The notes under the pieces were generated by a model that was not told where the DNA came from, did no database searches, and saw only the letters and a program-made list of their open reading frames with translations. A DNA stretch of 64,000 nucleotides, taken from an uncultured Eggerthellaceae bacterium (GTDB lineage: Bacteria; Actinomycetota; Coriobacteriia; Coriobacteriales; Eggerthellaceae). Below are positions 1 to 64,000 of this stretch, one piece after another (position 1 is the first letter of the stretch; each line of letters begins with the position of its first letter). The DNA lies in contig CAIFEB010000001.1 in the NCBI GenBank assembly GCA_903789375.1, positions 89,312 to 153,311 of the forward strand. The letters are read 5' to 3'. The translations under genes and the position numbers were made by a program.

Positions 1-69
1 GTTTCGGGTGGGCTGGGGGGCGGGGGGCTGCGGGGCGGTGTTCGTGTGGGGGGGGGTGCCCCCCCCCAC
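1..69. other. Probable assembly/sequencing artefact at the contig end
   Basis: The first bases are dominated by G homopolymers. Positions 46-69 form a perfect fold-back: GTG9 (46-56), TG (57-58), C9AC (59-69). The frame shared with lepA does not give LepA sequence here. A perfect fold-back at the extreme end of the sequence is typical of chimeric or low-quality read ends rather than biology. Confidence 0.7.
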
Positions 70-1135
70 GGAGGTACCGCTCGACGAGCTGGCCGTCGGT
101 GACGTGGGATACCTCGTCACCGGACTCAAAGACGTCGTGCACGTCAAGGTCGGCGACACGCTCACGTCCGACGAGGGCGGGGCGACCGAGCCGCTGCCCG
201 GCTACCGCGACGTCAAGCCGATGGTGTTCACCGGCTTGTTCCCCGTCGAGGGCGACCAGTTCGAACCGCTCAAGGAGGCGCTCCAGAAGCTGTCGCTCAA
301 CGACCCCGCCATCGTCTGGGAGCAGGAGAAGTCTCAGGCGCTCGGCTTCGGCTTCCGCGTGGGCTTTCTCGGCCTGCTGCACATGGAGGTGGTCGAGGAG
401 CGGCTCGAGCGCGAGTTCGGACTGAACCTTTTGGCCACGGCGCCGTCGGTAGAATACCACGTGTACAAGACCAACGGCGAGATGGTGTCGCTCCATTCGC
501 CCCAGGAGCTGCCCGATCCGTCCGAGATTGACCACATCGAGGAGCCATACCTCAAGACGAAGATCCTCGTGCCACCCGATTACGTCGGCGCGGTCATGGA
601 CCTCACGGTGGCTCGGCGCGGCACGTTCACGACGATGAACTATCTGTCGTCGACGACGGTAGAGATGCTATGGGAAATGCCCCTGTCGGAGCTCATCATG
701 GACTACTTCGATAAGCTTAAGTCCTGCACACGGGGCTATGCATCGCTCGATTACGAGTTCGAGGGCTATCGACCTGCGGATATGGTAAAGCTCGACATAC
801 TTCTGGCCGGCAAGCCCGTCGATGCGCTGTCGTTCATCATCCATCGGGACAAAGCGTACGAACGCGGGCGCTCGCTCGCCCTCAAGCTCAAGGAGCTCAT
901 TCCGCGCCAGCTGTTCGAGGTGCCGATCCAGGCCGCCGTCGGCGGGCGCGTGCTCGCACGCGAGACGGTCAAAGCCAAGCGCAAGGACGTTCTGGCAAAG
1001 TGCTACGGCGGCGACATCAGCCGCAAGCGCAAGCTCCTCGAGAAGCAGAAAGAGGGCAAGAAGCGCATGAAGAGCATCGGCAACGTCGACGTCCCGCAGG
1101 ATGCGTTCATGGCGATTCTGAAGGTGGACGACTAA
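2..1135 (+). CDS. lepA: Elongation factor 4 (LepA), 5'-truncated
   Basis: Ribosome-associated GTPase that acts as a back-translocase or elongation-quality factor. Only the C-terminal part is present: the end of domain II ([19 protein letters not shown]), domains III and IV ([59 protein letters not shown]) and the LepA-specific C-terminal domain with its basic tail ([20 protein letters not shown]). The GTPase domain lies outside the window. Homology to LepA starts only near base 68; the translation before that (Gly/Pro/Val from G- and C-runs) is not LepA and is probably a contig-end artefact, so the apparent ATG at position 8 is not a real start. The assignment is secure from the family-specific C-terminus. 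Confidence 0.95.
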
Positions 1136-1186
1136 CCGTGCAGCCGGCGTGAACCAGAGCGCAGGCGCTTCAGATACGACGAATGG

Positions 1187-1384
1187 ATGGCTATGGCGAA
1201 GAAATCCGAAGACTACAACTGGATCGACGATCCGTTCAACGACAAGAAGAACGAAGAGTTCGAGCACCAGGGCATGAGCACCGGCGCGAAGGCGTTCATC
1301 GGCATCGCGATCTTCGTGGTTGTCGTGCTCATCTTCCTCGGCATGGGCGGCATGCTCGAAGCCCTGTCGATGCTTGCGGCGTAG
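1187..1384 (+). CDS. Small single-pass membrane protein, unknown function
   Basis: A 65-residue protein with a charged, acidic N-terminus (KKSEDYNWIDDPFNDKKNEE) and one hydrophobic helix at about residues 34-62 (AFIGIAIFVVVVLIFLGMGG), ending shortly after the membrane segment. The start is either ATG 1187 or ATG 1193 (MAKKSEDYNW); the ribosome-binding site is weak for both. It sits 51 bases after lepA and 13 bases before dus, on the same strand, and is probably co-transcribed with them. No catalytic motif is visible. The coding call rests on the coherent soluble-plus-membrane layout and the tight spacing. I do not recognise a family. Confidence 0.65.
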   Translation: MAMAKKSEDYNWIDDPFNDKKNEEFEHQGMSTGAKAFIGIAIFVVVVLIFLGMGGMLEALSMLAA

Positions 1385-1397
1385 GGCGGCAAGGTTC

Positions 1398-2393
1398 ATG
1401 CAACCGACGTTCGATTTCGCGCGGTTCTTCGCGTCCCGGCCTGTGATCGCGGCGCCCATGGCGGGCGTGAGCGATGCCGTGTTCCGTCAGATATCGCTTG
1501 AGCATGGAGCCGACCTGGCCTGCTGCGAGATGGTTTCGGCAAAGGGGCTCTCGTACGCCAACGAGCGCACGCGCAATCTCATCGAGCTGGCTCCCAACGA
1601 ACACTGGTGCGTCGTGCAGCTGTTCGGCCACGAACCTGCCGTCATGGCGCGCGAGGCCCAATGGGTCGAGGACCTGCTGGGAGAGCGTCTCGCGTACCTC
1701 GACATCAACATGGGGTGCCCGGCTCGCAAGATCGTGAAGAAGGGCGACGGGGCGGCGCTCATGGAGAGCCCGGCGCTTGCGGCGGACATCGTGCGCGCCG
1801 TGACGGGGGCCGTCGAGCATCCCGTCACCGTCAAATTCCGGCGCGGATACGAGATGAACGACGAGACGGCGCCCGCGTTCGCACGGCGCATGGAGGCAGC
1901 GGGTGCGGCGGCCGTCGCGGTGCATGGGCGATTCGGCGCGCAGCTGTACTGGGGCACGTCCGACCATGGATGCATCGCACGCGTGAAGGAGGCCGTGTCG
2001 ATTCCCGTCGTCGGCAACGGCGATGTCGTGTCGGGGGGGACCGCGCGTGCGCTCATCAGAGACACGAACTGCGATGCCATCATGATCGGGCGGGGCGCGC
2101 AGGGCAACCCCTGGGTGTTCGAGCAGGTAAAGGCCGCGCTCGAGGACCGCCCTGAGCCTGCCGCCCCTACGGTCGCGGAGCGCATCGCCCAAGCGCGCGA
2201 TCACGCGCGGCTTCTGTGCGCGCACGACGCGCACGGCGCGGCCCGCATGCGAAAGCACGCGGCTTGGTACGTCGCAGGGCTGCCGGGTGCATCCGTCGCA
2301 CGCAGGCAGTTCAGCGCGTGCTCCACATTCGAAGACTTCGACCGCGTGCTCACCGAGCTCAGCAACGCTGCGCTCGAGCGTGATGACCGCTGA
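1398..2393 (+). CDS. dus: tRNA-dihydrouridine synthase
   Basis: FMN-dependent, NAD(P)H-using enzyme that reduces uridines in the tRNA D-loop to dihydrouridine. The N-terminus gives the flavin-binding barrel start (PVIAAPMAGVSDAVFRQ). The catalytic cysteine is in NMGCPARKIVKKGDGAALM, followed by PVTVKFRRGYE, the phosphate-binding loop (VVGNGDVVSG) and IMIGRGAQGNPWVF. It is 331 residues from ATG 1398; the longer open frame upstream is rejected because it overlaps the preceding small gene and lacks family sequence. It belongs to the DusB/NifR3-like branch, though I cannot fix the target position. It lies 11 bases before hemW in a likely operon. Confidence 0.93.
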   Translation: MQPTFDFARFFASRPVIAAPMAGVSDAVFRQISLEHGADLACCEMVSAKGLSYANERTRNLIELAPNEHWCVVQLFGHEPAVMAREAQWVEDLLGERLAYLDINMGCPARKIVKKGDGAALMESPALAADIVRAVTGAVEHPVTVKFRRGYEMNDETAPAFARRMEAAGAAAVAVHGRFGAQLYWGTSDHGCIARVKEAVSIPVVGNGDVVSGGTARALIRDTNCDAIMIGRGAQGNPWVFEQVKAALEDRPEPAAPTVAERIAQARDHARLLCAHDAHGAARMRKHAAWYVAGLPGASVARRQFSACSTFEDFDRVLTELSNAALERDDR

Positions 2394-2404
2394 AGGAGGA
2401 CGCC

Positions 2405-3517
2405 ATGCCGCACGACCCGTATCGCGAGCTGTACATCCATCTGCCGTTCTGCGTCAAACGCTGTGCGTACTGCGACTTCACCACGCGTGCCGTGAAGCGC
2501 GACGACCCTGCGATCGACGCGTACGTCGAGGACCTGGTTATGCAGATCCGCTCATGGTCGAAGCGCGACGAGCTTGGCGCGATCGAGACGGTATACCTGG
2601 GTGGCGGCACGCCGAGCTTCCTCGGCCAGCGCAGGCTCGACAGCCTTCTGTACGCGCTTTCGATGTCGTGCGACCTGACGCGCGAGGGCATGGAATGCAG
2701 TATGGAGGCCAACCCCGAGAGCCTCGACGTGCGGCTTGTGCGCGACATCTGGGCGCTCGGCGTCAACCGCCTTTCAATCGGCGTTCAGAGCTTCGACGAC
2801 GACGTACTTCAAACGCTCGGCCGCGCGCACGACGCGGACGACGCGCGCGCGGCCATCGCATGCGCCCACGACCGGTTCGAGAACGTGAGCGTCGATCTGA
2901 TGTGTGGCATCCCCGGCCAAACGGACGAATCATTTCGCGCGAGCGTGCGCGAGGCCGTATCGCTCAGCGTGACGCACGTGAGCATCTACCCGCTGACCAT
3001 CGAGCCCCACACCCCGTTCTACCGGGCGATTCTCGAAGAGCGCCTGCCCGAGCCGGACGACGACGTCGAAGCGCGCCAGATGGAGATCGCCGAGGCAGAG
3101 CTGCGCGCTGCCGGGCTCGAGCGCTACGAGGTGGCGAGCTACGCCAAGCCCGGGTTCGCGTGCCGCCACAACATCGGCTACTGGACGGGCGTCCCATACC
3201 TGGGGCTGGGGGCGTCGGCCACGACGATGACGCAGAACGACAAGCGCCGCATGCGCATGCAGGACGGGCAGGTGACCGACGACCTCACGCGCGCACAGCG
3301 CGAAGCGGAGGACGTCATGCTCGGTATGCGCATGACCTGCGGCGTTTCGGACGCACGCCTCGATGAGGCGCGTCCGTGGCTTCCCGGGCTCGATGACGCC
3401 CTGGCGCATCTGTGCGAAGAAGGGCTCGCAACGCACGCCGACGGACGGTTCCGCCCGACTGAGAAGGGATGGCTGTGCGGAAACGACCTGTACGGCGAGC
3501 TCTTTGACCTGGCCTAG
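2405..3517 (+). CDS. hemW: Radical SAM heme chaperone HemW
   Basis: Related to coproporphyrinogen III dehydrogenase HemN but thought to insert heme into respiratory proteins. The 370-residue product has the radical-SAM CxxxCxxC cluster at C16, C20 and C23 (CVKRCAYCDF), the SAM-binding ETVYLGGGTPSFL, the GIPGQTDESF loop, and the HemW hallmark HNxxYW (CRHNIGYWTG) implicated in heme binding. The ribosome-binding site GGAGGA lies just before ATG 2405. HemW is widely annotated as HemN-like. In an anaerobe without an obvious heme pathway in the window, a heme-trafficking role is the likelier reading, but that is inferred from the family. Confidence 0.92.
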   Translation: MPHDPYRELYIHLPFCVKRCAYCDFTTRAVKRDDPAIDAYVEDLVMQIRSWSKRDELGAIETVYLGGGTPSFLGQRRLDSLLYALSMSCDLTREGMECSMEANPESLDVRLVRDIWALGVNRLSIGVQSFDDDVLQTLGRAHDADDARAAIACAHDRFENVSVDLMCGIPGQTDESFRASVREAVSLSVTHVSIYPLTIEPHTPFYRAILEERLPEPDDDVEARQMEIAEAELRAAGLERYEVASYAKPGFACRHNIGYWTGVPYLGLGASATTMTQNDKRRMRMQDGQVTDDLTRAQREAEDVMLGMRMTCGVSDARLDEARPWLPGLDDALAHLCEEGLATHADGRFRPTEKGWLCGNDLYGELFDLA

Positions 3518-3595
3518 GTATCGCCAGCATGAAGCCTGGCGCAGTGGCGTAGACGCGGGCGCTTCGTCGTTTTGGACCCAGCCGAGGTATCGCCT

Positions 3596-3658
3596 GCGTA
3601 TGGATGGCGCGTCGTAGCTTGTACCTGCCGAAGTTCCAAGCGTATGGATGGCGCGTCG
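3596..3658 (+). repeat. Pair of 19-bp direct repeats, 44-bp spacing
   Basis: GCGTATGGATGGCGCGTCG occurs at 3596-3614 and again at 3640-3658. Upstream the similarity continues weakly (CCGAGGTATCGCC versus CCGAAGTTCC), and AGGTATCGCC also occurs at 3516-3525 and 3585-3594, so the stretch just after the hemW stop looks like a decayed tandem array. No gene is seen between hemW and hrcA (3518-4090). The remainder of that gap holds the hrcA promoter/operator and a ~235-nt leader. Confidence 0.6.
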
Positions 3659-3819
3659 AGCTTGGTGGCGGCGCATTGTCGAGATCGAACCGGCCTCGTC
3701 CCAGCTCGAACCGGCTCCATCCCTTGAGCGCATGCCTGCTCACGTGCAGGTGAAACGCGTCCTCCTGTATTTCGTAACGGTAACGCTTCTGCGAAACGAT
3801 GCTCCTTATGCCGCATTTG

Positions 3820-3849
3820 TTAGCACTCCGATGCGCTCACTGCTAGAAT
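3820..3849 (+). promoter_or_regulatory. CIRCE operator overlapping the hrcA promoter
   Basis: TTAGCACTC (3820-3828), nine bases, then CACTGCTAG (3838-3846) matches the CIRCE element TTAGCACTC-N9-GAGTGCTAA. The left arm is perfect and the right arm matches six of nine. The element overlaps a plausible sigma-A promoter: -35 TTAGCA (3820-3825), an 18-base spacer, and an extended -10 TGC-TAGAAT (3841-3849). HrcA binding here would block RNA polymerase, giving heat-inducible autorepression of the hrcA-dnaJ operon that starts ~240 bases downstream. Confidence 0.8.
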
Positions 3850-4090
3850 GCACGTCGTACATGCATGAGCTGTTTCCTTCGATTGCGCCGAATTCGTGCG
3901 AATGCGGGCCGCGTCATTTGGAGCGGTGGGGCTGCATTGTCGGGCGCAGTGCATTGCGCGCGAACTGCGGCGCGGCGCGGCGTCATGATTGCGTAGCGTT
4001 TGAATCGCGCAGAGCTTGTGAGACGCCAAGCGGGGTAGACGCGAAACGAAGCGAACCGATACGGATCACCTTGAGAAAGGACGGGTGAAC

Positions 4091-5095
4091 ATGCTTTCGG
4101 ACAGACGGCAACGGGTTCTCGCCGCCCTGATCGAGGAGTACGTCGAGCGCGCGCTTCCCGTGGGGTCGCGCACACTGACCGAGCACTACGATTTGGGCGT
4201 CAGCCCCGCGACGATACGCAACGAGCTTTCGGTGCTCGAGGACGAGGGCTACATCTCGCAGCCTCACACGTCGGCCGGACGCGTTCCGACCGACCACGGT
4301 TACCGTGCATTCGTCGACCGGCTTATCGAGTCGGGCGTGACCGACCAGGTCTCGCCGCAGGGACGCGATGCCGTCGAGAAGCTGCGCGCGAGCGCGACGG
4401 AGCTCGACGACCTCATGGAGCAGACGTCGCAGGCGCTTTCGCGGCTCACGGACTGCCTCTCCATCGTCATCGGCCCTACGACCGCGTCGAAGACCATCAA
4501 GCAGATCACGCTCATCTCGCTTGACGAGCGCCGCGCGGTCCTCGTCGTCGTCACGAAAGACGGAACGGTCATGAACCGTCAGATCGAGTTCGACCATCCG
4601 GTCGACCCCTCGACGCTGGCTGATGTCCAGAAAACGCTCAACCGCGTGCTCTCGGGGCATGCCGCCATCGACGCGTTCTCCATCGAGAGCGCGACGGAAC
4701 TCGGCCAGGACACCGTCATGCGCAAGGTGATCGACGAGCTGACGGACTGCCTCAAAGACAACGACCGCACGTCGATGCACCGTCTCGGCATGGGCACGCT
4801 CATGCGCAAGCCGGAATTCAAGCATTCGACGTCGCTCATTCCCATCATGCAGGTGCTCGACGACCACACGCTGCTTCTGCACATGCTCGAAACCGACGCG
4901 AGCGGGGGAACCCCGACGGTTCGCATCGGCGCGGAGAACTCATCGGAGCAGCTCTCGGGCGTGTCGGTGGTGGCGAGCCGCTATGGAAGCGGCGACAGCG
5001 CGGGCGTCGTCGCCGTGATAGGGCCCACCCGCATGGATTATTCGCGGGCGCTCAAGGCCGTGCGCATTGCGAGTGAGGCACTCGGCGAAGATTAG
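4091..5095 (+). CDS. hrcA: Heat-inducible transcription repressor HrcA
   Basis: DNA-binding repressor of class I heat-shock genes that acts on CIRCE and depends on GroE for activity. The 334-residue product has the N-terminal winged helix (LSDRRQRVLAALIEEYVE, SPATIRNELSVLEDEGYI, PHTSAGRVPTDHGYR) followed by the HrcA core. ATG 4091 is chosen because AAAGGA (4076-4081) is well spaced for it; GTG 4085 in the same frame is too close to that site. It is followed by dnaJ, and a CIRCE-like operator lies at 3820-3846, so the gene is very probably autoregulated. Confidence 0.94.
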   Translation: MLSDRRQRVLAALIEEYVERALPVGSRTLTEHYDLGVSPATIRNELSVLEDEGYISQPHTSAGRVPTDHGYRAFVDRLIESGVTDQVSPQGRDAVEKLRASATELDDLMEQTSQALSRLTDCLSIVIGPTTASKTIKQITLISLDERRAVLVVVTKDGTVMNRQIEFDHPVDPSTLADVQKTLNRVLSGHAAIDAFSIESATELGQDTVMRKVIDELTDCLKDNDRTSMHRLGMGTLMRKPEFKHSTSLIPIMQVLDDHTLLLHMLETDASGGTPTVRIGAENSSEQLSGVSVVASRYGSGDSAGVVAVIGPTRMDYSRALKAVRIASEALGED

Positions 5096-5140
5096 CAGCA
5101 CGGTCATACGACCGCGTGTGAGGAAAGGTACTGAAGAGTC

Positions 5141-6277
5141 ATGGCGAAAGATCTGTACGAAGTGCTGGGCGTGTCGCGCGATGCGACGGACGACGAGATT
5201 AAAAAGGCGTTCCGCCGCCAGGCGCGCAAGCTCCATCCCGACGTCAACAAAGCGCCCGACGCTGAAGAGCAGTTCAAGGAGCTCAACGAGGCGTACGACG
5301 TTCTGTCTGACCCCCAGAAGCGCTCCGCGTACGATCGTTTCGGCACCGTTCCGGGAGCGGCAGGCTCGGGTGACCCGTTCGGCGGCGGTTACGTCAACTT
5401 CTCGGATATCTTCGGCCAGGATTTCGGTGGCATGGGCGACATCTTCAGTTCGTTCTTCAACGGCGGCGGGAGCGGCCCCAACGCGCGGCGCGAGGGCCGC
5501 GACATGGGCGTTGGCCTGCGGCTCACGCTCGAGGAAGTCGCTACCGGCGCCAAGAAGGAAATCGTCTACGACCGTCTGTCCCCGTGTCCCGAATGCGGCG
5601 GCACCGGTTTGGGCGAAGGTGGCGAAGAGGTCACCTGCTCGCAGTGCCATGGCACGGGCCGGGTCGTGTCGGTGCAGCGTACGTTCCTCGGTGATATGCA
5701 GACGTCGTCGACCTGCGAGAAGTGCGGGGGCACCGGCCACACCATCAAGAATCCCTGCCCCGAATGCGAAGGTCAGGGCCGCGTGCCCGACCGTCAGCGG
5801 GTAACCGTCGAGGTTCCGGCAGGCATTCGCGACTCGCAGCAGCTGCGCATCAGCGGTTTCGGCGAAGCGGGTCTGCGCGGCGCCCAGGCCGGCAACCTCA
5901 TCGTCACCTGCCGCGTGCAACAGCACGAGTTCTTCGAACGCGAAGGTGACAATCTGCACGCGCGCGCCAACGTGTCCATGGTGCAGGCGGCCTTGGGGTC
6001 GGAAATCGAAATCGACGGCATCATGCCGGATGAGAAGGTCAAGGTGCGCATTCCGGAAGGATGCCAGAACGGCCAGGTCATCCGCGTGCGCAACTGCGGC
6101 ATGCCGCGTTTCCGCAGCGACATCCGGGGCGACATGTTCGTTCATATCGAGGTCACCATCCCCAAGAAGCTCACGAAGCGCCAGCGCGAGATTCTCGAAG
6201 ACCTCGCAAAAGAGCTGGGCGAGGACGTCGCCGAGCCGCGCACACCGCTTCAGAAGCTCAGGGACGCCTTCAACTAG
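5141..6277 (+). CDS. dnaJ: Molecular chaperone DnaJ
   Basis: Hsp40 co-chaperone that stimulates DnaK ATPase and presents clients. The 378-residue protein has a J-domain with H32-P33-D34 (KLHPDVN), a Gly/Phe-rich linker ([17 protein letters not shown]), four CxxCxGxG zinc repeats between about residues 148 and 210 ([32 protein letters not shown]) and the C-terminal substrate-binding domains. ATG 5141 follows AGGAAAGG. It is the second gene of the hrcA operon and should share its heat-shock control. No dnaK, grpE or groEL lies in the window, so this may be a second or stand-alone dnaJ locus. Confidence 0.97.
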
Positions 6278-6301
6278 GGTCCGCTTCGAGGGGAACGTTC
6301 C

Positions 6302-7093
6302 ATGGTGACAATCGAGCTGGAGCGCACGGTCGTTGCGAAGGCGCTCGAAATCAACGACAGTATCTTCGTCACGAAGGATGAGCTCGGCCGCGGCATCGAT
6401 GCGGCGAAAACAGCGAGCCAGACGGGGGAGCATATCGGCGTCATCGACGCCGACGATAACTACTATGAGATGCGCGTCCTTCACGCGTCTGATGCGGGGG
6501 CGAGCTTCTGCGTCACGCAGCGCAAGACTGGGCTGGTTGGCGACGATGCGCTTGCAATCACCGTCGCGCAATCCGCCTGCGAACCGGAGGCCATGAAGAC
6601 CATCGTCCGCGGAACGACGGAGCTTGGCGCAAGCGAGCTCGTGCCGCTTGTCACGAAGCATTCGCGCAGCGTCGCCGCACTGGAGTGGCAGAGGCTCGAC
6701 ACGCTCGTCATGAAGACGTCGTTACTCGCCGGGCGCGACTGCCAGCCACGATTCCAGGACCCGGTCACCATCGACGAGGCGCTCGACCGTATCGACAGGT
6801 ACGATCTTGTCGTCGTGTATTGGGAGCGCGCCACCGATGATGACCAGTACGGCCAGAAGCTGTCCGACCTCGTTCAGCGTTCTGTCGCAAACGACAGCAC
6901 CATGCATATCGCCCTCGTCTTCGGACCGGAAGGCGGCCTTGCCGACGACGAAGTGGCGAAGTTCATGGACGCGGGAGACAACGTCGTGTGCGCCTCATTG
7001 GGTCCGACGGTTCTCAGCTGCGATACCGCTGCCATTACGGCGATGACGCTCGTGCAGAGTGCCGTTCGCCGCCTGCTCGACTCCTTGCGTTGA
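6302..7093 (+). CDS. rsmE: 16S rRNA (uracil(1498)-N(3))-methyltransferase
   Basis: SPOUT-family SAM-dependent enzyme that methylates U1498 of 16S rRNA. The 263-residue product has the family C-terminal knot motifs (ALVFGPEGGLADDEVAKF, SLGPTVLSCDTAAITAM) and the central RGTTELGASELVPLVTKHS. The N-terminus (residues 1-45) replaces the usual PUA-like start with a less typical sequence. It lies 24 bases after dnaJ, an order (dnaJ-prmA/rsmE-mtaB) common in Gram-positive bacteria, so it probably belongs to the same transcript. Confidence 0.9.
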   Translation: MVTIELERTVVAKALEINDSIFVTKDELGRGIDAAKTASQTGEHIGVIDADDNYYEMRVLHASDAGASFCVTQRKTGLVGDDALAITVAQSACEPEAMKTIVRGTTELGASELVPLVTKHSRSVAALEWQRLDTLVMKTSLLAGRDCQPRFQDPVTIDEALDRIDRYDLVVVYWERATDDDQYGQKLSDLVQRSVANDSTMHIALVFGPEGGLADDEVAKFMDAGDNVVCASLGPTVLSCDTAAITAMTLVQSAVRRLLDSLR

Positions 7094-7120
7094 TGTGACT
7101 ACCATACGGATGGCCAGGAT

Positions 7121-8725
7121 ATGAATGACCACGATACAGCGCACGCTTCCGCTCAGCAATTCGATGACCTAGATGACTACGATATGAGTCTAAACGCCAT
7201 CCGACGTAATGACGTCGATATGTTGAACGGCAATACTAGCCTCGAAAACGCCTCTGACGTAGATACCTCAAGCGACTGTTTAAGCCTTGAAGAAGTCAGT
7301 GTCCTCGATAACGCTTATGGCGTCAATAATGCCCATGACATAGACGCTGTTCATGACGTCGCAACCACGAGCCGCATCGACGACTCTGACGACGTCGATA
7401 ACGCGCATGAAGATGATACGGCTACTGACATCGGTGCCTCCGTTGTAGATACACGTGATTCGTCAGTGGCCCCTCGGGATTCTGGCGTTCGATTCGCCGT
7501 CGTCAACCTCGGGTGCAAGGTCAATCGCACCGAATCCGATGAAATCGCCGCCGCCTATCTTTCCTCGGGCGGCGTTCGCTCGTCGCAGGAGGACGCTGAC
7601 GTCATCATAATCAACACCTGCACGGTAACGGGCGAGGCAGACAAGAAGGCGCGCAAAGCTGCCCACCACGCCGCCACGGTCAACGACCATGCACGTATCC
7701 TCGTCACCGGATGCGCTGCGGCTATCGAGCCGAAAGAGTTCGAACGCATCGATTCCCGTATCGAAATCGCCGGCAAAGCGAGCATCGCGCGGAGCGCGCG
7801 CGGGTCTTCTGAAAGAAGCGTCCTGCGCCTTGGGAACGGCTTCCACACGCGTGTGAACATCAAGGTCCAAGACGGGTGCGATCATGCGTGCACGTACTGC
7901 ATCGTGCACGTCGCCCGCGGCGCGGCTCGCAGCCGCAGCGCCTCGTCGGTTGAGCAAGAGGCGCGCGCCTACCTTGCACGCGGCGTGCGTGAGATCGTGC
8001 TGACGGGCATCAACCTCGGGTCGTACGCGTCCGAGGGCCTCACTCTTGCAGGCCTTGCAGGACGGCTCATGGGCCATATGCGCGAAGAGGCTGACGCCGG
8101 AACGAGCGCGAACGGAAGCAACCGCTGCGGAGTCGAAGCACGGTTGCGCATCGGGAGCATCGAGCCGCAGGACGTGGGCGCCGACCTCGTCGCTTTGCTC
8201 GGCTTGTCTGACGGAACGCTCTGCCGCCATCTGCACCTGCCGCTCCAATCCGGAAGCGACCGCGTGCTCGCTGAGATGAACCGCCCGTACGACGTCGGGT
8301 TCTACACCGACCTGGTTGAGCGGCTCTACGCCGCAGCACCGGGGATGTCGCTTTCGACCGACGTGATCGTCGGGTTCCCCGGGGAAACGGACAAGGATTT
8401 CCAAGAAACGCTCGACCTGTGCCGACGCTGCCGGTTCTCGAAGATCCACGTGTTCCCCTATTCTCTGAGGGAGGGGACGCCGGCGGCGAAGCGCGCAGAC
8501 CAGATCCCGCCCGCGGTCAAGAAGGAGCGGGCGCGCGTGCTGCGCGAGCTCGGGGCGCAGCTGAGGGCAGAGGACCTGCTGCGACGTGCCGGTTCGAGCG
8601 AGTACGCGCTTGTGGAGACGGATCGCTGCGTCACGGAGAGCTACCATGAGCTGCCGCTTCCCGCAGGGGTGCCGACCGGCTCCCTCATCTCCGTGAGCAT
8701 GCCGGCTCATCAGCTGAAGATCTGA
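7121..8725 (+). CDS. mtaB: tRNA threonylcarbamoyladenosine methylthiotransferase MtaB, with acidic N-terminal extension
   Basis: Radical-SAM enzyme converting t6A to ms2t6A at tRNA position 37. The recognisable enzyme starts near residue 122 (RFAVVNLGCKVNRTESDEI). The N-terminal UPF0004 cysteines follow (NTCTVTGEADKKARK, VTGCAA), then the SAM cluster C253, C257, C260 (CDHACTYCIVHVARG) and a short C-terminal TRAM-like region. The first ~120 residues are an Asp/Asn/Val-rich low-complexity stretch in visibly AT-richer DNA with irregular DxxDDVD-type repeats. The annotated ATG 7121 has only a weak site. An in-frame GTG at 7466 would give a conventional ~420-residue MtaB. The extension may be real or untranslated. 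Confidence 0.85.
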   Translation: MNDHDTAHASAQQFDDLDDYDMSLNAIRRNDVDMLNGNTSLENASDVDTSSDCLSLEEVSVLDNAYGVNNAHDIDAVHDVATTSRIDDSDDVDNAHEDDTATDIGASVVDTRDSSVAPRDSGVRFAVVNLGCKVNRTESDEIAAAYLSSGGVRSSQEDADVIIINTCTVTGEADKKARKAAHHAATVNDHARILVTGCAAAIEPKEFERIDSRIEIAGKASIARSARGSSERSVLRLGNGFHTRVNIKVQDGCDHACTYCIVHVARGAARSRSASSVEQEARAYLARGVREIVLTGINLGSYASEGLTLAGLAGRLMGHMREEADAGTSANGSNRCGVEARLRIGSIEPQDVGADLVALLGLSDGTLCRHLHLPLQSGSDRVLAEMNRPYDVGFYTDLVERLYAAAPGMSLSTDVIVGFPGETDKDFQETLDLCRRCRFSKIHVFPYSLREGTPAAKRADQIPPAVKKERARVLRELGAQLRAEDLLRRAGSSEYALVETDRCVTESYHELPLPAGVPTGSLISVSMPAHQLKI

Positions 8726-8836
8726 CGCGCGGCGCAGGGTGGCAGCACGTATCGGATGGCCCTGTGCCCTGCGTCCTGCCCCGCGTCGCTATGCCCTGTT
8801 TGCGCAAGCGCTCTTCACAGGATGAACCGACGCGCA

Positions 8837-8845
8837 TGCTACAAT
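8837..8845 (+). promoter_or_regulatory. Extended -10 promoter for phoH; possible leaderless transcript
   Basis: TGC-TACAAT (8837-8845) is a good extended -10. Only seven bases separate it from the phoH ATG at 8853, and no ribosome-binding site precedes that ATG, so transcription may begin at or next to the start codon. A TTCACA at 8814-8819 would need a 20-base spacer to serve as a -35. Confidence 0.6.
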
Positions 8846-8852
8846 CGCTGCC

Positions 8853-9833
8853 ATGGAAGACAAGCAATTCACAAGCATGACCATCACGGCTCCCGCCGAT
8901 GTCGACATGGCCCTCGTGACCGGTCCCGCCGACGCGTACGTGCATACGGTTCAAGCGGCGTTCGATGCCGACATATCGGTTCGCGGCAACCGCATCACCC
9001 TCGAAGGCGATGCGATCGAAGTCCAGATGATAACGGCGCTGTTCTCGGAGCTGTTCACGCGCGTGTCGTCGCACGAGGCGCCGGATGGCGCCGAAGTCGA
9101 ACGCCTTATCGGGCTCGTCCGCTCGGTCGATTTTGCGCCGAGCGAATTGCGCGAAGACGTCATCCTCACGCATCACGGGCGCGCCGTGCGTCCGCGCACG
9201 GCGGGGCAGAAGCGCTACGTCGACGCCATCCGAACGCACACGATCACGTTTGCCATCGGGCCGGCGGGCACGGGCAAGACCTACCTTGCGTGCGCGCTCG
9301 CGCTGCGCTGTCTCAACCAAGGCGAAGTTGGGCGCGTCGTCCTCACGCGTCCGATCGTCGAGGCAGGGGAGAGCCTGGGATACCTGCCGGGTACGCTCAT
9401 GGAGAAGGTCGATCCCTACATCCGCCCGCTCTACGACGCGCTGTTCGACATGGAAGAGCGCGACCGGGTGAACGACGCCGTCGCCGACGGCACCATCGAG
9501 GTTGCTCCGCTCGCGTTCATGCGGGGGCGCACCTTGAACGACAGCTTCATCATCCTCGACGAGGCGCAGAACACCACGCCCGAGCAGATGAAGATGATGC
9601 TTACGCGCCTCGGTTTCGGCTCGAAGCTCGTCATCACGGGCGATGTGACGCAGATCGACCTCATGGGCAAGCGCTCCGGACTCATCGGCATGGACCGCAT
9701 TCTCGGCGGTATCGACGACATCGCGTTCTGCAGCTTCTCGGAAAGCGACGTCGTGCGCCATTCGCTCGTGGCCAAGATAATCTCCGCCTACGATCGGGCG
9801 GAGAAGGAGGCGCATCGTGGACATAACGATTAA
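8853..9833 (+). CDS. phoH: PhoH family ATPase
   Basis: Cytoplasmic P-loop ATPase of the PhoL/YbeZ type, linked to RNA metabolism through its partner YbeY. The 326-residue protein has an N-terminal KH-like region, Walker A at residues 136-143 (GPAGTGKT), TRPIVEAGESLGYLPG, and Walker B/DEAQ (FIILDEAQNTTPEQMKMML) with VITGDVTQIDL. It is the first gene of phoH-ybeY-dgkA-era and overlaps ybeY by 17 bases. ATG 8853 lies directly downstream of a strong extended -10 with no ribosome-binding site. Confidence 0.93.
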   Translation: MEDKQFTSMTITAPADVDMALVTGPADAYVHTVQAAFDADISVRGNRITLEGDAIEVQMITALFSELFTRVSSHEAPDGAEVERLIGLVRSVDFAPSELREDVILTHHGRAVRPRTAGQKRYVDAIRTHTITFAIGPAGTGKTYLACALALRCLNQGEVGRVVLTRPIVEAGESLGYLPGTLMEKVDPYIRPLYDALFDMEERDRVNDAVADGTIEVAPLAFMRGRTLNDSFIILDEAQNTTPEQMKMMLTRLGFGSKLVITGDVTQIDLMGKRSGLIGMDRILGGIDDIAFCSFSESDVVRHSLVAKIISAYDRAEKEAHRGHND

Positions 9834-10296
9834 CTACGACTATCGCGAAGAGGATGTGCGCAACGCTGTCGACGTCGATGCGCTCGCACGGTTCGTCATC
9901 GAGGCGGAGAACAAGCCCGCATCGACCGAGGTGTCTATCAACTTCGTCACTGACGAGGATATTCACGAGCTCAACCGCGACTACCGTGGCATCGATCGCC
10001 CAACCGACGTGCTCTCGTTCGAGTGCGACGGCCTTGACGACGATTTCGATGACGTCGAAGCGGGCGCGGAGGGAGAGCCCTACGAGCTCGGCGACATCGT
10101 CATCGCGCCCGACGTCGCCGAACGGCAGACCGACTTGTACGGCACCACGTTCCAAGACGAACTGAGCCTTCTTCTCACGCACGGCCTGCTCCACCTGTGT
10201 GGTTACGACCATATCGTCGAAGACGAGGCGCTTGTCATGGAGGCGCGCGAACGCGACCTGCTCACGCGCTTCTACGGCCGCCCGTTCGTCCGATAG
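9817..10296 (+). CDS. ybeY: Endoribonuclease YbeY
   Basis: Zinc-dependent single-strand endoribonuclease for 16S rRNA 3'-end maturation and ribosome quality control. The 159-residue product carries the signature HxxxHxxxxxH as H122, H126, H132 (HGLLHLCGYDH), which binds the metal, preceded by PTDVLSFE and GDIVIAPDVA. Translation starts at GTG 9817, inside the end of phoH, with GGAGAAGGAGG just upstream; this implies translational coupling with its known partner PhoH. An acidic insertion (DDDFDDVEAGAEGE) sits in the variable loop. Confidence 0.95.
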   Translation: MDITINYDYREEDVRNAVDVDALARFVIEAENKPASTEVSINFVTDEDIHELNRDYRGIDRPTDVLSFECDGLDDDFDDVEAGAEGEPYELGDIVIAPDVAERQTDLYGTTFQDELSLLLTHGLLHLCGYDHIVEDEALVMEARERDLLTRFYGRPFVR

Positions 10297-10304
10297 GGGA
10301 CGCC

Positions 10305-10721
10305 ATGCCGAACGACAGCGAAGAGAGATTCGTCCGCAACGAGCAGTCGAAAGAGAGCAAGAGCGACTACGCCCTCACCCACGCGTTCCGCTGCGCCGGA
10401 GAGGGCATCGCCTACGCCGTGGCGAGCCAGCGCAACCTGAAGATCCAGTGCGCGGCGGCCGTCATCGTCGTCGTGCTCGGTTTCGCGTTCCGCATCGATG
10501 CGGCAAGTTGGCTTGCCATCGTGCTCTGCATAGGCGCCGTCATCGCGGCGGAATGCGCCAACACGGCAATGGAATCGGCGATCGACCTGGTCTCGCCCGA
10601 ATGGAACATCCTGGCGAAACGCGCCAAGGACGCAGCCGCGGGCGCCGTGCTCGTCCTGTCCTTCATGTCGGTCGCCGTCGGATGCATCGTCTTCGTTCCC
10701 CGCATCCTCGCGTTGTTGTAA
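10305..10721 (+). CDS. dgkA: Diacylglycerol/undecaprenol kinase family protein
   Basis: Small integral-membrane kinase that phosphorylates undecaprenol (Gram-positive type) or diacylglycerol and so feeds the lipid carrier for cell-wall synthesis. The 138-residue protein has three hydrophobic helices (AAAVIVVVLGFAF, WLAIVLCIGAVIAAECANT, AGAVLVLSFMSVAVGCIVF) and the catalytic motif AECANTAMESAIDLVSP followed by AKRAKDAAAGA. The start ATG 10305 is preceded by AGGGGA. It sits 8 bases after ybeY and before era, an order shared with many Gram-positive bacteria. Confidence 0.93.
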   Translation: MPNDSEERFVRNEQSKESKSDYALTHAFRCAGEGIAYAVASQRNLKIQCAAAVIVVVLGFAFRIDAASWLAIVLCIGAVIAAECANTAMESAIDLVSPEWNILAKRAKDAAAGAVLVLSFMSVAVGCIVFVPRILALL

Positions 10722-10793
10722 CGCGCCGAACCGATGCCTGATGCGTGCGCCTGCAGCGCACCGCCTTTACCGAATCGCCCCCAAGGAGGAACC

Positions 10794-11720
10794 ATGCAGC
10801 AAACGGTCCCAGCTGGTACCGCAAACGTTTTCAGATCGGGATTCGTCACGCTCGTCGGCCGTCCGAACGCCGGCAAGTCGACGCTCATCAACACGATCAT
10901 GGGCAAGAAGATCGCCATCACCTCGGACACGGCGCAGACCACGCGCCATCGTTTTCGCGCTGTCCTGACGCGTCCGGAGTTTCAATTGATCCTCGTCGAC
11001 ACCCCGGGCCTGCACAAACCGCACGACGCCCTCGGCGAAGAGCTCAACACCTCGGCGCTCAAGGCGCTCGAGGATATCGATGTCGCCGCCATGCTCATCG
11101 ATGCCTCTGCGCCGGTCGGCCGTGGCGACGAATGGGTGGCGCGTCAGCTCGATGCCGTGCATACGACGAAGGCGCTCGTTCTGTCCAAGACCGATCTCGT
11201 TGACGAAGATACGGTGGCCTCCCAGCGCGCCGTCGCTGAGAAGCTCGCCACATGGGACGCGATCGTCGAATGCTCGAGCGAGACCGGTGCCGGTGTCGAG
11301 GATTTCATCCAGACGGTGACGTCGTTTCTCCCTGAGGGCCCCCAATGGTTCCCGGAGGACATGGATACCGATCAACCGATCGAGGTCATCGTCGCGGAGT
11401 TCGTGCGCGAGAAGATCCTGCGCTCGTTCAACGACGAAGTGCCCCACGCGATCGGCGTCGTGACCGAGGAGATGAAATACAACCGCAAGAAGGACCTCCA
11501 CACCATCAGCGCCATCATCTACGTCGAGCACGACAGCCAGAAGGGCATCATCATCGGCAAAGGCGGCAGCGCAATCAAGCGCATCGGCTCCGAGGCGCGT
11601 CAGGACTTGGAGCAGCTTCTGGGTACGCGCGTGTACTTGGACCTCCGCGTGAAGGTGAAGAAGAACTGGCGGCGCGACGCGACGCAGATTCGTCGTTTCG
11701 GCTACGGAGAGGGCGCGTAA
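10794..11720 (+). CDS. era: GTPase Era
   Basis: Essential GTPase for 30S assembly that binds the 3' end of 16S rRNA. The 308-residue protein has G1 at residues 22-29 (GRPNAGKS), the switch region (TSDTAQTTRHR), G3 (VDTPGLHKP), the SKTD motif (G4), and a C-terminal KH domain (GIIIGKGGSAIKRIGSEAR). ATG 10794 is preceded by a near-perfect AAGGAGGA. It closes the phoH-ybeY-dgkA-era group. YbeY, Era and RsmE all act on 16S rRNA, so the neighbourhood is ribosome maturation. Confidence 0.97.
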   Translation: MQQTVPAGTANVFRSGFVTLVGRPNAGKSTLINTIMGKKIAITSDTAQTTRHRFRAVLTRPEFQLILVDTPGLHKPHDALGEELNTSALKALEDIDVAAMLIDASAPVGRGDEWVARQLDAVHTTKALVLSKTDLVDEDTVASQRAVAEKLATWDAIVECSSETGAGVEDFIQTVTSFLPEGPQWFPEDMDTDQPIEVIVAEFVREKILRSFNDEVPHAIGVVTEEMKYNRKKDLHTISAIIYVEHDSQKGIIIGKGGSAIKRIGSEARQDLEQLLGTRVYLDLRVKVKKNWRRDATQIRRFGYGEGA

Positions 11721-12129
11721 GCGAGTAAGCTCGTGCTTCGCCGTGCCCGATTCCACTGAGGACCAGGGTGCGGAGATGATGCGCAGGAAAGCAGACTTGC
11801 GCCGATGGCGAGAGCCTGCGAAGCGTGCGCCCCCGATGACTCAATCTGAAGTGAGCGTCTCGTTGCAAGACCGTGCGAATCCGCTTGTCGGATATGTGCT
11901 CGGCAGCAATCCGAGTCTTTCGAGGACGTTCGGCAGACGCGGGAAAACAGCTTGACAACAAGGCGCGAACGAGGCCTGAGCCTTTCAGTTCAATTTCAGA
12001 ATAACTGCAGGTGGGGCGTAATTTTCAAGCGCCCTTCCGTTTATCGTAAAACGATGGTGAAAGAACGCCAAGGGCAAGGCCAATGCTCACGTTCGATACA
12101 ATAGCGCTCAAGCTATTCAAGGAGACTAC
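11721..12129. other. Intergenic region after era, no convincing gene
   Basis: Small overlapping open frames on both strands here have no family features or ribosome-binding sites. A TTGACA at 11953 lacks a good -10. TACAAT at 12097-12102 is a plausible -10 for the gene at 12130, giving a ~20-nt leader that contains the AAGGAG site. Confidence 0.5.
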
Positions 12130-14571
12130 ATGAGCATGATCTGCCCGATTTGCCACAACGAGAATCGTGACGGTGCGAAATTCTGCGATTCGTGCGGCTT
12201 TCCCCTTTCGGGGAAGCTGTTCGCCGTCGCCGAGGCCACCGCGGACTCCGAGACCGACAAGGCTCGGTCGCTCGATGATTCGTCGTTTCGGGCCGAAGAG
12301 GAAAACCAGCTTCTCGAGACGATTCGCGCTTCCGCACCGGTGAAGCGTGGCTTCCGCGTGTCCGCCCAACCGCTTGATGACGACCTGTTCGATAGCGACC
12401 CCTTCGGAGAAGGCGCGTCGGCCAAAGATGCGAACGATGGGAGCGATGCGTCGGGCGAAGAGTCCGCGTCGGCATCGGCAAGCGTGGAGGATGCGAAACG
12501 GGACGCCGACGAAACTGCGAGAGCAGGGGACGGCGACAAGGCCTTTGACCCTCATGCGCCTCAGGGCACAGATGATGCGACCGAGAAGGACGCCAGCTCT
12601 TCTACCAGGCACGTCGATGCATCCTCAAGCGATGCCGAAGAGGACGCGGAAGCGAAACAAGGAAGCGCCGAAAAAGGCTCGGCGAACGATTCCGACGATG
12701 CCTTCTACAAAGCAGATGCCGCCGGCACAGCGGATTCGGACACCGAAGCAAGTTCGGACGATGTCGCAGCGGACGAAGGGGAGTCTGACTCCCGCGACGA
12801 ATCAGAGGACGCGCACTCCGATGACGAGCCGACTGGCGAATCAGCCGAAGGCCACGAAGCGTCTGACGGTGACGGGGAAGGGCAAAAACCCGAACAAGGT
12901 GGGAAGACCACGCTTGATTCCGTTGACGCAGCCAAAGACGATGCGGAAGAGCCTGCTCAGGATGCAATCCGTCGCCACGGCAGCATCATGCTGCCCGAAC
13001 TTGCCCTCGGGCAGAACGACAAGCCGCTGCACGAGCTGTCGCGTCTTCCGCACCTTCCCACCATCGACCTTGCCGCCGACGATGCGGATAACGGCGATTC
13101 GGCCGCGAAGAGCGGGAAAATCGACCCGTCGCTTCTCGTCGAAGGTCCCGAAGCCGTCGAGCTGAGCATTCCGTCGGTCGCAGAACCCGACGAGGAGGCG
13201 CTTCAGGCGCTCGAACAGGAAGTTGACCAGGAAAGCAACGAGTTCAGCCGCGTCGCCGCCATGGCACGCGACATCACGGCTGACCGCCAGGCGGACCGCA
13301 AGATCGCATCGGCCGCTCATACCTCCGCCGACAAGACCCAGCTGCTGGAGCCGGTCAGCGATTCCGACAAGACCGTCGCCATCGACGCGCTCGAGCGCAA
13401 GCGCGAGGAGGCCGAGGGCTCGATCGCGCGTGAAGCCCATCGGGCGAAGTCGCGCTTCGATTTCTCGGGCTTCGACGAGATGGTCTATTCCGATGCCGAT
13501 CTCGAGGCGACGGGCGAGCGTCTTGTCAGCTCCGACTACGAGGCCCCCAAGCCCAACTTCCGCGACGGCTCGACGATGAAGATCCCCAAGGTGGAAGGCG
13601 CCCCCGAACCGGAGAACCGCGATTACCTGAGCTCGTCGACCAAGCACCGCGGCATCAGCCGGCGTGCCGTACTCGGCATCTGCGGCGGTCTCGTCGTCGC
13701 GGCCGCTATCACGGCCGGTGTGACCTACCAGATGGAGCTTTGGGGCGGTACCACGGTCCCGAGCGTCGAGGGCATGTCGCAGGAAGATGCGACAGCGGCG
13801 CTCGAAGAGGCGGGCTTCACCGTGCGCACGACCCAGATTAAGTCCGATGATACGGCTGGCATAGTGGTCGTCGAGGACCCCGCGGGCGGCAGCCGCGAGA
13901 CATCGGGCAGCGAGGTGGTCCTGCACCTGGCCACGCCGCGCACCATCCCGTCGGTCGTGAACGGCACGGAGGACGACGCCCGCTCGGCGCTCACCGAAGC
14001 CGGCTACGTCAACGTCACGTACACCTATCAGAAGTCCGACGAAACGTCGGGCACCGTGCTTTCCATCTCGCCAGACGAGGGAAGCGAAGCGAAGAGCACG
14101 ACCGAGATAACGGTGACGGTTGCCGAGCCCTACACCGTTCCCGACGTCTCGGGCATGACGGTCACGCAGGCGGAGAACGCCATCAACGCCGAGGGTCTCA
14201 CGTACACGACGACGCGCCTGTACACCGAGGACTACACCGACGGCAGCATCATCGGCACCGATCCGGCGGCAGGCACGTCGGTGCTGAGCGGCTCCACTGT
14301 GACCATCCAGATCGCGCGCTCGCGCAGCGCCGAGCTTGTAGCTGCAACGCAGTCGTACCTCACGTCGGGCCGTACGCTCACGCTCAACGGCACGTCGTAC
14401 GAGATCGTCTCGCTCGACTCCGTGCAGTACGGCGGCAACAGCACGACCACGTTCATGGCGACGGCGCGCCCTTACGCATCGCTCCTCGGCGAGCGCGTGT
14501 ATACGTCCAACCGTTCGATTTCGGGCACGATTGTCTGGTCGGATTCCAACGACGTTATCTCCGTCTCGTAG
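12130..14571 (+). CDS. Zinc-ribbon, membrane-anchored triple-PASTA protein
   Basis: An 813-residue protein of unusual build. Residues 5-23 form a double-CxxC zinc ribbon (CPICHNENRDGAKFCDSCG). About 480 residues of Asp/Glu/Ser/Ala-rich, probably disordered cytoplasmic sequence follow, then one membrane helix at ~512-532 (GICGGLVVAAAITAGV). Three extracytoplasmic PASTA repeats follow (VPSVEGMSQEDATAALEEAG, IPSVVNGTEDDARSALTEAG, VPDVSGMTVTQAENAINAEG) and a C-terminal ~70-residue tail. PASTA domains bind peptidoglycan or lipid II and normally end PknB-type kinases; no kinase domain is present here. It may relay wall status to the cytoplasm, but that is inference. ATG 12130 follows AAGGAG. The gene runs into recO. 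Confidence 0.88.
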   Translation: MSMICPICHNENRDGAKFCDSCGFPLSGKLFAVAEATADSETDKARSLDDSSFRAEEENQLLETIRASAPVKRGFRVSAQPLDDDLFDSDPFGEGASAKDANDGSDASGEESASASASVEDAKRDADETARAGDGDKAFDPHAPQGTDDATEKDASSSTRHVDASSSDAEEDAEAKQGSAEKGSANDSDDAFYKADAAGTADSDTEASSDDVAADEGESDSRDESEDAHSDDEPTGESAEGHEASDGDGEGQKPEQGGKTTLDSVDAAKDDAEEPAQDAIRRHGSIMLPELALGQNDKPLHELSRLPHLPTIDLAADDADNGDSAAKSGKIDPSLLVEGPEAVELSIPSVAEPDEEALQALEQEVDQESNEFSRVAAMARDITADRQADRKIASAAHTSADKTQLLEPVSDSDKTVAIDALERKREEAEGSIAREAHRAKSRFDFSGFDEMVYSDADLEATGERLVSSDYEAPKPNFRDGSTMKIPKVEGAPEPENRDYLSSSTKHRGISRRAVLGICGGLVVAAAITAGVTYQMELWGGTTVPSVEGMSQEDATAALEEAGFTVRTTQIKSDDTAGIVVVEDPAGGSRETSGSEVVLHLATPRTIPSVVNGTEDDARSALTEAGYVNVTYTYQKSDETSGTVLSISPDEGSEAKSTTEITVTVAEPYTVPDVSGMTVTQAENAINAEGLTYTTTRLYTEDYTDGSIIGTDPAAGTSVLSGSTVTIQIARSRSAELVAATQSYLTSGRTLTLNGTSYEIVSLDSVQYGGNSTTTFMATARPYASLLGERVYTSNRSISGTIVWSDSNDVISVS

Positions 14572-14575
14572 CGCT

Positions 14576-15349
14576 GTGACCGCAGAGCGCGAATACGTCG
14601 TGCGCGGCATCGTGCTGCGCACGACGAAACTGGGGGAGAGCGACCTCATCGTCACGCTCCTTGGCAAGGACGGCTCACAAGTGCGCCTTGTGGCCAAGGG
14701 CGCGCGCAAACCCCAGAGCACGTCGTCGGCCCGCCTGGACCTGTACTCGGTCGTCCAGGTCTCCTGCGCGCGGGGGCGCAGCCTCGACGTCGCGCGCGAA
14801 ACGCGCCTTGTAGCGGCGAACAGCCATGTCAAGGCAGATATTGCACGGAGCTGGTGCGCCGACCCGACGATGGAGCTTCTGTACCGCGCAACCCAGGAAG
14901 CGCTGCCGCATCCTGCGCTCTATCCTTCAACGGTTGCGTTCCTGGCGGCGCTCGACGCCGCCGACGAACGCGCGCTCCCGGCGATTGCGGCTGCCGACCT
15001 GCTCAAAGCGATATCCTACCTCGGCTTTCGCCCGAGCTTCGACCGGTGCGTCTCGTGCGGGCGCGCGGTCGACGTGCGCGGTGCGGATGCGGTCGCGTTC
15101 TCGGTCCTCGACGGGGGCGTTGTCTGTTCCAACTGCCGCGCTCACACGAACGCCGTTGCCGAGGACGCCAACACCGTTACCTGGGCGCAGGCGCTGCTTC
15201 TTTCGCGTTTCGCTGACATCGCCGCCAACCCGCCCGATTACACGAGCGCATTCGCCGTGCTCGGGATGGTCGACCGGCTCGTGCGCGCGCACCTGGGTTT
15301 TCGGCTGAAATCGCTCGGCATCCTGTTCTCGTGCGGACTGTTCGCCTGA
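14576..15349 (+). CDS. recO: DNA repair protein RecO
   Basis: Mediator of the RecFOR pathway; it loads RecA on SSB-coated gaps and anneals DNA. The 257-residue product starts with the OB-fold (VVRGIVLRTTKLGESDLIV, LVAKGARKPQSTSSARLD), continues with the helical core and contains a four-cysteine zinc knuckle (CVSCGRAVD and VCSNCR). GTG 14576 is preferred over TTG 14531: it sits four bases after the upstream stop and avoids an atypical 15-residue extension, although neither has a strong ribosome-binding site. Era-recO proximity is common. Confidence 0.9.
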   Translation: MTAEREYVVRGIVLRTTKLGESDLIVTLLGKDGSQVRLVAKGARKPQSTSSARLDLYSVVQVSCARGRSLDVARETRLVAANSHVKADIARSWCADPTMELLYRATQEALPHPALYPSTVAFLAALDAADERALPAIAAADLLKAISYLGFRPSFDRCVSCGRAVDVRGADAVAFSVLDGGVVCSNCRAHTNAVAEDANTVTWAQALLLSRFADIAANPPDYTSAFAVLGMVDRLVRAHLGFRLKSLGILFSCGLFA

Positions 15350-15512
15350 TCAAACCGACTTGATCGAACCAGCGCGCTGCAATGCCCAACGGAAACGTCC
15401 GGGAAACGCTTCTGCGCAGTTCACGGGAACGGTGCGTGCGTTGGACGGACGTTTCGGCGCGATGCGCTATCGTCGCACGTATCATGCAGACGAATGCAAA
15501 CGCAAGAGTTTA

Positions 15513-15518
15513 TAGAAT
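15513..15518 (+). promoter_or_regulatory. Possible -10 element for the TSCPD gene
   Basis: TAGAAT (15513-15518) lies 22 bases upstream of ATG 15541, with a GAGAGGG ribosome-binding site between them. No good -35 is visible. The rest of the 15350-15540 gap shows nothing recognisable. Confidence 0.35.
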
Positions 15519-15540
15519 GTAGAACGAAGAGAGGGCAACC

Positions 15541-15831
15541 ATGTACACCTACCGAACAAGCAACGTGTGCTCGCGTGAGATCAACATCGACGTGAAAGAC
15601 GGCAAGATCGAGAACGTGTCGTTCGTCGGCGGCTGCCAGGGCAACCTCAGCGCCATCAGCAAGCTCATCAAGGGCATGCCGGTCGACCAGGTCATCGACA
15701 CGCTCAAGGGCAACACCTGCGGGCCGCGCTCCACATCGTGCGCTGACCAGCTGGCGCAGGCGCTCGAGGCCATCGAGGAGCACGAGAACGCGCAGGCACC
15801 GCAGCCCGAGCGCGCGACGCAGCAGGCGTAG
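15541..15831 (+). CDS. TSCPD domain protein (TIGR03905-like)
   Basis: A 96-residue protein matching the small TSCPD family, which resembles the C-terminal domain of class II ribonucleotide reductases. Visible hallmarks are the start MYTYRTSNVCSREINID, FVGGCQGNLSAISKLIKGM and NTCGPRSTSCADQLAQAL, where the eponymous TSCPD is TSCAD. Conserved cysteines (C10, C33, C60, C66) suggest redox or metal chemistry. The last ~15 residues are an Ala/Gln/Glu-rich tail. Function in the family is not established. It is flanked by its own probable promoter and by rpsO. Confidence 0.85.
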   Translation: MYTYRTSNVCSREINIDVKDGKIENVSFVGGCQGNLSAISKLIKGMPVDQVIDTLKGNTCGPRSTSCADQLAQALEAIEEHENAQAPQPERATQQA

Positions 15832-15895
15832 CCGCCCGACTCCATCTCATCCACGGGATAATTGTGCGCATACCGTGGCGGAACAGGGCTTTTGC

Positions 15896-15939
15896 TTGTA
15901 TCGCACCAGCACGTCCCCGTAGAATGCTAAGGACGTGCT
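15896..15939 (+). promoter_or_regulatory. rpsO promoter flanked by a perfect inverted repeat
   Basis: -35 TTGTAT (15896-15901), an 18-base spacer and -10 TAGAAT (15920-15925). The 9-bp arms AGCACGTCC (15908-15916) and GGACGTGCT (15931-15939) are perfect inverted repeats with 14 bases between them and straddle the -10, so a dimeric regulator could cover the start of transcription. The same arms could instead form a hairpin only if transcription began upstream. The leader to rpsO is ~135 nt. Confidence 0.5.
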
Positions 15940-16067
15940 CCGCAAGAGCGCGTCGACTCGGCACCTAGCGCGCATGCTCCACCGCTTGCGCGATCGGTTC
16001 CGAGCCCTCATTCGAACGGCGCCCGAGCGGCGTCCCAAGCGCATATCGCGCGGAAAGGTGGGTTATT

Positions 16068-16355
16068 GTGGCAGACAAATTGAGCATCACCAAGGAGCGC
16101 GCAGCCGAGCTCATCGCCGAGTACGGCAAGAACGCCAACGACTCCGGCAGCGCCGAGGTCCAGGTGGCCATCCTGACGGAGCGCATCCGCAACCTGACGG
16201 AGCACCTGAAGGCCAACCCCAAGGACAACCACACGCGCCGTGGTCTGATGAAGCTCATCGGCAAGCGTCGCGGTCTCCTGAAGTACATCAAGAACCGCAA
16301 CATCGATGACTATCGCGCCTTGGTCAAGAAGCTCGGCATTCGCGACAATATCTAA
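16068..16355 (+). CDS. rpsO: 30S ribosomal protein S15
   Basis: Primary-binding 16S rRNA protein of the 30S platform. The 95-residue protein shows the S15 signature in full ([40 protein letters not shown]). It starts at GTG 16068 ([10 protein letters not shown]) behind GGAAAGGTGGG. It is followed by pnp, the widely conserved rpsO-pnp pairing. In other bacteria S15 represses its own translation through a leader structure; the ~135-nt leader here leaves room for that, but I did not resolve a structure. Confidence 0.98.
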
Positions 16356-16363
16356 GCAGCATG

Positions 16364-16386
16364 GGAACCCGCTTCTGGCGGGTTCC
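16364..16386 (+). terminator. Hairpin between rpsO and pnp
   Basis: GGAACCCGC (16364-16372), loop TTCTG, GCGGGTTCC (16378-16386): a perfect 9-bp stem eight bases after the rpsO stop, with no strong T-run. It could be a leaky terminator or an RNase processing site like the rpsO-pnp intergenic hairpin known in other bacteria. A second small stem GGGCC/GGCCC with an A-rich loop follows within about 30 bases. Confidence 0.55.
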
Positions 16387-16574
16387 GCCTTACCGGGGCC
16401 CAAAAAGGCCCGAACGTGTCCATCTGGGTTCACAGGACGCCGCTCCCACAGCGCGTCCTTTTACCGAGCGGCCGCCTGCGCATGGGCGCACGTGGTCGCG
16501 GAGCGAGGCTTGTTGCCGCCGCTCCGAAGAAGCGCCGTCTGCAATCGGGCAGACGCGACGAGAGGAAGAATCAC

Positions 16575-18815
16575 ATGGAGAAAATCGTCGAATCCTTCGA
16601 GCTGTATGGCAAGAAGTACCGATTCGAAACCGGCGAGCTCGCCAAGCAGGCGTCGGGCGCCGTCCTGGTCACCCAGGGCGACAGCACCGTGCTCGTCACG
16701 GCCGTCATCTCGAAGGAGGAGAAGGACTACGACTTCTTCCCGCTGACGGTCGACTACCTGGAGAAGATGTACGCCGTTGGGCGCATCCCGGGTGGTTACC
16801 TGAAGCGCGAAGCGCGTCCGTCCGAGAAGGGCACGCTGACCGCCCGCATGATCGACCGTCCCATCCGCCCCGGCTTCGCCGACGGCTTCAAGCATGAGGT
16901 GCAGGTCGTGGCCACGACGTTCGTCGCCGACCAGCAGAACCCCGTCGACACCGTCTGCGTGCAGGGCGCATCCGCTGCGCTCATGCTGGCAGCTGCGCCG
17001 TTCGACGGTCCTGTCGCCTGCGTGCGCGTGGGCCGCAACGCCGAAACTGGCGACTTCATCGTCAACCCGACGTACGAAGAGCAGGAGACGTCCGACCTCG
17101 ACCTCGTCATCGCAGGCACCTCCTCGTACATCTCGATGATCGAGGCCGGCGGACAGGAGATTCCCGAAGAGGACATGCTCGCCGCCATGTCGTTCGGCCA
17201 GAAGGCCATCGCCGCCTTCTGCGAGGCTGAGCAGCGTTTCCTCGACAAGTGCACGATTGAGCCGCGCGAGTGGAGCATCCACACGCCCGACCCGTCGATC
17301 GCCGAGCGCGTGAACCCGTTCTACGACGAGATGTCCGCCGCCCTCAAGGACGCCGACAAGCAGGCCCGCATGGGCAAGGTCGACGCTCTGAAGGAGCGCA
17401 TCACGTCCGAGCAGTTCACCGACGAGGAGCGCGCCGCCTGGCACGGCGACATCGCCGCAGCCCTCAAGGCGCTCGAGCGCCACGCCATGCGCCGCATGAT
17501 CATCGAGACCGGCGAGCGTGCCGACGGCCGCAAAGCCGACGAGATCCGCCCGCTGCACATCGTGCCGGGCTACCTGCCCCGCGTCCACGGCTCGGGCCTG
17601 TTCCAGCGCGGCCAGACCCAGGTGCTGTCGGTCTGCACGCTCGGCATGCTCAACGAGTGGCAGCGTCTCGACACCATCGAGCCCGTCGAGGGCAAGCGCT
17701 ATATGCATCAGTACAACTTCCCGCCGTACTGCACCGGCGAGACCGGCCGCATCGGCTCTCCGAAGCGCCGCGAAGTGGGCCATGGCGCCCTGGCCGAGCG
17801 TGCGCTGCGCCCGGTTCTGCCGTCCGAGGACGAGTTCCCCTACGCCATCCGCGTGGTGTCCGAGGTCCTCGAGTCCAATGGCTCCTCGTCGATGGCTTCC
17901 ACGTGCGGCTCGTGCCTGGCGCTCATGGACGCCGGCGTGCCCATCAAGGCGCCCGTGTCCGGCATCGCCATGGGCCTCATCCACGAGGACGATGGCGCCG
18001 TGATCCTGTCCGACATCCAGGGCATCGAGGACTTCCTCGGCGACATGGACTTCAAGGTCACCGGTACGGCGAAGGGCATCACCGCCCTCCAGATGGACAA
18101 CAAGGCCAAGGGCCTGTCCGTCGAGACGCTCGCTCGCGCTCTCGAGCAGGCAAAACGCGGCCGCGCGTTCATTCTCGACGCCATGCTCAAGGAAATTGAC
18201 GGCCCGCGCGAGCAGCTGTCCGACTACGCTCCGCGCATCGAGACCATACACATCCCGGTCGACAAGATCCGCGACGTCATCGGCTCGGGCGGCAAGGTCG
18301 TCCGCGGCATCCAGGAGGAGACCGGTGCCCAGATCGACATCCAGGAGGACGGCACCATCCACATCGCCGCAGTCGACGGCAAGGCCGGCGAGGCTGCCAA
18401 GCAGACGATTCTGGGCATCGTGAAGGAGCCCGAGGTCGGCGAAGTGTACGAAGGCGAAGTCGTCGGCATCAAGGACTTCGGCGCCTTCATCAAGCTGACG
18501 CCCGCCAAAGACGGCCTGCTCCACATCTCGCGCGTGGCCAACGGCCGCGTCGATAAGGTCGAGGATGTCCTGAGCATGGGCGACGTCATCAAGGTCAAGG
18601 TCCTCGAAGTGGACCCGAAGACCGGCAAGATCTCGCTCGACCGCCTCGACAAGCCGGATGCGCCGGAAGGCTCGGGCAACCACGGCCGCGGCAACTCTAA
18701 CGGCAACCGCTCCAACAACCGCTCGCATCGTTCCAACCATTCCGAGGGCGAAGCGGAAAGCGACAACCGTCCGGGCCGCGCCCAGCGCCGTCCGCGACGT
18801 CATCACGAGGCGTAA
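16575..18815 (+). CDS. pnp: Polyribonucleotide nucleotidyltransferase (PNPase)
   Basis: Phosphorolytic 3'-5' exoribonuclease of mRNA decay. The 746-residue protein has two RNase PH domains (first GDSTVLVTAVISKEEKDYDF; second GQTQVLSVCTLGM, YNFPPYCTGETGRIGSPKRR, AGVPIKAPVSGIAMGLI), a KH domain (IPVDKIRDVIGSGGKVVRGI) and an S1 domain (GEVVGIKDFGAFIKLTPAKD). It ends in a ~50-residue Asn/Arg/Ser-rich basic tail that could bind RNA. ATG 16575 with GAGGAAG upstream replaces a longer open frame that reads through the intergenic hairpin. Downstream is a clear terminator. Confidence 0.98.
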   Translation: MEKIVESFELYGKKYRFETGELAKQASGAVLVTQGDSTVLVTAVISKEEKDYDFFPLTVDYLEKMYAVGRIPGGYLKREARPSEKGTLTARMIDRPIRPGFADGFKHEVQVVATTFVADQQNPVDTVCVQGASAALMLAAAPFDGPVACVRVGRNAETGDFIVNPTYEEQETSDLDLVIAGTSSYISMIEAGGQEIPEEDMLAAMSFGQKAIAAFCEAEQRFLDKCTIEPREWSIHTPDPSIAERVNPFYDEMSAALKDADKQARMGKVDALKERITSEQFTDEERAAWHGDIAAALKALERHAMRRMIIETGERADGRKADEIRPLHIVPGYLPRVHGSGLFQRGQTQVLSVCTLGMLNEWQRLDTIEPVEGKRYMHQYNFPPYCTGETGRIGSPKRREVGHGALAERALRPVLPSEDEFPYAIRVVSEVLESNGSSSMASTCGSCLALMDAGVPIKAPVSGIAMGLIHEDDGAVILSDIQGIEDFLGDMDFKVTGTAKGITALQMDNKAKGLSVETLARALEQAKRGRAFILDAMLKEIDGPREQLSDYAPRIETIHIPVDKIRDVIGSGGKVVRGIQEETGAQIDIQEDGTIHIAAVDGKAGEAAKQTILGIVKEPEVGEVYEGEVVGIKDFGAFIKLTPAKDGLLHISRVANGRVDKVEDVLSMGDVIKVKVLEVDPKTGKISLDRLDKPDAPEGSGNHGRGNSNGNRSNNRSHRSNHSEGEAESDNRPGRAQRRPRRHHEA

Positions 18816-18873
18816 AACCGCACCATCGCAAAGCGCCCGCTGATTCCGACCAGAGGCGCTCATAGATTTCGAA

Positions 18874-18903
18874 GGGGCAGTCCATGTGGGCTGTCCCTTT
18901 TTT
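18874..18903 (+). terminator. Rho-independent terminator after pnp
   Basis: GGGGCAG (18874-18880) pairs with CTGTCCC (18891-18897), including one G-U pair, and is followed directly by six T (18898-18903). It lies 59 bases after the pnp stop. Confidence 0.85.
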
Positions 18904-18968
18904 GCAACGCTTGCCATCTTCTTTTCATGCGTTCGCCCTGCGGCTGCAAGGGCGGCACACGCTCAGGG

Positions 18969-18977
18969 TGCTAGCAT
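18969..18977 (+). promoter_or_regulatory. Extended -10 promoter for dapB
   Basis: TGC-TAGCAT (18969-18977) matches the extended -10 form also seen before hrcA and phoH. It lies just after the pnp terminator and ~84 bases before dapB. No good -35 is visible. Confidence 0.45.
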
Positions 18978-19060
18978 AGGAACCGAGCATATGAAGAGAA
19001 GGCGGCGTCGATGGGCCGCACGAGCACCGGGGCCGATGAGGCCCGGACAAGGAGAGCACG

Positions 19061-19828
19061 ATGATCAAGGTAGCGGTATCCGGCTGCGGCGGGCGCATGG
19101 GCTCGAAGATCTGCGAAGCCGTTGGCAAGGCGGACGACATGGAAGTCGTCTGCGGCATCGACCCGGCCACCCCGAAGGAGGAATTCCCGGTGTTCGCCTC
19201 GGTCGACGAAGCGATCGCCGGCGTGAAGTTCGACGTCATGGTCGATTTCACCCAGCCTTCGGCTGTCGCCGGCAACCTGAAGTCCGCGCTTTCGGCCGGC
19301 ATCGACTGCGTCGTGGGAACGACCGGGCTTTCGCACGAGACCCTTGAAGGTCTGGCGGCTCTCGCTCCCAAGGGAACGTGTCTGTTCTACGCGCCGAACT
19401 TCACGACGGGCGCCGTGCTCATGATGCAGTTCGCCAAGGCGGCCGCGCCGTTCTTCCCCGAGGCGGAGGTCATCGAGTTCCACCATGCGAACAAGAAGGA
19501 CGCCCCGTCCGGAACCGCCGTCACCACCGCACACCTCATCGCCGATGCGCGCGACCATCGCGAAAGCGGCGCGCCCGGCAAGGAGACGGAAATCGCCGGG
19601 GCCGAGGGAGCGCGCGGCGCGCTTATCGACGGAGTACCGGTGCATTCGGTGCGCTCGATGGGCTTCGTCGCCACGCAGGAGGTCATCTTCGGCTCGATGG
19701 GCCAGACGCTCACCATCAAGCACGATTCCTGGGACCGCGAATCGTACATGCCCGGCGTTCTTCTGGGTATTCGCAGCGTCGGCAACGAAGAGGGACTCAT
19801 TGTAGGTTTGGAGAACTTCATGAAGTAG
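19061..19828 (+). CDS. dapB: 4-hydroxy-tetrahydrodipicolinate reductase
   Basis: NAD(P)H-dependent reductase in the diaminopimelate/lysine pathway, feeding peptidoglycan. The 255-residue enzyme shows the nucleotide-binding VAVSGCGGRMG, DVMVDFTQPSA, VVGTTGLS, and the catalytic/substrate loop EFHHANKKDAPSGTA. ATG 19061 follows AAGGAGAG. It precedes dapA, which makes its substrate; the reverse order dapA-dapB is common elsewhere. Confidence 0.97.
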   Translation: MIKVAVSGCGGRMGSKICEAVGKADDMEVVCGIDPATPKEEFPVFASVDEAIAGVKFDVMVDFTQPSAVAGNLKSALSAGIDCVVGTTGLSHETLEGLAALAPKGTCLFYAPNFTTGAVLMMQFAKAAAPFFPEAEVIEFHHANKKDAPSGTAVTTAHLIADARDHRESGAPGKETEIAGAEGARGALIDGVPVHSVRSMGFVATQEVIFGSMGQTLTIKHDSWDRESYMPGVLLGIRSVGNEEGLIVGLENFMK

Positions 19829-19887
19829 CGTGCGTTCCGCGCGATTTACGTTGTACATTGAATGGATGCGTATACGAGGAGAGAACC

Positions 19888-20778
19888 ATGACTGAGCCTT
19901 TGTTCGGACACCTTATCACCGCGATGGTCACTCCGTTCGACGAGAACAACGACCTCGACCTCGACCGTACGGCGCAGCTTGTCGAACGCCAGGTCGAAGG
20001 CGGTGTCGACGGTCTCGCCGTCGTTCCGACGACGGGGGAGTGCCCGACGGTGTTCTATCCTCAGAAGATCGAGGTTTTCAAGACGGCCGTCGAAGCGGCC
20101 GCCGGTCGCGTTAAGATCATCGCCTACGTGGGCGACAACTGCACCGCCGACACGGTCGACTTCGCGCGCGAAGTCGAAAAGCTCGGCGTGGACGGGTTCC
20201 TATGCGTCGTGCCGTACTACAACAAGCCGCCGCAAGAGGGCATGTACCAGCACTTCAAAACCATCGCCGACGCGGTGGACATGCCGATCATGCTGTACAA
20301 CATCCCCGGACGCTGCGTTGTCAACATGCAGGCCGAAACCACGCTGCGCCTCGCCAACGATTGCGACAACATCATCGCCATCAAGGAGGCGTCGGGCAAG
20401 CTCGACCAGATCAAGCAGATCATCGACGAGTCTCCGGAAGGCTTCGACGTGTACTCCGGCGACGACGCTCTGACGTACGACATCATGAAGCTCGGCGGTG
20501 TCGGCGTCGTGTCCACGACGAGCAACGTGGCACCGCAGCGCATGGGCGAAATCGTGCGCCTGTGCCTCGAAGGCAAATGGGATGAGGCGAAGGAAGCCAA
20601 CGACAAGCTCATGCCGCTCATGCAGGGCCTGTTCGAGACGTCCAACCCGATTCTCGTCAAGGAGGCGCTCAAGCTGTCGGGTTTCCCGGTCGGCGGCGTG
20701 CGTCTGCCCCTCGTCAACGCCACGAAGGAACAGTCGGACCGCCTTGCCGCGGTCATGAAGCAGGTCGGGGTGCTCTAG
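19888..20778 (+). CDS. dapA: 4-hydroxy-tetrahydrodipicolinate synthase
   Basis: Condenses pyruvate with aspartate semialdehyde, the first committed step to diaminopimelate and lysine. The 296-residue TIM-barrel enzyme has GHLITAMVTPFDENNDLD, the PTTGECPT loop, the catalytic Tyr in VVPYYNKPPQEG and the Schiff-base Lys in IIAIKEASG. ATG 19888 follows GAGGAGAG; the longer open frame upstream reads through dapB in another frame and is rejected. It forms an operon with dapB (59-base gap). Confidence 0.97.
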   Translation: MTEPLFGHLITAMVTPFDENNDLDLDRTAQLVERQVEGGVDGLAVVPTTGECPTVFYPQKIEVFKTAVEAAAGRVKIIAYVGDNCTADTVDFAREVEKLGVDGFLCVVPYYNKPPQEGMYQHFKTIADAVDMPIMLYNIPGRCVVNMQAETTLRLANDCDNIIAIKEASGKLDQIKQIIDESPEGFDVYSGDDALTYDIMKLGGVGVVSTTSNVAPQRMGEIVRLCLEGKWDEAKEANDKLMPLMQGLFETSNPILVKEALKLSGFPVGGVRLPLVNATKEQSDRLAAVMKQVGVL

Positions 20779-20835
20779 GGCCCCTTCCCGCGCGCCCGTG
20801 GCTTTTTGGCTGTGAGCACCGTATGCAGTGAAGTC

Positions 20836-20882
20836 GCATCGCGCAAGCGATGCTTGAATGGAACAAGCCGCATTCGTGCGGC
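20836..20882 (+). promoter_or_regulatory. Two tetraloop-capped hairpins upstream of rnj
   Basis: GCATCGC-GCAA-GCGATGC (20836-20853) is a perfect 7-bp stem with a GNRA loop. GCCGCA-TTCG-TGCGGC (20867-20882) is a perfect 6-bp stem with a UUCG loop. Both lie between dapA and rnj, 84-130 bases before the rnj start. No T-run follows either, so they look like a structured leader or small RNA rather than a terminator. Confidence 0.6.
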
Positions 20883-20965
20883 GGCGTAGGGGGCGGAGAG
20901 CATCCGCCCTTTTCGCATGCTCGCAAACGGGCATGTCCTGCGCCATGAGAGACACAGAGGAGTGT

Positions 20966-22939
20966 ATGGAAGAAAGCAAGAAGACCGCTACGGCCGCTGC
21001 CGCGGGCGGTGCGGAGGACAAGAAAGCCTCCGCGAAGAAAACCGAGGGTGCGTCCTCGTCCGCCCCGAAGAAGCGCACGCGTCGCAAGGCGCAGCCGAAG
21101 GGCGAAAGCGCAAAGGAGCAGGCGAATTCTGAGAAGCGCGAGCGTCGCGAAACGACGCAGTTCAAATACGTCACGCTCGACCACGAGCGCCCGAAGCTGA
21201 CGCGTTCGGGAGCGAAGAACCAGCAGCCCGAGCCGAAGCGCCGGCGCAGCCATGGAAAGTCGAACGGCAAGTCGAACAAGAAGCCGGGCGCGCAGCTGAA
21301 GATCATTCCGCTCGGCGGCCTTGACGCCATCGGCAAGAACATGACCGTGCTCGAATGCAACGGCGACATGGTGCTCGATGACGCGGGCCTCATGTTCCCT
21401 GGCGACGAGCATCCTGGTATCGATCTCATCCTGCCCGACTACACCTACGTGCTGGAGAACGCCGACAAGCTGCGCGGCATCGTCATCACGCACGGCCACG
21501 AGGACCACACCGGCGCGTTGCCGTACCTGTACAAGGATCTGGGGCTCGACGTGCCCATCTACGGCACCAAGATGACGCTCGGCCTCATCGAGGGCAAGTT
21601 CGCCGAGCACCACATCAAGAACGCGAAACTCGTGGAAATCAAGCCGGGCGACGTCATCAACCTCGGCTGCTTCTCCGCCGAGTTCTTCGCCGTCAACCAC
21701 TCGATTCCCGGCGCTGTGGGCATCTTCTTCCAGTCACCGGCAGGAAACGTTCTGCACACGGGCGACTTCAAGCTGGATCAGACCCCCATCGACGGCGTCC
21801 ACACCGATTTCGGCGCGCTCGCGCGCTTCAGCCAGATAGGCGTCGATCTGATGATGTCGGATTCGACCAACGCCATGAAGAAGAACTTCACGCCGTCCGA
21901 AGCCGAGGTCGGCAAAGTGCTCAACCGCATCATCGCCCAGGCCAAGGGCCGCGTGGTCATCGCCTCGTTTGCGAGCCATATCCACCGCATGCAGCAGATC
22001 TGCGACGCGGCTGTGGCAAACGGGCGCAAAGTAGTCGTCACGGGCCGATCGATGATCCAGAACACCGACATCGCACGACGACTCGGTTACCTCAACATCG
22101 ACGACAACAACCTGGTAGACGCGTACGACCTGAAGGACATCCCGCCTGAGAAGATCGTCGTCATGTGCACCGGTTCTCAGGGCGAGCCGCTTTCGGCACT
22201 CGCGCGCATCGCGAGCGGACGCCATAAGACGATCGAAATCGAGGAGGGTGACACGGTCATCATCTCGGCCACCCCGGTTCCGGGCAACGAGAAGGCCGTG
22301 ACCCGCGTCATCAACCTGCTGTCCAAGATCGGCGCTGACGTGTACGACAAGTCGCGCGCCATGGTGCACGTCTCCGGCCACGCGGGCAGCGAGGAGCTGA
22401 AGCTCGTGCTGTCCATCGTCCAGCCCAAGGCGTTCATGCCGGTGCACGGCGAGGCGGCCCACCTGCGTGCCCATGCACGGCTCGCCGAGGAGACGGGCGT
22501 CGACCCCGACAACATCTTCATCTGCGAAAACGGCGAATCGCTCATCGTCGACCACAACGGCGTGCACATGGGCGAGGTCGTGCCGTCCGGCGTCGTGTTC
22601 GTCGACGGCCTGTCGGTGGGTGACACGTCGCAGGACGTCCTCGACGAGCGCGTCGAACTCGGCGCACAGGGCTTCGCCGTCGTCGCCTGCGCCGTCGACT
22701 TCAAGAAGAAGCAGCTCATCGGAAACGTTCAGCTGGAGATGCACGGCATCACCGGCGGGGATGACGACTACGTGGCCGACGAGGCGCGCAACGTTGTCGA
22801 GTCCGCCATCAAAAAGCAGGTTTCGCGCGGCTCCAACGAGCGCGAGATCAAGAAGGTCGCCCGGGATTCGCTCCTGTCGCTTCTGTGGGAGCGCACGAAG
22901 CAGAAGCCCATGGCGGTTGTGAACGTCATCAGCGCGTAA
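20966..22939 (+). CDS. rnj: Ribonuclease J
   Basis: Metallo-beta-lactamase/beta-CASP RNase with endonuclease and 5'-3' exonuclease activity in mRNA decay and rRNA maturation. The 657-residue product starts with a ~110-residue Lys/Ala/Ser-rich basic extension. The catalytic core follows (LKIIPLGGLDAIGKNMTVLE), with the metal motif H176-G-H-E-D-H181, MFPGDEHPGIDLILPDY, HTGDFKLDQ, SDSTNA and the beta-CASP region (VVIASFASHIHRMQQICDAA, MVHVSGHAG, FMPVHGEAAHLRAHA). ATG 20966 with GAGGAG is preferred over the longer open frame. It shares the window with RNase Y and PNPase. Confidence 0.96.
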   Translation: MEESKKTATAAAAGGAEDKKASAKKTEGASSSAPKKRTRRKAQPKGESAKEQANSEKRERRETTQFKYVTLDHERPKLTRSGAKNQQPEPKRRRSHGKSNGKSNKKPGAQLKIIPLGGLDAIGKNMTVLECNGDMVLDDAGLMFPGDEHPGIDLILPDYTYVLENADKLRGIVITHGHEDHTGALPYLYKDLGLDVPIYGTKMTLGLIEGKFAEHHIKNAKLVEIKPGDVINLGCFSAEFFAVNHSIPGAVGIFFQSPAGNVLHTGDFKLDQTPIDGVHTDFGALARFSQIGVDLMMSDSTNAMKKNFTPSEAEVGKVLNRIIAQAKGRVVIASFASHIHRMQQICDAAVANGRKVVVTGRSMIQNTDIARRLGYLNIDDNNLVDAYDLKDIPPEKIVVMCTGSQGEPLSALARIASGRHKTIEIEEGDTVIISATPVPGNEKAVTRVINLLSKIGADVYDKSRAMVHVSGHAGSEELKLVLSIVQPKAFMPVHGEAAHLRAHARLAEETGVDPDNIFICENGESLIVDHNGVHMGEVVPSGVVFVDGLSVGDTSQDVLDERVELGAQGFAVVACAVDFKKKQLIGNVQLEMHGITGGDDDYVADEARNVVESAIKKQVSRGSNEREIKKVARDSLLSLLWERTKQKPMAVVNVISA

Positions 22940-22973
22940 CGCGAAGCACCGCGTCGCCTTCAGCGTCGTTGGC

Positions 22974-22979
22974 TATAAT
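22974..22979 (+). promoter_or_regulatory. -10 element for ftsK
   Basis: A perfect TATAAT (22974-22979) lies in the gap after rnj. Transcription would begin near 22986. Notably an in-frame ATG lies at 22988, 36 codons before the GTG with a strong ribosome-binding site at 23096. No convincing -35 is visible. Confidence 0.5.
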
Positions 22980-23095
22980 GCAGCTTCATGGGTCCTGTAC
23001 GGGACCAGCTGCGAAGCCCGCCGACGCCTCGGCGACGCGGTGCGGCATTTTCACCGAAACGCATACGGACCAGGAACGCAAGGAGGAGCGCGGGC

Positions 23096-25702
23096 GTGCC
23101 CCAGACGGCGAAGACATCGAAGAAGAAGGCCTCGAACAAGAACGGGGCGGGGCAGCGTGCGCGCACGGCGTCGTCGGGCAAGCGCGCGGCGTCGCCGGCC
23201 GAGAAGAACGCGCGGCGCCATCCGGCGCGCAAGGATGTTCCCGCCGAACCCGAGCCGCTTCTCGACGACGACGCGCGCCGCAACATCGCCGGCATCGTCT
23301 GCATCGTCGCGGCTGTCGCGCTTCTGCTCATCGCTCTCGTTCCGGCAAGCGGCGTCGTGTCGTCGTTTCTGTCGTCCTTTCTGCGTCTCACGCTCGGCGT
23401 AGGCGTGTACATCCTGCCGATCATCCTCGCGGCGGTGGGCGTGTGCTTCATCGTGCGGTTCAACGAGCAGCGCGTTCCAGCCCGCGCGTCCATCGGACTT
23501 CTGCTCCTGTTCGTGACGGTACTCGTGCTGCTTGCGCTTTTCACGCCCGCCAACCCCGGCGACGGCCAGGTTCCGTCGCGTCTGTTTGCATCCGACCAGC
23601 TCCAGGCGCGGGGCGGTTATATCGGCGCGGGCATCGCCTGGGTGGGGCTCACGCTCTTCGGCCTACCGGTGTCGACCGTCATCATGGTCGGCGTCATCGC
23701 CGTCGCGCTCGTCGTCATCGGGTTCTCGTTCACGAAGCTCGCAGACGCCGTGCGTGCCAAGCGTGAGGAGCATCGCGCAGCCGAAGACGAGCTCGACGTC
23801 GTGCCGGCGCCGCCGTACCAGTTGCAGCCCGCACCCGAGGCTTCGAAGGCACCTGTCCCTGCAGCCCGCGCACCACAGCCGGCGCTCGATCCCGGAGCAA
23901 CCGTTCCGCAACCTGCTGTCGACCGAACGCGCGTTATCCCGCGCGCGATCCTGCGTCGCCACGAAGAGCAGGCTGAAAAAGACGAAGCCGCCGCTGCGGC
24001 GAAATCCCAAAAAGGTCGCGGCTCCCATGCGGCAGAAGATGCGGCGGGCAAGACTATCGCGCTCGCGGACCGCCTCACCGGCGGCCGCAAGACGCCCGAC
24101 GCCTCGAAGACGTCCCAGCTCACGCGAAAACTTGGCGAGCATCCGAAGGCAGACCCCGCGAAGACCGCCGCGCTCGCCCCGTCCGACGTCAAGCCCGCAA
24201 GCTCCGACGCCGCCGAAGAGGGCGCTTTCACGCTGCCCGACCCCTCGCTGCTCAAAGTCAGCAAGTCAAAGCGTCGCAGCCGCGCTTTCGAAGAGGAGCT
24301 GGCCGATACGGCTGGGCGCCTGCAGAAGACGCTCGAGGACTTCAACATCATGGCCACCGTCGTCGACTGGGTGGCGGGCCCCACAGTCACGCTCTTCGAG
24401 GTGGACCTTCCGCCGGGCGTGCGCGTGAGCCGCGTCACGGCCCTCTGCGACGACATCGCGCTCGCGCTCGCCGCGCCAGGCGTGCGCATCTACGCCCCGG
24501 TTCCGGGCACGCACTACGTCGGCATCGAGGTGCCCAACGCCACGCGCGACACGGTGCTCCTGGGCGATGTGCTCAAGTACGTCAAGGGTGGACCGCTTGA
24601 AATGGCAATCGGCAAGGACGTCGAGGGCAAGCCGGTCGTCTGCGACCTGGCCAAGATGCCGCACCTGCTCATCGGCGGCACCACGGGTTCGGGCAAGTCG
24701 GTCGGCATCAACTCGATGATCATGTCCATGCTCATGCGCGCCACTCCCGACGAGGTGCGCTTCATCATGATCGACCCGAAGCGCGTCGAGTTCACCCCGT
24801 ACAACGGCATCCCGCATCTCTATGTCCCGGTCGTCACCGAGCCCAAGGAGGCGGCAAGTGCCCTGTCCTGGGGCGTCGCCGAGATGGAGCGCCGGCTCAA
24901 GGTGTTCTCGAAGGTGGGCGCGCGCAACATCACGCAGTACAACGACAAGGTGCGCGCCGGCTCGATTCCCGACGAGGAAGCGGAGAAGCTGCCCTACATC
25001 GTGATCATCATCGACGAGCTAGCCGACCTCATGATGAACGTCGGCAAGGAGGTCGAGTTCTCGATCAGCCGCATCGCCCAGCTCGCCCGCGCCGCCGGCA
25101 TCCACCTGATCGTCGCCACGCAGCGTCCGTCGGCAAACGTCGTCACGGGCCTCATCAAGGCGAACATCACGAACCGCATGGCGTTCAACGTGGCCTCCAG
25201 CCTGGACTCGCGCGTCATCTTGGACACGTCGGGCGCCGAAAGCCTGATCGGCAACGGTGACCTGCTGCTCTCGAAGCCGGAGTACGCCAAGCCCCGCCGT
25301 ATCCAGGGCTGCTTCGTGTCGCCGGACGAAATAGCCTCGGTCGTCGACTTCGTCAAACAGCAGGGCGAACCGGACTACCATTCGGAGATCCTCAAGACGA
25401 ACGTCATCACCCTTGGTGATTCGATGCCCGACGGCTCGGGCGGCTCGGTCAGCGCCGACGACCCGCTTCTGTGGGAAGCGGCCGACATCGTAGTCGCGTC
25501 GGGTATGGGATCCACGTCCAACATCCAGCGCAAGCTCAAAGTGGGGTACTCGCGCGCTGGCCGTATAATGGACATGCTCGAAGAGCACGGCGTCGTCGGC
25601 CCTCCCAACGGGAGCAAGCCGCGAGAGGTGCTCGTCGACGCGATGGAATTGGAAACTCTGAAGGCATTCGAGCTGGACGACGAGCGAAGTTCGAAGGAGT
25701 AG
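23096..25702 (+). CDS. ftsK: DNA translocase FtsK/SpoIIIE
   Basis: Septum-located DNA pump that clears and segregates chromosome termini. The 868-residue protein has a basic N-terminus and about four membrane helices between residues ~60 and 215 (GIVCIVAAVALLLIALVPAS, LGVGVYILPIILAAVGVCFI). A ~200-residue Ala/Pro/Lys-rich linker and the motor domain follow, with Walker A at 527-535 (GGTTGSGKS) and Walker B (YIVIIIDELADLMM). The C-terminal gamma winged helix (SNIQRKLKVGYSRAGRIMDM) reads polar sequences. GTG 23096 is chosen for its AAGGAGGAG site; ATG 22988 in frame would add 36 residues and lies right after the -10. Confidence 0.95.
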   Translation: MPQTAKTSKKKASNKNGAGQRARTASSGKRAASPAEKNARRHPARKDVPAEPEPLLDDDARRNIAGIVCIVAAVALLLIALVPASGVVSSFLSSFLRLTLGVGVYILPIILAAVGVCFIVRFNEQRVPARASIGLLLLFVTVLVLLALFTPANPGDGQVPSRLFASDQLQARGGYIGAGIAWVGLTLFGLPVSTVIMVGVIAVALVVIGFSFTKLADAVRAKREEHRAAEDELDVVPAPPYQLQPAPEASKAPVPAARAPQPALDPGATVPQPAVDRTRVIPRAILRRHEEQAEKDEAAAAAKSQKGRGSHAAEDAAGKTIALADRLTGGRKTPDASKTSQLTRKLGEHPKADPAKTAALAPSDVKPASSDAAEEGAFTLPDPSLLKVSKSKRRSRAFEEELADTAGRLQKTLEDFNIMATVVDWVAGPTVTLFEVDLPPGVRVSRVTALCDDIALALAAPGVRIYAPVPGTHYVGIEVPNATRDTVLLGDVLKYVKGGPLEMAIGKDVEGKPVVCDLAKMPHLLIGGTTGSGKSVGINSMIMSMLMRATPDEVRFIMIDPKRVEFTPYNGIPHLYVPVVTEPKEAASALSWGVAEMERRLKVFSKVGARNITQYNDKVRAGSIPDEEAEKLPYIVIIIDELADLMMNVGKEVEFSISRIAQLARAAGIHLIVATQRPSANVVTGLIKANITNRMAFNVASSLDSRVILDTSGAESLIGNGDLLLSKPEYAKPRRIQGCFVSPDEIASVVDFVKQQGEPDYHSEILKTNVITLGDSMPDGSGGSVSADDPLLWEAADIVVASGMGSTSNIQRKLKVGYSRAGRIMDMLEEHGVVGPPNGSKPREVLVDAMELETLKAFELDDERSSKE

Positions 25703-25705
25703 ATC

Positions 25706-27139
25706 GTGGCTCAGATGACCTCGGGGATGGTGCTCCGCCAAGCGCGCGAGCGCAAAGGCCTCGATTTGAATACGGTTGCGCGCCGCCTGCGCATTCGGCC
25801 CGACATCCTGCGGGCGATAGAGAACGGCGATTTCTCGGGCATGCCGCCGCGCGGCTACACGCGCAACATGGTTAACGCTTACGCGCGTCTCGTCGGGCTC
25901 AACCCGACCGAAGTTGTTAACATGTACCTCGACGAAGTGCGCGCCAACCAGGTGGCACGCGCCCACGCGTCTTCGAGCGCTCGTGGCTTCACGAGCGAGC
26001 GCGCAGACCGCTCGGAGCGTCATCGGACAAGCTTTGCCGATCTCGATGGGGGAGCGGACGACCGCGCGCATAACCATCGGGATGCGAACGAGCACGAGCA
26101 CAAGCGCTCGCTCTTCACGCGCGACCTGTACGACGACCGCACGCCGTTCTCGCGTGACGACTACGGGCTCATGCGCGACTCGGCAAAGCGCAACGACAAC
26201 GGCTCGCGCGACTTCCAGAGCCACCATTCCGGCTACGACTCCAAGGAGGGCAGCGGATTCTCGTTGCCGAGCTTCCCCTTCTCGATCGGCGGGTCGTCAT
26301 CGCGCGGCCGGCGCACAAGCACGTCCAACGTCGGCTATTCGCGCGACGACTACCGCGGCAACGCGTCGCGGTTCTCGAGCTTCGCCGGCAACCGGTCGCT
26401 CATCATAGCCGTCGCACTCGTCGCGCTCGTCATCCTGATCATCGTGCTTGCCGTTACGATCAGCAACCGCAACGCCGCCGCGCGCTCGGAGGTGTCGACG
26501 TTGCCGGTTTCGGGCATCGCCGACACGACAAGCGGGGAGTCAAGTTCTGCTGCGACTACGGTCGCCGCGCCCACGAGCGTCGCCGTCACGTACACGGCAT
26601 CCGGTAGCGCCAACGTGTACCTTCAGACGTACACGAACGGCGTGCAGGCGAACGAGACGCTCAGCGCCGGCTCAAGTCAAACCGTCAACGTGACCGGCAC
26701 CTGGTCGATCGCCACGTGGACGCCCTCAAACCTGACGGTCACCGTCGACGGCAAGCAGGTGGAGCTCACGTCGAAGTCGACGTTCAACAACATGTACGCC
26801 TACACGGTCGACTTCAAGACCTACCTCGAGCAGTGGGGGAAGAGCCACAACCAGGAAGTCGACACATCCAACATCACGAGCACCGTCGACTCGTCGGGCA
26901 ACGACACGCTGAGCGTCACGTCGGGCCCGCAGCCGACCACGTCGAGCTCCAGCTCGAGCGCCGCATCGGGCACGTCGTCGAGTTCTGCTTCGCGCAGCTC
27001 GTCGAGCACCACATCGACGGGAACCACGACCGGCAGCACCACAAACAACACGAATTCGAGCGGCACCACATCGACGGGAACGACCACCGGGGGCACCACC
27101 TCCACCAACACCACGTCGACAGCCACGACGACGCGCTAG
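25706..27139 (+). CDS. RodZ-like membrane protein with N-terminal HTH and C-terminal DUF4115
   Basis: A 477-residue protein whose first ~70 residues form a helix-turn-helix of the RodZ type (VLRQARERKGLDLNTVARRL, RAIENGDFSGMPPRGYTRNM). A ~160-residue polar cytoplasmic linker leads to one membrane helix at ~232-252 (SLIIAVALVALVILIIVLAV). A DUF4115-like beta domain follows (VAVTYTASGSANVYLQTYTN, WTPSNLTVTVDGKQ), then a Thr/Ser/Gly/Asn-rich tail with a repeated unit. RodZ links the MreB cytoskeleton to the wall; no MreB lies nearby. GTG 25706 has a GAAGGAGT site and lies three bases after the ftsK stop, suggesting co-expression. Confidence 0.85.
   Translation: MAQMTSGMVLRQARERKGLDLNTVARRLRIRPDILRAIENGDFSGMPPRGYTRNMVNAYARLVGLNPTEVVNMYLDEVRANQVARAHASSSARGFTSERADRSERHRTSFADLDGGADDRAHNHRDANEHEHKRSLFTRDLYDDRTPFSRDDYGLMRDSAKRNDNGSRDFQSHHSGYDSKEGSGFSLPSFPFSIGGSSSRGRRTSTSNVGYSRDDYRGNASRFSSFAGNRSLIIAVALVALVILIIVLAVTISNRNAAARSEVSTLPVSGIADTTSGESSSAATTVAAPTSVAVTYTASGSANVYLQTYTNGVQANETLSAGSSQTVNVTGTWSIATWTPSNLTVTVDGKQVELTSKSTFNNMYAYTVDFKTYLEQWGKSHNQEVDTSNITSTVDSSGNDTLSVTSGPQPTTSSSSSSAASGTSSSSASRSSSSTTSTGTTTGSTTNNTNSSGTTSTGTTTGGTTSTNTTSTATTTR
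27006..27119 (+). repeat. 57-bp imperfect tandem repeat in the rodZ-like tail
   Basis: GCACCACATCGACGGGAAC occurs at 27006-27024 and 27063-27081, with a 57-bp (19-residue) period. It encodes two copies of a TSTGTTTG-type Thr/Gly/Asn-rich unit at the extracytoplasmic C-terminus. Such units can change copy number. Confidence 0.7.
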
Positions 27140-27147
27140 CATAATGG

Positions 27148-27194
27148 TCGCTCGCCCCTGCAGCACTCGCGACGAGCTCTGCAGGGGCGAGCGA
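27148..27194 (+). repeat. Perfect 16-bp inverted repeat between the rodZ-like gene and yajQ
   Basis: TCGCTCGCCCCTGCAG (27148-27163), a 15-base loop, then CTGCAGGGGCGAGCGA (27179-27194). It begins eight bases after the rodZ-like stop, just behind a CATAAT (27140-27145). There is no T-run after the stem. It may be a terminator aided by its high stability, an mRNA 3'-end stabiliser or a protein-binding palindrome. Confidence 0.7.
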
Positions 27195-27310
27195 TGCTCT
27201 GGCCTTCGGCGACAGATTCGTCAGAGGGTGGCGATTCGGCGTCGCGCCCATGCCTTTGAACAGCAAAAAGGATGCAACCCTCACAGGACACCACGGAAAG
27301 GAACGGCCCC

Positions 27311-27808
27311 ATGGCTAAGGAATCGAGTTTCGACATAGTCTCGACCGTCGACATGCAGGAAGTTGACAACGCCTACCAGCAGGCGAAACGCGAAATTACG
27401 CAGCGCTACGACCTGAAGGACTCGGGTTCGGAGATCGACTTGGACAAGAACGCCAAGACGCTCACCGTCAAGGCGCCGAGCGACTTCGTCGCAAATCAGA
27501 TCGTCGACGTCATCTCGTCCAAGCTCGTCAAGCGCAAGATCGACCTTACGGCGGTCACCTGGGGCGACACCAAGCCCGCGGCCGGCGCCACCGTTACGAA
27601 GACCGCTCAGATCATCGACGGCATCGACCGAGACACGGCGAGCGCCATCAGCAAGGACATCAAGGCCGCCAAGCTCAAGGTGAAAGTTCAGATCGAGGGC
27701 GACCACCTGCGCGTGTCCTCGCCGAAGATCGACACGCTGCAGCAGGTCATCGGCTTCCTCCGCGAGAAGGACTACGGCCAGCCGCTTCAGTACGTCAACT
27801 ACCGCTAG
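27311..27808 (+). CDS. yajQ: YajQ family nucleotide-binding protein
   Basis: Small cytoplasmic protein; family members bind nucleic acids or cyclic-di-GMP, with an unsettled main role. The 165-residue sequence shows the family start (ESSFDIVSTVDMQEVDNAYQ), QRYDLKDSGSEIDL and the second ferredoxin-like half (KLKVKVQIEGDHLRVSSPKI, GFLREKDYGQPLQYVNYR). ATG 27311 follows GGAAAGGAACGG. It is followed 12 bases later by rimO. Confidence 0.95.
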   Translation: MAKESSFDIVSTVDMQEVDNAYQQAKREITQRYDLKDSGSEIDLDKNAKTLTVKAPSDFVANQIVDVISSKLVKRKIDLTAVTWGDTKPAAGATVTKTAQIIDGIDRDTASAISKDIKAAKLKVKVQIEGDHLRVSSPKIDTLQQVIGFLREKDYGQPLQYVNYR

Positions 27809-27820
27809 GATCCGCCGCCC

Positions 27821-29164
27821 ATGTCCGAACCGAATCAAACAGCGCCCACAACGGCGCAGACCGCGGCTCCGTCCGTCGCCTTCATCACGATGGGATGCGC
27901 GAAGAACGAGGTCGACAGCGCCGATATGTCCGCCAAGCTCGTTGACGCAGGCTACCGCATCGAAGACGACCCGGAGCAGGCTGATGTGGTCATCGTCAAC
28001 ACATGCTCGTTCATCCAGGCGGCGACAGAGGAGAGCATCGACGCGGTGCTCGAGGCCTCGTCGTACGGAAACGTCGCTTCTGGGAAGGCCAAGCTCGTCG
28101 TTGCCGGCTGCATGCCCGCGCGGTACGGCGCCGACCTGGAGTCGGAGCTGGCCGAAGCATCATCGTTCGTCCCGTGCTCCAAAGAGGACGACATCGTCGA
28201 GGTCATCGACCGCATGCTCGCCGTATCACGCGACTCGTTCGTCGAAGATTCGGCAGCATCGCACCGGATGGCGGCGCCGGCGTCTGCCTATGTGAAGATT
28301 TCCGACGGATGCGACCGCTTCTGCGCCTACTGCTCGATTCCCTACATCCGCGGCCGCTACCACAGCTTCACCGCGGACCAGATCGAAGCCGATGTGGCCG
28401 ACCTCGTCGCGCGGGGAACGCGCGAGATCGTGCTCATCGCGCAGGACACCGGCCGCTGGGGTCAGGACTTCGACGATCCGCTGACCCTCGCATGGCTCAT
28501 CGACCATCTGGCAAAGAAATTCCCCGCCACGTGGTTCCGCGTGATGTACATCCAGCCCACGGGCGTTACCGACGAGCTCATCGATGCGGTCGCCGCCAAC
28601 GACAACGTCTGCGACTACTTCGACGTGCCGTTCCAGCATTCGAATCCGACCATCCTCGCCGCCATGAACCGCACCGGCTCGGCAGAAGAGCACCTTGCGC
28701 TCATTCATCGCATCAGGGAGCGCATCCCCAATGCGACCATCCGCACGACGCTCATCGCGGGCTTCCCGGGCGAGACGGACGACCAGTTCGAGGACCTGTG
28801 CAGCTTCGTCGGGGAGTGCGAGCTCGACTACATCGGCGTGTTCGCCTATTCGCGCGAGGAGGGCACGCGCGCCTATCGCTACGATGACCAGGTGGATGAT
28901 GACGAGAAGCTCGAGCGAGCCCAGCGGCTGCGCGACCTGGCAGACGACGTGTGCACACCGCGCATAGCCCAGCGCATAGGAGCGACGATGGACGTGCTCG
29001 TGCTCGGGACCGAAGAGGACGGCCAGCTGTACGGCCGCGCCCAGTGCCAGGCGCCCGATGTCGACGGCGTCACGTACGTCGACGCGGGAACGCCCGGCGA
29101 GTTCACCACTGTCCGCATCGACGACACGCTCATGTACGAGATGGAAGGATCTGAAGTCCAGTGA
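27821..29164 (+). CDS. rimO: Ribosomal protein S12 methylthiotransferase RimO
   Basis: Radical-SAM enzyme that methylthiolates a conserved Asp of ribosomal protein S12. The 447-residue protein has the N-terminal cluster cysteines (FITMGCAKNEVDSADM, NTCSFIQAATEESID, VAGCMPARYG), the SAM cluster C164, C168, C171 (CDRFCAYCSIPYIRGRYHS) and a C-terminal TRAM domain. The GCAKNEVD and CSIPYIRG forms separate RimO from MiaB/MtaB. Its last codons overlap the GTG start of the next gene (GTGA), so the two are translationally coupled. Confidence 0.95.
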   Translation: MSEPNQTAPTTAQTAAPSVAFITMGCAKNEVDSADMSAKLVDAGYRIEDDPEQADVVIVNTCSFIQAATEESIDAVLEASSYGNVASGKAKLVVAGCMPARYGADLESELAEASSFVPCSKEDDIVEVIDRMLAVSRDSFVEDSAASHRMAAPASAYVKISDGCDRFCAYCSIPYIRGRYHSFTADQIEADVADLVARGTREIVLIAQDTGRWGQDFDDPLTLAWLIDHLAKKFPATWFRVMYIQPTGVTDELIDAVAANDNVCDYFDVPFQHSNPTILAAMNRTGSAEEHLALIHRIRERIPNATIRTTLIAGFPGETDDQFEDLCSFVGECELDYIGVFAYSREEGTRAYRYDDQVDDDEKLERAQRLRDLADDVCTPRIAQRIGATMDVLVLGTEEDGQLYGRAQCQAPDVDGVTYVDAGTPGEFTTVRIDDTLMYEMEGSEVQ

Positions 29165-30627
29165 GTCAGGGGCAGGGGGGCGGCCAGACGGACAAGCTCT
29201 GGACGACCTCGAACAAGATCACCATCGCACGCATCCTTCTCGTGCCCATCTTCGTCGCGGTGCTGCTGTGCCCGTGGCCCGAATGGTTCGGCATCGCGAA
29301 CTGGTTCGACGCGAGCGACAAGCGCATCGTGGCCGCCGCCGTGTTCGTGTTCATCTCGTGCACCGACTGGCTCGACGGCTACCTCGCGCGCAGCCGCAAC
29401 GAGGTCACCACGTTCGGCAAGTTCATGGATCCGCTCGCGGACAAGATCCTCGTGGCCGCAGCGCTCATCGCGCTCGTCGAGCTGGGGGCTCTGCCAACGT
29501 GGGTCGTGCTCATCATCCTCGCGCGCGAGTTCATCGTGTCGGGCGTGCGCATGATGGCCGCCGCCGAAGGCGTCGTCATCGCGGCGAGCTACCTCGGCAA
29601 GTTCAAGACCGTCTTCCAGATGATCGCCATTGTGCTGTTCACCGTCAAGGATTCCCATATGATCGGGAACGTGGGCGAGGCGCTGTCCGACAAGATGTGG
29701 ATCATCAGCTGGGTCGTCATGATCATCGCGCTCGTGCTCACCGTGCTCTCGATGATCGACTACCTGTACAAGGCGCGCGACCTCATCGGATTCGCGCCGA
29801 AGAAGGCGGACAAGGCCGTTTTGGGGCCCGATCCGGCGTTCATGGATGAAGACGTGCAGACTATTGCGAAAGATGGTTCGCTCGTGCCAGACGCCGTCGC
29901 ATCAGGAGCAACGCAGGGCGGCACCTCGGAAGATGGGGCAGGGCCGGAAGGTTCGAGGAACGGCGCTGCGCCGAATACGAGCCATGCGAGCATCGTCGAA
30001 AGTGAAGCTCAGCCGAACGCTTCGAAAGGCACCCACACGCAACACGCGTCCGGCACCGATTCGACTGCGGCGGATGGCGCGTCCGAAACTATTTCAAGCG
30101 GATCCTCCGCTGTGCGCGATCTGCCCGGCGGCGATGCTGTGAGCGCGAAGGCGCTCAAGACTGCTCAGGGCATCGTCGAGGAAGCGACGGCGAAGGGACT
30201 TGTCGTCGGCACGGCCGAGAGCTTGACCGGCGGACTCATCGCCTCATCGCTCACTGCGGTGCCCGGTTCGTCTGCCGTCGTCGCCGGAGGCATCGTCAGC
30301 TACATGCTCTCCGTCAAAGACCACGTGCTCGGCGTCGATGGGGAAGTGCTCGCACGCGAAGGCGCCGTCTGCGAGACGGTCGCCCGCCAGATGGCCGAAG
30401 GCGCACGCCGGACGCTCAGCTGCGACATCGCCATTTCCGTGACGGGCATCGCCGGACCCGGTGGAGCCGAACCGGGAAAGCCGGTCGGAACCGTATGGAT
30501 GGGGCTTTCCAGCCCACAGGGCACCGATGCGGTCTGCCTGCACTTCGGCGGGGACCGCGATGCTGTCAGGCGTCAGACCGTCGAGACGGCGCTCGAGGCG
30601 CTTAGGAAGGCCGTTGAACAGGCGTAG
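29161..30627 (+). CDS. Fusion: CDP-diacylglycerol-glycerol-3-phosphate phosphatidyltransferase (PgsA) and nicotinamide-nucleotide amidase (PncC/CinA C-terminal)
   Basis: A 488-residue two-domain protein. Residues ~15-225 are an integral-membrane CDP-alcohol transferase with the complete motif DxxDGxxAR-x8-GxxxDxxxD (DWLDGYLAR ... GKFMDPLADK), as in PgsA, which makes phosphatidylglycerol-phosphate. After a ~110-residue Ser/Thr/Gly/Ala-rich linker, residues ~325-488 are a CinA C-terminal domain (GTAESLTGGLIASSLTAVPG, VTGIAGPGGAEPGKPVGTVW), an NMN deamidase that recycles pyridine nucleotides. In many Gram-positives pgsA, cinA and recA are adjacent separate genes, so a fusion by loss of the intervening stop is plausible. 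It starts at GTG 29161 in the RimO stop. recA follows. Confidence 0.9.
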   Translation: MSQGQGGGQTDKLWTTSNKITIARILLVPIFVAVLLCPWPEWFGIANWFDASDKRIVAAAVFVFISCTDWLDGYLARSRNEVTTFGKFMDPLADKILVAAALIALVELGALPTWVVLIILAREFIVSGVRMMAAAEGVVIAASYLGKFKTVFQMIAIVLFTVKDSHMIGNVGEALSDKMWIISWVVMIIALVLTVLSMIDYLYKARDLIGFAPKKADKAVLGPDPAFMDEDVQTIAKDGSLVPDAVASGATQGGTSEDGAGPEGSRNGAAPNTSHASIVESEAQPNASKGTHTQHASGTDSTAADGASETISSGSSAVRDLPGGDAVSAKALKTAQGIVEEATAKGLVVGTAESLTGGLIASSLTAVPGSSAVVAGGIVSYMLSVKDHVLGVDGEVLAREGAVCETVARQMAEGARRTLSCDIAISVTGIAGPGGAEPGKPVGTVWMGLSSPQGTDAVCLHFGGDRDAVRRQTVETALEALRKAVEQA

Positions 30628-30983
30628 CGCACGGGGACGTCGCTGTCGGAAGAACCTCTACGGGTTCGCCGGACTGTTTGCGAAATCGCGAACCTACGGA
30701 TGAACACGATCCCGCGGGCAAGAAAGCCCGTACATTGATCTCGATGCACGGGGTGGAGCGAGATCAGCTGCGCGAAGTCGGACGAACCGAATCCTTCGAT
30801 GCGAATACATCGATGTTCGATGGCCTCAGGCAAGCGAACGACGTCTCCAACCCGATTCTGCACTGCCTCTACCTTGGCACCTGGGTGGATCCACGACGGA
30901 TTCCCAACGGATTACCGACGACGTGCCAACGGCGGTGGTGATAGATTGCCTCCCTATCATCTTCACCGCGTCAGGGTATTTCG
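30628..30983. other. Intergenic region between pgsA-cinA and the recA promoter
   Basis: No credible gene. It holds two weak stems (GAACC/GGTTC near 30655-30666; CGGGC/GCCCG at 30715-30730) without T-runs. The regulatory elements of recA follow immediately. Confidence 0.45.
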
Positions 30984-31012
30984 TTGACAGCAAACATATG
31001 TTCGGTAATAAT
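30984..31012 (+). promoter_or_regulatory. recA promoter with LexA (SOS) box in the spacer
   Basis: -35 TTGACA (30984-30989) is perfect and the -10 is AATAAT (31007-31012), 17 bases apart. Between them CAAACATATGTTCG (30991-31004) matches the Gram-positive SOS consensus CGAAC-N4-GTTCG with one mismatch. LexA bound here would occlude the promoter until DNA damage. Confidence 0.85.
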
Positions 31013-31022
31013 GGAGGCAGCT

Positions 31023-32105
31023 ATGGAAGATGAAAACGAAGGCGTAGTCATGAACGAATCAAAAGAGAAGATGCTCAAGCTGACGACCGACCAGATCGAA
31101 AGCAAGTTCGGCAAGGGTTCCATCATGAAACTCGGCGACGACGGAGCCGACCTCACGATCGACGCCATTCCTACCGGCGCGCTGCCGCTCGACGCGGCGC
31201 TCGGCATCGGCGGCGTTCCGCGCGGCCGCATCGTCGAAATCTACGGCCCCGAGTCTAGCGGCAAGACCACGCTCGCCCTTCAGATTCTCGCCGAAGCCCA
31301 AGCGCTCGGCGGCATCGTCGCATTCATCGACGCCGAACATGCGCTCGACCCCGTCTACGCCGCCCGCATCGGCGTCGACATCGACGAAGTGCTCATCTCC
31401 CAGCCCGACACGGGCGAGCAGGCGCTCGAAATCTGCGACATGCTCGTGCGCTCCGGTGCCATCGACGTCGTCGTCGTTGACAGCGTTGCCGCCCTCGTCC
31501 CGCGCGCCGAAATCGAAGGGGAGATGGGCGACACGACGGTCGGCCTGCAGGCACGCCTCATGTCCCAGGCGCTGCGCAAGCTCGCCGGCTCGCTCTCCAA
31601 ATCGAATACCACCTGCATCTTCATCAACCAGCTGCGCGAGAAGATCGGCGTGATGTTCGGCAATCCCGAAACCACGACCGGCGGCCGCGCCCTCAAGTTC
31701 TTCGCAAGCGTTCGTATCGACATCCGCCGCATCGATTCCATCAAGCGCAACGGCGAGGTCGTCGGCAACCGCGTGCGCGCGAAGGTCGTCAAGAACAAAG
31801 TGGCGCCGCCGTTCCGTCAAGCCGAATTCGACCTTATGTACGGTGAAGGCATCTCCAAAGAGGGCTGCGTCGTCGACATGGCCGTCGAGGCCGGCGTCGC
31901 CAAGAAGAGCGGCGCCTGGTACACCTATGGCGATCAGCGGCTCGGCCAGGGCAGGGAAGCGGCGAAGCAGACGCTCAGGGAGAACCCCGAGCTTCGCGAT
32001 GAGCTCGAAACAAAGGTCCGCGAGGCGTTCGGCATTCCCGTCATCACCCGCAGCGAGGAAGAGGCGGACAAGGTCACGCCCGTCGCCAAGCCGAAGAAGC
32101 GTTAG
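31023..32105 (+). CDS. recA: Recombinase RecA
   Basis: DNA-strand exchange ATPase and co-protease for LexA. The 360-residue protein has [20 protein letters not shown], Walker A (GPESSGKT), the [11 protein letters not shown] and [20 protein letters not shown] motifs, and the L2 region ([20 protein letters not shown]). ATG 31023 is chosen because GGAGG (31013-31017) is five bases upstream; this gives an extra ~9 acidic residues before the more usual start at ATG 31050. It is controlled by the SOS box at 30991-31004 and followed by its regulator recX. Confidence 0.98.
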
Positions 32106-32142
32106 GCGCATGCAGCATCGCCGCTGAAGCGAGTGTCAAACC

Positions 32143-32907
32143 ATGGACAAGCAGGAAACCATACAGCAGCTGCGCCAGCAGGTGAAGCACCTTCAGTCGG
32201 GCGGCACCGGCGCACACGACGATAGCGGCCATCGTGTGCGCACTGCTGCGCGGCCCGATGATGCGCATAGCCGCCAAACGGCTCACGCATTCGGCTCGTC
32301 GGGTACGGCTGCGCCCGAACGGTCGCCTGCCCGGTGCACGCGTCATTCGCGTTCCAGCAAAGGCGCCAGCGGTGCTTCTTTTGAAGACGAGCGCACCGTA
32401 CCATACGGCGCAACTTCGGATGTCTGCGGTGCTGGTGACGAGAAGAAGACCGTCGATGACGCGGTGAAGAGGATCGTAAAGCTCGCCAGCGTGCGCGAGC
32501 GCTCACAGTCCGAGCTGTACCGGCGTCTTTCGAAGGCAGGCTTCGATGGCGAATGCGCTCACGATGCCATCTGCCGCACCGTTGCCTGGGGCATCGTCGA
32601 CGACCGGCGGTTCGCGGACGCCCTGGCACGGACGCGCATCGCGCAGGGCAAGGGCTGCCCGGGCATCGAGCGCGAGCTTGAAGAAAACGGCATCAGCCCG
32701 TCAATACTCGTCGGATGGCCCGAGGCCTATACGGAAGGGCGGGGTAGCGAGTTTGCACGCGCAACCCAGCTGCTCGAGCGCAAGCCATCACGTGCCAAGA
32801 ACCTTCTGCAGAGCTCCTATCGCAAGCTCGTCGTCAACGGCTATTCCTCCGACATCGCGATGCGAGCCGCCCGTTCTTGGTGCGCACACCAAGACGTCCA
32901 GCGATAG
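32143..32907 (+). CDS. recX: Regulatory protein RecX with N-terminal extension
   Basis: Modulator that inhibits RecA filament growth. The conserved part begins near residue 107 (DDAVKRIVKLASVRERSQSE) and shows the RecX three-helix repeats (LYRRLSKAGFDGECAHDAIC, GIVDDRRFADALARTRIAQG, IERELEENGISPSI). The first ~105 residues are hydrophilic, His/Ser/Arg/Gly-rich and unrelated to RecX. The C-terminal third is divergent. ATG 32143 lacks a clear ribosome-binding site, so a downstream start is possible. It lies 37 bases after recA and probably shares the SOS-controlled transcript. Confidence 0.85.
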   Translation: MDKQETIQQLRQQVKHLQSGGTGAHDDSGHRVRTAARPDDAHSRQTAHAFGSSGTAAPERSPARCTRHSRSSKGASGASFEDERTVPYGATSDVCGAGDEKKTVDDAVKRIVKLASVRERSQSELYRRLSKAGFDGECAHDAICRTVAWGIVDDRRFADALARTRIAQGKGCPGIERELEENGISPSILVGWPEAYTEGRGSEFARATQLLERKPSRAKNLLQSSYRKLVVNGYSSDIAMRAARSWCAHQDVQR

Positions 32908-33003
32908 ATGCCCGTATGCCGCTGTCCTGTTTTTGTTAGCCGAGCGAGATTGTCAGGTTCATATTCAGGTGATTTAGCCGTATCATATGAATTGGAGATT
33001 TTG

Positions 33004-33021
33004 CACCCGGGCGGGTGTTTT
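33004..33021 (+). terminator. Rho-independent terminator after recX
   Basis: CACCC (33004-33008), loop GGGC, GGGTG (33013-33017), then TTTT (33018-33021). It lies ~100 bases after the recX stop in an AT-rich gap. TTCATA (32959-32964), 16 bases, TATCAT (32981-32986) is a possible promoter just before it. Confidence 0.6.
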
Positions 33022-33137
33022 CTATATGGCAAATTGAATATGTTTGCTGCACACGTACGCTCTCGTGCGCCCATCTCCAATTGTGCTTTCATCAGCACAT
33101 TCTCAACAATGCGAACGAAATGGAAGGATGGGTAACG

Positions 33138-34670
33138 ATGACCGGCATCATTATCGCTGTTGTCTTCGCGGTGGTCGGCGTCGCCATCGGCTTCGCAATC
33201 TCGCGTTATCTGGTCAACACGAGCGCCAAAGAGAAGGCGGCAGAGGCGGACGGCATTCTCGAAAAAGCCCGTCAGGACGCCGATGCGCTCAAACGCGATG
33301 CGGAAGTCAAGGCGAAAGACGAAGAACTCAAGATGCGCGCCGAAATCGAGCGCGAACGCAAAGAGCGTCAGCAGGAGGTTCGTGAGGCTGAGAACCGCGT
33401 GAACCAGCGCGAAGCGTCACTCGACCGCCGCACGAACTCCCTCGATCAGCGCGAGCATCAGATTTCCTCGCTGCAAGGCCAGGTTGAACGCCAGAAGCGC
33501 GATGTCGAGGCCGCTCAGGAAGAAGTCAACCAGCGCCTTGAAACCGTCGCAGGCATGACGCCCGAGGAAGCGAAGAACGAGCTGCTCAGCAACCTCAAAG
33601 ACGAAGTGACGCACGAAAGCGCCGCCATCATCCGCGATGCTGAATCGCGCACGAAGGCAGAAGCCGACAAGAAGGCGCGCTCGATTCTGAGCCTCGCCAT
33701 CCAGCGCGTAGCCGCCGAGCACACGGTCGAGAACACGGTCTCCACGATCCACATTCCGTCGGACGACCTGAAGGGCCGCATCATCGGCCGCGAAGGCCGC
33801 AACATCCGCTCCTTCGAGCAGCTGACCGGCACGAGCCTCATCATCGACGACACGCCCGAGTGCGTCACCATCTCGTGCTTCGACCCGGTTCGCCGCGAAA
33901 TAGGTCGCGTGACGATGGAGAACCTCATCGCTGACGGGCGCATCCACCCGGCTCGCATCGAGGAGATGTTCCACAAGGCGGAGCGCCAGGTCAATGACCG
34001 CATCCGCGAAGCGGGCGAGCAGGCGACGTTCGACACGGGCATCCATGACATGCATCCGGAGCTCGTCCGCACGCTCGGACGTCTGCGCTACCGCACGTCG
34101 TACGGTCAGAACGTCCTGAACCACTCGCTTGAGGTTGCCTATCTCACGGGCGTCATGGCTTCCGAGCTCGGCCTCGATCCCGTCCCGGCGAAGCGCGCGG
34201 GCCTGCTGCACGACATCGGCAAGGCAGTCGATCACGAAATTGAAGGCAGCCATGCCGTGATCGGCGCCGATCTGGCGCGTCGCTTCGGCGAGCGCGAGAA
34301 CATCGTTCACGCCATCGAAGCGCACCACAACGACGTCGAGCCCAACAGCGTCCTCGACGTGCTCGTCCAGGCGGCCGACGCCGTCTCGGCAGCACGCCCC
34401 GGCGCGCGCAAGGAAACGCTCGATGCCTACATCAAGCGCCTTGAGAAGCTTGAGGAAATCGCCAATTCGTACGAGGGCGTTGAGCGCACGTACGCCATCC
34501 AGGCCGGTCGCGAGGTACGCGTCATGGTCGAGCCGGAGAAGGTCGACGAAGCGGGGACGGTCGTGCTCGCGCATGACATCGCCAACCGCATCGAGAATGA
34601 GCTCCAGTACCCTGGCCAGGTCAAGGTCGTCGTCATCCGCGAAAGCCGCGCCATCGGCATCGCGAAGTAG
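33138..34670 (+). CDS. rny: Ribonuclease Y
   Basis: Membrane-anchored endoribonuclease that starts mRNA decay. The 510-residue protein has an N-terminal membrane helix ([20 protein letters not shown]) and a long charged coiled coil (residues ~35-190, Glu/Arg/Lys/Gln-rich). A KH domain ([20 protein letters not shown]) and an HD domain ([32 protein letters not shown]) follow. ATG 33138 gives the canonical N-terminus; an in-frame ATG at 33120 would add six residues. It is followed three bases later by a GHKL ATPase, then spoVS and miaB, echoing the rny-(ymdB)-spoVS-miaB order of Firmicutes. Confidence 0.96.
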
Positions 34671-34673
34671 TCG

Positions 34674-35762
34674 ATGGACAAAGACCTGGAAACATTCGTC
34701 AGCGAGGTTTCAGGAACGAGCCGCCTTCGAGTCGAAGAGGACTTCGGGGGCGGCTTCGTCCGTTTGCAGACGTCCGAGGCGGAGCGGCGCCAAGCGCTCC
34801 AGGACATCCGCACATCGGAGGACGTCGTGCTCGAGCTCTTGCGCAACGCGGTCGACGCGCACGCATCGCAGATCTTCCTGGCGACCGGCAACGACGGTGC
34901 AACCCGCCGTATCGTCGTCATCGACAACGGCGACGGAATCCCGCAGAACATGCAAACGCTCGTCTTCGAACCGCGCGTCACATCGAAGCTCGACACCTCG
35001 CACCCTGACCGCTGGGGCTACCACGGACGCGGCATGGCGCTGTTCTCGATCAAGCAGAACTGCCGTGAGGCGCGCGTGGCGAAATCGAACGTCGATAAAG
35101 GAACGGCGATGGAGGTCATCGTCGACCGTTCGACGCTGCCTGAAAAGAAGGACCAGTCGACGTTCCCGACGTTCTCGATGAACGACGAGGGAACGGTAGC
35201 CGTGCGCGGCCCCAAGAACATCCTCAGAACCAGCTGCGAATTCGCCATCGAAGAGCACGGACGCGCGAACGTCACCGTGGGATCGATCGTCGAGGTCGCA
35301 GCAGCGCTGTACGCGTACGGCAAGGCGACGCTGTCGGCCGTCGACCGGGCGTTCTGCAGCGATGTGGACGACCTCCCGCTCTGCAAGCAGCTCGCATGCG
35401 CCGAAGACCCTGCTGCGTTCGCTTCGCTCGCCGGAACGCTGGGGCTCGAGCTTTCGGAGCGCACGGCGCGCCGCATCCTCGACGGCACCATCGAACCGGC
35501 GGAACCGCTGCTCAACCGCATCACGATTGCGGGTGCGAAGCCGTCCTCGAAAGACGCCGGCAAACGACCCGCCTTGCGAAATCGCGTCGACCAGCGCGGA
35601 CTCAAGCTCGGGTCGTCCGACATCGCCGAGCTGAAACGCGCCGCATCGCAGGCCTTCGACGACATTGCAAGTCGCTACTATCTCGAACCCTCTGTCGAAC
35701 CTACGGTTCGGGTGACGGCCGATCGCATAACCATCAGCATCCCCATCGTCAAGAAGCCCTGA
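34674..35762 (+). CDS. GHKL-type ATPase of unknown function
   Basis: A 362-residue cytoplasmic protein with a Bergerat ATP-binding fold in its first half: N-box VVLELLRNAVDAHASQIFLA (E..N..DA), G1 box VVIDNGDGIP and G2 box DRWGYHGRGMALFSIKQN. There is no histidine-kinase dimerisation domain, no MutL-type C-terminal cysteines or transducer motif that I can recognise, and no membrane segment. The second half (from ~residue 190) is helical with no known motif. It lies three bases after rny and upstream of spoVS, where Firmicutes have ymdB, so a role tied to RNase Y or to the spoVS/miaB operon is possible but unproven. It may be an orphan HSP90/MutL-like ATPase. Confidence 0.85.
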   Translation: MDKDLETFVSEVSGTSRLRVEEDFGGGFVRLQTSEAERRQALQDIRTSEDVVLELLRNAVDAHASQIFLATGNDGATRRIVVIDNGDGIPQNMQTLVFEPRVTSKLDTSHPDRWGYHGRGMALFSIKQNCREARVAKSNVDKGTAMEVIVDRSTLPEKKDQSTFPTFSMNDEGTVAVRGPKNILRTSCEFAIEEHGRANVTVGSIVEVAAALYAYGKATLSAVDRAFCSDVDDLPLCKQLACAEDPAAFASLAGTLGLELSERTARRILDGTIEPAEPLLNRITIAGAKPSSKDAGKRPALRNRVDQRGLKLGSSDIAELKRAASQAFDDIASRYYLEPSVEPTVRVTADRITISIPIVKKP

Positions 35763-36017
35763 CGCTCATTCGCGGCGCTATCGAAGCAGACCGTAAACAC
35801 GATGCTTCAGCACGTAAAGCTGACTCATCGTCGCGATGCAGCAAATCTATGAAAACTAGCGTCCACGAGCGCGTTCACCGAACGCCACGTGTTCATTGTT
35901 GATAAAATCGCAATAATGTAAAGAAAACATGCTCCACCCAGGTACGAGTCGCATGTGCGACGTACGCTCCGAGCAGGTTGAACCATAAACACAGCAAAGA
36001 ACATGAGGAATGAAACC

Positions 36018-36359
36018 ATGCAGAAGACCGCTCACGGAGAACCCGTCAGCTGCTTGAAAGTCTCTTCGAAGTCTTCGCCGGCATCGGTGGCGGGCGCTAT
36101 CGCCGGCATGATCAAGGACGGCCTGCCCGTTGAGATGCAAGCGGTCGGCGCTGGCGCGGTCAATCAGGCGGTGAAGGCCATCGCTATCTCGCGCGGATTC
36201 CTGTCGCCCGTCGGCATTGAAGTCGCGTGCATCCCGTCGTTCGCCGATATCGTGATCGACGGCGAGTATCGCACTGCCATTCATTTCTCCATCGAGGCGC
36301 ATCGCCTCCATGGCGTCGTCGATGATCCGGCTTCCGAAACGCCTGAAGACGATCGCTGA
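36018..36359 (+). CDS. spoVS: Stage V sporulation protein S (SpoVS)
   Basis: Small Alba-like protein needed for late sporulation and septation in Bacillus, but also found in many non-sporulating bacteria, where its job is unclear. The 113-residue product contains the whole SpoVS core (CLKVSSKSSPASVAGAIAGM, MQAVGAGAVNQAVKAIAISR, VEVACIPSF-like region, IDGEYRTAIHFSIEAH), plus ~10 residues before and ~20 acidic residues after it. ATG 36018 follows GAGGAA at 36006-36011; ATG 36003 is the alternative. The 35763-36017 gap before it is AT-rich and shows no other gene. Confidence 0.92.
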   Translation: MQKTAHGEPVSCLKVSSKSSPASVAGAIAGMIKDGLPVEMQAVGAGAVNQAVKAIAISRGFLSPVGIEVACIPSFADIVIDGEYRTAIHFSIEAHRLHGVVDDPASETPEDDR

Positions 36360-36565
36360 CCCATCGTCACCGACAAACGAAAGCATCCTGATAACCGGGT
36401 CTGCAACGCGGCCGATTCGCGTCACCGGAGTCAGATCGGCAATCATCGCCACCGAGTCCCATCGACCGAGTCTGTGAACACAGTTGCCGAAACGGTCAGC
36501 AACTGCATCTCGCGCCGAAGACGAACCTCCCTTCCACGTCCCATCGATACCATCCGAAGGATTCC

Positions 36566-37966
36566 ATGAGCACATCCCTCGTGCCGTTCAACGGCATCAC
36601 TTTCACCGTGCATACGTTCGGCTGCCAGATGAACAAGCACGATTCAGAACGCGTATATGGCACGCTCGAGAGCCTGGGCGCTCAAGCTGTCGACACCGTC
36701 GAAGAGTCCGACATCATCGTCTTCATGACATGCTGCGTCAGAGAAGCCGCCGACACGCGCCTCTATGGGCAGGTCATGTCGCTCAAGAACGTGCCGCTGC
36801 GCCCTGATTCGCCGCTCGACAAGCGCATTGTGGCCGTGGGCGGCTGCATCGGCCAGCGTGACGGCAACAAGCTCATCGAGAAGATGCCGCACCTCGACGT
36901 CGTCTTCGGGACGAACAACCTCTCATCCCTTCCGCAGCTCATCAAGGAGACGATGCGGGACAAGCAGCATCATGTGGCGACGGTGGAGGAATCGAGCACG
37001 GAGGCGACCGAGCTCCCGAGCGACCGCGAGCATTCGTGGGCCGCATGGTTGCCGATCACCGTCGGATGCAACAACTTCTGCACCTATTGCATCGTTCCCT
37101 ATGTCCGCGGGCGTGAGAAGAGCCGACCGCTCGAGCAGATCGCTGCCGAGGCCTCGGCGTACGCAAAGGCCGGGGTCAAGGAAATCACGCTGCTCGGACA
37201 GAACGTCAACTCGTACGGGCGCGACCTCTACGGCGAGCCGAAGTTCGCCGAGGTGCTCGATGCGGTCGCTGAATCGGGCGTCGATCGCATCCGCTTTGCT
37301 ACAAGCCATCCGAAAGACCTGACCGACGAGGTCATCGAGCGGTTCGCAACCATTCCCAACCTGATGCCCGCGCTGCACCTGCCTGCTCAGTCGGGATCGG
37401 ACCGCATCCTCAAGGCGATGAACCGACGTTACACGGTCGAACATTATCTCGAGCTCATCGACAAGCTGCGCACCGCTTGCCCGGGAATCGCACTGTCGAC
37501 CGACATCATCGTCGGTTTCCCCGGAGAGACGGAAGAGGATTTCCAGCAAACGTACGACCTGGTCAAACACGTGGGATACGCACAGGTCTTCACGTTTATC
37601 TATTCGAAGCGCGAAGGGACGCCCGCAGCGAAGATCGACGACCCGACGCCGCACGAAGTCATCCAGGAACGCTTCGACCGCCTCGTCGACGTCGTTCAGC
37701 AGGGTGCGTTCGACTACAACCAGCCGTTCGCGAACAAGACGGTTTCCGTTCTCGTCGAAGGTGCATCGAAGCGCGACGCGCGGCTGCTCGTCGGACGCAG
37801 CCCTCAGAACCAGACCGTGCACGCGCCCATTCCCGAAGGGATGGGGATCAGCGATCTCGCCGGCCGTTTCGTCAACGTGAAGGTCGAGCAAGCGCGGACA
37901 TGGTATCTTCGCGGATCGCTTGTCGCAGGCCCCTTCGACCACGATCAAACGAATCCGGAGCTCTAG
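36566..37966 (+). CDS. miaB: tRNA-2-methylthio-N6-dimethylallyladenosine synthase MiaB
   Basis: Radical-SAM enzyme that adds a methylthio group to i6A37 of tRNA. The 466-residue enzyme has the first cluster (HTFGCQMNKHDSERV, MTCCVREAADTRLYG, VGGCIGQRDGN), the SAM cluster C168, C172, C175 (CNNFCTYCIVPYVRGREKSR) and a C-terminal TRAM domain. It is followed 3 bases later by miaA, which makes its substrate base. The 206 bases before it show no gene or clear promoter. Confidence 0.96.
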   Translation: MSTSLVPFNGITFTVHTFGCQMNKHDSERVYGTLESLGAQAVDTVEESDIIVFMTCCVREAADTRLYGQVMSLKNVPLRPDSPLDKRIVAVGGCIGQRDGNKLIEKMPHLDVVFGTNNLSSLPQLIKETMRDKQHHVATVEESSTEATELPSDREHSWAAWLPITVGCNNFCTYCIVPYVRGREKSRPLEQIAAEASAYAKAGVKEITLLGQNVNSYGRDLYGEPKFAEVLDAVAESGVDRIRFATSHPKDLTDEVIERFATIPNLMPALHLPAQSGSDRILKAMNRRYTVEHYLELIDKLRTACPGIALSTDIIVGFPGETEEDFQQTYDLVKHVGYAQVFTFIYSKREGTPAAKIDDPTPHEVIQERFDRLVDVVQQGAFDYNQPFANKTVSVLVEGASKRDARLLVGRSPQNQTVHAPIPEGMGISDLAGRFVNVKVEQARTWYLRGSLVAGPFDHDQTNPEL

Positions 37967-37969
37967 CGC

Positions 37970-39049
37970 ATGGAAAACGAGCTGGTCGAGCGCGCCGTCA
38001 CGTCCGCGTGCTCTGGCGACATCCGTCTGGCGGGCGGACCGGTCATCGGCGTGGTGGGACCGACGGCATCGGGCAAGTCCGAGCTGGCGCAAGCGATTGC
38101 CCAGAGCATCGGCGGGGAAGTGGTGAGCGCCGACGCCATGCAGGTGTACCGGGGTATGGACATCGGAACGGGGAAGGTGCCGCTGTCGGAGCGTCGCGTC
38201 CCCCATCAGGGACTCGATCTTGTGAATCCGGGCGAAGCGTATTCGGCCGCGCTCTTCCAAACATACGCACGTTCGTGTTTCAGCGAATGCGATAGGCGAG
38301 GGTCGCGCACTATCCTCTGCGGAGGAACGGGATTCTACGTGCGCGCCGCCATCGATGACTACTCGTTCCCCAAAGGCGAGCAGGTGGAGAACCCTGTCCG
38401 CGAACGCTGGAACGCATATGCCCTGTTCAACGGCCCGCAAGCGCTCTGGGACCAGCTCAATGCCGTGGATCCGGCGAGTGCCGGCATCATCCCGCCGAAC
38501 GATGTGAAGCGAGTCGTACGTGCGTTCGAGCTGCGCGAAGACGGAACATCGTACGCTGTTCAGAAGGCAAAGCTTGCATCAATCGAACAGCTGTACCCCG
38601 TCGTTTTGATCGGATTGCGCGTGACGCCGAGCGTGTTGAACGAGCGCATCGAGAAGCGGGTGGATGAGATGTTCGCGCAAGGCCTGGTCGACGAGGTAAC
38701 GCATCTGCTTGACCAGGGATTTCGCTCTGCGCTTACCGCGCAGCAGGCAATCGGATACAAGGAAGTCGTCGCCGCGCTCGACGGCGAGTGCACCATGGAC
38801 GAGGCCGCGACCCGCATCAAGACGGCGACACGGCATTATGCGAAACGGCAACGCACGTGGTTTCGAAAGGACAAGCGCATCGTTTGGATCAATGCCGACG
38901 ATGCCGATTCCGCACGCATGCTCGCTGAATCGCTGCCGATCATCGCACGGGCAGATGAAGCGTATCATGCGTGGGTGGGACAGGATGACTCGTCTGTTCA
39001 GCGAAGCGCCGCGTCTTTTCGAAACGATACCAAGGGGGAGCATGACTGA
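37970..39049 (+). CDS. miaA: tRNA dimethylallyltransferase MiaA
   Basis: Transfers dimethylallyl from DMAPP to A37 of tRNAs reading UNN codons. The 359-residue enzyme has the P-loop at residues 30-37 (GPTASGKS), GGEVVSADAMQVYRGMDIGT, CGGTGFYVRAAID, the hinge ALTAQQAIGYKEVVAAL and the C-terminal TRHYAKRQRTWFRKD. An N-terminal ~22-residue extension precedes the P-loop strand, and the C-terminus carries ~30 extra polar residues. Its end overlaps hflX by eight bases. Confidence 0.96.
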   Translation: MENELVERAVTSACSGDIRLAGGPVIGVVGPTASGKSELAQAIAQSIGGEVVSADAMQVYRGMDIGTGKVPLSERRVPHQGLDLVNPGEAYSAALFQTYARSCFSECDRRGSRTILCGGTGFYVRAAIDDYSFPKGEQVENPVRERWNAYALFNGPQALWDQLNAVDPASAGIIPPNDVKRVVRAFELREDGTSYAVQKAKLASIEQLYPVVLIGLRVTPSVLNERIEKRVDEMFAQGLVDEVTHLLDQGFRSALTAQQAIGYKEVVAALDGECTMDEAATRIKTATRHYAKRQRTWFRKDKRIVWINADDADSARMLAESLPIIARADEAYHAWVGQDDSSVQRSAASFRNDTKGEHD

Positions 39050-40376
39050 TTCGATCGATGGGGTAGAGGTTTTCGGACCCAAGACCATTCCGACGGAGGA
39101 GCCGCGCGAGCGCGCCATTCTCGTAGGTGTGCAGCTGCCTTCGACGGAATGGTCGGTCGATTCGTCGCTGGACGAGCTGGAACGGCTGGCCCAGACAGCA
39201 GGTGCCGACGTGGTCGGACGTATCACCCAACGACTCGAAGCACCCAACCCGCGAACGTTCGTCGGCTCCGGCAAGGTCGAAGAGATTGCATCGCTTGTGC
39301 GCGCGCTGAGCGCCGACCTCGTCATATTCGACGACGAGCTGTCCCCATCACAGCAGTCCAACCTGGAGAAATCAGTCGACCGCGCCGTCAAAATCATCGA
39401 CCGGACCGCCCTCATCCTCGACATCTTTGCACTCCATGCGACGACGAAGGAAGGACGCCTGCAGGTGCGCCTTGCACAGAACCAGTACCTGCTTCCGCGG
39501 CTCCGCGGCATGTGGGCGCATCTGGCCTCGAACCGCATGGGCGGCGGCGTGGGATCGCGCTTCGGCGAAGGCGAAAGCCAGCTGGAAGTCGACCGACGCA
39601 TGGTGCGCAAGCGCATCACCTCCATCAATCGCGAACTCAAACATCTCGAAGGCGTCAGGGCACTTCAACGTGAAAGCCGCTATGAAAGCGGGATGTTCAA
39701 GGTGGCGCTCGCCGGATACACCAACGCGGGGAAATCGAGCCTGCTCAATCAGCTGACCAATGCGGGCGTACTCGCGTACGACAAGCTGTTTGCCACGCTC
39801 GACTCAACGACGCGTACGCTTAAGCTCCCCGAAGGACGCAAAATCACCGTGACCGACACCGTCGGCTTCATCAAGAAGTTGCCGACGACCCTCGTCAACG
39901 CCTTCAAATCGACGCTCGACGAAATCAACGGTGCGGACTTCGTGCTGCACGTTATCGACGCGACCGCCGATGATCGGGCGGTTCAGATAGAGGCTGTCGA
40001 AGGCGTTCTGCAGGAAATAGGAGCGGCCGCAATTCCGCGCATCGACGTCTTCAACAAGATAGACCTGCTATCAGACGATGAGCTCTCCACGCTGCAGCGG
40101 CGCTTCCCCCATGCCGCGTTTGTTTCAGCCCATACTGGGCAGGGGATTGACGAGCTGCTTCGCCGCATCAGCCTGGCTGCTACCTCGGGCGAGCGCTATC
40201 TGTGCGTGCTCATTCCCTACACGAACGGGAGTTTGGTATCGCTCGCGCATGAGCGCTGCCAGATTATCGAGGAGAAGCACGCCGACGACGGTACCGAGCT
40301 CACCCTGTACGTTCCCACGAAATTCGTGCCGCAGTTCGAACCGTACGCGTTACCTGAACAAACGAACGGGGAATAG
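39042..40376 (+). CDS. hflX: GTPase HflX
   Basis: Ribosome-associated GTPase that splits stalled or heat-damaged ribosomes. The 444-residue protein has the HflX N-terminal domain (VVGRITQRLEAPNPRTFVGS, LVIFDDELSPSQQSNLEKSV, ALHATTKEGRLQVRLAQNQY, GSRFGEGESQLEVDRRMVRK) and a G domain with GYTNAGKSS at 225-233 and VTDTVGFIKKLP. ATG 39042 is inside the miaA end behind AGGGGGAG. The miaA-hflX neighbourhood is conserved in many bacteria. Confidence 0.96.
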   Translation: MTDSIDGVEVFGPKTIPTEEPRERAILVGVQLPSTEWSVDSSLDELERLAQTAGADVVGRITQRLEAPNPRTFVGSGKVEEIASLVRALSADLVIFDDELSPSQQSNLEKSVDRAVKIIDRTALILDIFALHATTKEGRLQVRLAQNQYLLPRLRGMWAHLASNRMGGGVGSRFGEGESQLEVDRRMVRKRITSINRELKHLEGVRALQRESRYESGMFKVALAGYTNAGKSSLLNQLTNAGVLAYDKLFATLDSTTRTLKLPEGRKITVTDTVGFIKKLPTTLVNAFKSTLDEINGADFVLHVIDATADDRAVQIEAVEGVLQEIGAAAIPRIDVFNKIDLLSDDELSTLQRRFPHAAFVSAHTGQGIDELLRRISLAATSGERYLCVLIPYTNGSLVSLAHERCQIIEEKHADDGTELTLYVPTKFVPQFEPYALPEQTNGE

Positions 40377-40712
40377 GGTTTCGATCGTCGAGCTGGATGC
40401 CGAACGGTGCTCGTGTGACGAACGCAGAACAGGAAGCCGATCGCGACGAAGATTGTGAACGCCTTCCTGGGCGGGGCGATCGCTCTGTAGAGCGGAGCAA
40501 ACGCCGGGCAGGCAACGACTCTGCACCAAGACGAGCATCAGCTGCTTCACCACATTCAGGCACGCCCCGGTGCTTGCAGCCATAGAGAGTTGCGGGTTGC
40601 GCATTGCTCATTCCTTAAGCTCAAACACGCCATGCGTTAGCCAAACGCTCTGGAAGAGCTTGCCCGCAACATGCATGTATCCGATTGACCAGCCCGCTGG
40701 GTACGTCCGTAT
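40377..40712. other. Convergent intergenic region between hflX and lexA
   Basis: No gene, strong hairpin or T-run that I can support. The open frames here lack ribosome-binding sites and family features. Confidence 0.45.
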
Positions 40713-41363
40713 CTACAGCCGACGAAAAACCGCCACGACCTTGCCTGCGATGTGGCAATCCCGCGTGATAATGGGCTCCATCGTATGGTTCTCAGGCTGC
40801 AGGCGAATATGGTCCTTTTCCTTGTAGAACGTCTTGACCGTTGCCCCGTCTCCGATGATGGCCACAACAATGTCCCCGTTGTTGGCAACGGGCTGCTGCT
40901 TCACCACGACGTAATCACCGTCTTCGATGCCGGCCTCAATCATGGACTCGCCGCGCACGGCCAGCATGAACGAGGGATCGTCGCCCACGATATCGGTGGG
41001 AAGCGACATTGTGTCCGTGATGTTCTGCTCCGCTAGAATCGGCTGTCCAGCGGCCACGTTGCCGACGAGCGGCACGTTGACGATCTTGCTGAAGCTGGGA
41101 AGGACCGCTTCGTCCTTTTGGGCTTGAGGCTCGCTTCCATCCAGCTGATAGGTCAAAGCAATCGAGCGCGATTTCAGCGGATCGTGCGTGATGTATCCCT
41201 TTTTCTCAAGCGCTTTCAGATGCACGTGAACCGTCGAGGGGGATGACAGGTTGAGCGCCGTGCAGATCTCCCTGACTGTGGGGCCGTACCCCTTCTCGCG
41301 AATGCAGTCTTCAATGCACTTCAGTACTGCGCTCTGTCGTTTCGTGAGCTTCTCGGTCGCCAT
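40713..41363 (-). CDS. lexA: LexA repressor
   Basis: SOS repressor that self-cleaves when RecA filaments form. The 216-residue protein has the winged-helix domain ([20 protein letters not shown]), the cleavage site A105-G106 (GNVAAGQP) and the catalytic dyad S140 (RGESMIEAG) and K177 (GATVKTF). ATG at 41363 follows GGGAGGA on the minus strand; the longer open frame to 41414 reads through promoter DNA. It is autoregulated through SOS boxes in the shared divergent promoter region with the gene at 41474. Confidence 0.97.
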
Positions 41364-41386
41364 GGTGCATCCTCCCAAATTAGCAA

Positions 41387-41461
41387 GAACATTTGTACGA
41401 CTTTTTGTTGACAAGAACCTTTGTTCGCCTTATTATACACACGAACAAAGGTTCTATGCAA
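41387..41461. promoter_or_regulatory. Divergent lexA / SOS-gene promoter region with LexA boxes
   Basis: Two perfect GAAC-N4-GTTC boxes lie at 41415-41426 and 41443-41454, and a weaker one (GAACATTTGTAC) at 41387-41398. The rightward promoter has -35 TTGACA (41408-41413), a 17-base spacer and -10 TATTAT (41431-41436); box 1 fills its spacer and box 2 sits at its expected start of transcription. The leftward lexA promoter has -35 TTGCAT (complement of 41456-41461) and -10 TATAAT (complement of 41432-41437), with box 2 in its spacer; the weak box falls in the lexA leader. Both genes should be LexA-repressed. Confidence 0.9.
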
Positions 41462-41473
41462 GGGGTGACCACA

Positions 41474-41932
41474 ATGATTTACCGCACCAATCAACATTAT
41501 GTTCAGGGCTCCAACGCGGTCGACATGTCTGCCGAAATCGCTCAGCACCAGCGCGAATGCGGAACAATCATCGATTGGTCGGACATCGAGCAACGTCGCA
41601 ATGGGTCAGCGCAGCATACCGCTCGACATGCTGCGAACTCCGATGGTCGCGTCAAGACCGGTAGATTCAACAACGGTATGCACGGCACCTACCGTGTTTC
41701 GCGCGCTGAAGAATCCAACGCGTCGGCAGCGTCGATATCAGAACGCGCCAACGACACGCTATCGTTCCGCGAGCACGTGCGTCGGTTCGCAGATTCAAGC
41801 GACATGATCTGCAGCCTTCGCTACGAAGACGTTCGCGGCATCAGCCTCGGCCCCTCATCAAAACGCGACGTCTCTCTGTTTTCAGTGGTCAGCATCGCTA
41901 TTGCCGTTGTCTCCATCGTCGTTGGCGCGTAA
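41474..41932 (+). CDS. SOS-regulated small membrane protein, candidate damage-inducible division inhibitor
   Basis: A 152-residue protein of no family I recognise. The first ~130 residues are polar, rich in Ser, Arg, Asn and Ala (DMSAEIAQHQRECGTIIDWS, SLRYEDVRGISLGPSSKRD), and the last ~20 form a C-terminal membrane helix (VSLFSVVSIAIAVVSIVVGA), giving a tail-anchored layout. ATG 41474 is preceded by AAGGGG; ATG 41456 in frame is possible. It is divergent from lexA and its promoter contains two LexA boxes. In Bacillus (YneA) and actinobacteria (DivS, ChiZ) small SOS-induced membrane proteins next to lexA block division. Those have N-terminal anchors, often with LysM, and show no visible similarity here, so the role is inference. 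Confidence 0.75.
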   Translation: MIYRTNQHYVQGSNAVDMSAEIAQHQRECGTIIDWSDIEQRRNGSAQHTARHAANSDGRVKTGRFNNGMHGTYRVSRAEESNASAASISERANDTLSFREHVRRFADSSDMICSLRYEDVRGISLGPSSKRDVSLFSVVSIAIAVVSIVVGA

Positions 41933-42118
41933 ACGTCATTGGAACTTTGGCAATCAGCTCATCTGAGAATGATTCGACAGCGTGGAAACCATCAGTTTCA
42001 GTCAGAACCTTGAAAAGAGCACATGGGTTTTTACCTGCGGTCTTCGATGCAGCGACGGTTCAGTGTATATTATCTGACATTAAATGTTGCAGAAACGAAG
42101 CACAGCAGGGGTGTTCTT

Positions 42119-42571
42119 ATGCGTTGTCCCTCATGTGGCTACACCGAGTCCAAAGTAGTCGATTCTCGTCCGTCTGAAGACGGCACAGCCATCCGTAGAA
42201 GGCGCGAATGCCTCTCATGCGGTACGCGTTTCACCACGTACGAGCGTTTGGGTGATTCGCCGCTTATCGTCGTCAAGGCAGATGGTTCGTCGGAAGCCTT
42301 CGATCGCACAAAATTAATGCGCGGTCTGCTGATCGCATGCGCCAAACGACCAATCTCACCTGAGCAAATCGATGCCATCGTAGACGGTATCGAGTCTGAC
42401 CTGAGAAGCAACGGCGATAACCGGGTGTCCTCTAAAGAGCTTGGGAACATGGTCATGGCGCGTCTCGCGAAGCTCGACGACGTTGCATATATCCGCTTCG
42501 CATCTGTCTACAAGGATTTCAAGAACGTCCAAGAATTCGAACGAGCCCTGGAGGCCATCCGTCATGACTGA
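42119..42571 (+). CDS. nrdR: Transcriptional repressor NrdR
   Basis: Zinc-ribbon/ATP-cone regulator of ribonucleotide reductase genes. The 150-residue protein starts MRCPSCGYTESKVVDSR, with zinc ligands C3, C6, C31 and C34 (CLSCGTRF), the RRRRECLSCG motif and the ATP cone (LIVVKADGSSEAFDRTKLMR). ATG 42119 with CAGGGG is preferred over the longer open frame. It overlaps dut by eight bases, pairing dNTP-pool control with dUTP removal. A TATATT at 42066-42071 may be its -10. Confidence 0.96.
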   Translation: MRCPSCGYTESKVVDSRPSEDGTAIRRRRECLSCGTRFTTYERLGDSPLIVVKADGSSEAFDRTKLMRGLLIACAKRPISPEQIDAIVDGIESDLRSNGDNRVSSKELGNMVMARLAKLDDVAYIRFASVYKDFKNVQEFERALEAIRHD

Positions 42572-43016
42572 GCACCAAATCACCATTGGCGTCAAACTTC
42601 TTGACGAGGACATGCCGATGCCTCGGTACGCCCATGAGGGCGATGCCGGCCTCGATTTGCGAGCTGCAATTTCCACAGACCTCAAACCGTTCGAGCGGAT
42701 GCTTGTACCGTGCGGTATCGCCGTTGAAATACCCACGGGGTATGCGGGATTCGTCATCCCTCGTTCGGGTCTTTCCGTTAAGCATGGCATCTCCATCGTC
42801 AACGCGCCTGGACTTGTTGATAGCGGATATCGCGGCGAACTCAAAGTAAACCTCATCAACCTCGATGCCCACGAAACCTTCCATATCGAACGCGGCGACC
42901 GGATCGCGCAGATTTCGTTCTTGCCGGTTCCTCCCGCCACACTTCAGGTTAAGGCCGAGCTGTCCGATAGCGAACGAGGTGTGAACGGCTTCGGGAGCAG
43001 CGGCGTCAAGGCTTAG
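42564..43016 (+). CDS. dut: Deoxyuridine 5'-triphosphate nucleotidohydrolase (dUTPase)
   Basis: Trimeric enzyme that hydrolyses dUTP to dUMP, keeping uracil out of DNA and feeding dTMP synthesis. The 150-residue protein shows the five dUTPase motifs: HEGDAGLDLRA, IPRSGLSVKHG, NAPGLVDSGYRGELKV, ERGDRIAQISF and the C-terminal RGVNGFGSSG arm. ATG 42564 lies inside the nrdR stop region (ATGACTGA), so the two are coupled. Confidence 0.97.
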   Translation: MTEHQITIGVKLLDEDMPMPRYAHEGDAGLDLRAAISTDLKPFERMLVPCGIAVEIPTGYAGFVIPRSGLSVKHGISIVNAPGLVDSGYRGELKVNLINLDAHETFHIERGDRIAQISFLPVPPATLQVKAELSDSERGVNGFGSSGVKA

Positions 43017-43144
43017 CCTAAAACATTACGGACGACAGACAATGGGGCGCCTGTGCTCGATTGCGCAAACGCATTTTGGGTCGAGCGTCTCCGTCAACGT
43101 GCATATTGCAACAGCAAAATCTATCTCGTTTGCTAGCTCCTCTC

Positions 43145-43174
43145 ATGAGCCCCTATCCACGGGCTCATTGTTTT
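43145..43174 (+). terminator. Probable terminator after dut
   Basis: ATGAGCCC (43145-43152), an 8-base loop, GGGCTCAT (43161-43168), then TGTTTT. It lies ~130 bases after the dut stop. Confidence 0.65.
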
Positions 43175-43258
43175 GCATGCCTACGCGTCGATTTGGCAAC
43201 GCACGTTTTTTGTCTTCGCCTTCGTTACCGAACATAACGTTTGCCGAACAGAGTTTGG

Positions 43259-43282
43259 GCGCCTGAATTTTTCAGGCGCTTT
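43259..43282 (+). terminator. Second hairpin before the membrane-protein gene at 43394
   Basis: GCGCCTGAA (43259-43267), loop TTT, TTCAGGCGC (43271-43279), followed by TTT. A perfect 9-bp stem. It could be a second terminator or the end of a small RNA started after the hairpin at 43145. No gene is seen in 43017-43393. Confidence 0.55.
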
Positions 43283-43393
43283 CAGCTACTATCTTGTATC
43301 GAGACAAGCAATTTCGCAGAGCGGCCCTCAGAACGCATTTTAAGTACCATAAATGATATTTAGCCTGATGAGAAAGATGCGGTAAACGCAATT

Positions 43394-44278
43394 ATGACCG
43401 ACGATTTCAACTCGAAACCAGCACAGCAGACGAACAACGCCTTGAGCTCGTCCGAGCAGAACGAAGAAGTCGACTCCGACGCGAAGAACGTCACAGAGAG
43501 TACTTCGCAGCAGCAATCGCGTCCCAGCGTTTCAAATCCAAGCACTCAAAACTGCGACCATCGGACGGAGCCCACTCAGACGCAGGCTGGTACCTCTCAT
43601 GCTCTTACGCCTCAGGGCCTGAAAGAGACGAGTGGGCAATTGAACCGCCAAGCAGCTCATAGCACTTCATCTAACTCCGAACTTCCCGAACCCCCGCAGC
43701 CTCGCCATCAAACCAATCCCCACAGCATCATGCCAACGTTCGATAGTGACGGCAACGAGAGAAGCAACGGTCCAGACCAGGATACATTCAGTGCTGGCAA
43801 CGATTCACGAAGGGCGTCTACTTTCGACGATCACGTATACGTGACGATAGGCAAGTCGTCATTCCGGGCAAGCGTTTCAGACGCGGAGGAGATCAGACGA
43901 GCCCAGCGACTGACGTTTATCGCGAGCACGTGTGGAATATTCTCGCTGTTCTTCGGTGGCATTGTTCTTGGTGCAATAGGCCTGATAACCGCCATAGTCG
44001 GGTATCGCCGGTTGGGACGAATCGGCGAGCGATATCCTCACGACCCTCGTATTATGCAAGCGCTCAAGCATAATGGTCGGCTGTCGATCACTGTGTGCGG
44101 CATAGCGCTCGCCCTCAACGTCGTTTCTCTGATTATCCTTTTCCCAGCACTTATGCAAGCTGCGGAAATGGGGGATTACTCGCAGCTTTTGAACGGCTTC
44201 GATGCTGGTCAAGGATCTGGTACCGGTACTGGATCGGTCTCGGGCTCTGGAGGATCAGGGTCGTCTGCGTGGGGTTAA
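43394..44278 (+). CDS. Membrane protein with DUF4190-like region and disordered N-terminus
   Basis: A 294-residue protein. Residues 1-165 are Ser/Gln/Asn/Thr-rich and probably disordered and cytoplasmic. Two membrane helices follow: TFIASTCGIFSLFFGGIVLGAIGLITAIVGYRRL, read here as AIGLITAIVGYRRLGRIGE after the first hairpin, and LSITVCGIALALNVVSLIIL. The tail is Gly/Ser-rich (GQGSGTGTGSVSGSGG). The helix pair with GxxxGxxGLxxxxxG resembles DUF4190 proteins of unknown function. The DNA is less GC-rich than the housekeeping genes. The gene is flanked by hairpins and a long non-coding stretch, so it is probably monocistronic. Confidence 0.75.
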   Translation: MTDDFNSKPAQQTNNALSSSEQNEEVDSDAKNVTESTSQQQSRPSVSNPSTQNCDHRTEPTQTQAGTSHALTPQGLKETSGQLNRQAAHSTSSNSELPEPPQPRHQTNPHSIMPTFDSDGNERSNGPDQDTFSAGNDSRRASTFDDHVYVTIGKSSFRASVSDAEEIRRAQRLTFIASTCGIFSLFFGGIVLGAIGLITAIVGYRRLGRIGERYPHDPRIMQALKHNGRLSITVCGIALALNVVSLIILFPALMQAAEMGDYSQLLNGFDAGQGSGTGTGSVSGSGGSGSSAWG

Positions 44279-45197
44279 ACGCATAGGTTCTTTGGCGCAA
44301 TGTCGATCGTCGGTGTATGACGCTTCAACGCAAATTTTGGCATGGCGCCGAAGCGTCACGATGCCGAAGCGGCGTGGAATATCTAAGCGGCATGGACCGA
44401 AACGAGATGCCAGAATCTGAATCGTTTGCAACTCGACTTACAGCAATGCTCGCTATCTGAGTTCGGTTCGCGAAGCGCAGAATTCGAATCGCGCGTGTTC
44501 TGCGGTCTGCGGCGGGGTCTAGCTACTCTGCAGATTTCCTAATCGCATTTCAATACCAAAGCCGGGAAAGTATTCTGGCTCACCATAATCGTTTCAAACA
44601 GTAATTTGATAACGTATGTTATGTAACATTGTATTGAAAACCAAATTCGGCAGCATTTCTCTATGAATCTATTCGGGGCGTTTGTCGAACAGCTCGCTAT
44701 AATAGCTGACCGCTTCTTTCAGCTCGCCTATCCGTCATATAAGCGGGCCTACCGTTCTCATCACAGGGCACGCTCTGGCCTGGCCAGCTGAAATACAAAT
44801 CACAGGTTTCGAGCTGAAGGATTACGGCCTTCACCGGCTTCGTGCAATTGCCGCGGTCTACATAATGCATATCGTACGCATCCTGCGGTATCTATTTGAC
44901 TACGTAACCAGCAACCTTCTGACCGATAGCCTCCTCGAATATCAGTGGTGCGTTTACAAGCTGGTTTCACACGTCTGGACATCTCTGCGTCGTCCGGTCG
45001 TGCCTCGCTTTTCAGCGTCACGCAAGGTTTCACCAGCATTATCTTCATATACAGTTTTGCAGGCGTTGTTGAATGAACCTGTTCACCCAGCCAAAAACGG
45101 GCATCATAGAGCATATTGGCAATGCAGCACCCACGTGCGCTCATGCGCTTGTGCGAAGCTGATTCGTTCATGCGTACGCTTACGCTTGCGCTCGAAT
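44279..45197. other. Long AT-richer intergenic region, no supported gene
   Basis: About 900 bases without a convincing gene. TATAAT at 44698-44703 lacks a good -35. On the minus strand a frame read downward from ~44960 gives a peptide-like run (PLIFEEAIGQKVAGYVVK), an in-frame stop near 44897, then more open sequence to ~44700 (PVKAVILQLETCDLYFSWPG). The upstream part continues only in another frame. This could be a decayed gene, but I recognise no family and it may be chance. Confidence 0.4.
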
Positions 45198-45297
45198 GTT
45201 CGCTCGTTTACGCCAACGTTCATGCGACGGTGCAAACTTTCCTGCGTCGGCCCAAACGTTCCAGCGTTGGCACAAACGTTTGTGCGTGGACGCTTGA
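45198..45297 (+). repeat. Five degenerate 20-bp tandem repeats
   Basis: Units start at 45198, 45218, 45238, 45258 and 45278, each near GTTCCTGCGTCGGCACAAAC. Examples are GTTCATGCGACGGTGCAAAC, TTTCCTGCGTCGGCCCAAAC and GTTCCAGCGTTGGCACAAAC. The AAAC/GTT junctions are best conserved. The spacing is two helical turns, so repeated protein binding is conceivable. Open frames across it are by-products of the repeat. Confidence 0.75.
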
Positions 45298-45352
45298 GGG
45301 TGCTTGAGGGTGTTTGAGGGTGTTTGAGGGTGTTTGAGGGTGTTTGAGGGTG
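45291..45352 (+). repeat. Six 10-bp tandem repeats (TGTTTGAGGG)
   Basis: CGCTTGAGGG, TGCTTGAGGG, then four perfect TGTTTGAGGG units (45311-45350) and a final TG. It adjoins the 20-bp array directly. Four identical short units suggest recent slippage, so the copy number may vary between strains. It lies ~160 bases upstream of menA. Confidence 0.85.
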
Positions 45353-45514
45353 CGCACATACGCCTGCGAGTTTGATCGTTTGTGCGTATGTGAGCATTTC
45401 ACGCAGCTCGCATACGCTGGAGTCACTGGAATTTGCGGCTCCAAAGCGATACCGCCGTGGTGACCCGCATTGCGGTTTGATTATAGAACAGTTGTTCGAG
45501 TGGAAGTTGAAACA

Positions 45515-47245
45515 ATGGCAAACAGCACTGCCCCGACCCCCGAATACGATTCGTCAGCTTTTGAAGCTGCAAAACATGAGCCGAGCTCGTCGCCCGAAGC
45601 GCCACGCGAACGCGCTTCACTACGCGAGGCGAACCAAACCCGCAGGAAACCAGCTCAACAGGCGCAAGCGCGCATCAATCTCGATAGCCATCGCAGCAGA
45701 TTCGAGACGCATCGCACCCAGCGAGACAGCGCACGGGAGAACGACGCGTCCAGATCGCATGCATCCCAGCTCGGTCCGACCGAATTCCCCGCGTTCGCTG
45801 CCCCTGAAGAGGAGCGTCGTCTGCGCACGCAAAACATGGTCCATGAGCAGCGCCGCGCATCAGCACGCGCGTACACATCGCAGGATTACATGGCAGAACA
45901 GCAAGAATTCAATCGTCGTGCTCAAAGTCGCCAGCGTGAAAACGATCTGAGCCCTGAACAGCGCCGGAAACGCGCTCAGGAACGGCGGTCCCAAGTCACA
46001 AAGGCCGAATCAGCGCGCGCAAACCAAGAGCGCGCCATGGAGCAGCAACGATCCGAAGCATACCAACGATGGATCGCGGCAACGCCTGACGAGCGAGCGC
46101 GTACGAATTCCCAGCGTGCGGTAGAGCGCAGCTTCGACGACATGAATCCGCACCAAGCCGGCGATTCTAATTGGGCGAATCAATCCCATGCTGACAGCCC
46201 CAATATCTCAAACCAAACCCAAGCCAGCGTAGGAAATGCTTCGAGTCCGTACCGAGCTAGCGATGCACCGACCAATGCTCGAGTCCGCGCTGCGCGTCCT
46301 CAAAGCCCCACCAGCGATGGCAACGGCTACGTCGCCCTCTCTCCTATTATGGCGCTCGAGCTAGCTGCTCCGCACACGTGGGTCGCTGCCGTCATGCCAA
46401 CGCTCGTCGCACTGTGCGCCGCAGCTGCGATGACGGGAAGACTGCCGCTTATCGCATCGTTCGTCTGCCTGCTCATCGTCATCCTCATGCAGTCGGCCGT
46501 CAACACGATCAACGACTACTACGACTACGTAAAGGGCGCCGATTCCGCCGAGGACAACGTCGATCCGACCGATGCGGTTCTGGTTTACAACAACGTCAAC
46601 CCTTCGGCAGCGCTCGGTCTCGCCATTGGGGAAATCGTCGCTGCGTTCCTTCTGGGAGTCTACATCATCGTCATCTGCGGATGGATTCCGCTCATCATCG
46701 CACTCGTCGGAGCGGCGTTTGTCTTCCTATATTCAGCAGGCAAAACACCGATTTCATATCTGCCGCTCGGAGAGATTACGAGTGGCGTCGTCATGGGCGG
46801 GCTCATACCGCTTGCTGTCTACATAGCAGCCACGGGGACGTTCAGCTGGCTCGCCCTCCTGTTCGCCATCCCAGAAATCATCGGCGTCGGATTGATCATG
46901 ATGACGAACAACACCTGCGATATCGAGCGCGATGTTGCGGCGACGCGCCATACGCTCCCGACGCTTCTGGGACGCGCCCGAGCGCGCGCTCTCTATCACG
47001 CGCTCGTCGTCATCTGGCTTATCGCGATAACGCTGATCACCGGCGTGTTCTTCACGCAGGGCCTGTTCATCGTTCCGTTCATGCTGTTGGCTGCGTTCGC
47101 CCCGTTGCGTGCTCTTCTAAAGAACCCGCTGAACCAGGCAGCGCGCATCCAGGCTATGGGGCAGATCTGCAGCGTCAACGTCATACTCGGCGCCTTCTAC
47201 TGCGCATGCATCCTCGCAGGTGGTTTCATTGTCACGACGATTTAG
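45515..47245 (+). CDS. menA: UbiA/MenA-family prenyltransferase with long hydrophilic N-terminal extension
   Basis: Integral-membrane prenyltransferase that attaches a polyprenyl chain to 1,4-dihydroxy-2-naphthoate (menaquinone pathway). The enzyme occupies residues ~272-576: about eight helices, first Asp-rich motif NTINDYYDYVKGADSAEDN with NNVNPSAALGLAIGE, and second motif NNTCDIERDVAATRHTLPTL, which is MenA-like. The first ~270 residues are Arg/Gln/Ser/Ala/Glu-rich, without helices or family match, in lower-GC DNA. ATG 45515 follows GGAAG; a shorter enzyme from a later start cannot be excluded. Other UbiA substrates are possible. It is convergent with gluQ. Confidence 0.85.
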   Translation: MANSTAPTPEYDSSAFEAAKHEPSSSPEAPRERASLREANQTRRKPAQQAQARINLDSHRSRFETHRTQRDSARENDASRSHASQLGPTEFPAFAAPEEERRLRTQNMVHEQRRASARAYTSQDYMAEQQEFNRRAQSRQRENDLSPEQRRKRAQERRSQVTKAESARANQERAMEQQRSEAYQRWIAATPDERARTNSQRAVERSFDDMNPHQAGDSNWANQSHADSPNISNQTQASVGNASSPYRASDAPTNARVRAARPQSPTSDGNGYVALSPIMALELAAPHTWVAAVMPTLVALCAAAAMTGRLPLIASFVCLLIVILMQSAVNTINDYYDYVKGADSAEDNVDPTDAVLVYNNVNPSAALGLAIGEIVAAFLLGVYIIVICGWIPLIIALVGAAFVFLYSAGKTPISYLPLGEITSGVVMGGLIPLAVYIAATGTFSWLALLFAIPEIIGVGLIMMTNNTCDIERDVAATRHTLPTLLGRARARALYHALVVIWLIAITLITGVFFTQGLFIVPFMLLAAFAPLRALLKNPLNQAARIQAMGQICSVNVILGAFYCACILAGGFIVTTI

Positions 47246-47311
47246 AGGTTGTTTGTCCAGAAAGATCACCGATCCCCGGACGCTAATGCCCGAGCGCGAA
47301 TTCCCGAACGT

Positions 47312-48703
47312 CTAACGCCAGAAGATTTGGACGTTGTCCGAGAAGCACGTCTTCAGACGCAGAGGGTCGAACGTTTTCAGAAGATCCTCCGGCGTGGCGG
47401 GTTCATCCGTCTCGGCGAGTCCCGTGACCCCAGCGATGTGGCCGATGACGCCGGCTGGCGTCTTATACGTCGCGAGTAGTGTGTCGAGCGCGGCATCGCG
47501 ATCGCGTTTCGAAAGACGTCTCCCTTCGCGTGCGACGAGCAGCGGAACATGCGCGTACCGAGGGTGCGGGTAACCGAGCAATTGCTGAAGGTAGAGCTGC
47601 TGCGGCGTCGAACAGAGCAGGTCGACGCCACGCGCGATGCAGTTCACGCCCTGCGCGGCATCGTCAACGACGACGGCGAGCTGATAGGCGAATTCCCCAT
47701 CCGACCGGCGCACGATGAAGTCGCCGCATTCATCCGCCAGCTCCTGAACATAGCGTCCCTGCACCAGGTCGTCCAATCCCATCCGTTCATCGGGAACACG
47801 CAGGCGAATCGCCGGTTTTCGCACGAGGCGCTTTTCCCGCCGTTGCTCGTCGGTCAGATTACGGCAGGTCCCCGGGTACACGAGCTTTTCGCCGCGATGC
47901 GGAGCCGAGGCGGCATGCAGATCCGCGCGCGTGCAGAAGCATTCGTAGAGCAGCCCCTGTGCGCGCAGGCTCTCGAACGCCTCCGCGTACGCATCATCGC
48001 GATCGTGCTGGAAATAGGGACCGCGGTCCCAGGTCAGGCCAAGCGTTTCGTAATCGCGCTGCACCTGGTCGATGAAACGTTGCTTGGACCGCTCACGGTC
48101 GAGGTCCTCGATGCGCAGCACCACTTCCCCACCGCTTGCCTTCGCCAGAAGCCAGGCTACGAGCGATGCGTAGATATTGCCCGCGTGCATACGCCCCGTC
48201 GGGCTCGGCGCAAATCGGCTGATGAGCGGTTGGTCGAATCCGCCGTTCCACGAGCTGACAATGGGAAACCGAGAGGTGTCGAGTGAACCAAGTGGAGCTG
48301 AGGAATTCCCAGCGGCGTCTTCCAAAGTGGATGCCATGTTCGCTGAATTGAACCCCTTCATTGCGGGTGTGCTGGACGTACTTGTCGGCAACGTGGTCAT
48401 CGCATCCGTAGCGAATAGCTGCTCGCAACCGTGCGAAGAAGCCGGGACCGTTAGTTGCGCTTTCGTCGTTCCACAGGCAGCTGGCTCTATAGCGTTGTTT
48501 GAATCGGCTTGACCGATAGCCATAGCCGATTCAAATGTAGTTTGCTGCGTTAATCCGGATACAAAAGCCGTCCCCGTCGGCGACACGGCTGTCGTATCGC
48601 CAACGGAGGGCTTTGACATGCTCGGGGTATCGGACGCGTTCGGCTGCTTTGCAGCCTTCGCGCCGTTCACGAACGAATGTGCAGGCGTGGACAATTCAGG
48701 CAT
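47312..48703 (-). CDS. gluQ: Glutamyl-Q tRNA(Asp) synthetase with N-terminal extension
   Basis: Truncated GluRS paralogue that charges glutamate onto queuosine of tRNA-Asp. The catalytic core starts near residue 160 (LISRFAPSPTGRMHAGNIYA, HIGH-like), with VVLRIEDLDRERSK, a zinc site (CFCTRADL ... YPGTC), FAYQLAVVVDDAAQGVN and the KMSKS-like RLSKRDRD. It has no anticodon-binding domain. The first ~155 residues are Ser/Thr/Ala-rich low complexity. The ATG at 48703 overlaps the iorB stop (TAATG), exactly like the iorA/iorB junction, which argues that the extension is translated. Confidence 0.88.
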   Translation of the reverse strand: MPELSTPAHSFVNGAKAAKQPNASDTPSMSKPSVGDTTAVSPTGTAFVSGLTQQTTFESAMAIGQADSNNAIEPAACGTTKAQLTVPASSHGCEQLFATDAMTTLPTSTSSTPAMKGFNSANMASTLEDAAGNSSAPLGSLDTSRFPIVSSWNGGFDQPLISRFAPSPTGRMHAGNIYASLVAWLLAKASGGEVVLRIEDLDRERSKQRFIDQVQRDYETLGLTWDRGPYFQHDRDDAYAEAFESLRAQGLLYECFCTRADLHAASAPHRGEKLVYPGTCRNLTDEQRREKRLVRKPAIRLRVPDERMGLDDLVQGRYVQELADECGDFIVRRSDGEFAYQLAVVVDDAAQGVNCIARGVDLLCSTPQQLYLQQLLGYPHPRYAHVPLLVAREGRRLSKRDRDAALDTLLATYKTPAGVIGHIAGVTGLAETDEPATPEDLLKTFDPLRLKTCFSDNVQIFWR

Positions 48704-49290
48704 TACCGCGCATGCTCAGTTGCGAACGCAAGGCCCGCGTCGAATGCCGCGAGGTTCGCCTCGATCGTCTTCAGGGGCACGCGCTTCTCGATGACGCGCT
48801 TCCACACGCCCTCACCGAAGCCGAGCGAATGCTCGAGCGCGCCCAGGATGGCGACGTTCTCCGTCTTCGGATTGCCCGCCTCACGTGCGATTTTGCCGAC
48901 CGGCACGATGGCCGCTCCCAGCTTCTCCAAGCGCTTGCGCGCCTGCAGGGGCATGGAGGCGTTGCCGCACGCGACCGGCAGCGGCTTGATCGTCTCGTCC
49001 GCCACGAGCAGCGAGCCGCCCTGCTTCAGATACGAGATGTTGCGCAGCGCCTCGGTTGTCTCGAACGACACGAGGCAGTCGGTCTCGCCGATGTCGGCCG
49101 TCATCGTGGTGACGTGCTTTCCGAACCGCACGACCGTGGACACGGCTCCGCCACGCTGGGCCATGCCGTGGATTTCCGAAACCTTCACTTCGAACCCGGC
49201 CTCGAGCGCAGCGCGCGCAAGCAAATCGGCCGCCGTGATGGTGCCCTGCCCGCCGACGCCGCACAGCAGAACGGTAGTCGCCTCATCCAT
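48703..49290 (-). CDS. iorB: Indolepyruvate:ferredoxin oxidoreductase, beta subunit
   Basis: The gamma-type domain subunit of the oxygen-sensitive enzyme converting aryl pyruvates (from aromatic amino acids) plus CoA to aryl-acetyl-CoA with reduction of ferredoxin. The 195-residue protein has VLLCGVGGQGTITAADLLAR, VSEIHGMAQRGGAVSTVVRF and ENVAILGAL, typical of IorB. It is coupled to iorA by a one-base overlap. Its ATG at 49290 is chosen over a longer frame that reads through iorA. Confidence 0.94.
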   Translation of the reverse strand: MDEATTVLLCGVGGQGTITAADLLARAALEAGFEVKVSEIHGMAQRGGAVSTVVRFGKHVTTMTADIGETDCLVSFETTEALRNISYLKQGGSLLVADETIKPLPVACGNASMPLQARKRLEKLGAAIVPVGKIAREAGNPKTENVAILGALEHSLGFGEGVWKRVIEKRVPLKTIEANLAAFDAGLAFATEHAR

Positions 49291-51065
49291 TAGTTGGCTC
49301 CCTTCGAAGAATCGCTCTGCGTGCCGTTCGGCTGTTCGATCGCATCGAACGCGCAGTACTGCGCGCACTGCCCGCAGCCGATGCAGAGCGCCGGGTCGAT
49401 AGCGGCGATGCCGGTTTCCGCATCGCGCGAGATGGCCGGGCATCCGAGCGTCGTGCACGATCCGCACGAGCGGCAGTTGGCGTTGACGAAGTACGCCGGC
49501 TCGCGATGACGCTCCAGAAGCACGCACGGCGCCTTGAACACGATGACCGACAGCTCGTCGGCCTGCTCCTTCGTCGCCTGTTTGAGGGCGGCGCGCACGG
49601 CTTTGGCGTCGTGCGGATAGACCTGCTGCACGTTCTCGATGCCGAGCGCTTTGAGGACGCCGATCAGGTCGAGTTCGCGGCTCGGACGGTGCTGAAGCGT
49701 CTCGCCGTTGAAGGGGTTACCCTGACGGCCCGTCATGGCCGTCGTGCGGTTGTCGAGGATGCACACCGTTCCGACGCCCTTGTTGTACACGGTTGAGATG
49801 AGCGACGACAGGCCCGAATGCGCGAACGTCGAATCGCCGATGACTGCCACGACCGGCCGATGCTCCGTTCCGGCGAGCGCAAGCTCGAAGCCGTGCGACA
49901 TCGACACTGACGCACCCATGTCGACGCAGGTATCCATCGCTGAAAGCGGCGGCAGCGCACCGAGCGTGTAGCATCCGATGTCTCCGGTCACGATGGCCTT
50001 GATGCGGTTGAGCTCCTTGAACACCAGGCGGTGCGGACATCCCGGGCAGAGCGCCGGTGGGCGGTTTGGCACGTCGGCGGGTTTCGGCTCGAACGTGGGA
50101 TCGGCCATGCCGAACGCATGCTTGATGAGCCCCGCAGAAAGCTCGCCGTCGCGCGGCAGCTCGTTCGGGAACGCGGACACCGCAACGCCTGCAGCGCGCA
50201 CCTCGGTGGTCAGGTAGTCGGACGCCTCTTCCACCACGTAGAGTTCGTCAACGGATTCAGCGAAGTCGCTTACGAGCTTCTGCGGGATGGGCCACGTGCA
50301 GCCCAGCTTGAGCACCGCGGCGTCGGGAAGCGCAGCCTTCACATGCTGGTACACGGCACCGGAGCAGACGACGCCCCGCTTGCCGCCGTCAGTGCCCGCC
50401 TCAACGCGGTTGTACGCGCACGTCTCTGCCCAGGCCTCCAGCTCGTCGTCGCGCGAGAGCTGCACTTTGCGGCGCGGCTTGGCGAACGCCGGCATCATGA
50501 CCCACTTCGCCGGATCGCTCTGATAGGCGCGCAGCGGCCTCTCTTCGCGCTGCCCCAGTTCAACAGGGGTCTTGGTGTGGGATACGCGCACGGACGAGCG
50601 AATCATGAACGGCACGTCGAACTTCTCGGACAGATCGTATGCCTCGCGTGTGAACGAGAGCGCCTCGGCCGAATCCGACGGATCGAGCATCGGGATGTGC
50701 GCCGCGCGCGCGTACCAGTGCGAATCCTGCTCGTTCTGCGAGGAGTACATGCCCGGGTCGTCGGCGGCCAGGATGACCATGCCGCCGCCCACGCCCGTGT
50801 ACGATGAGGTGAACAGGGGGTCCGCCGCGACGTTGACGCCGACGTGCTTCATCGTCGACAGCACGCGCGCGCCCGCCGCCGATGCGCCGAGGCCGACTTC
50901 GACCGCGACCTTCTCGTTGGTGCACCATTCCGCATAGACGCCTTCGAGCTTGCCGAAGGTCTCCATCGTCTCCGTTGAAGGCGTTCCCGGATACGCGACC
51001 CCGATACGCGCTCCCGCCTCCCATGCGCCATGGGCGATGGCCTCATTGCCCGACATCAGCTGCAT
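49290..51065 (-). CDS. iorA: Indolepyruvate:ferredoxin oxidoreductase, alpha subunit
   Basis: Thiamine-diphosphate and iron-sulfur subunit of IOR. The 591-residue protein has the N-terminal pyrimidine-binding half (MSGNEAIAHGAWEAGARIGV, AYPGTPSTETMETF) and a TPP-binding half (GDIGCYTLGALPP, VIGDSTFAHSGLSSLI). Two C-terminal [4Fe-4S] ferredoxin clusters follow (CRSCGSCTTLGCP and CIGCGQCAQYCAFDAI). A GGGAGAAG site precedes ATG 51065. With iorB and gluQ it forms an operon. It supports an amino-acid-fermenting anaerobe. Confidence 0.96.
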   Translation of the reverse strand: MQLMSGNEAIAHGAWEAGARIGVAYPGTPSTETMETFGKLEGVYAEWCTNEKVAVEVGLGASAAGARVLSTMKHVGVNVAADPLFTSSYTGVGGGMVILAADDPGMYSSQNEQDSHWYARAAHIPMLDPSDSAEALSFTREAYDLSEKFDVPFMIRSSVRVSHTKTPVELGQREERPLRAYQSDPAKWVMMPAFAKPRRKVQLSRDDELEAWAETCAYNRVEAGTDGGKRGVVCSGAVYQHVKAALPDAAVLKLGCTWPIPQKLVSDFAESVDELYVVEEASDYLTTEVRAAGVAVSAFPNELPRDGELSAGLIKHAFGMADPTFEPKPADVPNRPPALCPGCPHRLVFKELNRIKAIVTGDIGCYTLGALPPLSAMDTCVDMGASVSMSHGFELALAGTEHRPVVAVIGDSTFAHSGLSSLISTVYNKGVGTVCILDNRTTAMTGRQGNPFNGETLQHRPSRELDLIGVLKALGIENVQQVYPHDAKAVRAALKQATKEQADELSVIVFKAPCVLLERHREPAYFVNANCRSCGSCTTLGCPAISRDAETGIAAIDPALCIGCGQCAQYCAFDAIEQPNGTQSDSSKGAN

Positions 51066-51088
51066 AAACTTCTCCCGTCTGATATGTC

Positions 51089-51114
51089 AAAGCCCCGCTC
51101 TTTTCGAGCGGGGC
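51089..51114 (-). terminator. Rho-independent terminator after the FHA gene
   Basis: Read on the minus strand: GCCCCGCTC, loop GAAAA, GAGCGGGGC (complement of 51092-51114), then TTT. A perfect 9-bp stem 13 bases beyond the FHA stop and 27 bases before iorA, separating the envelope cluster from the ior operon. Confidence 0.85.
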
Positions 51115-51126
51115 CCCAAGATTTTA

Positions 51127-51564
51127 TCAGTTCTCCTTGTACAGCAGGCAGAACGCGCCGATTTGAATCGTATCGCCGGTGTGAAGCAGCGATTCATCGG
51201 CGATACGGTCGTTCACCCACACACCGTTGTACGAGTTGGTGTCACGCACGACACGGCCCTGCGGCGTCGACTCGATGACGGCGTGCTGACGTGACACGGT
51301 CATGTCGTTGAGGAAGATGTCGCACTGCGGATTGCGGCCGATCGTTTGCGTGCCGGGTTTGAGCTCGATGTCGAGCCCCGTCTGAGGCCCACGGATGATG
51401 CTCAGAATCGCCTGATGCTCAGCCGGCTGTTCGTCGAAGCCGACGGTGCCGATTTGGATGGGCTTGAAGCTCTGCGTCGACCCCGGCATCTTGTAGCCGC
51501 AGAACGGGCATGATGCCGCGCTCTCGTCGAGGACGTTGCCGCATACCGGGCAGGTGTTCGCCAT
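51127..51564 (-). CDS. Zinc-ribbon FHA-domain protein
   Basis: A 145-residue cytoplasmic protein. A zinc ribbon fills residues 5-24 (CPVCGNVLDESAASCPFCG). An FHA domain fills ~residues 60-145, with the phosphothreonine-binding residues of the family: TIGRNPQCDI, the SRQH motif and NSYNGVWVND. FHA domains bind phosphothreonine made by Hanks-type kinases; none lies in the window. The same zinc-ribbon design begins the PASTA protein at 12130, a possible functional link. ATG 51564 follows GAAGGAGG. It lies downstream of dacA-vanW-pgsA, suggesting wall-related signalling. Confidence 0.92.
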   Translation of the reverse strand: MANTCPVCGNVLDESAASCPFCGYKMPGSTQSFKPIQIGTVGFDEQPAEHQAILSIIRGPQTGLDIELKPGTQTIGRNPQCDIFLNDMTVSRQHAVIESTPQGRVVRDTNSYNGVWVNDRIADESLLHTGDTIQIGAFCLLYKEN

Positions 51565-51623
51565 GGTTCCCTCCTTCGCTGCGCCCCGCGGTTGCCCGCA
51601 AGCGCTCGTGTGCACCGTCTGCT

Positions 51624-53048
51624 TTAAGCGGCGCTCGTCGTATTGTCATTGATGGTCGGCATCACATTGTACACGTGCGAATCCGCCTCGGTCTGCGCGC
51701 CGGTGATGCCGCTCGTCACGCGCGTCCACCAGGTATGGATGTCATCGAAAATCGAAGGCGCGCTGACGTTTTCGCACGACACCAAATCCTGTTCGGCCAC
51801 CACTTGGTTGTGCTGGTAGAACGTCGCCTTACCGACGACCTGGCCAGCCGTTACCTTGCCCGTCACCTGGTAGTAGTCGAACTTCTCGGTGACGTTGCCG
51901 TTCAGGTCGAACACCTGCACGGCCGCATTCGGGTCGGCGTACGTCACCTTGACCGTCTGGTCCAGCCGATCACCGAGGGCCACCTCGCCCACGACGGGCA
52001 CCGTCTCGCCCGAGCCCGACATGTCGTACGTCTGGTCCGTGTTCGCGAGCGGCAGTGACACGATGTGCTTGTAGCCCCACTCGAACAGCTCCTGCGCGTC
52101 GAGGAAGCGCTGGTACTCGTCTGACGAATCGAGCACGACGGCGTACAGCTGCAGCGACCCGTTGTCGGCGGCGCCCATGAACGACTCGCCCGCCAGGTTG
52201 GTGACGCCGGTCTTGACGCCGATCGCGTACTCGTACATGGCGAGCAGCGAATCGGTCGTGGACAGCTGGATGTCGGCCGTGTCGCCGCCACGCGAGACGG
52301 TGATCGTGGTGCTGCCACCGGAGACGATGTCGCGGATCGTGCTGTACGACATGGCGCATTGGGCGACTTTCGCCTGATCAAGCGCGCAAGAATGCAGGTT
52401 GCCCGCATACTGGTCGTAGTCGAGTCCGTGCGGGTTCTCGTACACCGTGTTCGTGAGCCCCAGCTCCTGCGCCTTCTCGTTCATCGCTACGACGAAGGCG
52501 TCGAGCGCGTTGTCCGCGATGCCGGGATTGGAGGCAAGGATCTGAGCGCCGACCGTTTCGCCGATGGCCTCGGCAGCGTCGTTACCCGAGGGCACGAGCA
52601 TGGCCTTGAGTGCCGTCGTAAGGTCCATCGAGTCGCCTTCCTTGAGACCCGCCGACGATTCGCCGATGGCGGCGGCCGCAGAGCTGACGTTGACGACCGT
52701 CCCCTCCTGGGCGCGGTCGAGCGCGACGATGGCCGTCATGACCTTCGTGAGCGACGCGATGTTCGCCGAGTCCTCGGCGCTGCGCTGGAAGTACACGTTT
52801 CCGTACTGGTCCATGAGGACCGCGCGCTCGGCGTCGATCGACGGGCATTCGTCGTACGACAACCCCATGTCGCCGACCGTCTCGGTTCCGACGATGTCCG
52901 TGCGACGCACGTCGGCCCACGCTCCCTGTGGGAACGCGATGCCGAAGGCGAAGACGAGTGCGCAGACGAGTGCCGTGGCGCGTATCCCGAGCGACCGATT
53001 GCGATCGCCCGCTGTCATTTCGCGCACTCCGCTTGTGTTGATGCCCAT
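51624..53048 (-). CDS. D-alanyl-D-alanine carboxypeptidase family protein
   Basis: Exported penicillin-binding protein that trims the terminal D-Ala of peptidoglycan stem peptides. The 474-residue product has a signal sequence (ALVCALVFAFGIAFPQGAWA) and all three serine-peptidase motifs: SxxK (IASLTKVMTAIVALD), SxN (LVPSGNDAAEAIG) and KTG (IGVKTGVTNLAGES). A DacA/PBP5-type C-terminal beta domain follows, with a short hydrophobic tail segment around WWTRVTSGITGAQ and no clear amphipathic anchor. ATG 53048 follows AAAGGAC; ATG 53018 is an alternative. Confidence 0.93.
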   Translation of the reverse strand: MGINTSGVREMTAGDRNRSLGIRATALVCALVFAFGIAFPQGAWADVRRTDIVGTETVGDMGLSYDECPSIDAERAVLMDQYGNVYFQRSAEDSANIASLTKVMTAIVALDRAQEGTVVNVSSAAAAIGESSAGLKEGDSMDLTTALKAMLVPSGNDAAEAIGETVGAQILASNPGIADNALDAFVVAMNEKAQELGLTNTVYENPHGLDYDQYAGNLHSCALDQAKVAQCAMSYSTIRDIVSGGSTTITVSRGGDTADIQLSTTDSLLAMYEYAIGVKTGVTNLAGESFMGAADNGSLQLYAVVLDSSDEYQRFLDAQELFEWGYKHIVSLPLANTDQTYDMSGSGETVPVVGEVALGDRLDQTVKVTYADPNAAVQVFDLNGNVTEKFDYYQVTGKVTAGQVVGKATFYQHNQVVAEQDLVSCENVSAPSIFDDIHTWWTRVTSGITGAQTEADSHVYNVMPTINDNTTSAA

Positions 53049-53085
53049 GAACGTGTCCTTTCGACGTCCGTGCGGAAGGCGCCGT

Positions 53086-56013
53086 CTACGAAGAGGTGCC
53101 CAGATTCGACGTGTCGGTATTCGGACCGACGTAGATGACCTCGTTCTTCGGCTGATAAACCGAATTGAACGTGTCCTTGATGACGACGTTTCCGTTCTGA
53201 TCGCGCACGGTGCGCGTCACGCTGATGGAGCGGCCGTCGGTACCGGTGGTCTTGGTGTAATGCGACCCGGTCGGCAGCGTGTCGTCGACCACGAACTTCG
53301 TCGTGTACGACTGGCCGGCCTGCCATTCGCCGACATCGCTCGTGACCGTGTAACCGGTCGACATGCCGATGATCTTCGCCGTCACCGTGGTATCGGTATA
53401 ACTCATTTGCAGCAGCACATCGCTGGTGAATTGGTCCGACCACTTCAAATCCAATTCCGGATAGCTGACGGCAGCGTCGCGCCCGGCCGGATAGCTGGAA
53501 ATGTACAGCGAATGGTTGGTGCGGCTGTCCACCTGCAGCCCGCTCTCGTAGACGGCGTTGAATACCGTGGTCGCCACCTGGCAGATGCCGCCGCCGATGG
53601 AATCGACGTACTCGTCGTTGATGATGGCGCCCGCCGCCTGGAACCCACGCTCCTCGTTGCAGTCGCCGGCGCAATCGTTGAACGACCACTGCTGGCCCGC
53701 CGGGCAGACCGTGTTGTTGATGATGTCCGCCGCCAAGTGGATGTTGGTGTTGCGCGCCTCGGTGCCGGCCGTGTTGGAGTACGTGGTCGTGTACGAGCCG
53801 AGCGTCGCCACCACGCCCAAGTCCTCCGCCTCGTCGAGCGACATCTCCTGGGGCACGTCCATCGTGCCCACCTGGACGGTGACCGGCGCAGATGCGTCCT
53901 GAGGCCACGCGCGGCCGTCCGGCCCGAACAGCTTCTGCTGCAGCTCGTCGGCGGCGTCCGGCGTGCTCAGGGTCTTGCCCGACCCGGTGGTGTGCACGGT
54001 GACGTCCCCGCCGTCCGACACGGAGAAGCTGACGGTGAGGTTGCCCACGTCGGCATCGCCGCATTCGAGCAGGATGAGCGGCTTGGCGAGCTCCTGGTCG
54101 ACGAACGGGACAAGGTCCCAGCTGCCGTCGTCGGCCTGCACTTCGTCGGTGCGGACGATGGAGCCGAGCTCGGCCGCCGTAGCCTGCCAGGTGATGCCCT
54201 CGGAGGAGATTTGCGCGCCGCCAGCGATGGCGCGGTTGATCTGGTCGGCCGTCTGCTGTGCTTCGTCTGCGGTGATGCGCGAGGGCGCGTCCATCGTCTC
54301 GGCGACGATCGACGTGTCGCCATCCGCCATGAGCGCCTGCTCTATCTGATTCGAAAGCCAGTCGCGGTCGACGAGCATGCCATCTGTGCCCGCCTGAACC
54401 TGCGCGACGCCGTTGGAGACGGTCACCGATGTATCGACCCGCGGCGTTCCGATGGTCTGGTCGATCTGGGATGCCAAGCTTTCGACCTGGTCGGATGAGA
54501 TGTTCATTTCGACGGGAATTGACGCCTTGCCATGCTGAGCGCCCCAGCGCGCCTGCCATCCGCCGTTCGAGCGCCCGACGGCAAGCGCCTCGTCGGCAAG
54601 CTGGTCGTAGTCGATCTGCGCTCCGAGGGATGCCGCCGTTGCGCTCCACTGCGTCTGACTGGCGGAGGCGTCGCTTGAGCTGACCTGGGTCGCGGTCGCC
54701 GCGTTCTCCAGCTGCTTCATGTCGCTGTAGCTCGAACCGCTCTGAGCCTCGTCGCGCGCCTGCTGGTTGGCGTACACCGTGACGGTTTTGGTGGCGTACC
54801 CGCCGTATTCGTCGGCGAGCGCCGCCACGATCTCGTCGTGGTTCATGCCCGATACGTCGATGTCGCCAACCGTGACGCCGGCATACGCCCGCCCCATGTG
54901 GGAACAGCCGTCGGCCAACGCGATGATCAGCAGAAGTACGACGATGACCGCGACGATGGCGCCCCGTCCGAGCTGCTTGACGCTCGAATGGCGGCCCTCG
55001 TGAGGACTTGGGCGATTCGGTTCAGCGGAGCGGCGCTGCGCCTGCTCAGGATTCTTGCGCCCCGCATGCCCGGGACGCGGCAGGGACGAAAGCGCGTCGG
55101 CGAAGCGCTGGCGATTGCCCGAAGCCGCACCCGTGCCGGCGAACCGCGCGCGACTTCCTGAGGCCGCAGCCGCATCGTTGGCAGCGCGGACTCTCCCCGC
55201 GCGGCTTTTCCCGGCACTGGCGCCACGATCAACTCGGCTCGCATCGCCGCGTCGATCCGCTCTGCGCGTCTGCGCCTGCTGTTTGCGCGGCTGACGGTTG
55301 CCCCCCGCGTGATTGCCCCGGTCACTTGCGCCAGCGCTTCCGCGCGCAGCGCTCGCTCGCGATCCGCTGTGCGCCTCGGCTTCGGCATCCGCGTTCGATG
55401 CGCGGCCAGAGTCGGCTTCGGCCGCTCCGGCAGCGCTCCCTCGCCGGGCAGCGCGCGATGGCGCGGCATCCGCTTCATAACATGCGGCATGCGACGCTCC
55501 AGCTGTTTCAGAACGTGTGGCATGCGGCACCCCAGCTGCTTGAGAACGCGTGGCATGTGATGCCGGCGCTGCGGCCGGCGTTTCCTGCGGTGCGCTTTCC
55601 GGAGCGGGTATCGTCTCCCATCCGCTGCCGAGGCTGCTCGCGTCAGTTGCCGCTTCCGCACGCGGCGCGGTCGCGCCCGCCGGATCCGTATCAGCCGTGT
55701 GGTCTTCGACCTCAATGGTCGTCCACGCATCCGCCGACGGCGTGCCAAAGCGCACGACGCGCTGCGCCTCCGACTTCGCGGCGTACTCCGCCGCCTGCTC
55801 GTACGCGGCCGCGTTTTTCTGATGACGCGCCCGTTCATTGGGCACCGATGGCCTGCGCGGCTGGGATTTCACCGCTGACTTGGAATTCTTATCGTTTGTT
55901 GAGGCAGTGCGCGCGGTGATCGTGTCGTCGACGAGCGTTCGGTGAAACGTCCGATGTGCGCCCGTGCCGTCCGGCCGTCCGTTGCGCGGCTGCGGGTGCC
56001 GACCGTTGCTCAT
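53086..56013 (-). CDS. VanW family protein with peptidoglycan-binding-like region and long disordered N-terminus
   Basis: A 975-residue single-pass protein. Residues 1-~345 are Ala/Arg/Ser/Glu-rich, probably disordered and cytoplasmic, with three imperfect 11-residue units (HATRSQAAGVP, HATRSETAGAS, HAACYEADAAP). One membrane helix lies at ~349-368 (AIVAVIVVLLLIIALADG). The outer part has repeated beta/alpha modules (VGDIDVSGMNHDEIVAALAD; DWLSNQIEQALMADGDTSIV) like YoaR. A VanW domain follows with the GGGICQVATTVFNAVYESG signature near residue 805, then a G5-like end (VYQPKNEVIYVG). VanW is associated with glycopeptide-resistance clusters, but here it is surely wall-related housekeeping. ATG 56013 overlaps the pgsA stop (ATGA). 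Confidence 0.88.
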   Translation of the reverse strand: MSNGRHPQPRNGRPDGTGAHRTFHRTLVDDTITARTASTNDKNSKSAVKSQPRRPSVPNERARHQKNAAAYEQAAEYAAKSEAQRVVRFGTPSADAWTTIEVEDHTADTDPAGATAPRAEAATDASSLGSGWETIPAPESAPQETPAAAPASHATRSQAAGVPHATRSETAGASHAACYEADAAPSRAARRGSAAGAAEADSGRASNADAEAEAHSGSRASAARGSAGASDRGNHAGGNRQPRKQQAQTRRADRRGDASRVDRGASAGKSRAGRVRAANDAAAASGSRARFAGTGAASGNRQRFADALSSLPRPGHAGRKNPEQAQRRSAEPNRPSPHEGRHSSVKQLGRGAIVAVIVVLLLIIALADGCSHMGRAYAGVTVGDIDVSGMNHDEIVAALADEYGGYATKTVTVYANQQARDEAQSGSSYSDMKQLENAATATQVSSSDASASQTQWSATAASLGAQIDYDQLADEALAVGRSNGGWQARWGAQHGKASIPVEMNISSDQVESLASQIDQTIGTPRVDTSVTVSNGVAQVQAGTDGMLVDRDWLSNQIEQALMADGDTSIVAETMDAPSRITADEAQQTADQINRAIAGGAQISSEGITWQATAAELGSIVRTDEVQADDGSWDLVPFVDQELAKPLILLECGDADVGNLTVSFSVSDGGDVTVHTTGSGKTLSTPDAADELQQKLFGPDGRAWPQDASAPVTVQVGTMDVPQEMSLDEAEDLGVVATLGSYTTTYSNTAGTEARNTNIHLAADIINNTVCPAGQQWSFNDCAGDCNEERGFQAAGAIINDEYVDSIGGGICQVATTVFNAVYESGLQVDSRTNHSLYISSYPAGRDAAVSYPELDLKWSDQFTSDVLLQMSYTDTTVTAKIIGMSTGYTVTSDVGEWQAGQSYTTKFVVDDTLPTGSHYTKTTGTDGRSISVTRTVRDQNGNVVIKDTFNSVYQPKNEVIYVGPNTDTSNLGTSS

Positions 56014-56678
56014 CGGCGTTCTTCCCGACGAACCGCAAGCGCTCCGGACACGCCTTTGACGATGTAGTACGTGGTGGTGAACACGCCGACCGCAAGGCCG
56101 AGGTAGATGAACCAGATGCCCCACGAGCACATCGCCGCGTTGAAGCCGGGCAGCCACGTGAAATCGCACCAGCCGAGACCTGCAACGAGCGGCATGTTGA
56201 TGAGCAGCCCCGCCAGGCCCACGAACAAAAACGTCGTGGCGAACTTGCCCGGATAGATGACCGCCACGCGCACGCGGTAGCGCTTGAGCAGGTACGCTCC
56301 GCCAAGCAGCAGAACCAGGTCGCGGATGAGCACGACGAGCACGATCCACAGCGGCAGGCGCCCGACGACGAGCAGCCCGATGACGGCCGTAATCATGAGC
56401 ACGCGGTCGACCACCGGATCGAGCAGCTGACCGAGGCGCGATACCTGATGCGTGCGACGCGCCACCTGACCATCGACGAAATCGGTTGCGGCTGCGACCG
56501 CGAACAGAATCGCCGCCGCAATGTTCTGGTCCTGGAACAGCAGCACCAAAAACACCGGCGCCATGCACAGGCGTACGAACGAGATGAGGTTCGGCACCGT
56601 CAGCACAGTGTCGAGAACCTGCTCGTCCTTATCGTTCTCGTTGACCGTCCGCTCGTTCTTCAGCAGCTCGTCGACCAT
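56010..56678 (-). CDS. CDP-alcohol phosphatidyltransferase (PgsA-like)
   Basis: A 222-residue integral-membrane enzyme with the full CDP-OH-P motif DFVDGQVAR-x8-GQLLDPVVD and about five helices. It transfers a phosphatidyl group from CDP-diacylglycerol to an alcohol, giving phosphatidylglycerol-phosphate, cardiolipin or phosphatidylinositol-phosphate. The exact acceptor is not readable. It is a second such enzyme besides the PgsA-PncC fusion at 29161. It leads the pgsA-vanW-dacA-FHA cluster and overlaps the vanW start by four bases. ATG 56678 follows AAAGGG. Confidence 0.88.
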   Translation of the reverse strand: MVDELLKNERTVNENDKDEQVLDTVLTVPNLISFVRLCMAPVFLVLLFQDQNIAAAILFAVAAATDFVDGQVARRTHQVSRLGQLLDPVVDRVLMITAVIGLLVVGRLPLWIVLVVLIRDLVLLLGGAYLLKRYRVRVAVIYPGKFATTFLFVGLAGLLINMPLVAGLGWCDFTWLPGFNAAMCSWGIWFIYLGLAVGVFTTTYYIVKGVSGALAVRREERR

Positions 56679-57148
56679 CGTTCACCCTTTGACCCTCGTG
56701 CGGCGGCGGATTCCAACGCCGCATAAAACAACCGGGCCGCTAAGCCCGGTATCGTGTTCGTTCCTCTGGAAGGATTCTACGCTAAGCGCACGAGGGGCTG
56801 CGAAACTTCATGAGAATACTCATGTGCCCACATTGCTGAAGCTCACGTGAATATCTCGCATCGTGCTAGGTCAGAGGGGGTTTCTCGCCCGAGTGCGCCC
56901 TTCCGTGCGAAGCCCCGGACCCAAAGCCCCCGTCTTTTTCGCCTTCGCGGTCGCAGCGTCCGTCCCGCGCCCCGCCGCACGTGCCGGGGCGATTGTTTCG
57001 AGGCGGCCGCCGTTAGTATCCAACTCGTATCGAATCGGTATCCACGCGGTTAAAAGGGCGTTTCGTTGCGCGCGGCGAAACGTCCGCGAAAACTGCCGCT
57101 TCGTATCGTCGAAGACGAACGAACCATCCGATTGACGGGAGGCAGCTT
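56679..57148. other. Divergent intergenic region between the pgsA-like gene and amt
   Basis: No gene seen. On the minus strand, ACCGGGC / GCCCGGT (56731-56750) forms a 7-bp stem followed by TGTTTTAT. Closer to pgsA, TGCGGCG / CGCCGCA (about 56699-56723) forms a second stem. The first resembles a terminator placed in the pgsA leader (attenuator-like). No clear promoter for amt was identified; its ribosome-binding site is GGGAGG. Confidence 0.5.
56731..56750 (-). terminator. Terminator-like hairpin in the pgsA-like leader
   Basis: Minus strand: ACCGGGC, loop TTAGCG, GCCCGGT, then TGTTTTAT. It lies ~50 bases before the pgsA-like start codon, where no upstream minus-strand gene exists to terminate, so attenuation is one reading. 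Confidence 0.5.
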
Positions 57149-58450
57149 ATGTTCGACACCGGAACAACCGCGTTCATGATCGCGGCGACGGCGCTCGTCG
57201 TGATGATGAGCCCCGCGCTCGCACTGTTCTACGGAGGCCTGTCGCGTCGAAAGAACACCCTCAACACGATGTTCATGAGCATGTTCGCCATGTGCATCGT
57301 CGGGGTCATCTGGGTCGTGTGCGGCGACTCCATCGCCTACGGGGGCGACGATCCCTTTGACGAAGCCGGCAACCTCGTGAATGCCGCCGGGCTCTTTTTC
57401 GGCGGCACCGACCGCCTGTTCTCGACCTGGACGCTCGGCGAGCTCACCGGCACGGCCGACCTCGCCGACGCCTATCCCGGCGCCGTGAGCGTCGCGTTTC
57501 AGGCGTCGTTCGCCATGGTGACGACGGCCATCGTGACCGGGTCGCTCGCAGGACGCCTGCGCTTCCGCGCGCTCGCCGTCATCTGCATCCTGTGGCCCAT
57601 CTTCGTCTACGCGCCCATGGCCCACATGGTCTGGGGCGGCGGTCTTATCGGCAACGAATACGCTATCGGCGCAATCGACTTCGCCGGCGGCACGGCCGTC
57701 CACATCTGTTCGGGCGTGTCGGGTCTCGTGCTCGCACTGCTCCTGCGGCCGCGCTCCGACTTCGGCATCGTGTCGTACCGTCCGCACAACGTTGCCAACG
57801 TCGTCATCGGCGCGGGGCTGCTGTTCGTCGGCTGGTTCGGCTTCAACGGAGGCTCGGCCCTCGCCGCGGACGGGTTCGCCGGACTCGCCGTTCTGAACAC
57901 GCTCGTCGCCGCGTGCGCCGCGGGCGCCTGCTGGACGGCGATCGAGGCAATCCAGCACGGCAAGCCAACGCTCGTCGGCCTGTGCACCGGCGTGCTCGCG
58001 GGCCTCGTCGTCATCACGCCGGCCTGCGGCTACGTGACACCCGGCATCGCCATCGTCATGGGCATCATCGTATCGCCCATCTGCTACCTGTTCATCTCGA
58101 AGCTCAAGACGAAGCTCGGCTGGGACGACGCGCTCGACGCGTTCGGCTGCCACGGCGTCGGCGGCATGGTCGGCGCGCTTCTGACCGGCGTGTTCGCGCT
58201 GCCGGAGTTGTCCCCCACCGGTGTGGGCGGCGTGCTGTTCACCGGCGACTTCAGCCTGCTCGGAAGCCAGTTTCTGGCCGTGGCGTTCACCCTTGTGTTC
58301 GCCGGCGGCATCTCGTGCGTGATCGGCTTGATCGCGAAGGCCGTCTGCGGCGGAAGCCTGCGGGTCTCGCGCGAGATCGAGATGACGGGCCTCGACGCGC
58401 CCGTCCATGCCGAGAGCTGCTACCCAGCGTTCAACGGCCTCGACTGCTAG
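57149..58450 (+). CDS. amt: Ammonium transporter (Amt family)
   Basis: Integral-membrane channel for ammonium. The 433-residue protein has ~11 helices and the family motifs PALALFYGGLSRRKN, MVWGGG, DFAGGTAVHICSGVSGLVLA with the first pore His, and DAFGCHGVGGMVGALLTGVF with the second pore His. It lacks the long N-terminal signal seen in proteobacterial AmtB. ATG 57149 follows GGGAGG. No glnK/PII gene is adjacent. It stands alone between hairpins. Confidence 0.96.
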   Translation: MFDTGTTAFMIAATALVVMMSPALALFYGGLSRRKNTLNTMFMSMFAMCIVGVIWVVCGDSIAYGGDDPFDEAGNLVNAAGLFFGGTDRLFSTWTLGELTGTADLADAYPGAVSVAFQASFAMVTTAIVTGSLAGRLRFRALAVICILWPIFVYAPMAHMVWGGGLIGNEYAIGAIDFAGGTAVHICSGVSGLVLALLLRPRSDFGIVSYRPHNVANVVIGAGLLFVGWFGFNGGSALAADGFAGLAVLNTLVAACAAGACWTAIEAIQHGKPTLVGLCTGVLAGLVVITPACGYVTPGIAIVMGIIVSPICYLFISKLKTKLGWDDALDAFGCHGVGGMVGALLTGVFALPELSPTGVGGVLFTGDFSLLGSQFLAVAFTLVFAGGISCVIGLIAKAVCGGSLRVSREIEMTGLDAPVHAESCYPAFNGLDC

Positions 58451-58463
58451 GACCTTGCCGCCG

Positions 58464-58491
58464 CGGGCGCCCGGCACGTCTCGGGCGCCCG
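58464..58491 (+). terminator. GC-rich hairpin after amt
   Basis: CGGGCGCCCG at 58464-58473 and again at 58482-58491. Each arm is self-complementary and the two pair with each other across an 8-base loop. It lies 13 bases after the amt stop, without a T-run. Confidence 0.55.
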
Positions 58492-58589
58492 TGACCCAAG
58501 ACCCGCACGTCCGCCCAACGAGCTTCGCACATCTAAAATAAGGGCAGTCGAACACCATCGCCGAACGCTACCGCAGAGCACCAACCCTA

Positions 58590-58628
58590 ACCGCCGCGGG
58601 GACGCACCGTACGCCCTCGCGGCGGTTT
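58590..58628. terminator. Hairpin between convergent amt and lysR
   Basis: ACCGCCGCG (58590-58598) pairs with CGCGGCGGT (58618-58626), followed by TTT on the plus strand. It lies ~25 bases beyond the lysR stop and could serve both directions. Confidence 0.55.
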
Positions 58629-58651
58629 CCGCACGTGAACGCGCATCTCGC

Positions 58652-59539
58652 CTACAGCCACGCCATGTCTTGGAGCATCTCAACCAGCCCGTGCAACTGG
58701 GGCGAATGCCACTTCTCCTTGCGCTGCGCGACGACCACCTCAACGCTCATCGACTCGAACGCCGTGTCGAGCGCCGTGAAGGTGCCGTCGCGCAGTTCGT
58801 TTTCCACGGCGTACGCGGGCAGATAGCACACGCCCGCAGTTTGGCGCACGAGCTCCTTGATGGCATGGCTGCTCTGGATGCGGTACGTGCGCGGCGCCGA
58901 CACCCGCTCGTCCTGGAACCGCTTCGCGAGCGCCTGGCGGTAGACGCTCTCCTCCTCGGTCAGAAACAGCTGCTGGCGCGCGATGTCGCGCGCAGTCACG
59001 CCGCGCTTGCCCGCCAGTTCGTTTTCGGGCGTCGTGGCGAACAGCACGCGACACGTGCAGCTTGCGACGACGTCCATGAACGCGTAGTCGAGCGGCCGCG
59101 ACAGGCTGGCGATGACGTCCACCTGGTTCTCCGTGAGCAGTTTGTGCAGGGTTGCAGCCGAGGCCGTGTAAAACTCCAGCTTCACGCGCGGATATTTCTG
59201 CGAGAACTGCGCGATGGCGCCGAGCAGGTTGGAATAGAACAGCGACTCGATCACGCCCACGCGCAGCGACCCTGCAAGCTCCTCGTCGGCGCGCCCGAGT
59301 GTGCCCATCTCCAGCTCCACGTTGTGCATGTCGATGGCGAGCGGCAGAAAGCGCCGCCCGAACTCCGTGAGCTCAACCGACCCCCTGCCCCTCACGAACA
59401 GGGGGTTTCCCAGCTCGGTTTCGAGCTGCTGGATCTGCGTGGTCACCGTTGACTGCGCATAGCCGAGAGCGTTGGCCGCGGCCGCGAACCTGCCGAGCTC
59501 GGCCACCTTCAGAAACGTCGTGATGCATCGAAGCTCCAT
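58652..59539 (-). CDS. LysR family transcriptional regulator
   Basis: A 295-residue regulator with an N-terminal winged helix (MELRCITTFLKVAELGRFAA, GYAQSTVTTQIQQLETELGN, PLFVRGRGSVELTEFGRRFL) and a C-terminal effector-binding domain. ATG 59539 is preferred over 59581 because the conserved fold starts there. It is transcribed away from the dehydrogenase operon beginning at 59705, the classic LysR arrangement, so that operon is its likely target, with a substrate or product as the ligand. Confidence 0.92.
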   Translation of the reverse strand: MELRCITTFLKVAELGRFAAAANALGYAQSTVTTQIQQLETELGNPLFVRGRGSVELTEFGRRFLPLAIDMHNVELEMGTLGRADEELAGSLRVGVIESLFYSNLLGAIAQFSQKYPRVKLEFYTASAATLHKLLTENQVDVIASLSRPLDYAFMDVVASCTCRVLFATTPENELAGKRGVTARDIARQQLFLTEEESVYRQALAKRFQDERVSAPRTYRIQSSHAIKELVRQTAGVCYLPAYAVENELRDGTFTALDTAFESMSVEVVVAQRKEKWHSPQLHGLVEMLQDMAWL

Positions 59540-59570
59540 GCGCCCTGCCACTCCCCTCTTCCGCGCCTTT

Positions 59571-59602
59571 GATTCGAACATCTCGAATTGTTACATCGAA
59601 TC
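59571..59602. promoter_or_regulatory. Candidate LysR operator in the divergent promoter region
   Basis: GATTCGA (59571-59577) and TCGAATC (59596-59602) are inverted repeats 18 bases apart. Further TCGAA half-sites lie between and beside them (59574, 59583, 59596), so the site contains several phased TTCGAA-like motifs. LysR regulators bind such extended dyads. Confidence 0.5.
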
Positions 59603-59704
59603 ATTCGTAGATTCAAATCGTTAAAGCGGCTCAACAATAATCCCAGACCGCAACGGACAACGCGGCGCCTTGCAACGGAAACCACAGCGGAAAGGAAGGA
59701 CGCC

Positions 59705-60034
59705 ATGAGAATCAAGCAGCACCCGATAATCGACGACTACGGCAAGGGCGCGCAGATCAGCTTCACGCTCGATGGCAAGCCGATGGTCGGCTACGAAGGC
59801 GACTCAATCGCGGCGGCGCTCCACGCCGCAGGCATCATGACCCATCGCTACACCGCCAAACGGCACACCCCGCGCGGCGTGTTCTGCTGCATCGGGAGGT
59901 GCACGGACTGCGTCATGATCGTCAACGGCCAGCCCAACGTGCGCACCTGCATCACGCCGCTGGAAGAAGGCATGGAAGTCCAGACGCAGTACGGCGTCGT
60001 CAACCGCGAGCAATGGGAGGCTGATCACCAATGA
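59705..60034 (+). CDS. (2Fe-2S)-binding subunit of a flavoprotein dehydrogenase
   Basis: A 109-residue ferredoxin-fold protein of the type that forms the small subunit of HcnABC, sarcosine oxidase and D-hydroxyproline dehydrogenase-like complexes. It shows the [2Fe-2S] cysteines in GVFCCIGRCTDCVMIVNG and VRTCITP, and the ISFTLDGKPMVGYEGDSIAA start. ATG 59705 follows GGAAAGGAAGGA. Its stop overlaps the next gene (ATGA), so subunits are made together. Confidence 0.88.
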   Translation: MRIKQHPIIDDYGKGAQISFTLDGKPMVGYEGDSIAAALHAAGIMTHRYTAKRHTPRGVFCCIGRCTDCVMIVNGQPNVRTCITPLEEGMEVQTQYGVVNREQWEADHQ

Positions 60035-61611
60035 TGCGCCACGACCTCATCGTCATCGGAGCGGGTCCCGCGGGGCTGTCGGCCGCTATCGAGGCGGCGC
60101 GCCTCGGCATGGACGTGGCCGTGTTCGACGAGAACGCGCGCCCGGGCGGCCAGCTGTTCAAGCAGATCCACAAGTTCTTCGGCTCCAAGGAGCACCACGC
60201 CAAGGAGCGCGGGTTCCGCATCGGCGAGGACCTGCTCGCGGATGCCGAGAAGCTCGGCGTGGCGGTGCACCTCAACGCCACCGTCATGGGCATCTACGAG
60301 GGGCGCGAGGTGCTGGTCAAACACGAGGACGAAACCGTCCACGCGAAAGCCGACGCCATCATCATCGCCACGGGCGCAGCCGAGAACATGATCCCGTTCA
60401 CCGGCTGGGACAAGCCGGGCGTCATCGGCGCCGGCGCCGCGCAAGCGCTTATGAATCTGCAGGGCGTCATGCCTGGCAAGCGTATCCTCATGGTGGGCTC
60501 GGGAAACGTCGGCCTAGTCGTCTCGTTCCAGCTGCTCCAAGCCGGCTGCGAGGTGGCCGCCGTCATCGACGCCGCCCCGCGCATCGGCGGCTACGGCGTG
60601 CATGCGGCGAAGGTGGCCCGCACAGGCGTCCCCTTCTACACGCGCCACACCGTGGTGGAAGCGCTCGGCAAAGACCGCGTGGAAGGCGCCGTCATCGCCG
60701 AGGTTGACGACCACTTCCAGCCCATCCCCGGCACCGAGAAGACCCTCGACGTGGACACCATCTGCATCGCCGTGGGCCTGTCACCCATGTCGCAGCTCGC
60801 CGACACGGCCGGGTGCGACCTGGTGCTCGACCGCAAGCGCGGCGGCACCGTGCCCGTCATCGACGAGTACGGCGAGACGAGCGTTCCCAACGTCTACTGC
60901 GCGGGCGACGCCGCCGGCATCGAAGAGGCCTCGACGGCCATGATCCTGGGCCGCATCTCCGCCATCCGCGCGGCCGAGAAGGCGGGCTTCCTCGGCGCGG
61001 CGGAGTTCACGGCGCGCGCGGACGAGTACGCGGCCTCGCTCAGCAAGCTCCGCCGCGGCATGTTCGCGCCCCAGAACAAGGGCCGCACCGACATGACCGA
61101 AACCGACGAGGGCTACCCGCTTTCGAAAAGCCTGCTCGCGCACGGTTTTCTGGAACCGAACGAGGTGAGCGCCTTTCCCTGCGCCACCGTTCACGAGGTG
61201 GGCGTCCACCCCGTCATCGAGTGCACGCAGAACATCCCGTGCAACCCCTGCCAGGACGCCTGCCGCTTCGGCTGCATCACCGTCGGCGACGACATTGTGA
61301 AGCTGCCGGTCATCGACGAGACCAAGCGCTGCACCGGCTGCGGCATGTGCGTCGCATCGTGCTCGGGCCAGGCGATCTTCCTGGTCGACGAGGCGTACGA
61401 GCCGGGGTACGCGTCGGTGGGCATCCCGTACGAGTTCGTGCCGGTGCCCAAGGCCGGCGCCCGCGGGCATGCGCTCAACCGCGCCGGCGCCCCGATCTGC
61501 GACGCCGAGGTCGTCTCCGTCAAATACACGAAGGCGATGGACAAGACCGTGCTTCTAACCATGAAGGTGCCGGCGGAGTTCGCCTCCGAGGCGCGCTTCT
61601 ACCGCGACTAA
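60031..61611 (+). CDS. NAD(P)/FAD-dependent oxidoreductase subunit with C-terminal ferredoxin domain
   Basis: A 526-residue pyridine-nucleotide-disulfide-type flavoprotein. The FAD fold is at the N-terminus (LIVIGAGPAGLSAAIEAARL), the NAD(P) fold in the middle (KRILMVGSGNVGLVV), and the second FAD contact is SVPNVYCAGDAAGIEEAS. The last ~150 residues hold Cys-rich iron-sulfur motifs (CNPCQDACRFGC and CTGCGMCVASC), an addition not always present in HcnB/SoxA-like subunits. It probably moves electrons from the DAO-type subunit to NAD(P) or ferredoxin. It is coupled to the 2Fe-2S gene by a four-base overlap. Confidence 0.9.
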   Translation: MMRHDLIVIGAGPAGLSAAIEAARLGMDVAVFDENARPGGQLFKQIHKFFGSKEHHAKERGFRIGEDLLADAEKLGVAVHLNATVMGIYEGREVLVKHEDETVHAKADAIIIATGAAENMIPFTGWDKPGVIGAGAAQALMNLQGVMPGKRILMVGSGNVGLVVSFQLLQAGCEVAAVIDAAPRIGGYGVHAAKVARTGVPFYTRHTVVEALGKDRVEGAVIAEVDDHFQPIPGTEKTLDVDTICIAVGLSPMSQLADTAGCDLVLDRKRGGTVPVIDEYGETSVPNVYCAGDAAGIEEASTAMILGRISAIRAAEKAGFLGAAEFTARADEYAASLSKLRRGMFAPQNKGRTDMTETDEGYPLSKSLLAHGFLEPNEVSAFPCATVHEVGVHPVIECTQNIPCNPCQDACRFGCITVGDDIVKLPVIDETKRCTGCGMCVASCSGQAIFLVDEAYEPGYASVGIPYEFVPVPKAGARGHALNRAGAPICDAEVVSVKYTKAMDKTVLLTMKVPAEFASEARFYRD

Positions 61612-61620
61612 GGAGTAATC

Positions 61621-61953
61621 ATGGCGAAGATCATACGACGCGCACCCGAAACCGCGTTCGTGCCCCAACCGGACGACGACCTGATCATCTGCCGCTGCGA
61701 GGAGGTGACCAAAGGCGATATCCGCCGCGTCGTCCACGCGGGCCTGAGCACGACCAACGAGGTCAAGCGCTGGCTGCGCTGCGGGATGGGCCTGTGCCAG
61801 GGCCAGACCTGCCAGCGCAACTTCCAGGGCATCATCGCCCGCGAGCTGGGCGTGAGCCCCGCCGACATCGGCCGCATCACCGGTCGCAGCCCGGTCCGCC
61901 CCGCGACCATCACCACGTTCGCCCACGAAGTCACCGAGCAGAAGGAGGCGTAG
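61621..61953 (+). CDS. BFD-like (2Fe-2S)-binding protein
   Basis: A 110-residue protein with the bacterioferritin-associated-ferredoxin motif: CRCEEVTKGDIRRVVHAG followed by RCGMGLCQGQTCQRNFQGII. In related complexes this domain is fused to the flavoprotein; here it is a free subunit. It follows the FAD subunit by nine bases and precedes the DAO-type gene by three, so the four genes form one operon. Confidence 0.88.
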   Translation: MAKIIRRAPETAFVPQPDDDLIICRCEEVTKGDIRRVVHAGLSTTNEVKRWLRCGMGLCQGQTCQRNFQGIIARELGVSPADIGRITGRSPVRPATITTFAHEVTEQKEA

Positions 61954-61956
61954 ACC

Positions 61957-63099
61957 ATGTCGATCGAAACGAAATCCGCGTCGGTCATCATCGTCGGCGG
62001 CGGCATCGTCGCCTGCGCGACCGCGTACAACCTTGCCAAACGCGGCATGAACGACGTCATCGTGCTGGAGAAGGCCGAGATCGGCAACGGCGGTTCGTGC
62101 CGCAACGCCGGCGGCGTCCGCCAGTCGGCCCGCGACGTGCGCGAGCTTCCGCTCGCCATGTACGCCGTGGGAAAGATTTGGCCGACGCTCTCCGACGAGC
62201 TTGGCTGCGACGTTGAATACGTGCAGAAAGGCAACCTCCGCCTGGGGCTCACCGAGGCTCACCGCAAGACGCTCGAGGCGCATGTGGCCAAGTCAACTCG
62301 CGTCGGCCTCGAGGTGGAGATGATCGAAGGCGACGACGCGCGCGCAATCTGCCCGGCTATGTCGGAAGAGGTGCTCTGTGCCAGCTGGTGTCCCACCGAC
62401 GGGCACGCCAACCCCCTGAAGACGACGCTTGCCTTCTACCAGCGCGCGCTCCAGATGGGCGTCACCTTCGTCACCGGCGTCACCGTGACGGGGCTGCGCA
62501 AGGTGCGCGGACGGGTGCGCTACGTGGACACCGACGATGGCACCTACGAAGCCGACCAGGTGCTTCTGTGCGCCGGCTACGAATCGCAGGGCATCGCCGA
62601 GACGGTGGGCGTCGAGATTCCGGTCGTCCCCCGCCGCAACGAGGTGCTCGTCACCGAGATGTGCCCGCACCTGTTCGACGTGATGATCGGCGTGGCGGGC
62701 GGCGAGTTCTACGGCGGCCAGACCGAGCACGGCTCGTTCGTCATGGGCGGCAACAACGGCCTGGAGGCGTTTTGCTCCGAGCACCACGACCGCTTTTCCA
62801 CCGACAGCATCACGGCGCCGTCCATCGCGCGCGGCATCCTGAAGTACTTCCCCGCGCTCGAAGGCGTGAAGATCATCCGCACCTGGGCGGGCTACTACGA
62901 CGCCTGCGCCGATGTGGTGCCGGTGATCGACGCCATCCCCGAGGCTCCAGGGCTCGTGTGCGCATTCGGGTTCTCGGGACATGGTTTCGGCATCGCTCCA
63001 GCCACCGGCCTGGCGCTGTCCGAGATCCTGCTCGACGGCGCGTCCCACACGATCGACGTGTCGGCGCTCACCTACGACCGGTTCGCCGCAAAAGGCTGA
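61957..63099 (+). CDS. FAD-dependent amine/amino-acid oxidoreductase (DAO family)
   Basis: A 380-residue DAO-type flavoenzyme, expected to oxidise a secondary amine or D-amino acid (sarcosine, proline, hydroxyproline, opine or similar). The N-terminal dinucleotide fold reads VIIVGGGIVACATAYNLAKR; the third conserved Gly of GxGxxG is Ala. It also has GGSCRNAGGVRQSARDVREL and the C-terminal VCAFGFSGHGFGIAPATGLA. Partner subunits lie directly upstream. The substrate is not readable. A 133-base gap separates it from the ornithine cyclodeaminase-family gene. Confidence 0.9.
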   Translation: MSIETKSASVIIVGGGIVACATAYNLAKRGMNDVIVLEKAEIGNGGSCRNAGGVRQSARDVRELPLAMYAVGKIWPTLSDELGCDVEYVQKGNLRLGLTEAHRKTLEAHVAKSTRVGLEVEMIEGDDARAICPAMSEEVLCASWCPTDGHANPLKTTLAFYQRALQMGVTFVTGVTVTGLRKVRGRVRYVDTDDGTYEADQVLLCAGYESQGIAETVGVEIPVVPRRNEVLVTEMCPHLFDVMIGVAGGEFYGGQTEHGSFVMGGNNGLEAFCSEHHDRFSTDSITAPSIARGILKYFPALEGVKIIRTWAGYYDACADVVPVIDAIPEAPGLVCAFGFSGHGFGIAPATGLALSEILLDGASHTIDVSALTYDRFAAKG

Positions 63100-63231
63100 T
63101 TCACCTGGTGTTATGAAACAAAGTCTTAACCGGTCCGTAACAGCGCCCGCAACCGTTTCGCAACGAGCGCTCCGTATCGTTCTCATTGGGAAGCGCACGC
63201 TTTCATCACATATCGCCGAAAGGAGCACATC

Positions 63232-64000
63232 ATGGCATACCCCGCAATCTCGTTTCTGTACCTCAGCGAGCCGGACATGATCGAAGCTGGCGTGACGGAC
63301 GTCGTCGCCTGCACCGACTGCATGGAGGAAGTCGTGAAGCTGCTCGACGAGGGAGACTACCGCATGGGCGGCGAGAACGGAAACTCCCACGGCTGCATGA
63401 TCCAGTTCCCCGAGCACCCGGCATTCCCCGGCATGCCCGCCGACGGTCCCGACCGCCGGTTCATGTGCATGCCCGCCTACCTGGGCGGCACGTTCGCCAT
63501 GGCCGGCGTCAAGTGGTACGGCTCCAACGTCGACAACCGCGAGCTGGGGCTTCCGCGCTCCATCCTCATGGTGACGCTCAACGACAAGGACACCGGCGCG
63601 CCCATCGCCTACATGTCCGCCAACCTGGTGAGCGCCTACCGCACGGCCGCCATCCCGGGCGTGGGCGTGAAGCGTCTGGCGCGCGAGGATTCCGAAGTGC
63701 TCGGCATCGTCGGCCCCGGCTTCATCAACTCGATCACCATCGAGACGTTCGCCAAGCTGCGCCCGAGCCTGCGCACGCTCAAGATCAAGGGCCGCGGCCG
63801 CGCGTCGATCGACCGCTGCATCGCCTACGTCAAGGCGCACTGCCCGCAGTTCACCACCATCGAGGTGTGCGACACGCTCGAAGACTGCGTGCGCGGCTCC
63901 GACATCCTGAACTTCGCCACGTCGACGCCCACGAGCGGACAGGACTCGTACCCCTATTTCAAGCCCGAATGGCTGAAGCCCGGCGCACTCGTCTGCGGCC
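63232..64000 (+). CDS. Ornithine cyclodeaminase/mu-crystallin family protein, 3'-truncated
   Basis: The first 256 residues of an NAD(P)-binding protein. It shows ISFLYLSEPDMIEAGVTDVV, MCMPAYLGGTFAMAGVKWYG (the family GVKW segment), DTGAPIAYMSANLVSAYRTA and the Rossmann loop VLGIVGPGFINSITIETFA. Family members are ornithine or lysine cyclodeaminases, ketimine reductases and pyrroline-2-carboxylate reductases. The last would fit next to a dehydrogenase producing a cyclic imine, but this is inference. ATG 63232 follows GAAAGGAG. The end lies outside the window. Confidence 0.88.
   Translation, partial: MAYPAISFLYLSEPDMIEAGVTDVVACTDCMEEVVKLLDEGDYRMGGENGNSHGCMIQFPEHPAFPGMPADGPDRRFMCMPAYLGGTFAMAGVKWYGSNVDNRELGLPRSILMVTLNDKDTGAPIAYMSANLVSAYRTAAIPGVGVKRLAREDSEVLGIVGPGFINSITIETFAKLRPSLRTLKIKGRGRASIDRCIAYVKAHCPQFTTIEVCDTLEDCVRGSDILNFATSTPTSGQDSYPYFKPEWLKPGALVCG

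Follow-up and report, generated by a model that had tools for sequence, protein, structure and literature searches.

A tail-anchored small protein divergent from lexA in Eggerthellaceae: a likely LysM-less descendant of YneA/ChiZ-type SOS division inhibitors

Small SOS-induced proteins that block cell division differ in how much of the molecule lies outside the membrane. The transmembrane (TM) helix of YneA binds TM7 of FtsW and its LysM domain is needed for the division block; in AlphaFold 3 models, which are not of high confidence, the TM helices of ChiZ, SosA, and SidA dock on TM7 as well (PMC13396833). SosA needs its extracellular C-terminal part for inhibition (PMC6851548). ChiZ and DivS both suppress division and are induced in the SOS response; the LysM of ChiZ is reported to be dispensable, and DivS reduces Z-rings on overexpression (PMC3989709). 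SidA, from Caulobacter, is a 29-aa FtsW inhibitor (PMC4211646). Thus, the described systems disagree on the active part, with a LysM that is essential in YneA, a LysM reportedly dispensable in ChiZ, and a helix alone in SidA. Our literature search found no SOS division inhibitor of Coriobacteriia, and nothing was found for Eggerthella lenta combined with LexA and SOS.

Here, we analyze the lexA locus in a 64,000-nucleotide stretch of DNA from an uncultured bacterium of the Eggerthellaceae, a family of gut bacteria (hereafter, the window). Judged from its sequence and surroundings, the protein encoded divergently from lexA is most likely a LexA-controlled, tail-anchored SOS division checkpoint.

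The lexA intergenic region

A genome search found a single lexA, which forms a divergent pair with a 152-aa open reading frame (ORF), referred to here as the small gene. The locus, together with the recA promoter in the same window, comprises the following features:

40713–41363, minus strand: lexA, the SOS repressor, 216 aa (NCBIfam TIGR00498, E = 1.2e-67)
41387–41398: degenerate third LexA-like site GAACATTTGTAC, one mismatch, between the lexA -10 element and the lexA start codon (read from the sequence)
41408–41436, plus strand: small-gene promoter, TTGACA (41408–41413), 17 bp, TATTAT (41431–41436)
41415–41426: LexA box 1, GAACCTTTGTTC, perfect, inside the spacer of the small-gene promoter
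41432–41461, minus strand: lexA promoter, TTGCAT (41461–41456), 18 bp, TATAAT (41437–41432)
41443–41454: LexA box 2, GAACAAAGGTTC, perfect, inside the spacer of the lexA promoter and ~20–31 bp 5′ of the small-gene start codon
41474–41932, plus strand: small-gene ORF, 152 aa, ATG start, tail-anchored, proposed LysM-less SOS division inhibitor (101 positional orthologues; pN/pS 0.12–0.61 in relatives)
42119–42571, plus strand: nrdR, the next gene, a conserved neighbor that marks the locus (tblastn synteny)
30984–31003, plus strand: recA promoter, -35 TTGACA (at 30984) and LexA-like box AAACATATGTTC (30992–31003)

An earlier note on this DNA had described two perfect boxes, one in each of two back-to-back promoters, and both were confirmed, in spacers of 17 and 18 bp. 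The two boxes are mutual inverted repeats (i.e., reverse complements), and the -10 elements of the two promoters overlap (41431–41437), giving one common -10 region. The recA promoter, ~9.7 kb away, has the same box-in-spacer arrangement. Degenerate LexA-like sites similar to that at 41387–41398 are also visible in most relatives' sequences. Another perfect box, GAACAGTTGTTC, is found at 45486–45497, ~29 bp 5′ of the ATG of an ORF for a UbiA-like membrane protein; it lies outside any obvious promoter spacer and may be a chance occurrence.

The number of boxes carries no weight by itself. The window contains three GAAC-N4-GTTC sites against 1.16 expected, a count reached by 10 of 100 shuffles and not significant, and box number alone is no evidence in the genome either, because its 34 sites compare with 39 for a reversed control pattern and show no enrichment. 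Since the bare count is within chance at both scales, the case rests on the position of the boxes and on their conservation.

Conservation and architecture of the small gene

A direct search of 60 relatives with the 152-aa protein returned, besides the protein itself, one weak, irrelevant match. Homologues were therefore located by synteny. A LexA probe matched in 131 of 140 genomes from the family, and the analysis covered 115 distinct lexA loci. The divergent slot beside lexA holds an ORF of 23–188 aa (median 104) in 101 of these loci; the others comprise 12 without an ORF, one apparently frameshifted (L131), and one at a contig edge (L055). The apparent frameshift of L131 (genome G009) lies near the start, with GTSALKP...ATIIPFP readable in another frame, and the copy is apparently a pseudogene or an assembly error. 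Genes of this kind diverge too quickly to be picked up by sequence search and have to be located through their position beside lexA; others have probably been missed elsewhere.

The promoter architecture is conserved along with the gene. Of the 101 family loci carrying the small gene, 84 have a box spacing of exactly 28 bp, against one of the 12 lacking it, related genomes not being independent observations. The box adjoining the small gene and its -35 TTGACA are 92–100% conserved among family loci, with 92–99% for the TTGACA in the 100 anchored loci, where the GAAC/GTTC arms of box 2 are invariant by construction, the loci having been anchored on them. The distance from box to start codon is near-constant among the 101 positional orthologues. 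Thus, the tail-anchored small protein divergent from lexA, with LexA boxes in its promoter, is borne out by the locus and its orthologues. The earlier note had named an absence of homologues beside lexA in relatives as a refuting result, and the presence of the gene in 101 of 115 loci shows that this refutation did not occur. The gene does not always lie next to lexA, however; 12 loci do without it, and it is thus dispensable. In three loci that have lost it (L101, L103, and L104), nrdR lies only ~125 bp from the lexA start and two boxes persist between them, so that nrdR itself may now be under SOS control there.

In 19 close pairs of small-gene ORFs, pN/pS ranges from 0.12 to 0.61, indicating purifying selection. 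Together with the 101 positional orthologues, the near-constant start-to-box distance, and the conserved C-terminal helix, this contradicts the reading of the small gene as a spurious intergenic ORF, which the failure of direct search in 60 relatives might have suggested; that reading was rejected and we give it practically no credence. A role as a partner or regulator of nrdR or of nucleotide metabolism, merely sharing the SOS promoter, was also considered, given that nrdR (and dut) follow downstream in the gene order. The small gene nevertheless stays beside lexA in 20 loci where nrdR was not found within 1.3 kb, and this reading was likewise rejected as very improbable.

The protein itself contains three features, listed here with their residues:

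41480–41521, plus strand: N-terminal conserved motif region, residues 3–16, YRTNQHYVQGSNAV; family form Y.V.G[TS][SA]AL (alignment; common to LysM-bearing relatives)
41750–41821, plus strand: predicted amphipathic helix, residues 93–116 (AlphaFold2, moderate confidence)
41861–41926, plus strand: C-terminal TM helix, residues 130–151 (AlphaFold2 pLDDT 86–97; hydropathy)

No Pfam or NCBIfam family matched the 152-aa protein, Pfam found no LysM in it, and both hydropathy and AlphaFold2 give a small protein with a single TM helix that closes the C-terminus, in agreement with the earlier description of a 152-residue protein with a C-terminal membrane helix and no known family. In each of the 101 ORFs, the most hydrophobic 17-residue stretch sits at the extreme C-terminus, followed by 0–6 residues; these ORFs had been chosen partly for hydrophobicity, not for helix position. 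Lysines or arginines precede the helix in 95 of 101 proteins and hardly any charged residue follows, from which we predict an N-in, tail-anchored topology. Among full-length forms, the best conserved stretch is G-[TS]-[SA]-A-L; the strict pattern Y-x-V-x-G-[TS]-[SA]-A-L is found in 78 of 101 orthologues, followed by an [IV]I-x-F segment, and reads YVQGSNAV in the window protein. A hidden fold in the N-terminal part was considered and rejected, as the AlphaFold2 model (24 sequences) has low confidence in the first half and a pTM of 0.26.

LysM-bearing relatives and minimal forms

In sister families, the same slot encodes a larger protein. Among the matches listed, the slot between lexA and nrdR encodes the N-terminal motif, a TM, and a LysM in 30 of 30 loci of family f10 and in nearly all loci of f4. 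The motif versions in these families are GNLAL, GTSALK, and GTAAL, with [VL]IEGG, followed by the TM and then the LysM; two f2 loci have a TM and a LysM-like C-terminus. Pfam LysM was detected in five of six sister-family proteins tested (E from 3e-5 to 1e-10). Three LysM relatives tested against the NCBIfam YneA equivalog model, NF010723, gave E-values of 3e-14 to 2e-11, under the curated cut-off (best score 52.6 bits, cut-off 60), and the window protein did not match this model. The N-terminal profiles of Eggerthellaceae and of the LysM-bearing relatives align with an hhalign probability of 90.6 (E = 1.3e-6) over 20 columns only; eight column shuffles reached no more than 0.25, and a reversed profile 2.1.

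The lexA–LysM protein–nrdR order extends to other actinobacteria (e.g., L332, L333, L340, and L346). In L346 (G294, elsewhere in the phylum), the cytoplasmic part of the LysM protein contains SGANALAY, which may be this N-terminal motif in a lineage outside the order. At L233, elsewhere in the class, the slot holds a TM and LysM protein without the motif. A motif common with mycobacterial ChiZ was sought by eye, and the comparison was not convincing.

Families f3, f5, f6, f8, and f9 have LysM-less forms at most loci. On a quick LexA+NrdR tree, the LysM-less families fall together with a support of 91 on a branch that is not starred, and LysM requires three changes. Within f4, otherwise with LysM, one locus (L228, G237) has, on its own, a LysM-less tail-anchored form, a probable independent loss. 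The same slot and the shared N-terminal motif point to common descent of the window protein with LysM-bearing members of the YneA/ChiZ type. The simplest reading is that an ancestor of this type lost its LysM, most likely so because the sister-family slot encodes the same motif and TM followed by a LysM and scores on the YneA model; the direction, loss rather than gain, is read from the distribution. The earlier note had taken the small protein for a functional analogue with a different architecture and suggested that it could be the missing SulA-type function of Coriobacteriia, and on both counts the sister families speak otherwise. With LysM-bearing versions present in them, the class does not lack this function, and the window protein, tail-anchored and without LysM, fits best as a descendant of a known lineage, not as an analogue of separate origin.

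Reduction goes further in Adlercreutzia, where a membrane peptide of 23 residues, e.g., MARYEFPIAFALSTIASFLIFFA, is all that the slot encodes; its pN/pS is 0.27. The 23-aa form occurs in eight genomes of genus g6, including A. caecimuris, A. hattorii, A. equolifaciens, and A. muris, and its ORF lies behind the two boxes, which keep their 28-bp spacing, and has a strong ribosome-binding site. These ORFs (L049, L051, L059, L067, L084, L085, L086, and L088) lie ~110 bp from the lexA start and are short enough for gene callers to miss. Genus g17 has forms of 33–34 aa, and G033 an intermediate form of 55 aa without the N-terminal motif. The short peptides are closer to the helices of longer relatives than composition-shuffled peptides are, with 0–3 of 200 shuffles scoring as well in five of six cases tested and 10 of 200 in the sixth. 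By parsimony on the LexA+NrdR tree, the TM-only forms have two origins; a single origin is compatible with the starred branches.

It is somewhat short of an even bet that Eggerthellaceae stripped the protein stepwise, LysM first and then the cytoplasmic part, leaving the 23-residue helix of Adlercreutzia as the whole checkpoint. If so, a helix alone would suffice against the divisome, in contrast to the case of B. subtilis YneA, and domain loss in YneA/ChiZ-type ancestors could give rise to SidA-like inhibitors again and again. A small, hydrophobic, SOS-controlled peptide, above all the 23-aa form, would also fit a TisB-like membrane toxin that reduces membrane potential or growth and favors persistence, in place of a divisome inhibitor; descent from a locus with LysM-bearing YneA-like proteins and the conserved cytoplasmic part of the full-length forms argue against this, and we consider it improbable.

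Proposed function and comparison with known division inhibitors

Taken together, these observations make it likely, at the level of sequence, that the small protein is an SOS-induced cell-division inhibitor descended from lexA-linked YneA/ChiZ-type proteins by loss of the extracytoplasmic LysM. DNA damage would remove LexA, allowing the small protein to be made and to insert N-in through its C-terminal helix. Within the membrane, the helix would dock on FtsW, the septal synthase, or on partners of FtsW, and stall septation until repair is complete, while the cytoplasmic part, which is disordered and bears the G-[TS]-[SA]-A-L motif, may tune activity or turnover. Past the LexA-box promoter, we infer every step, i.e., induction, division arrest, and the FtsW target.

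If the protein is inhibitory, its route must be the helix or the cytoplasmic part because nothing of the window protein lies outside the membrane. The mechanism must also differ from those of YneA and SosA, since the LysM needed in the former and the extracellular part needed in the latter are both absent here. We propose the helix as the effector, as in Caulobacter SidA, because it is the sole part kept in all versions, down to 23 residues. The cytoplasmic motif could instead be the effector, with the helix a mere anchor and an early, cytoplasm-facing divisome component as the target, a logic nearer to DivS, which likewise has no LysM and diminishes the formation of Z-rings (PMC6851548, PMC3989709). 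G-[TS]-[SA]-A-L is indeed the best conserved stretch of full-length forms and common to LysM-bearing relatives. Yet in Adlercreutzia and g17, where the motif is gone, the boxes and the start position persist, as does a helix that is under purifying selection, and the 55-aa form of G033 lacks the motif as well; we regard this alternative as unlikely. The Adlercreutzia form, thus, argues for the helix over the cytoplasmic part as the active element. The natural series at one locus, from a LysM protein through a tail-anchored protein to a 23-aa helix, makes the active part of such inhibitors directly testable.

How does the window protein compare with the known inhibitors? SulA is a soluble cytosolic FtsZ-binding protein, whereas the window protein has a membrane helix and no Pfam family. 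SidA (Caulobacter crescentus), an SOS-induced inner-membrane protein, matches the Adlercreutzia form in size and layout, although nothing indicates that the two share an origin; the window protein is five times as long, and the TM-only size of ~30 aa is matched by the Adlercreutzia form only. SosA (Staphylococcus aureus) is likewise a LysM-less small SOS protein with one TM, divergent from lexA, but has an essential extracellular C-terminal part (PMC6851548) that is absent here. DivS (Corynebacterium glutamicum), compared by description rather than by sequence, is similarly LysM-less, SOS-induced, beside lexA, and with one TM (PMC6851548, PMC3989709), but its C-terminus is predicted to be extracellular. 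ChiZ (Mycobacterium, Rv2719c) is actinobacterial, lies between lexA and nrdR (the order in L332 and L333), and has a disordered cytoplasmic part followed by one TM; it differs in ending with a LysM and in showing no evident counterpart of the Coriobacteriales N-terminal motif. YneA (Bacillus subtilis, NF010723), on whose model the LysM relatives at the small-gene slot score, is, like the window protein, LexA-controlled, beside and divergent from lexA, and small, with one TM helix. That helix is at the N-terminus in YneA and at the C-terminus in the window protein, which has a long cytoplasmic part and neither LysM nor any extracytoplasmic domain. In summary, the window protein lacks the LysM of the YneA/ChiZ type and shares its position beside lexA, divergent orientation, LexA boxes in the promoter, and single TM.
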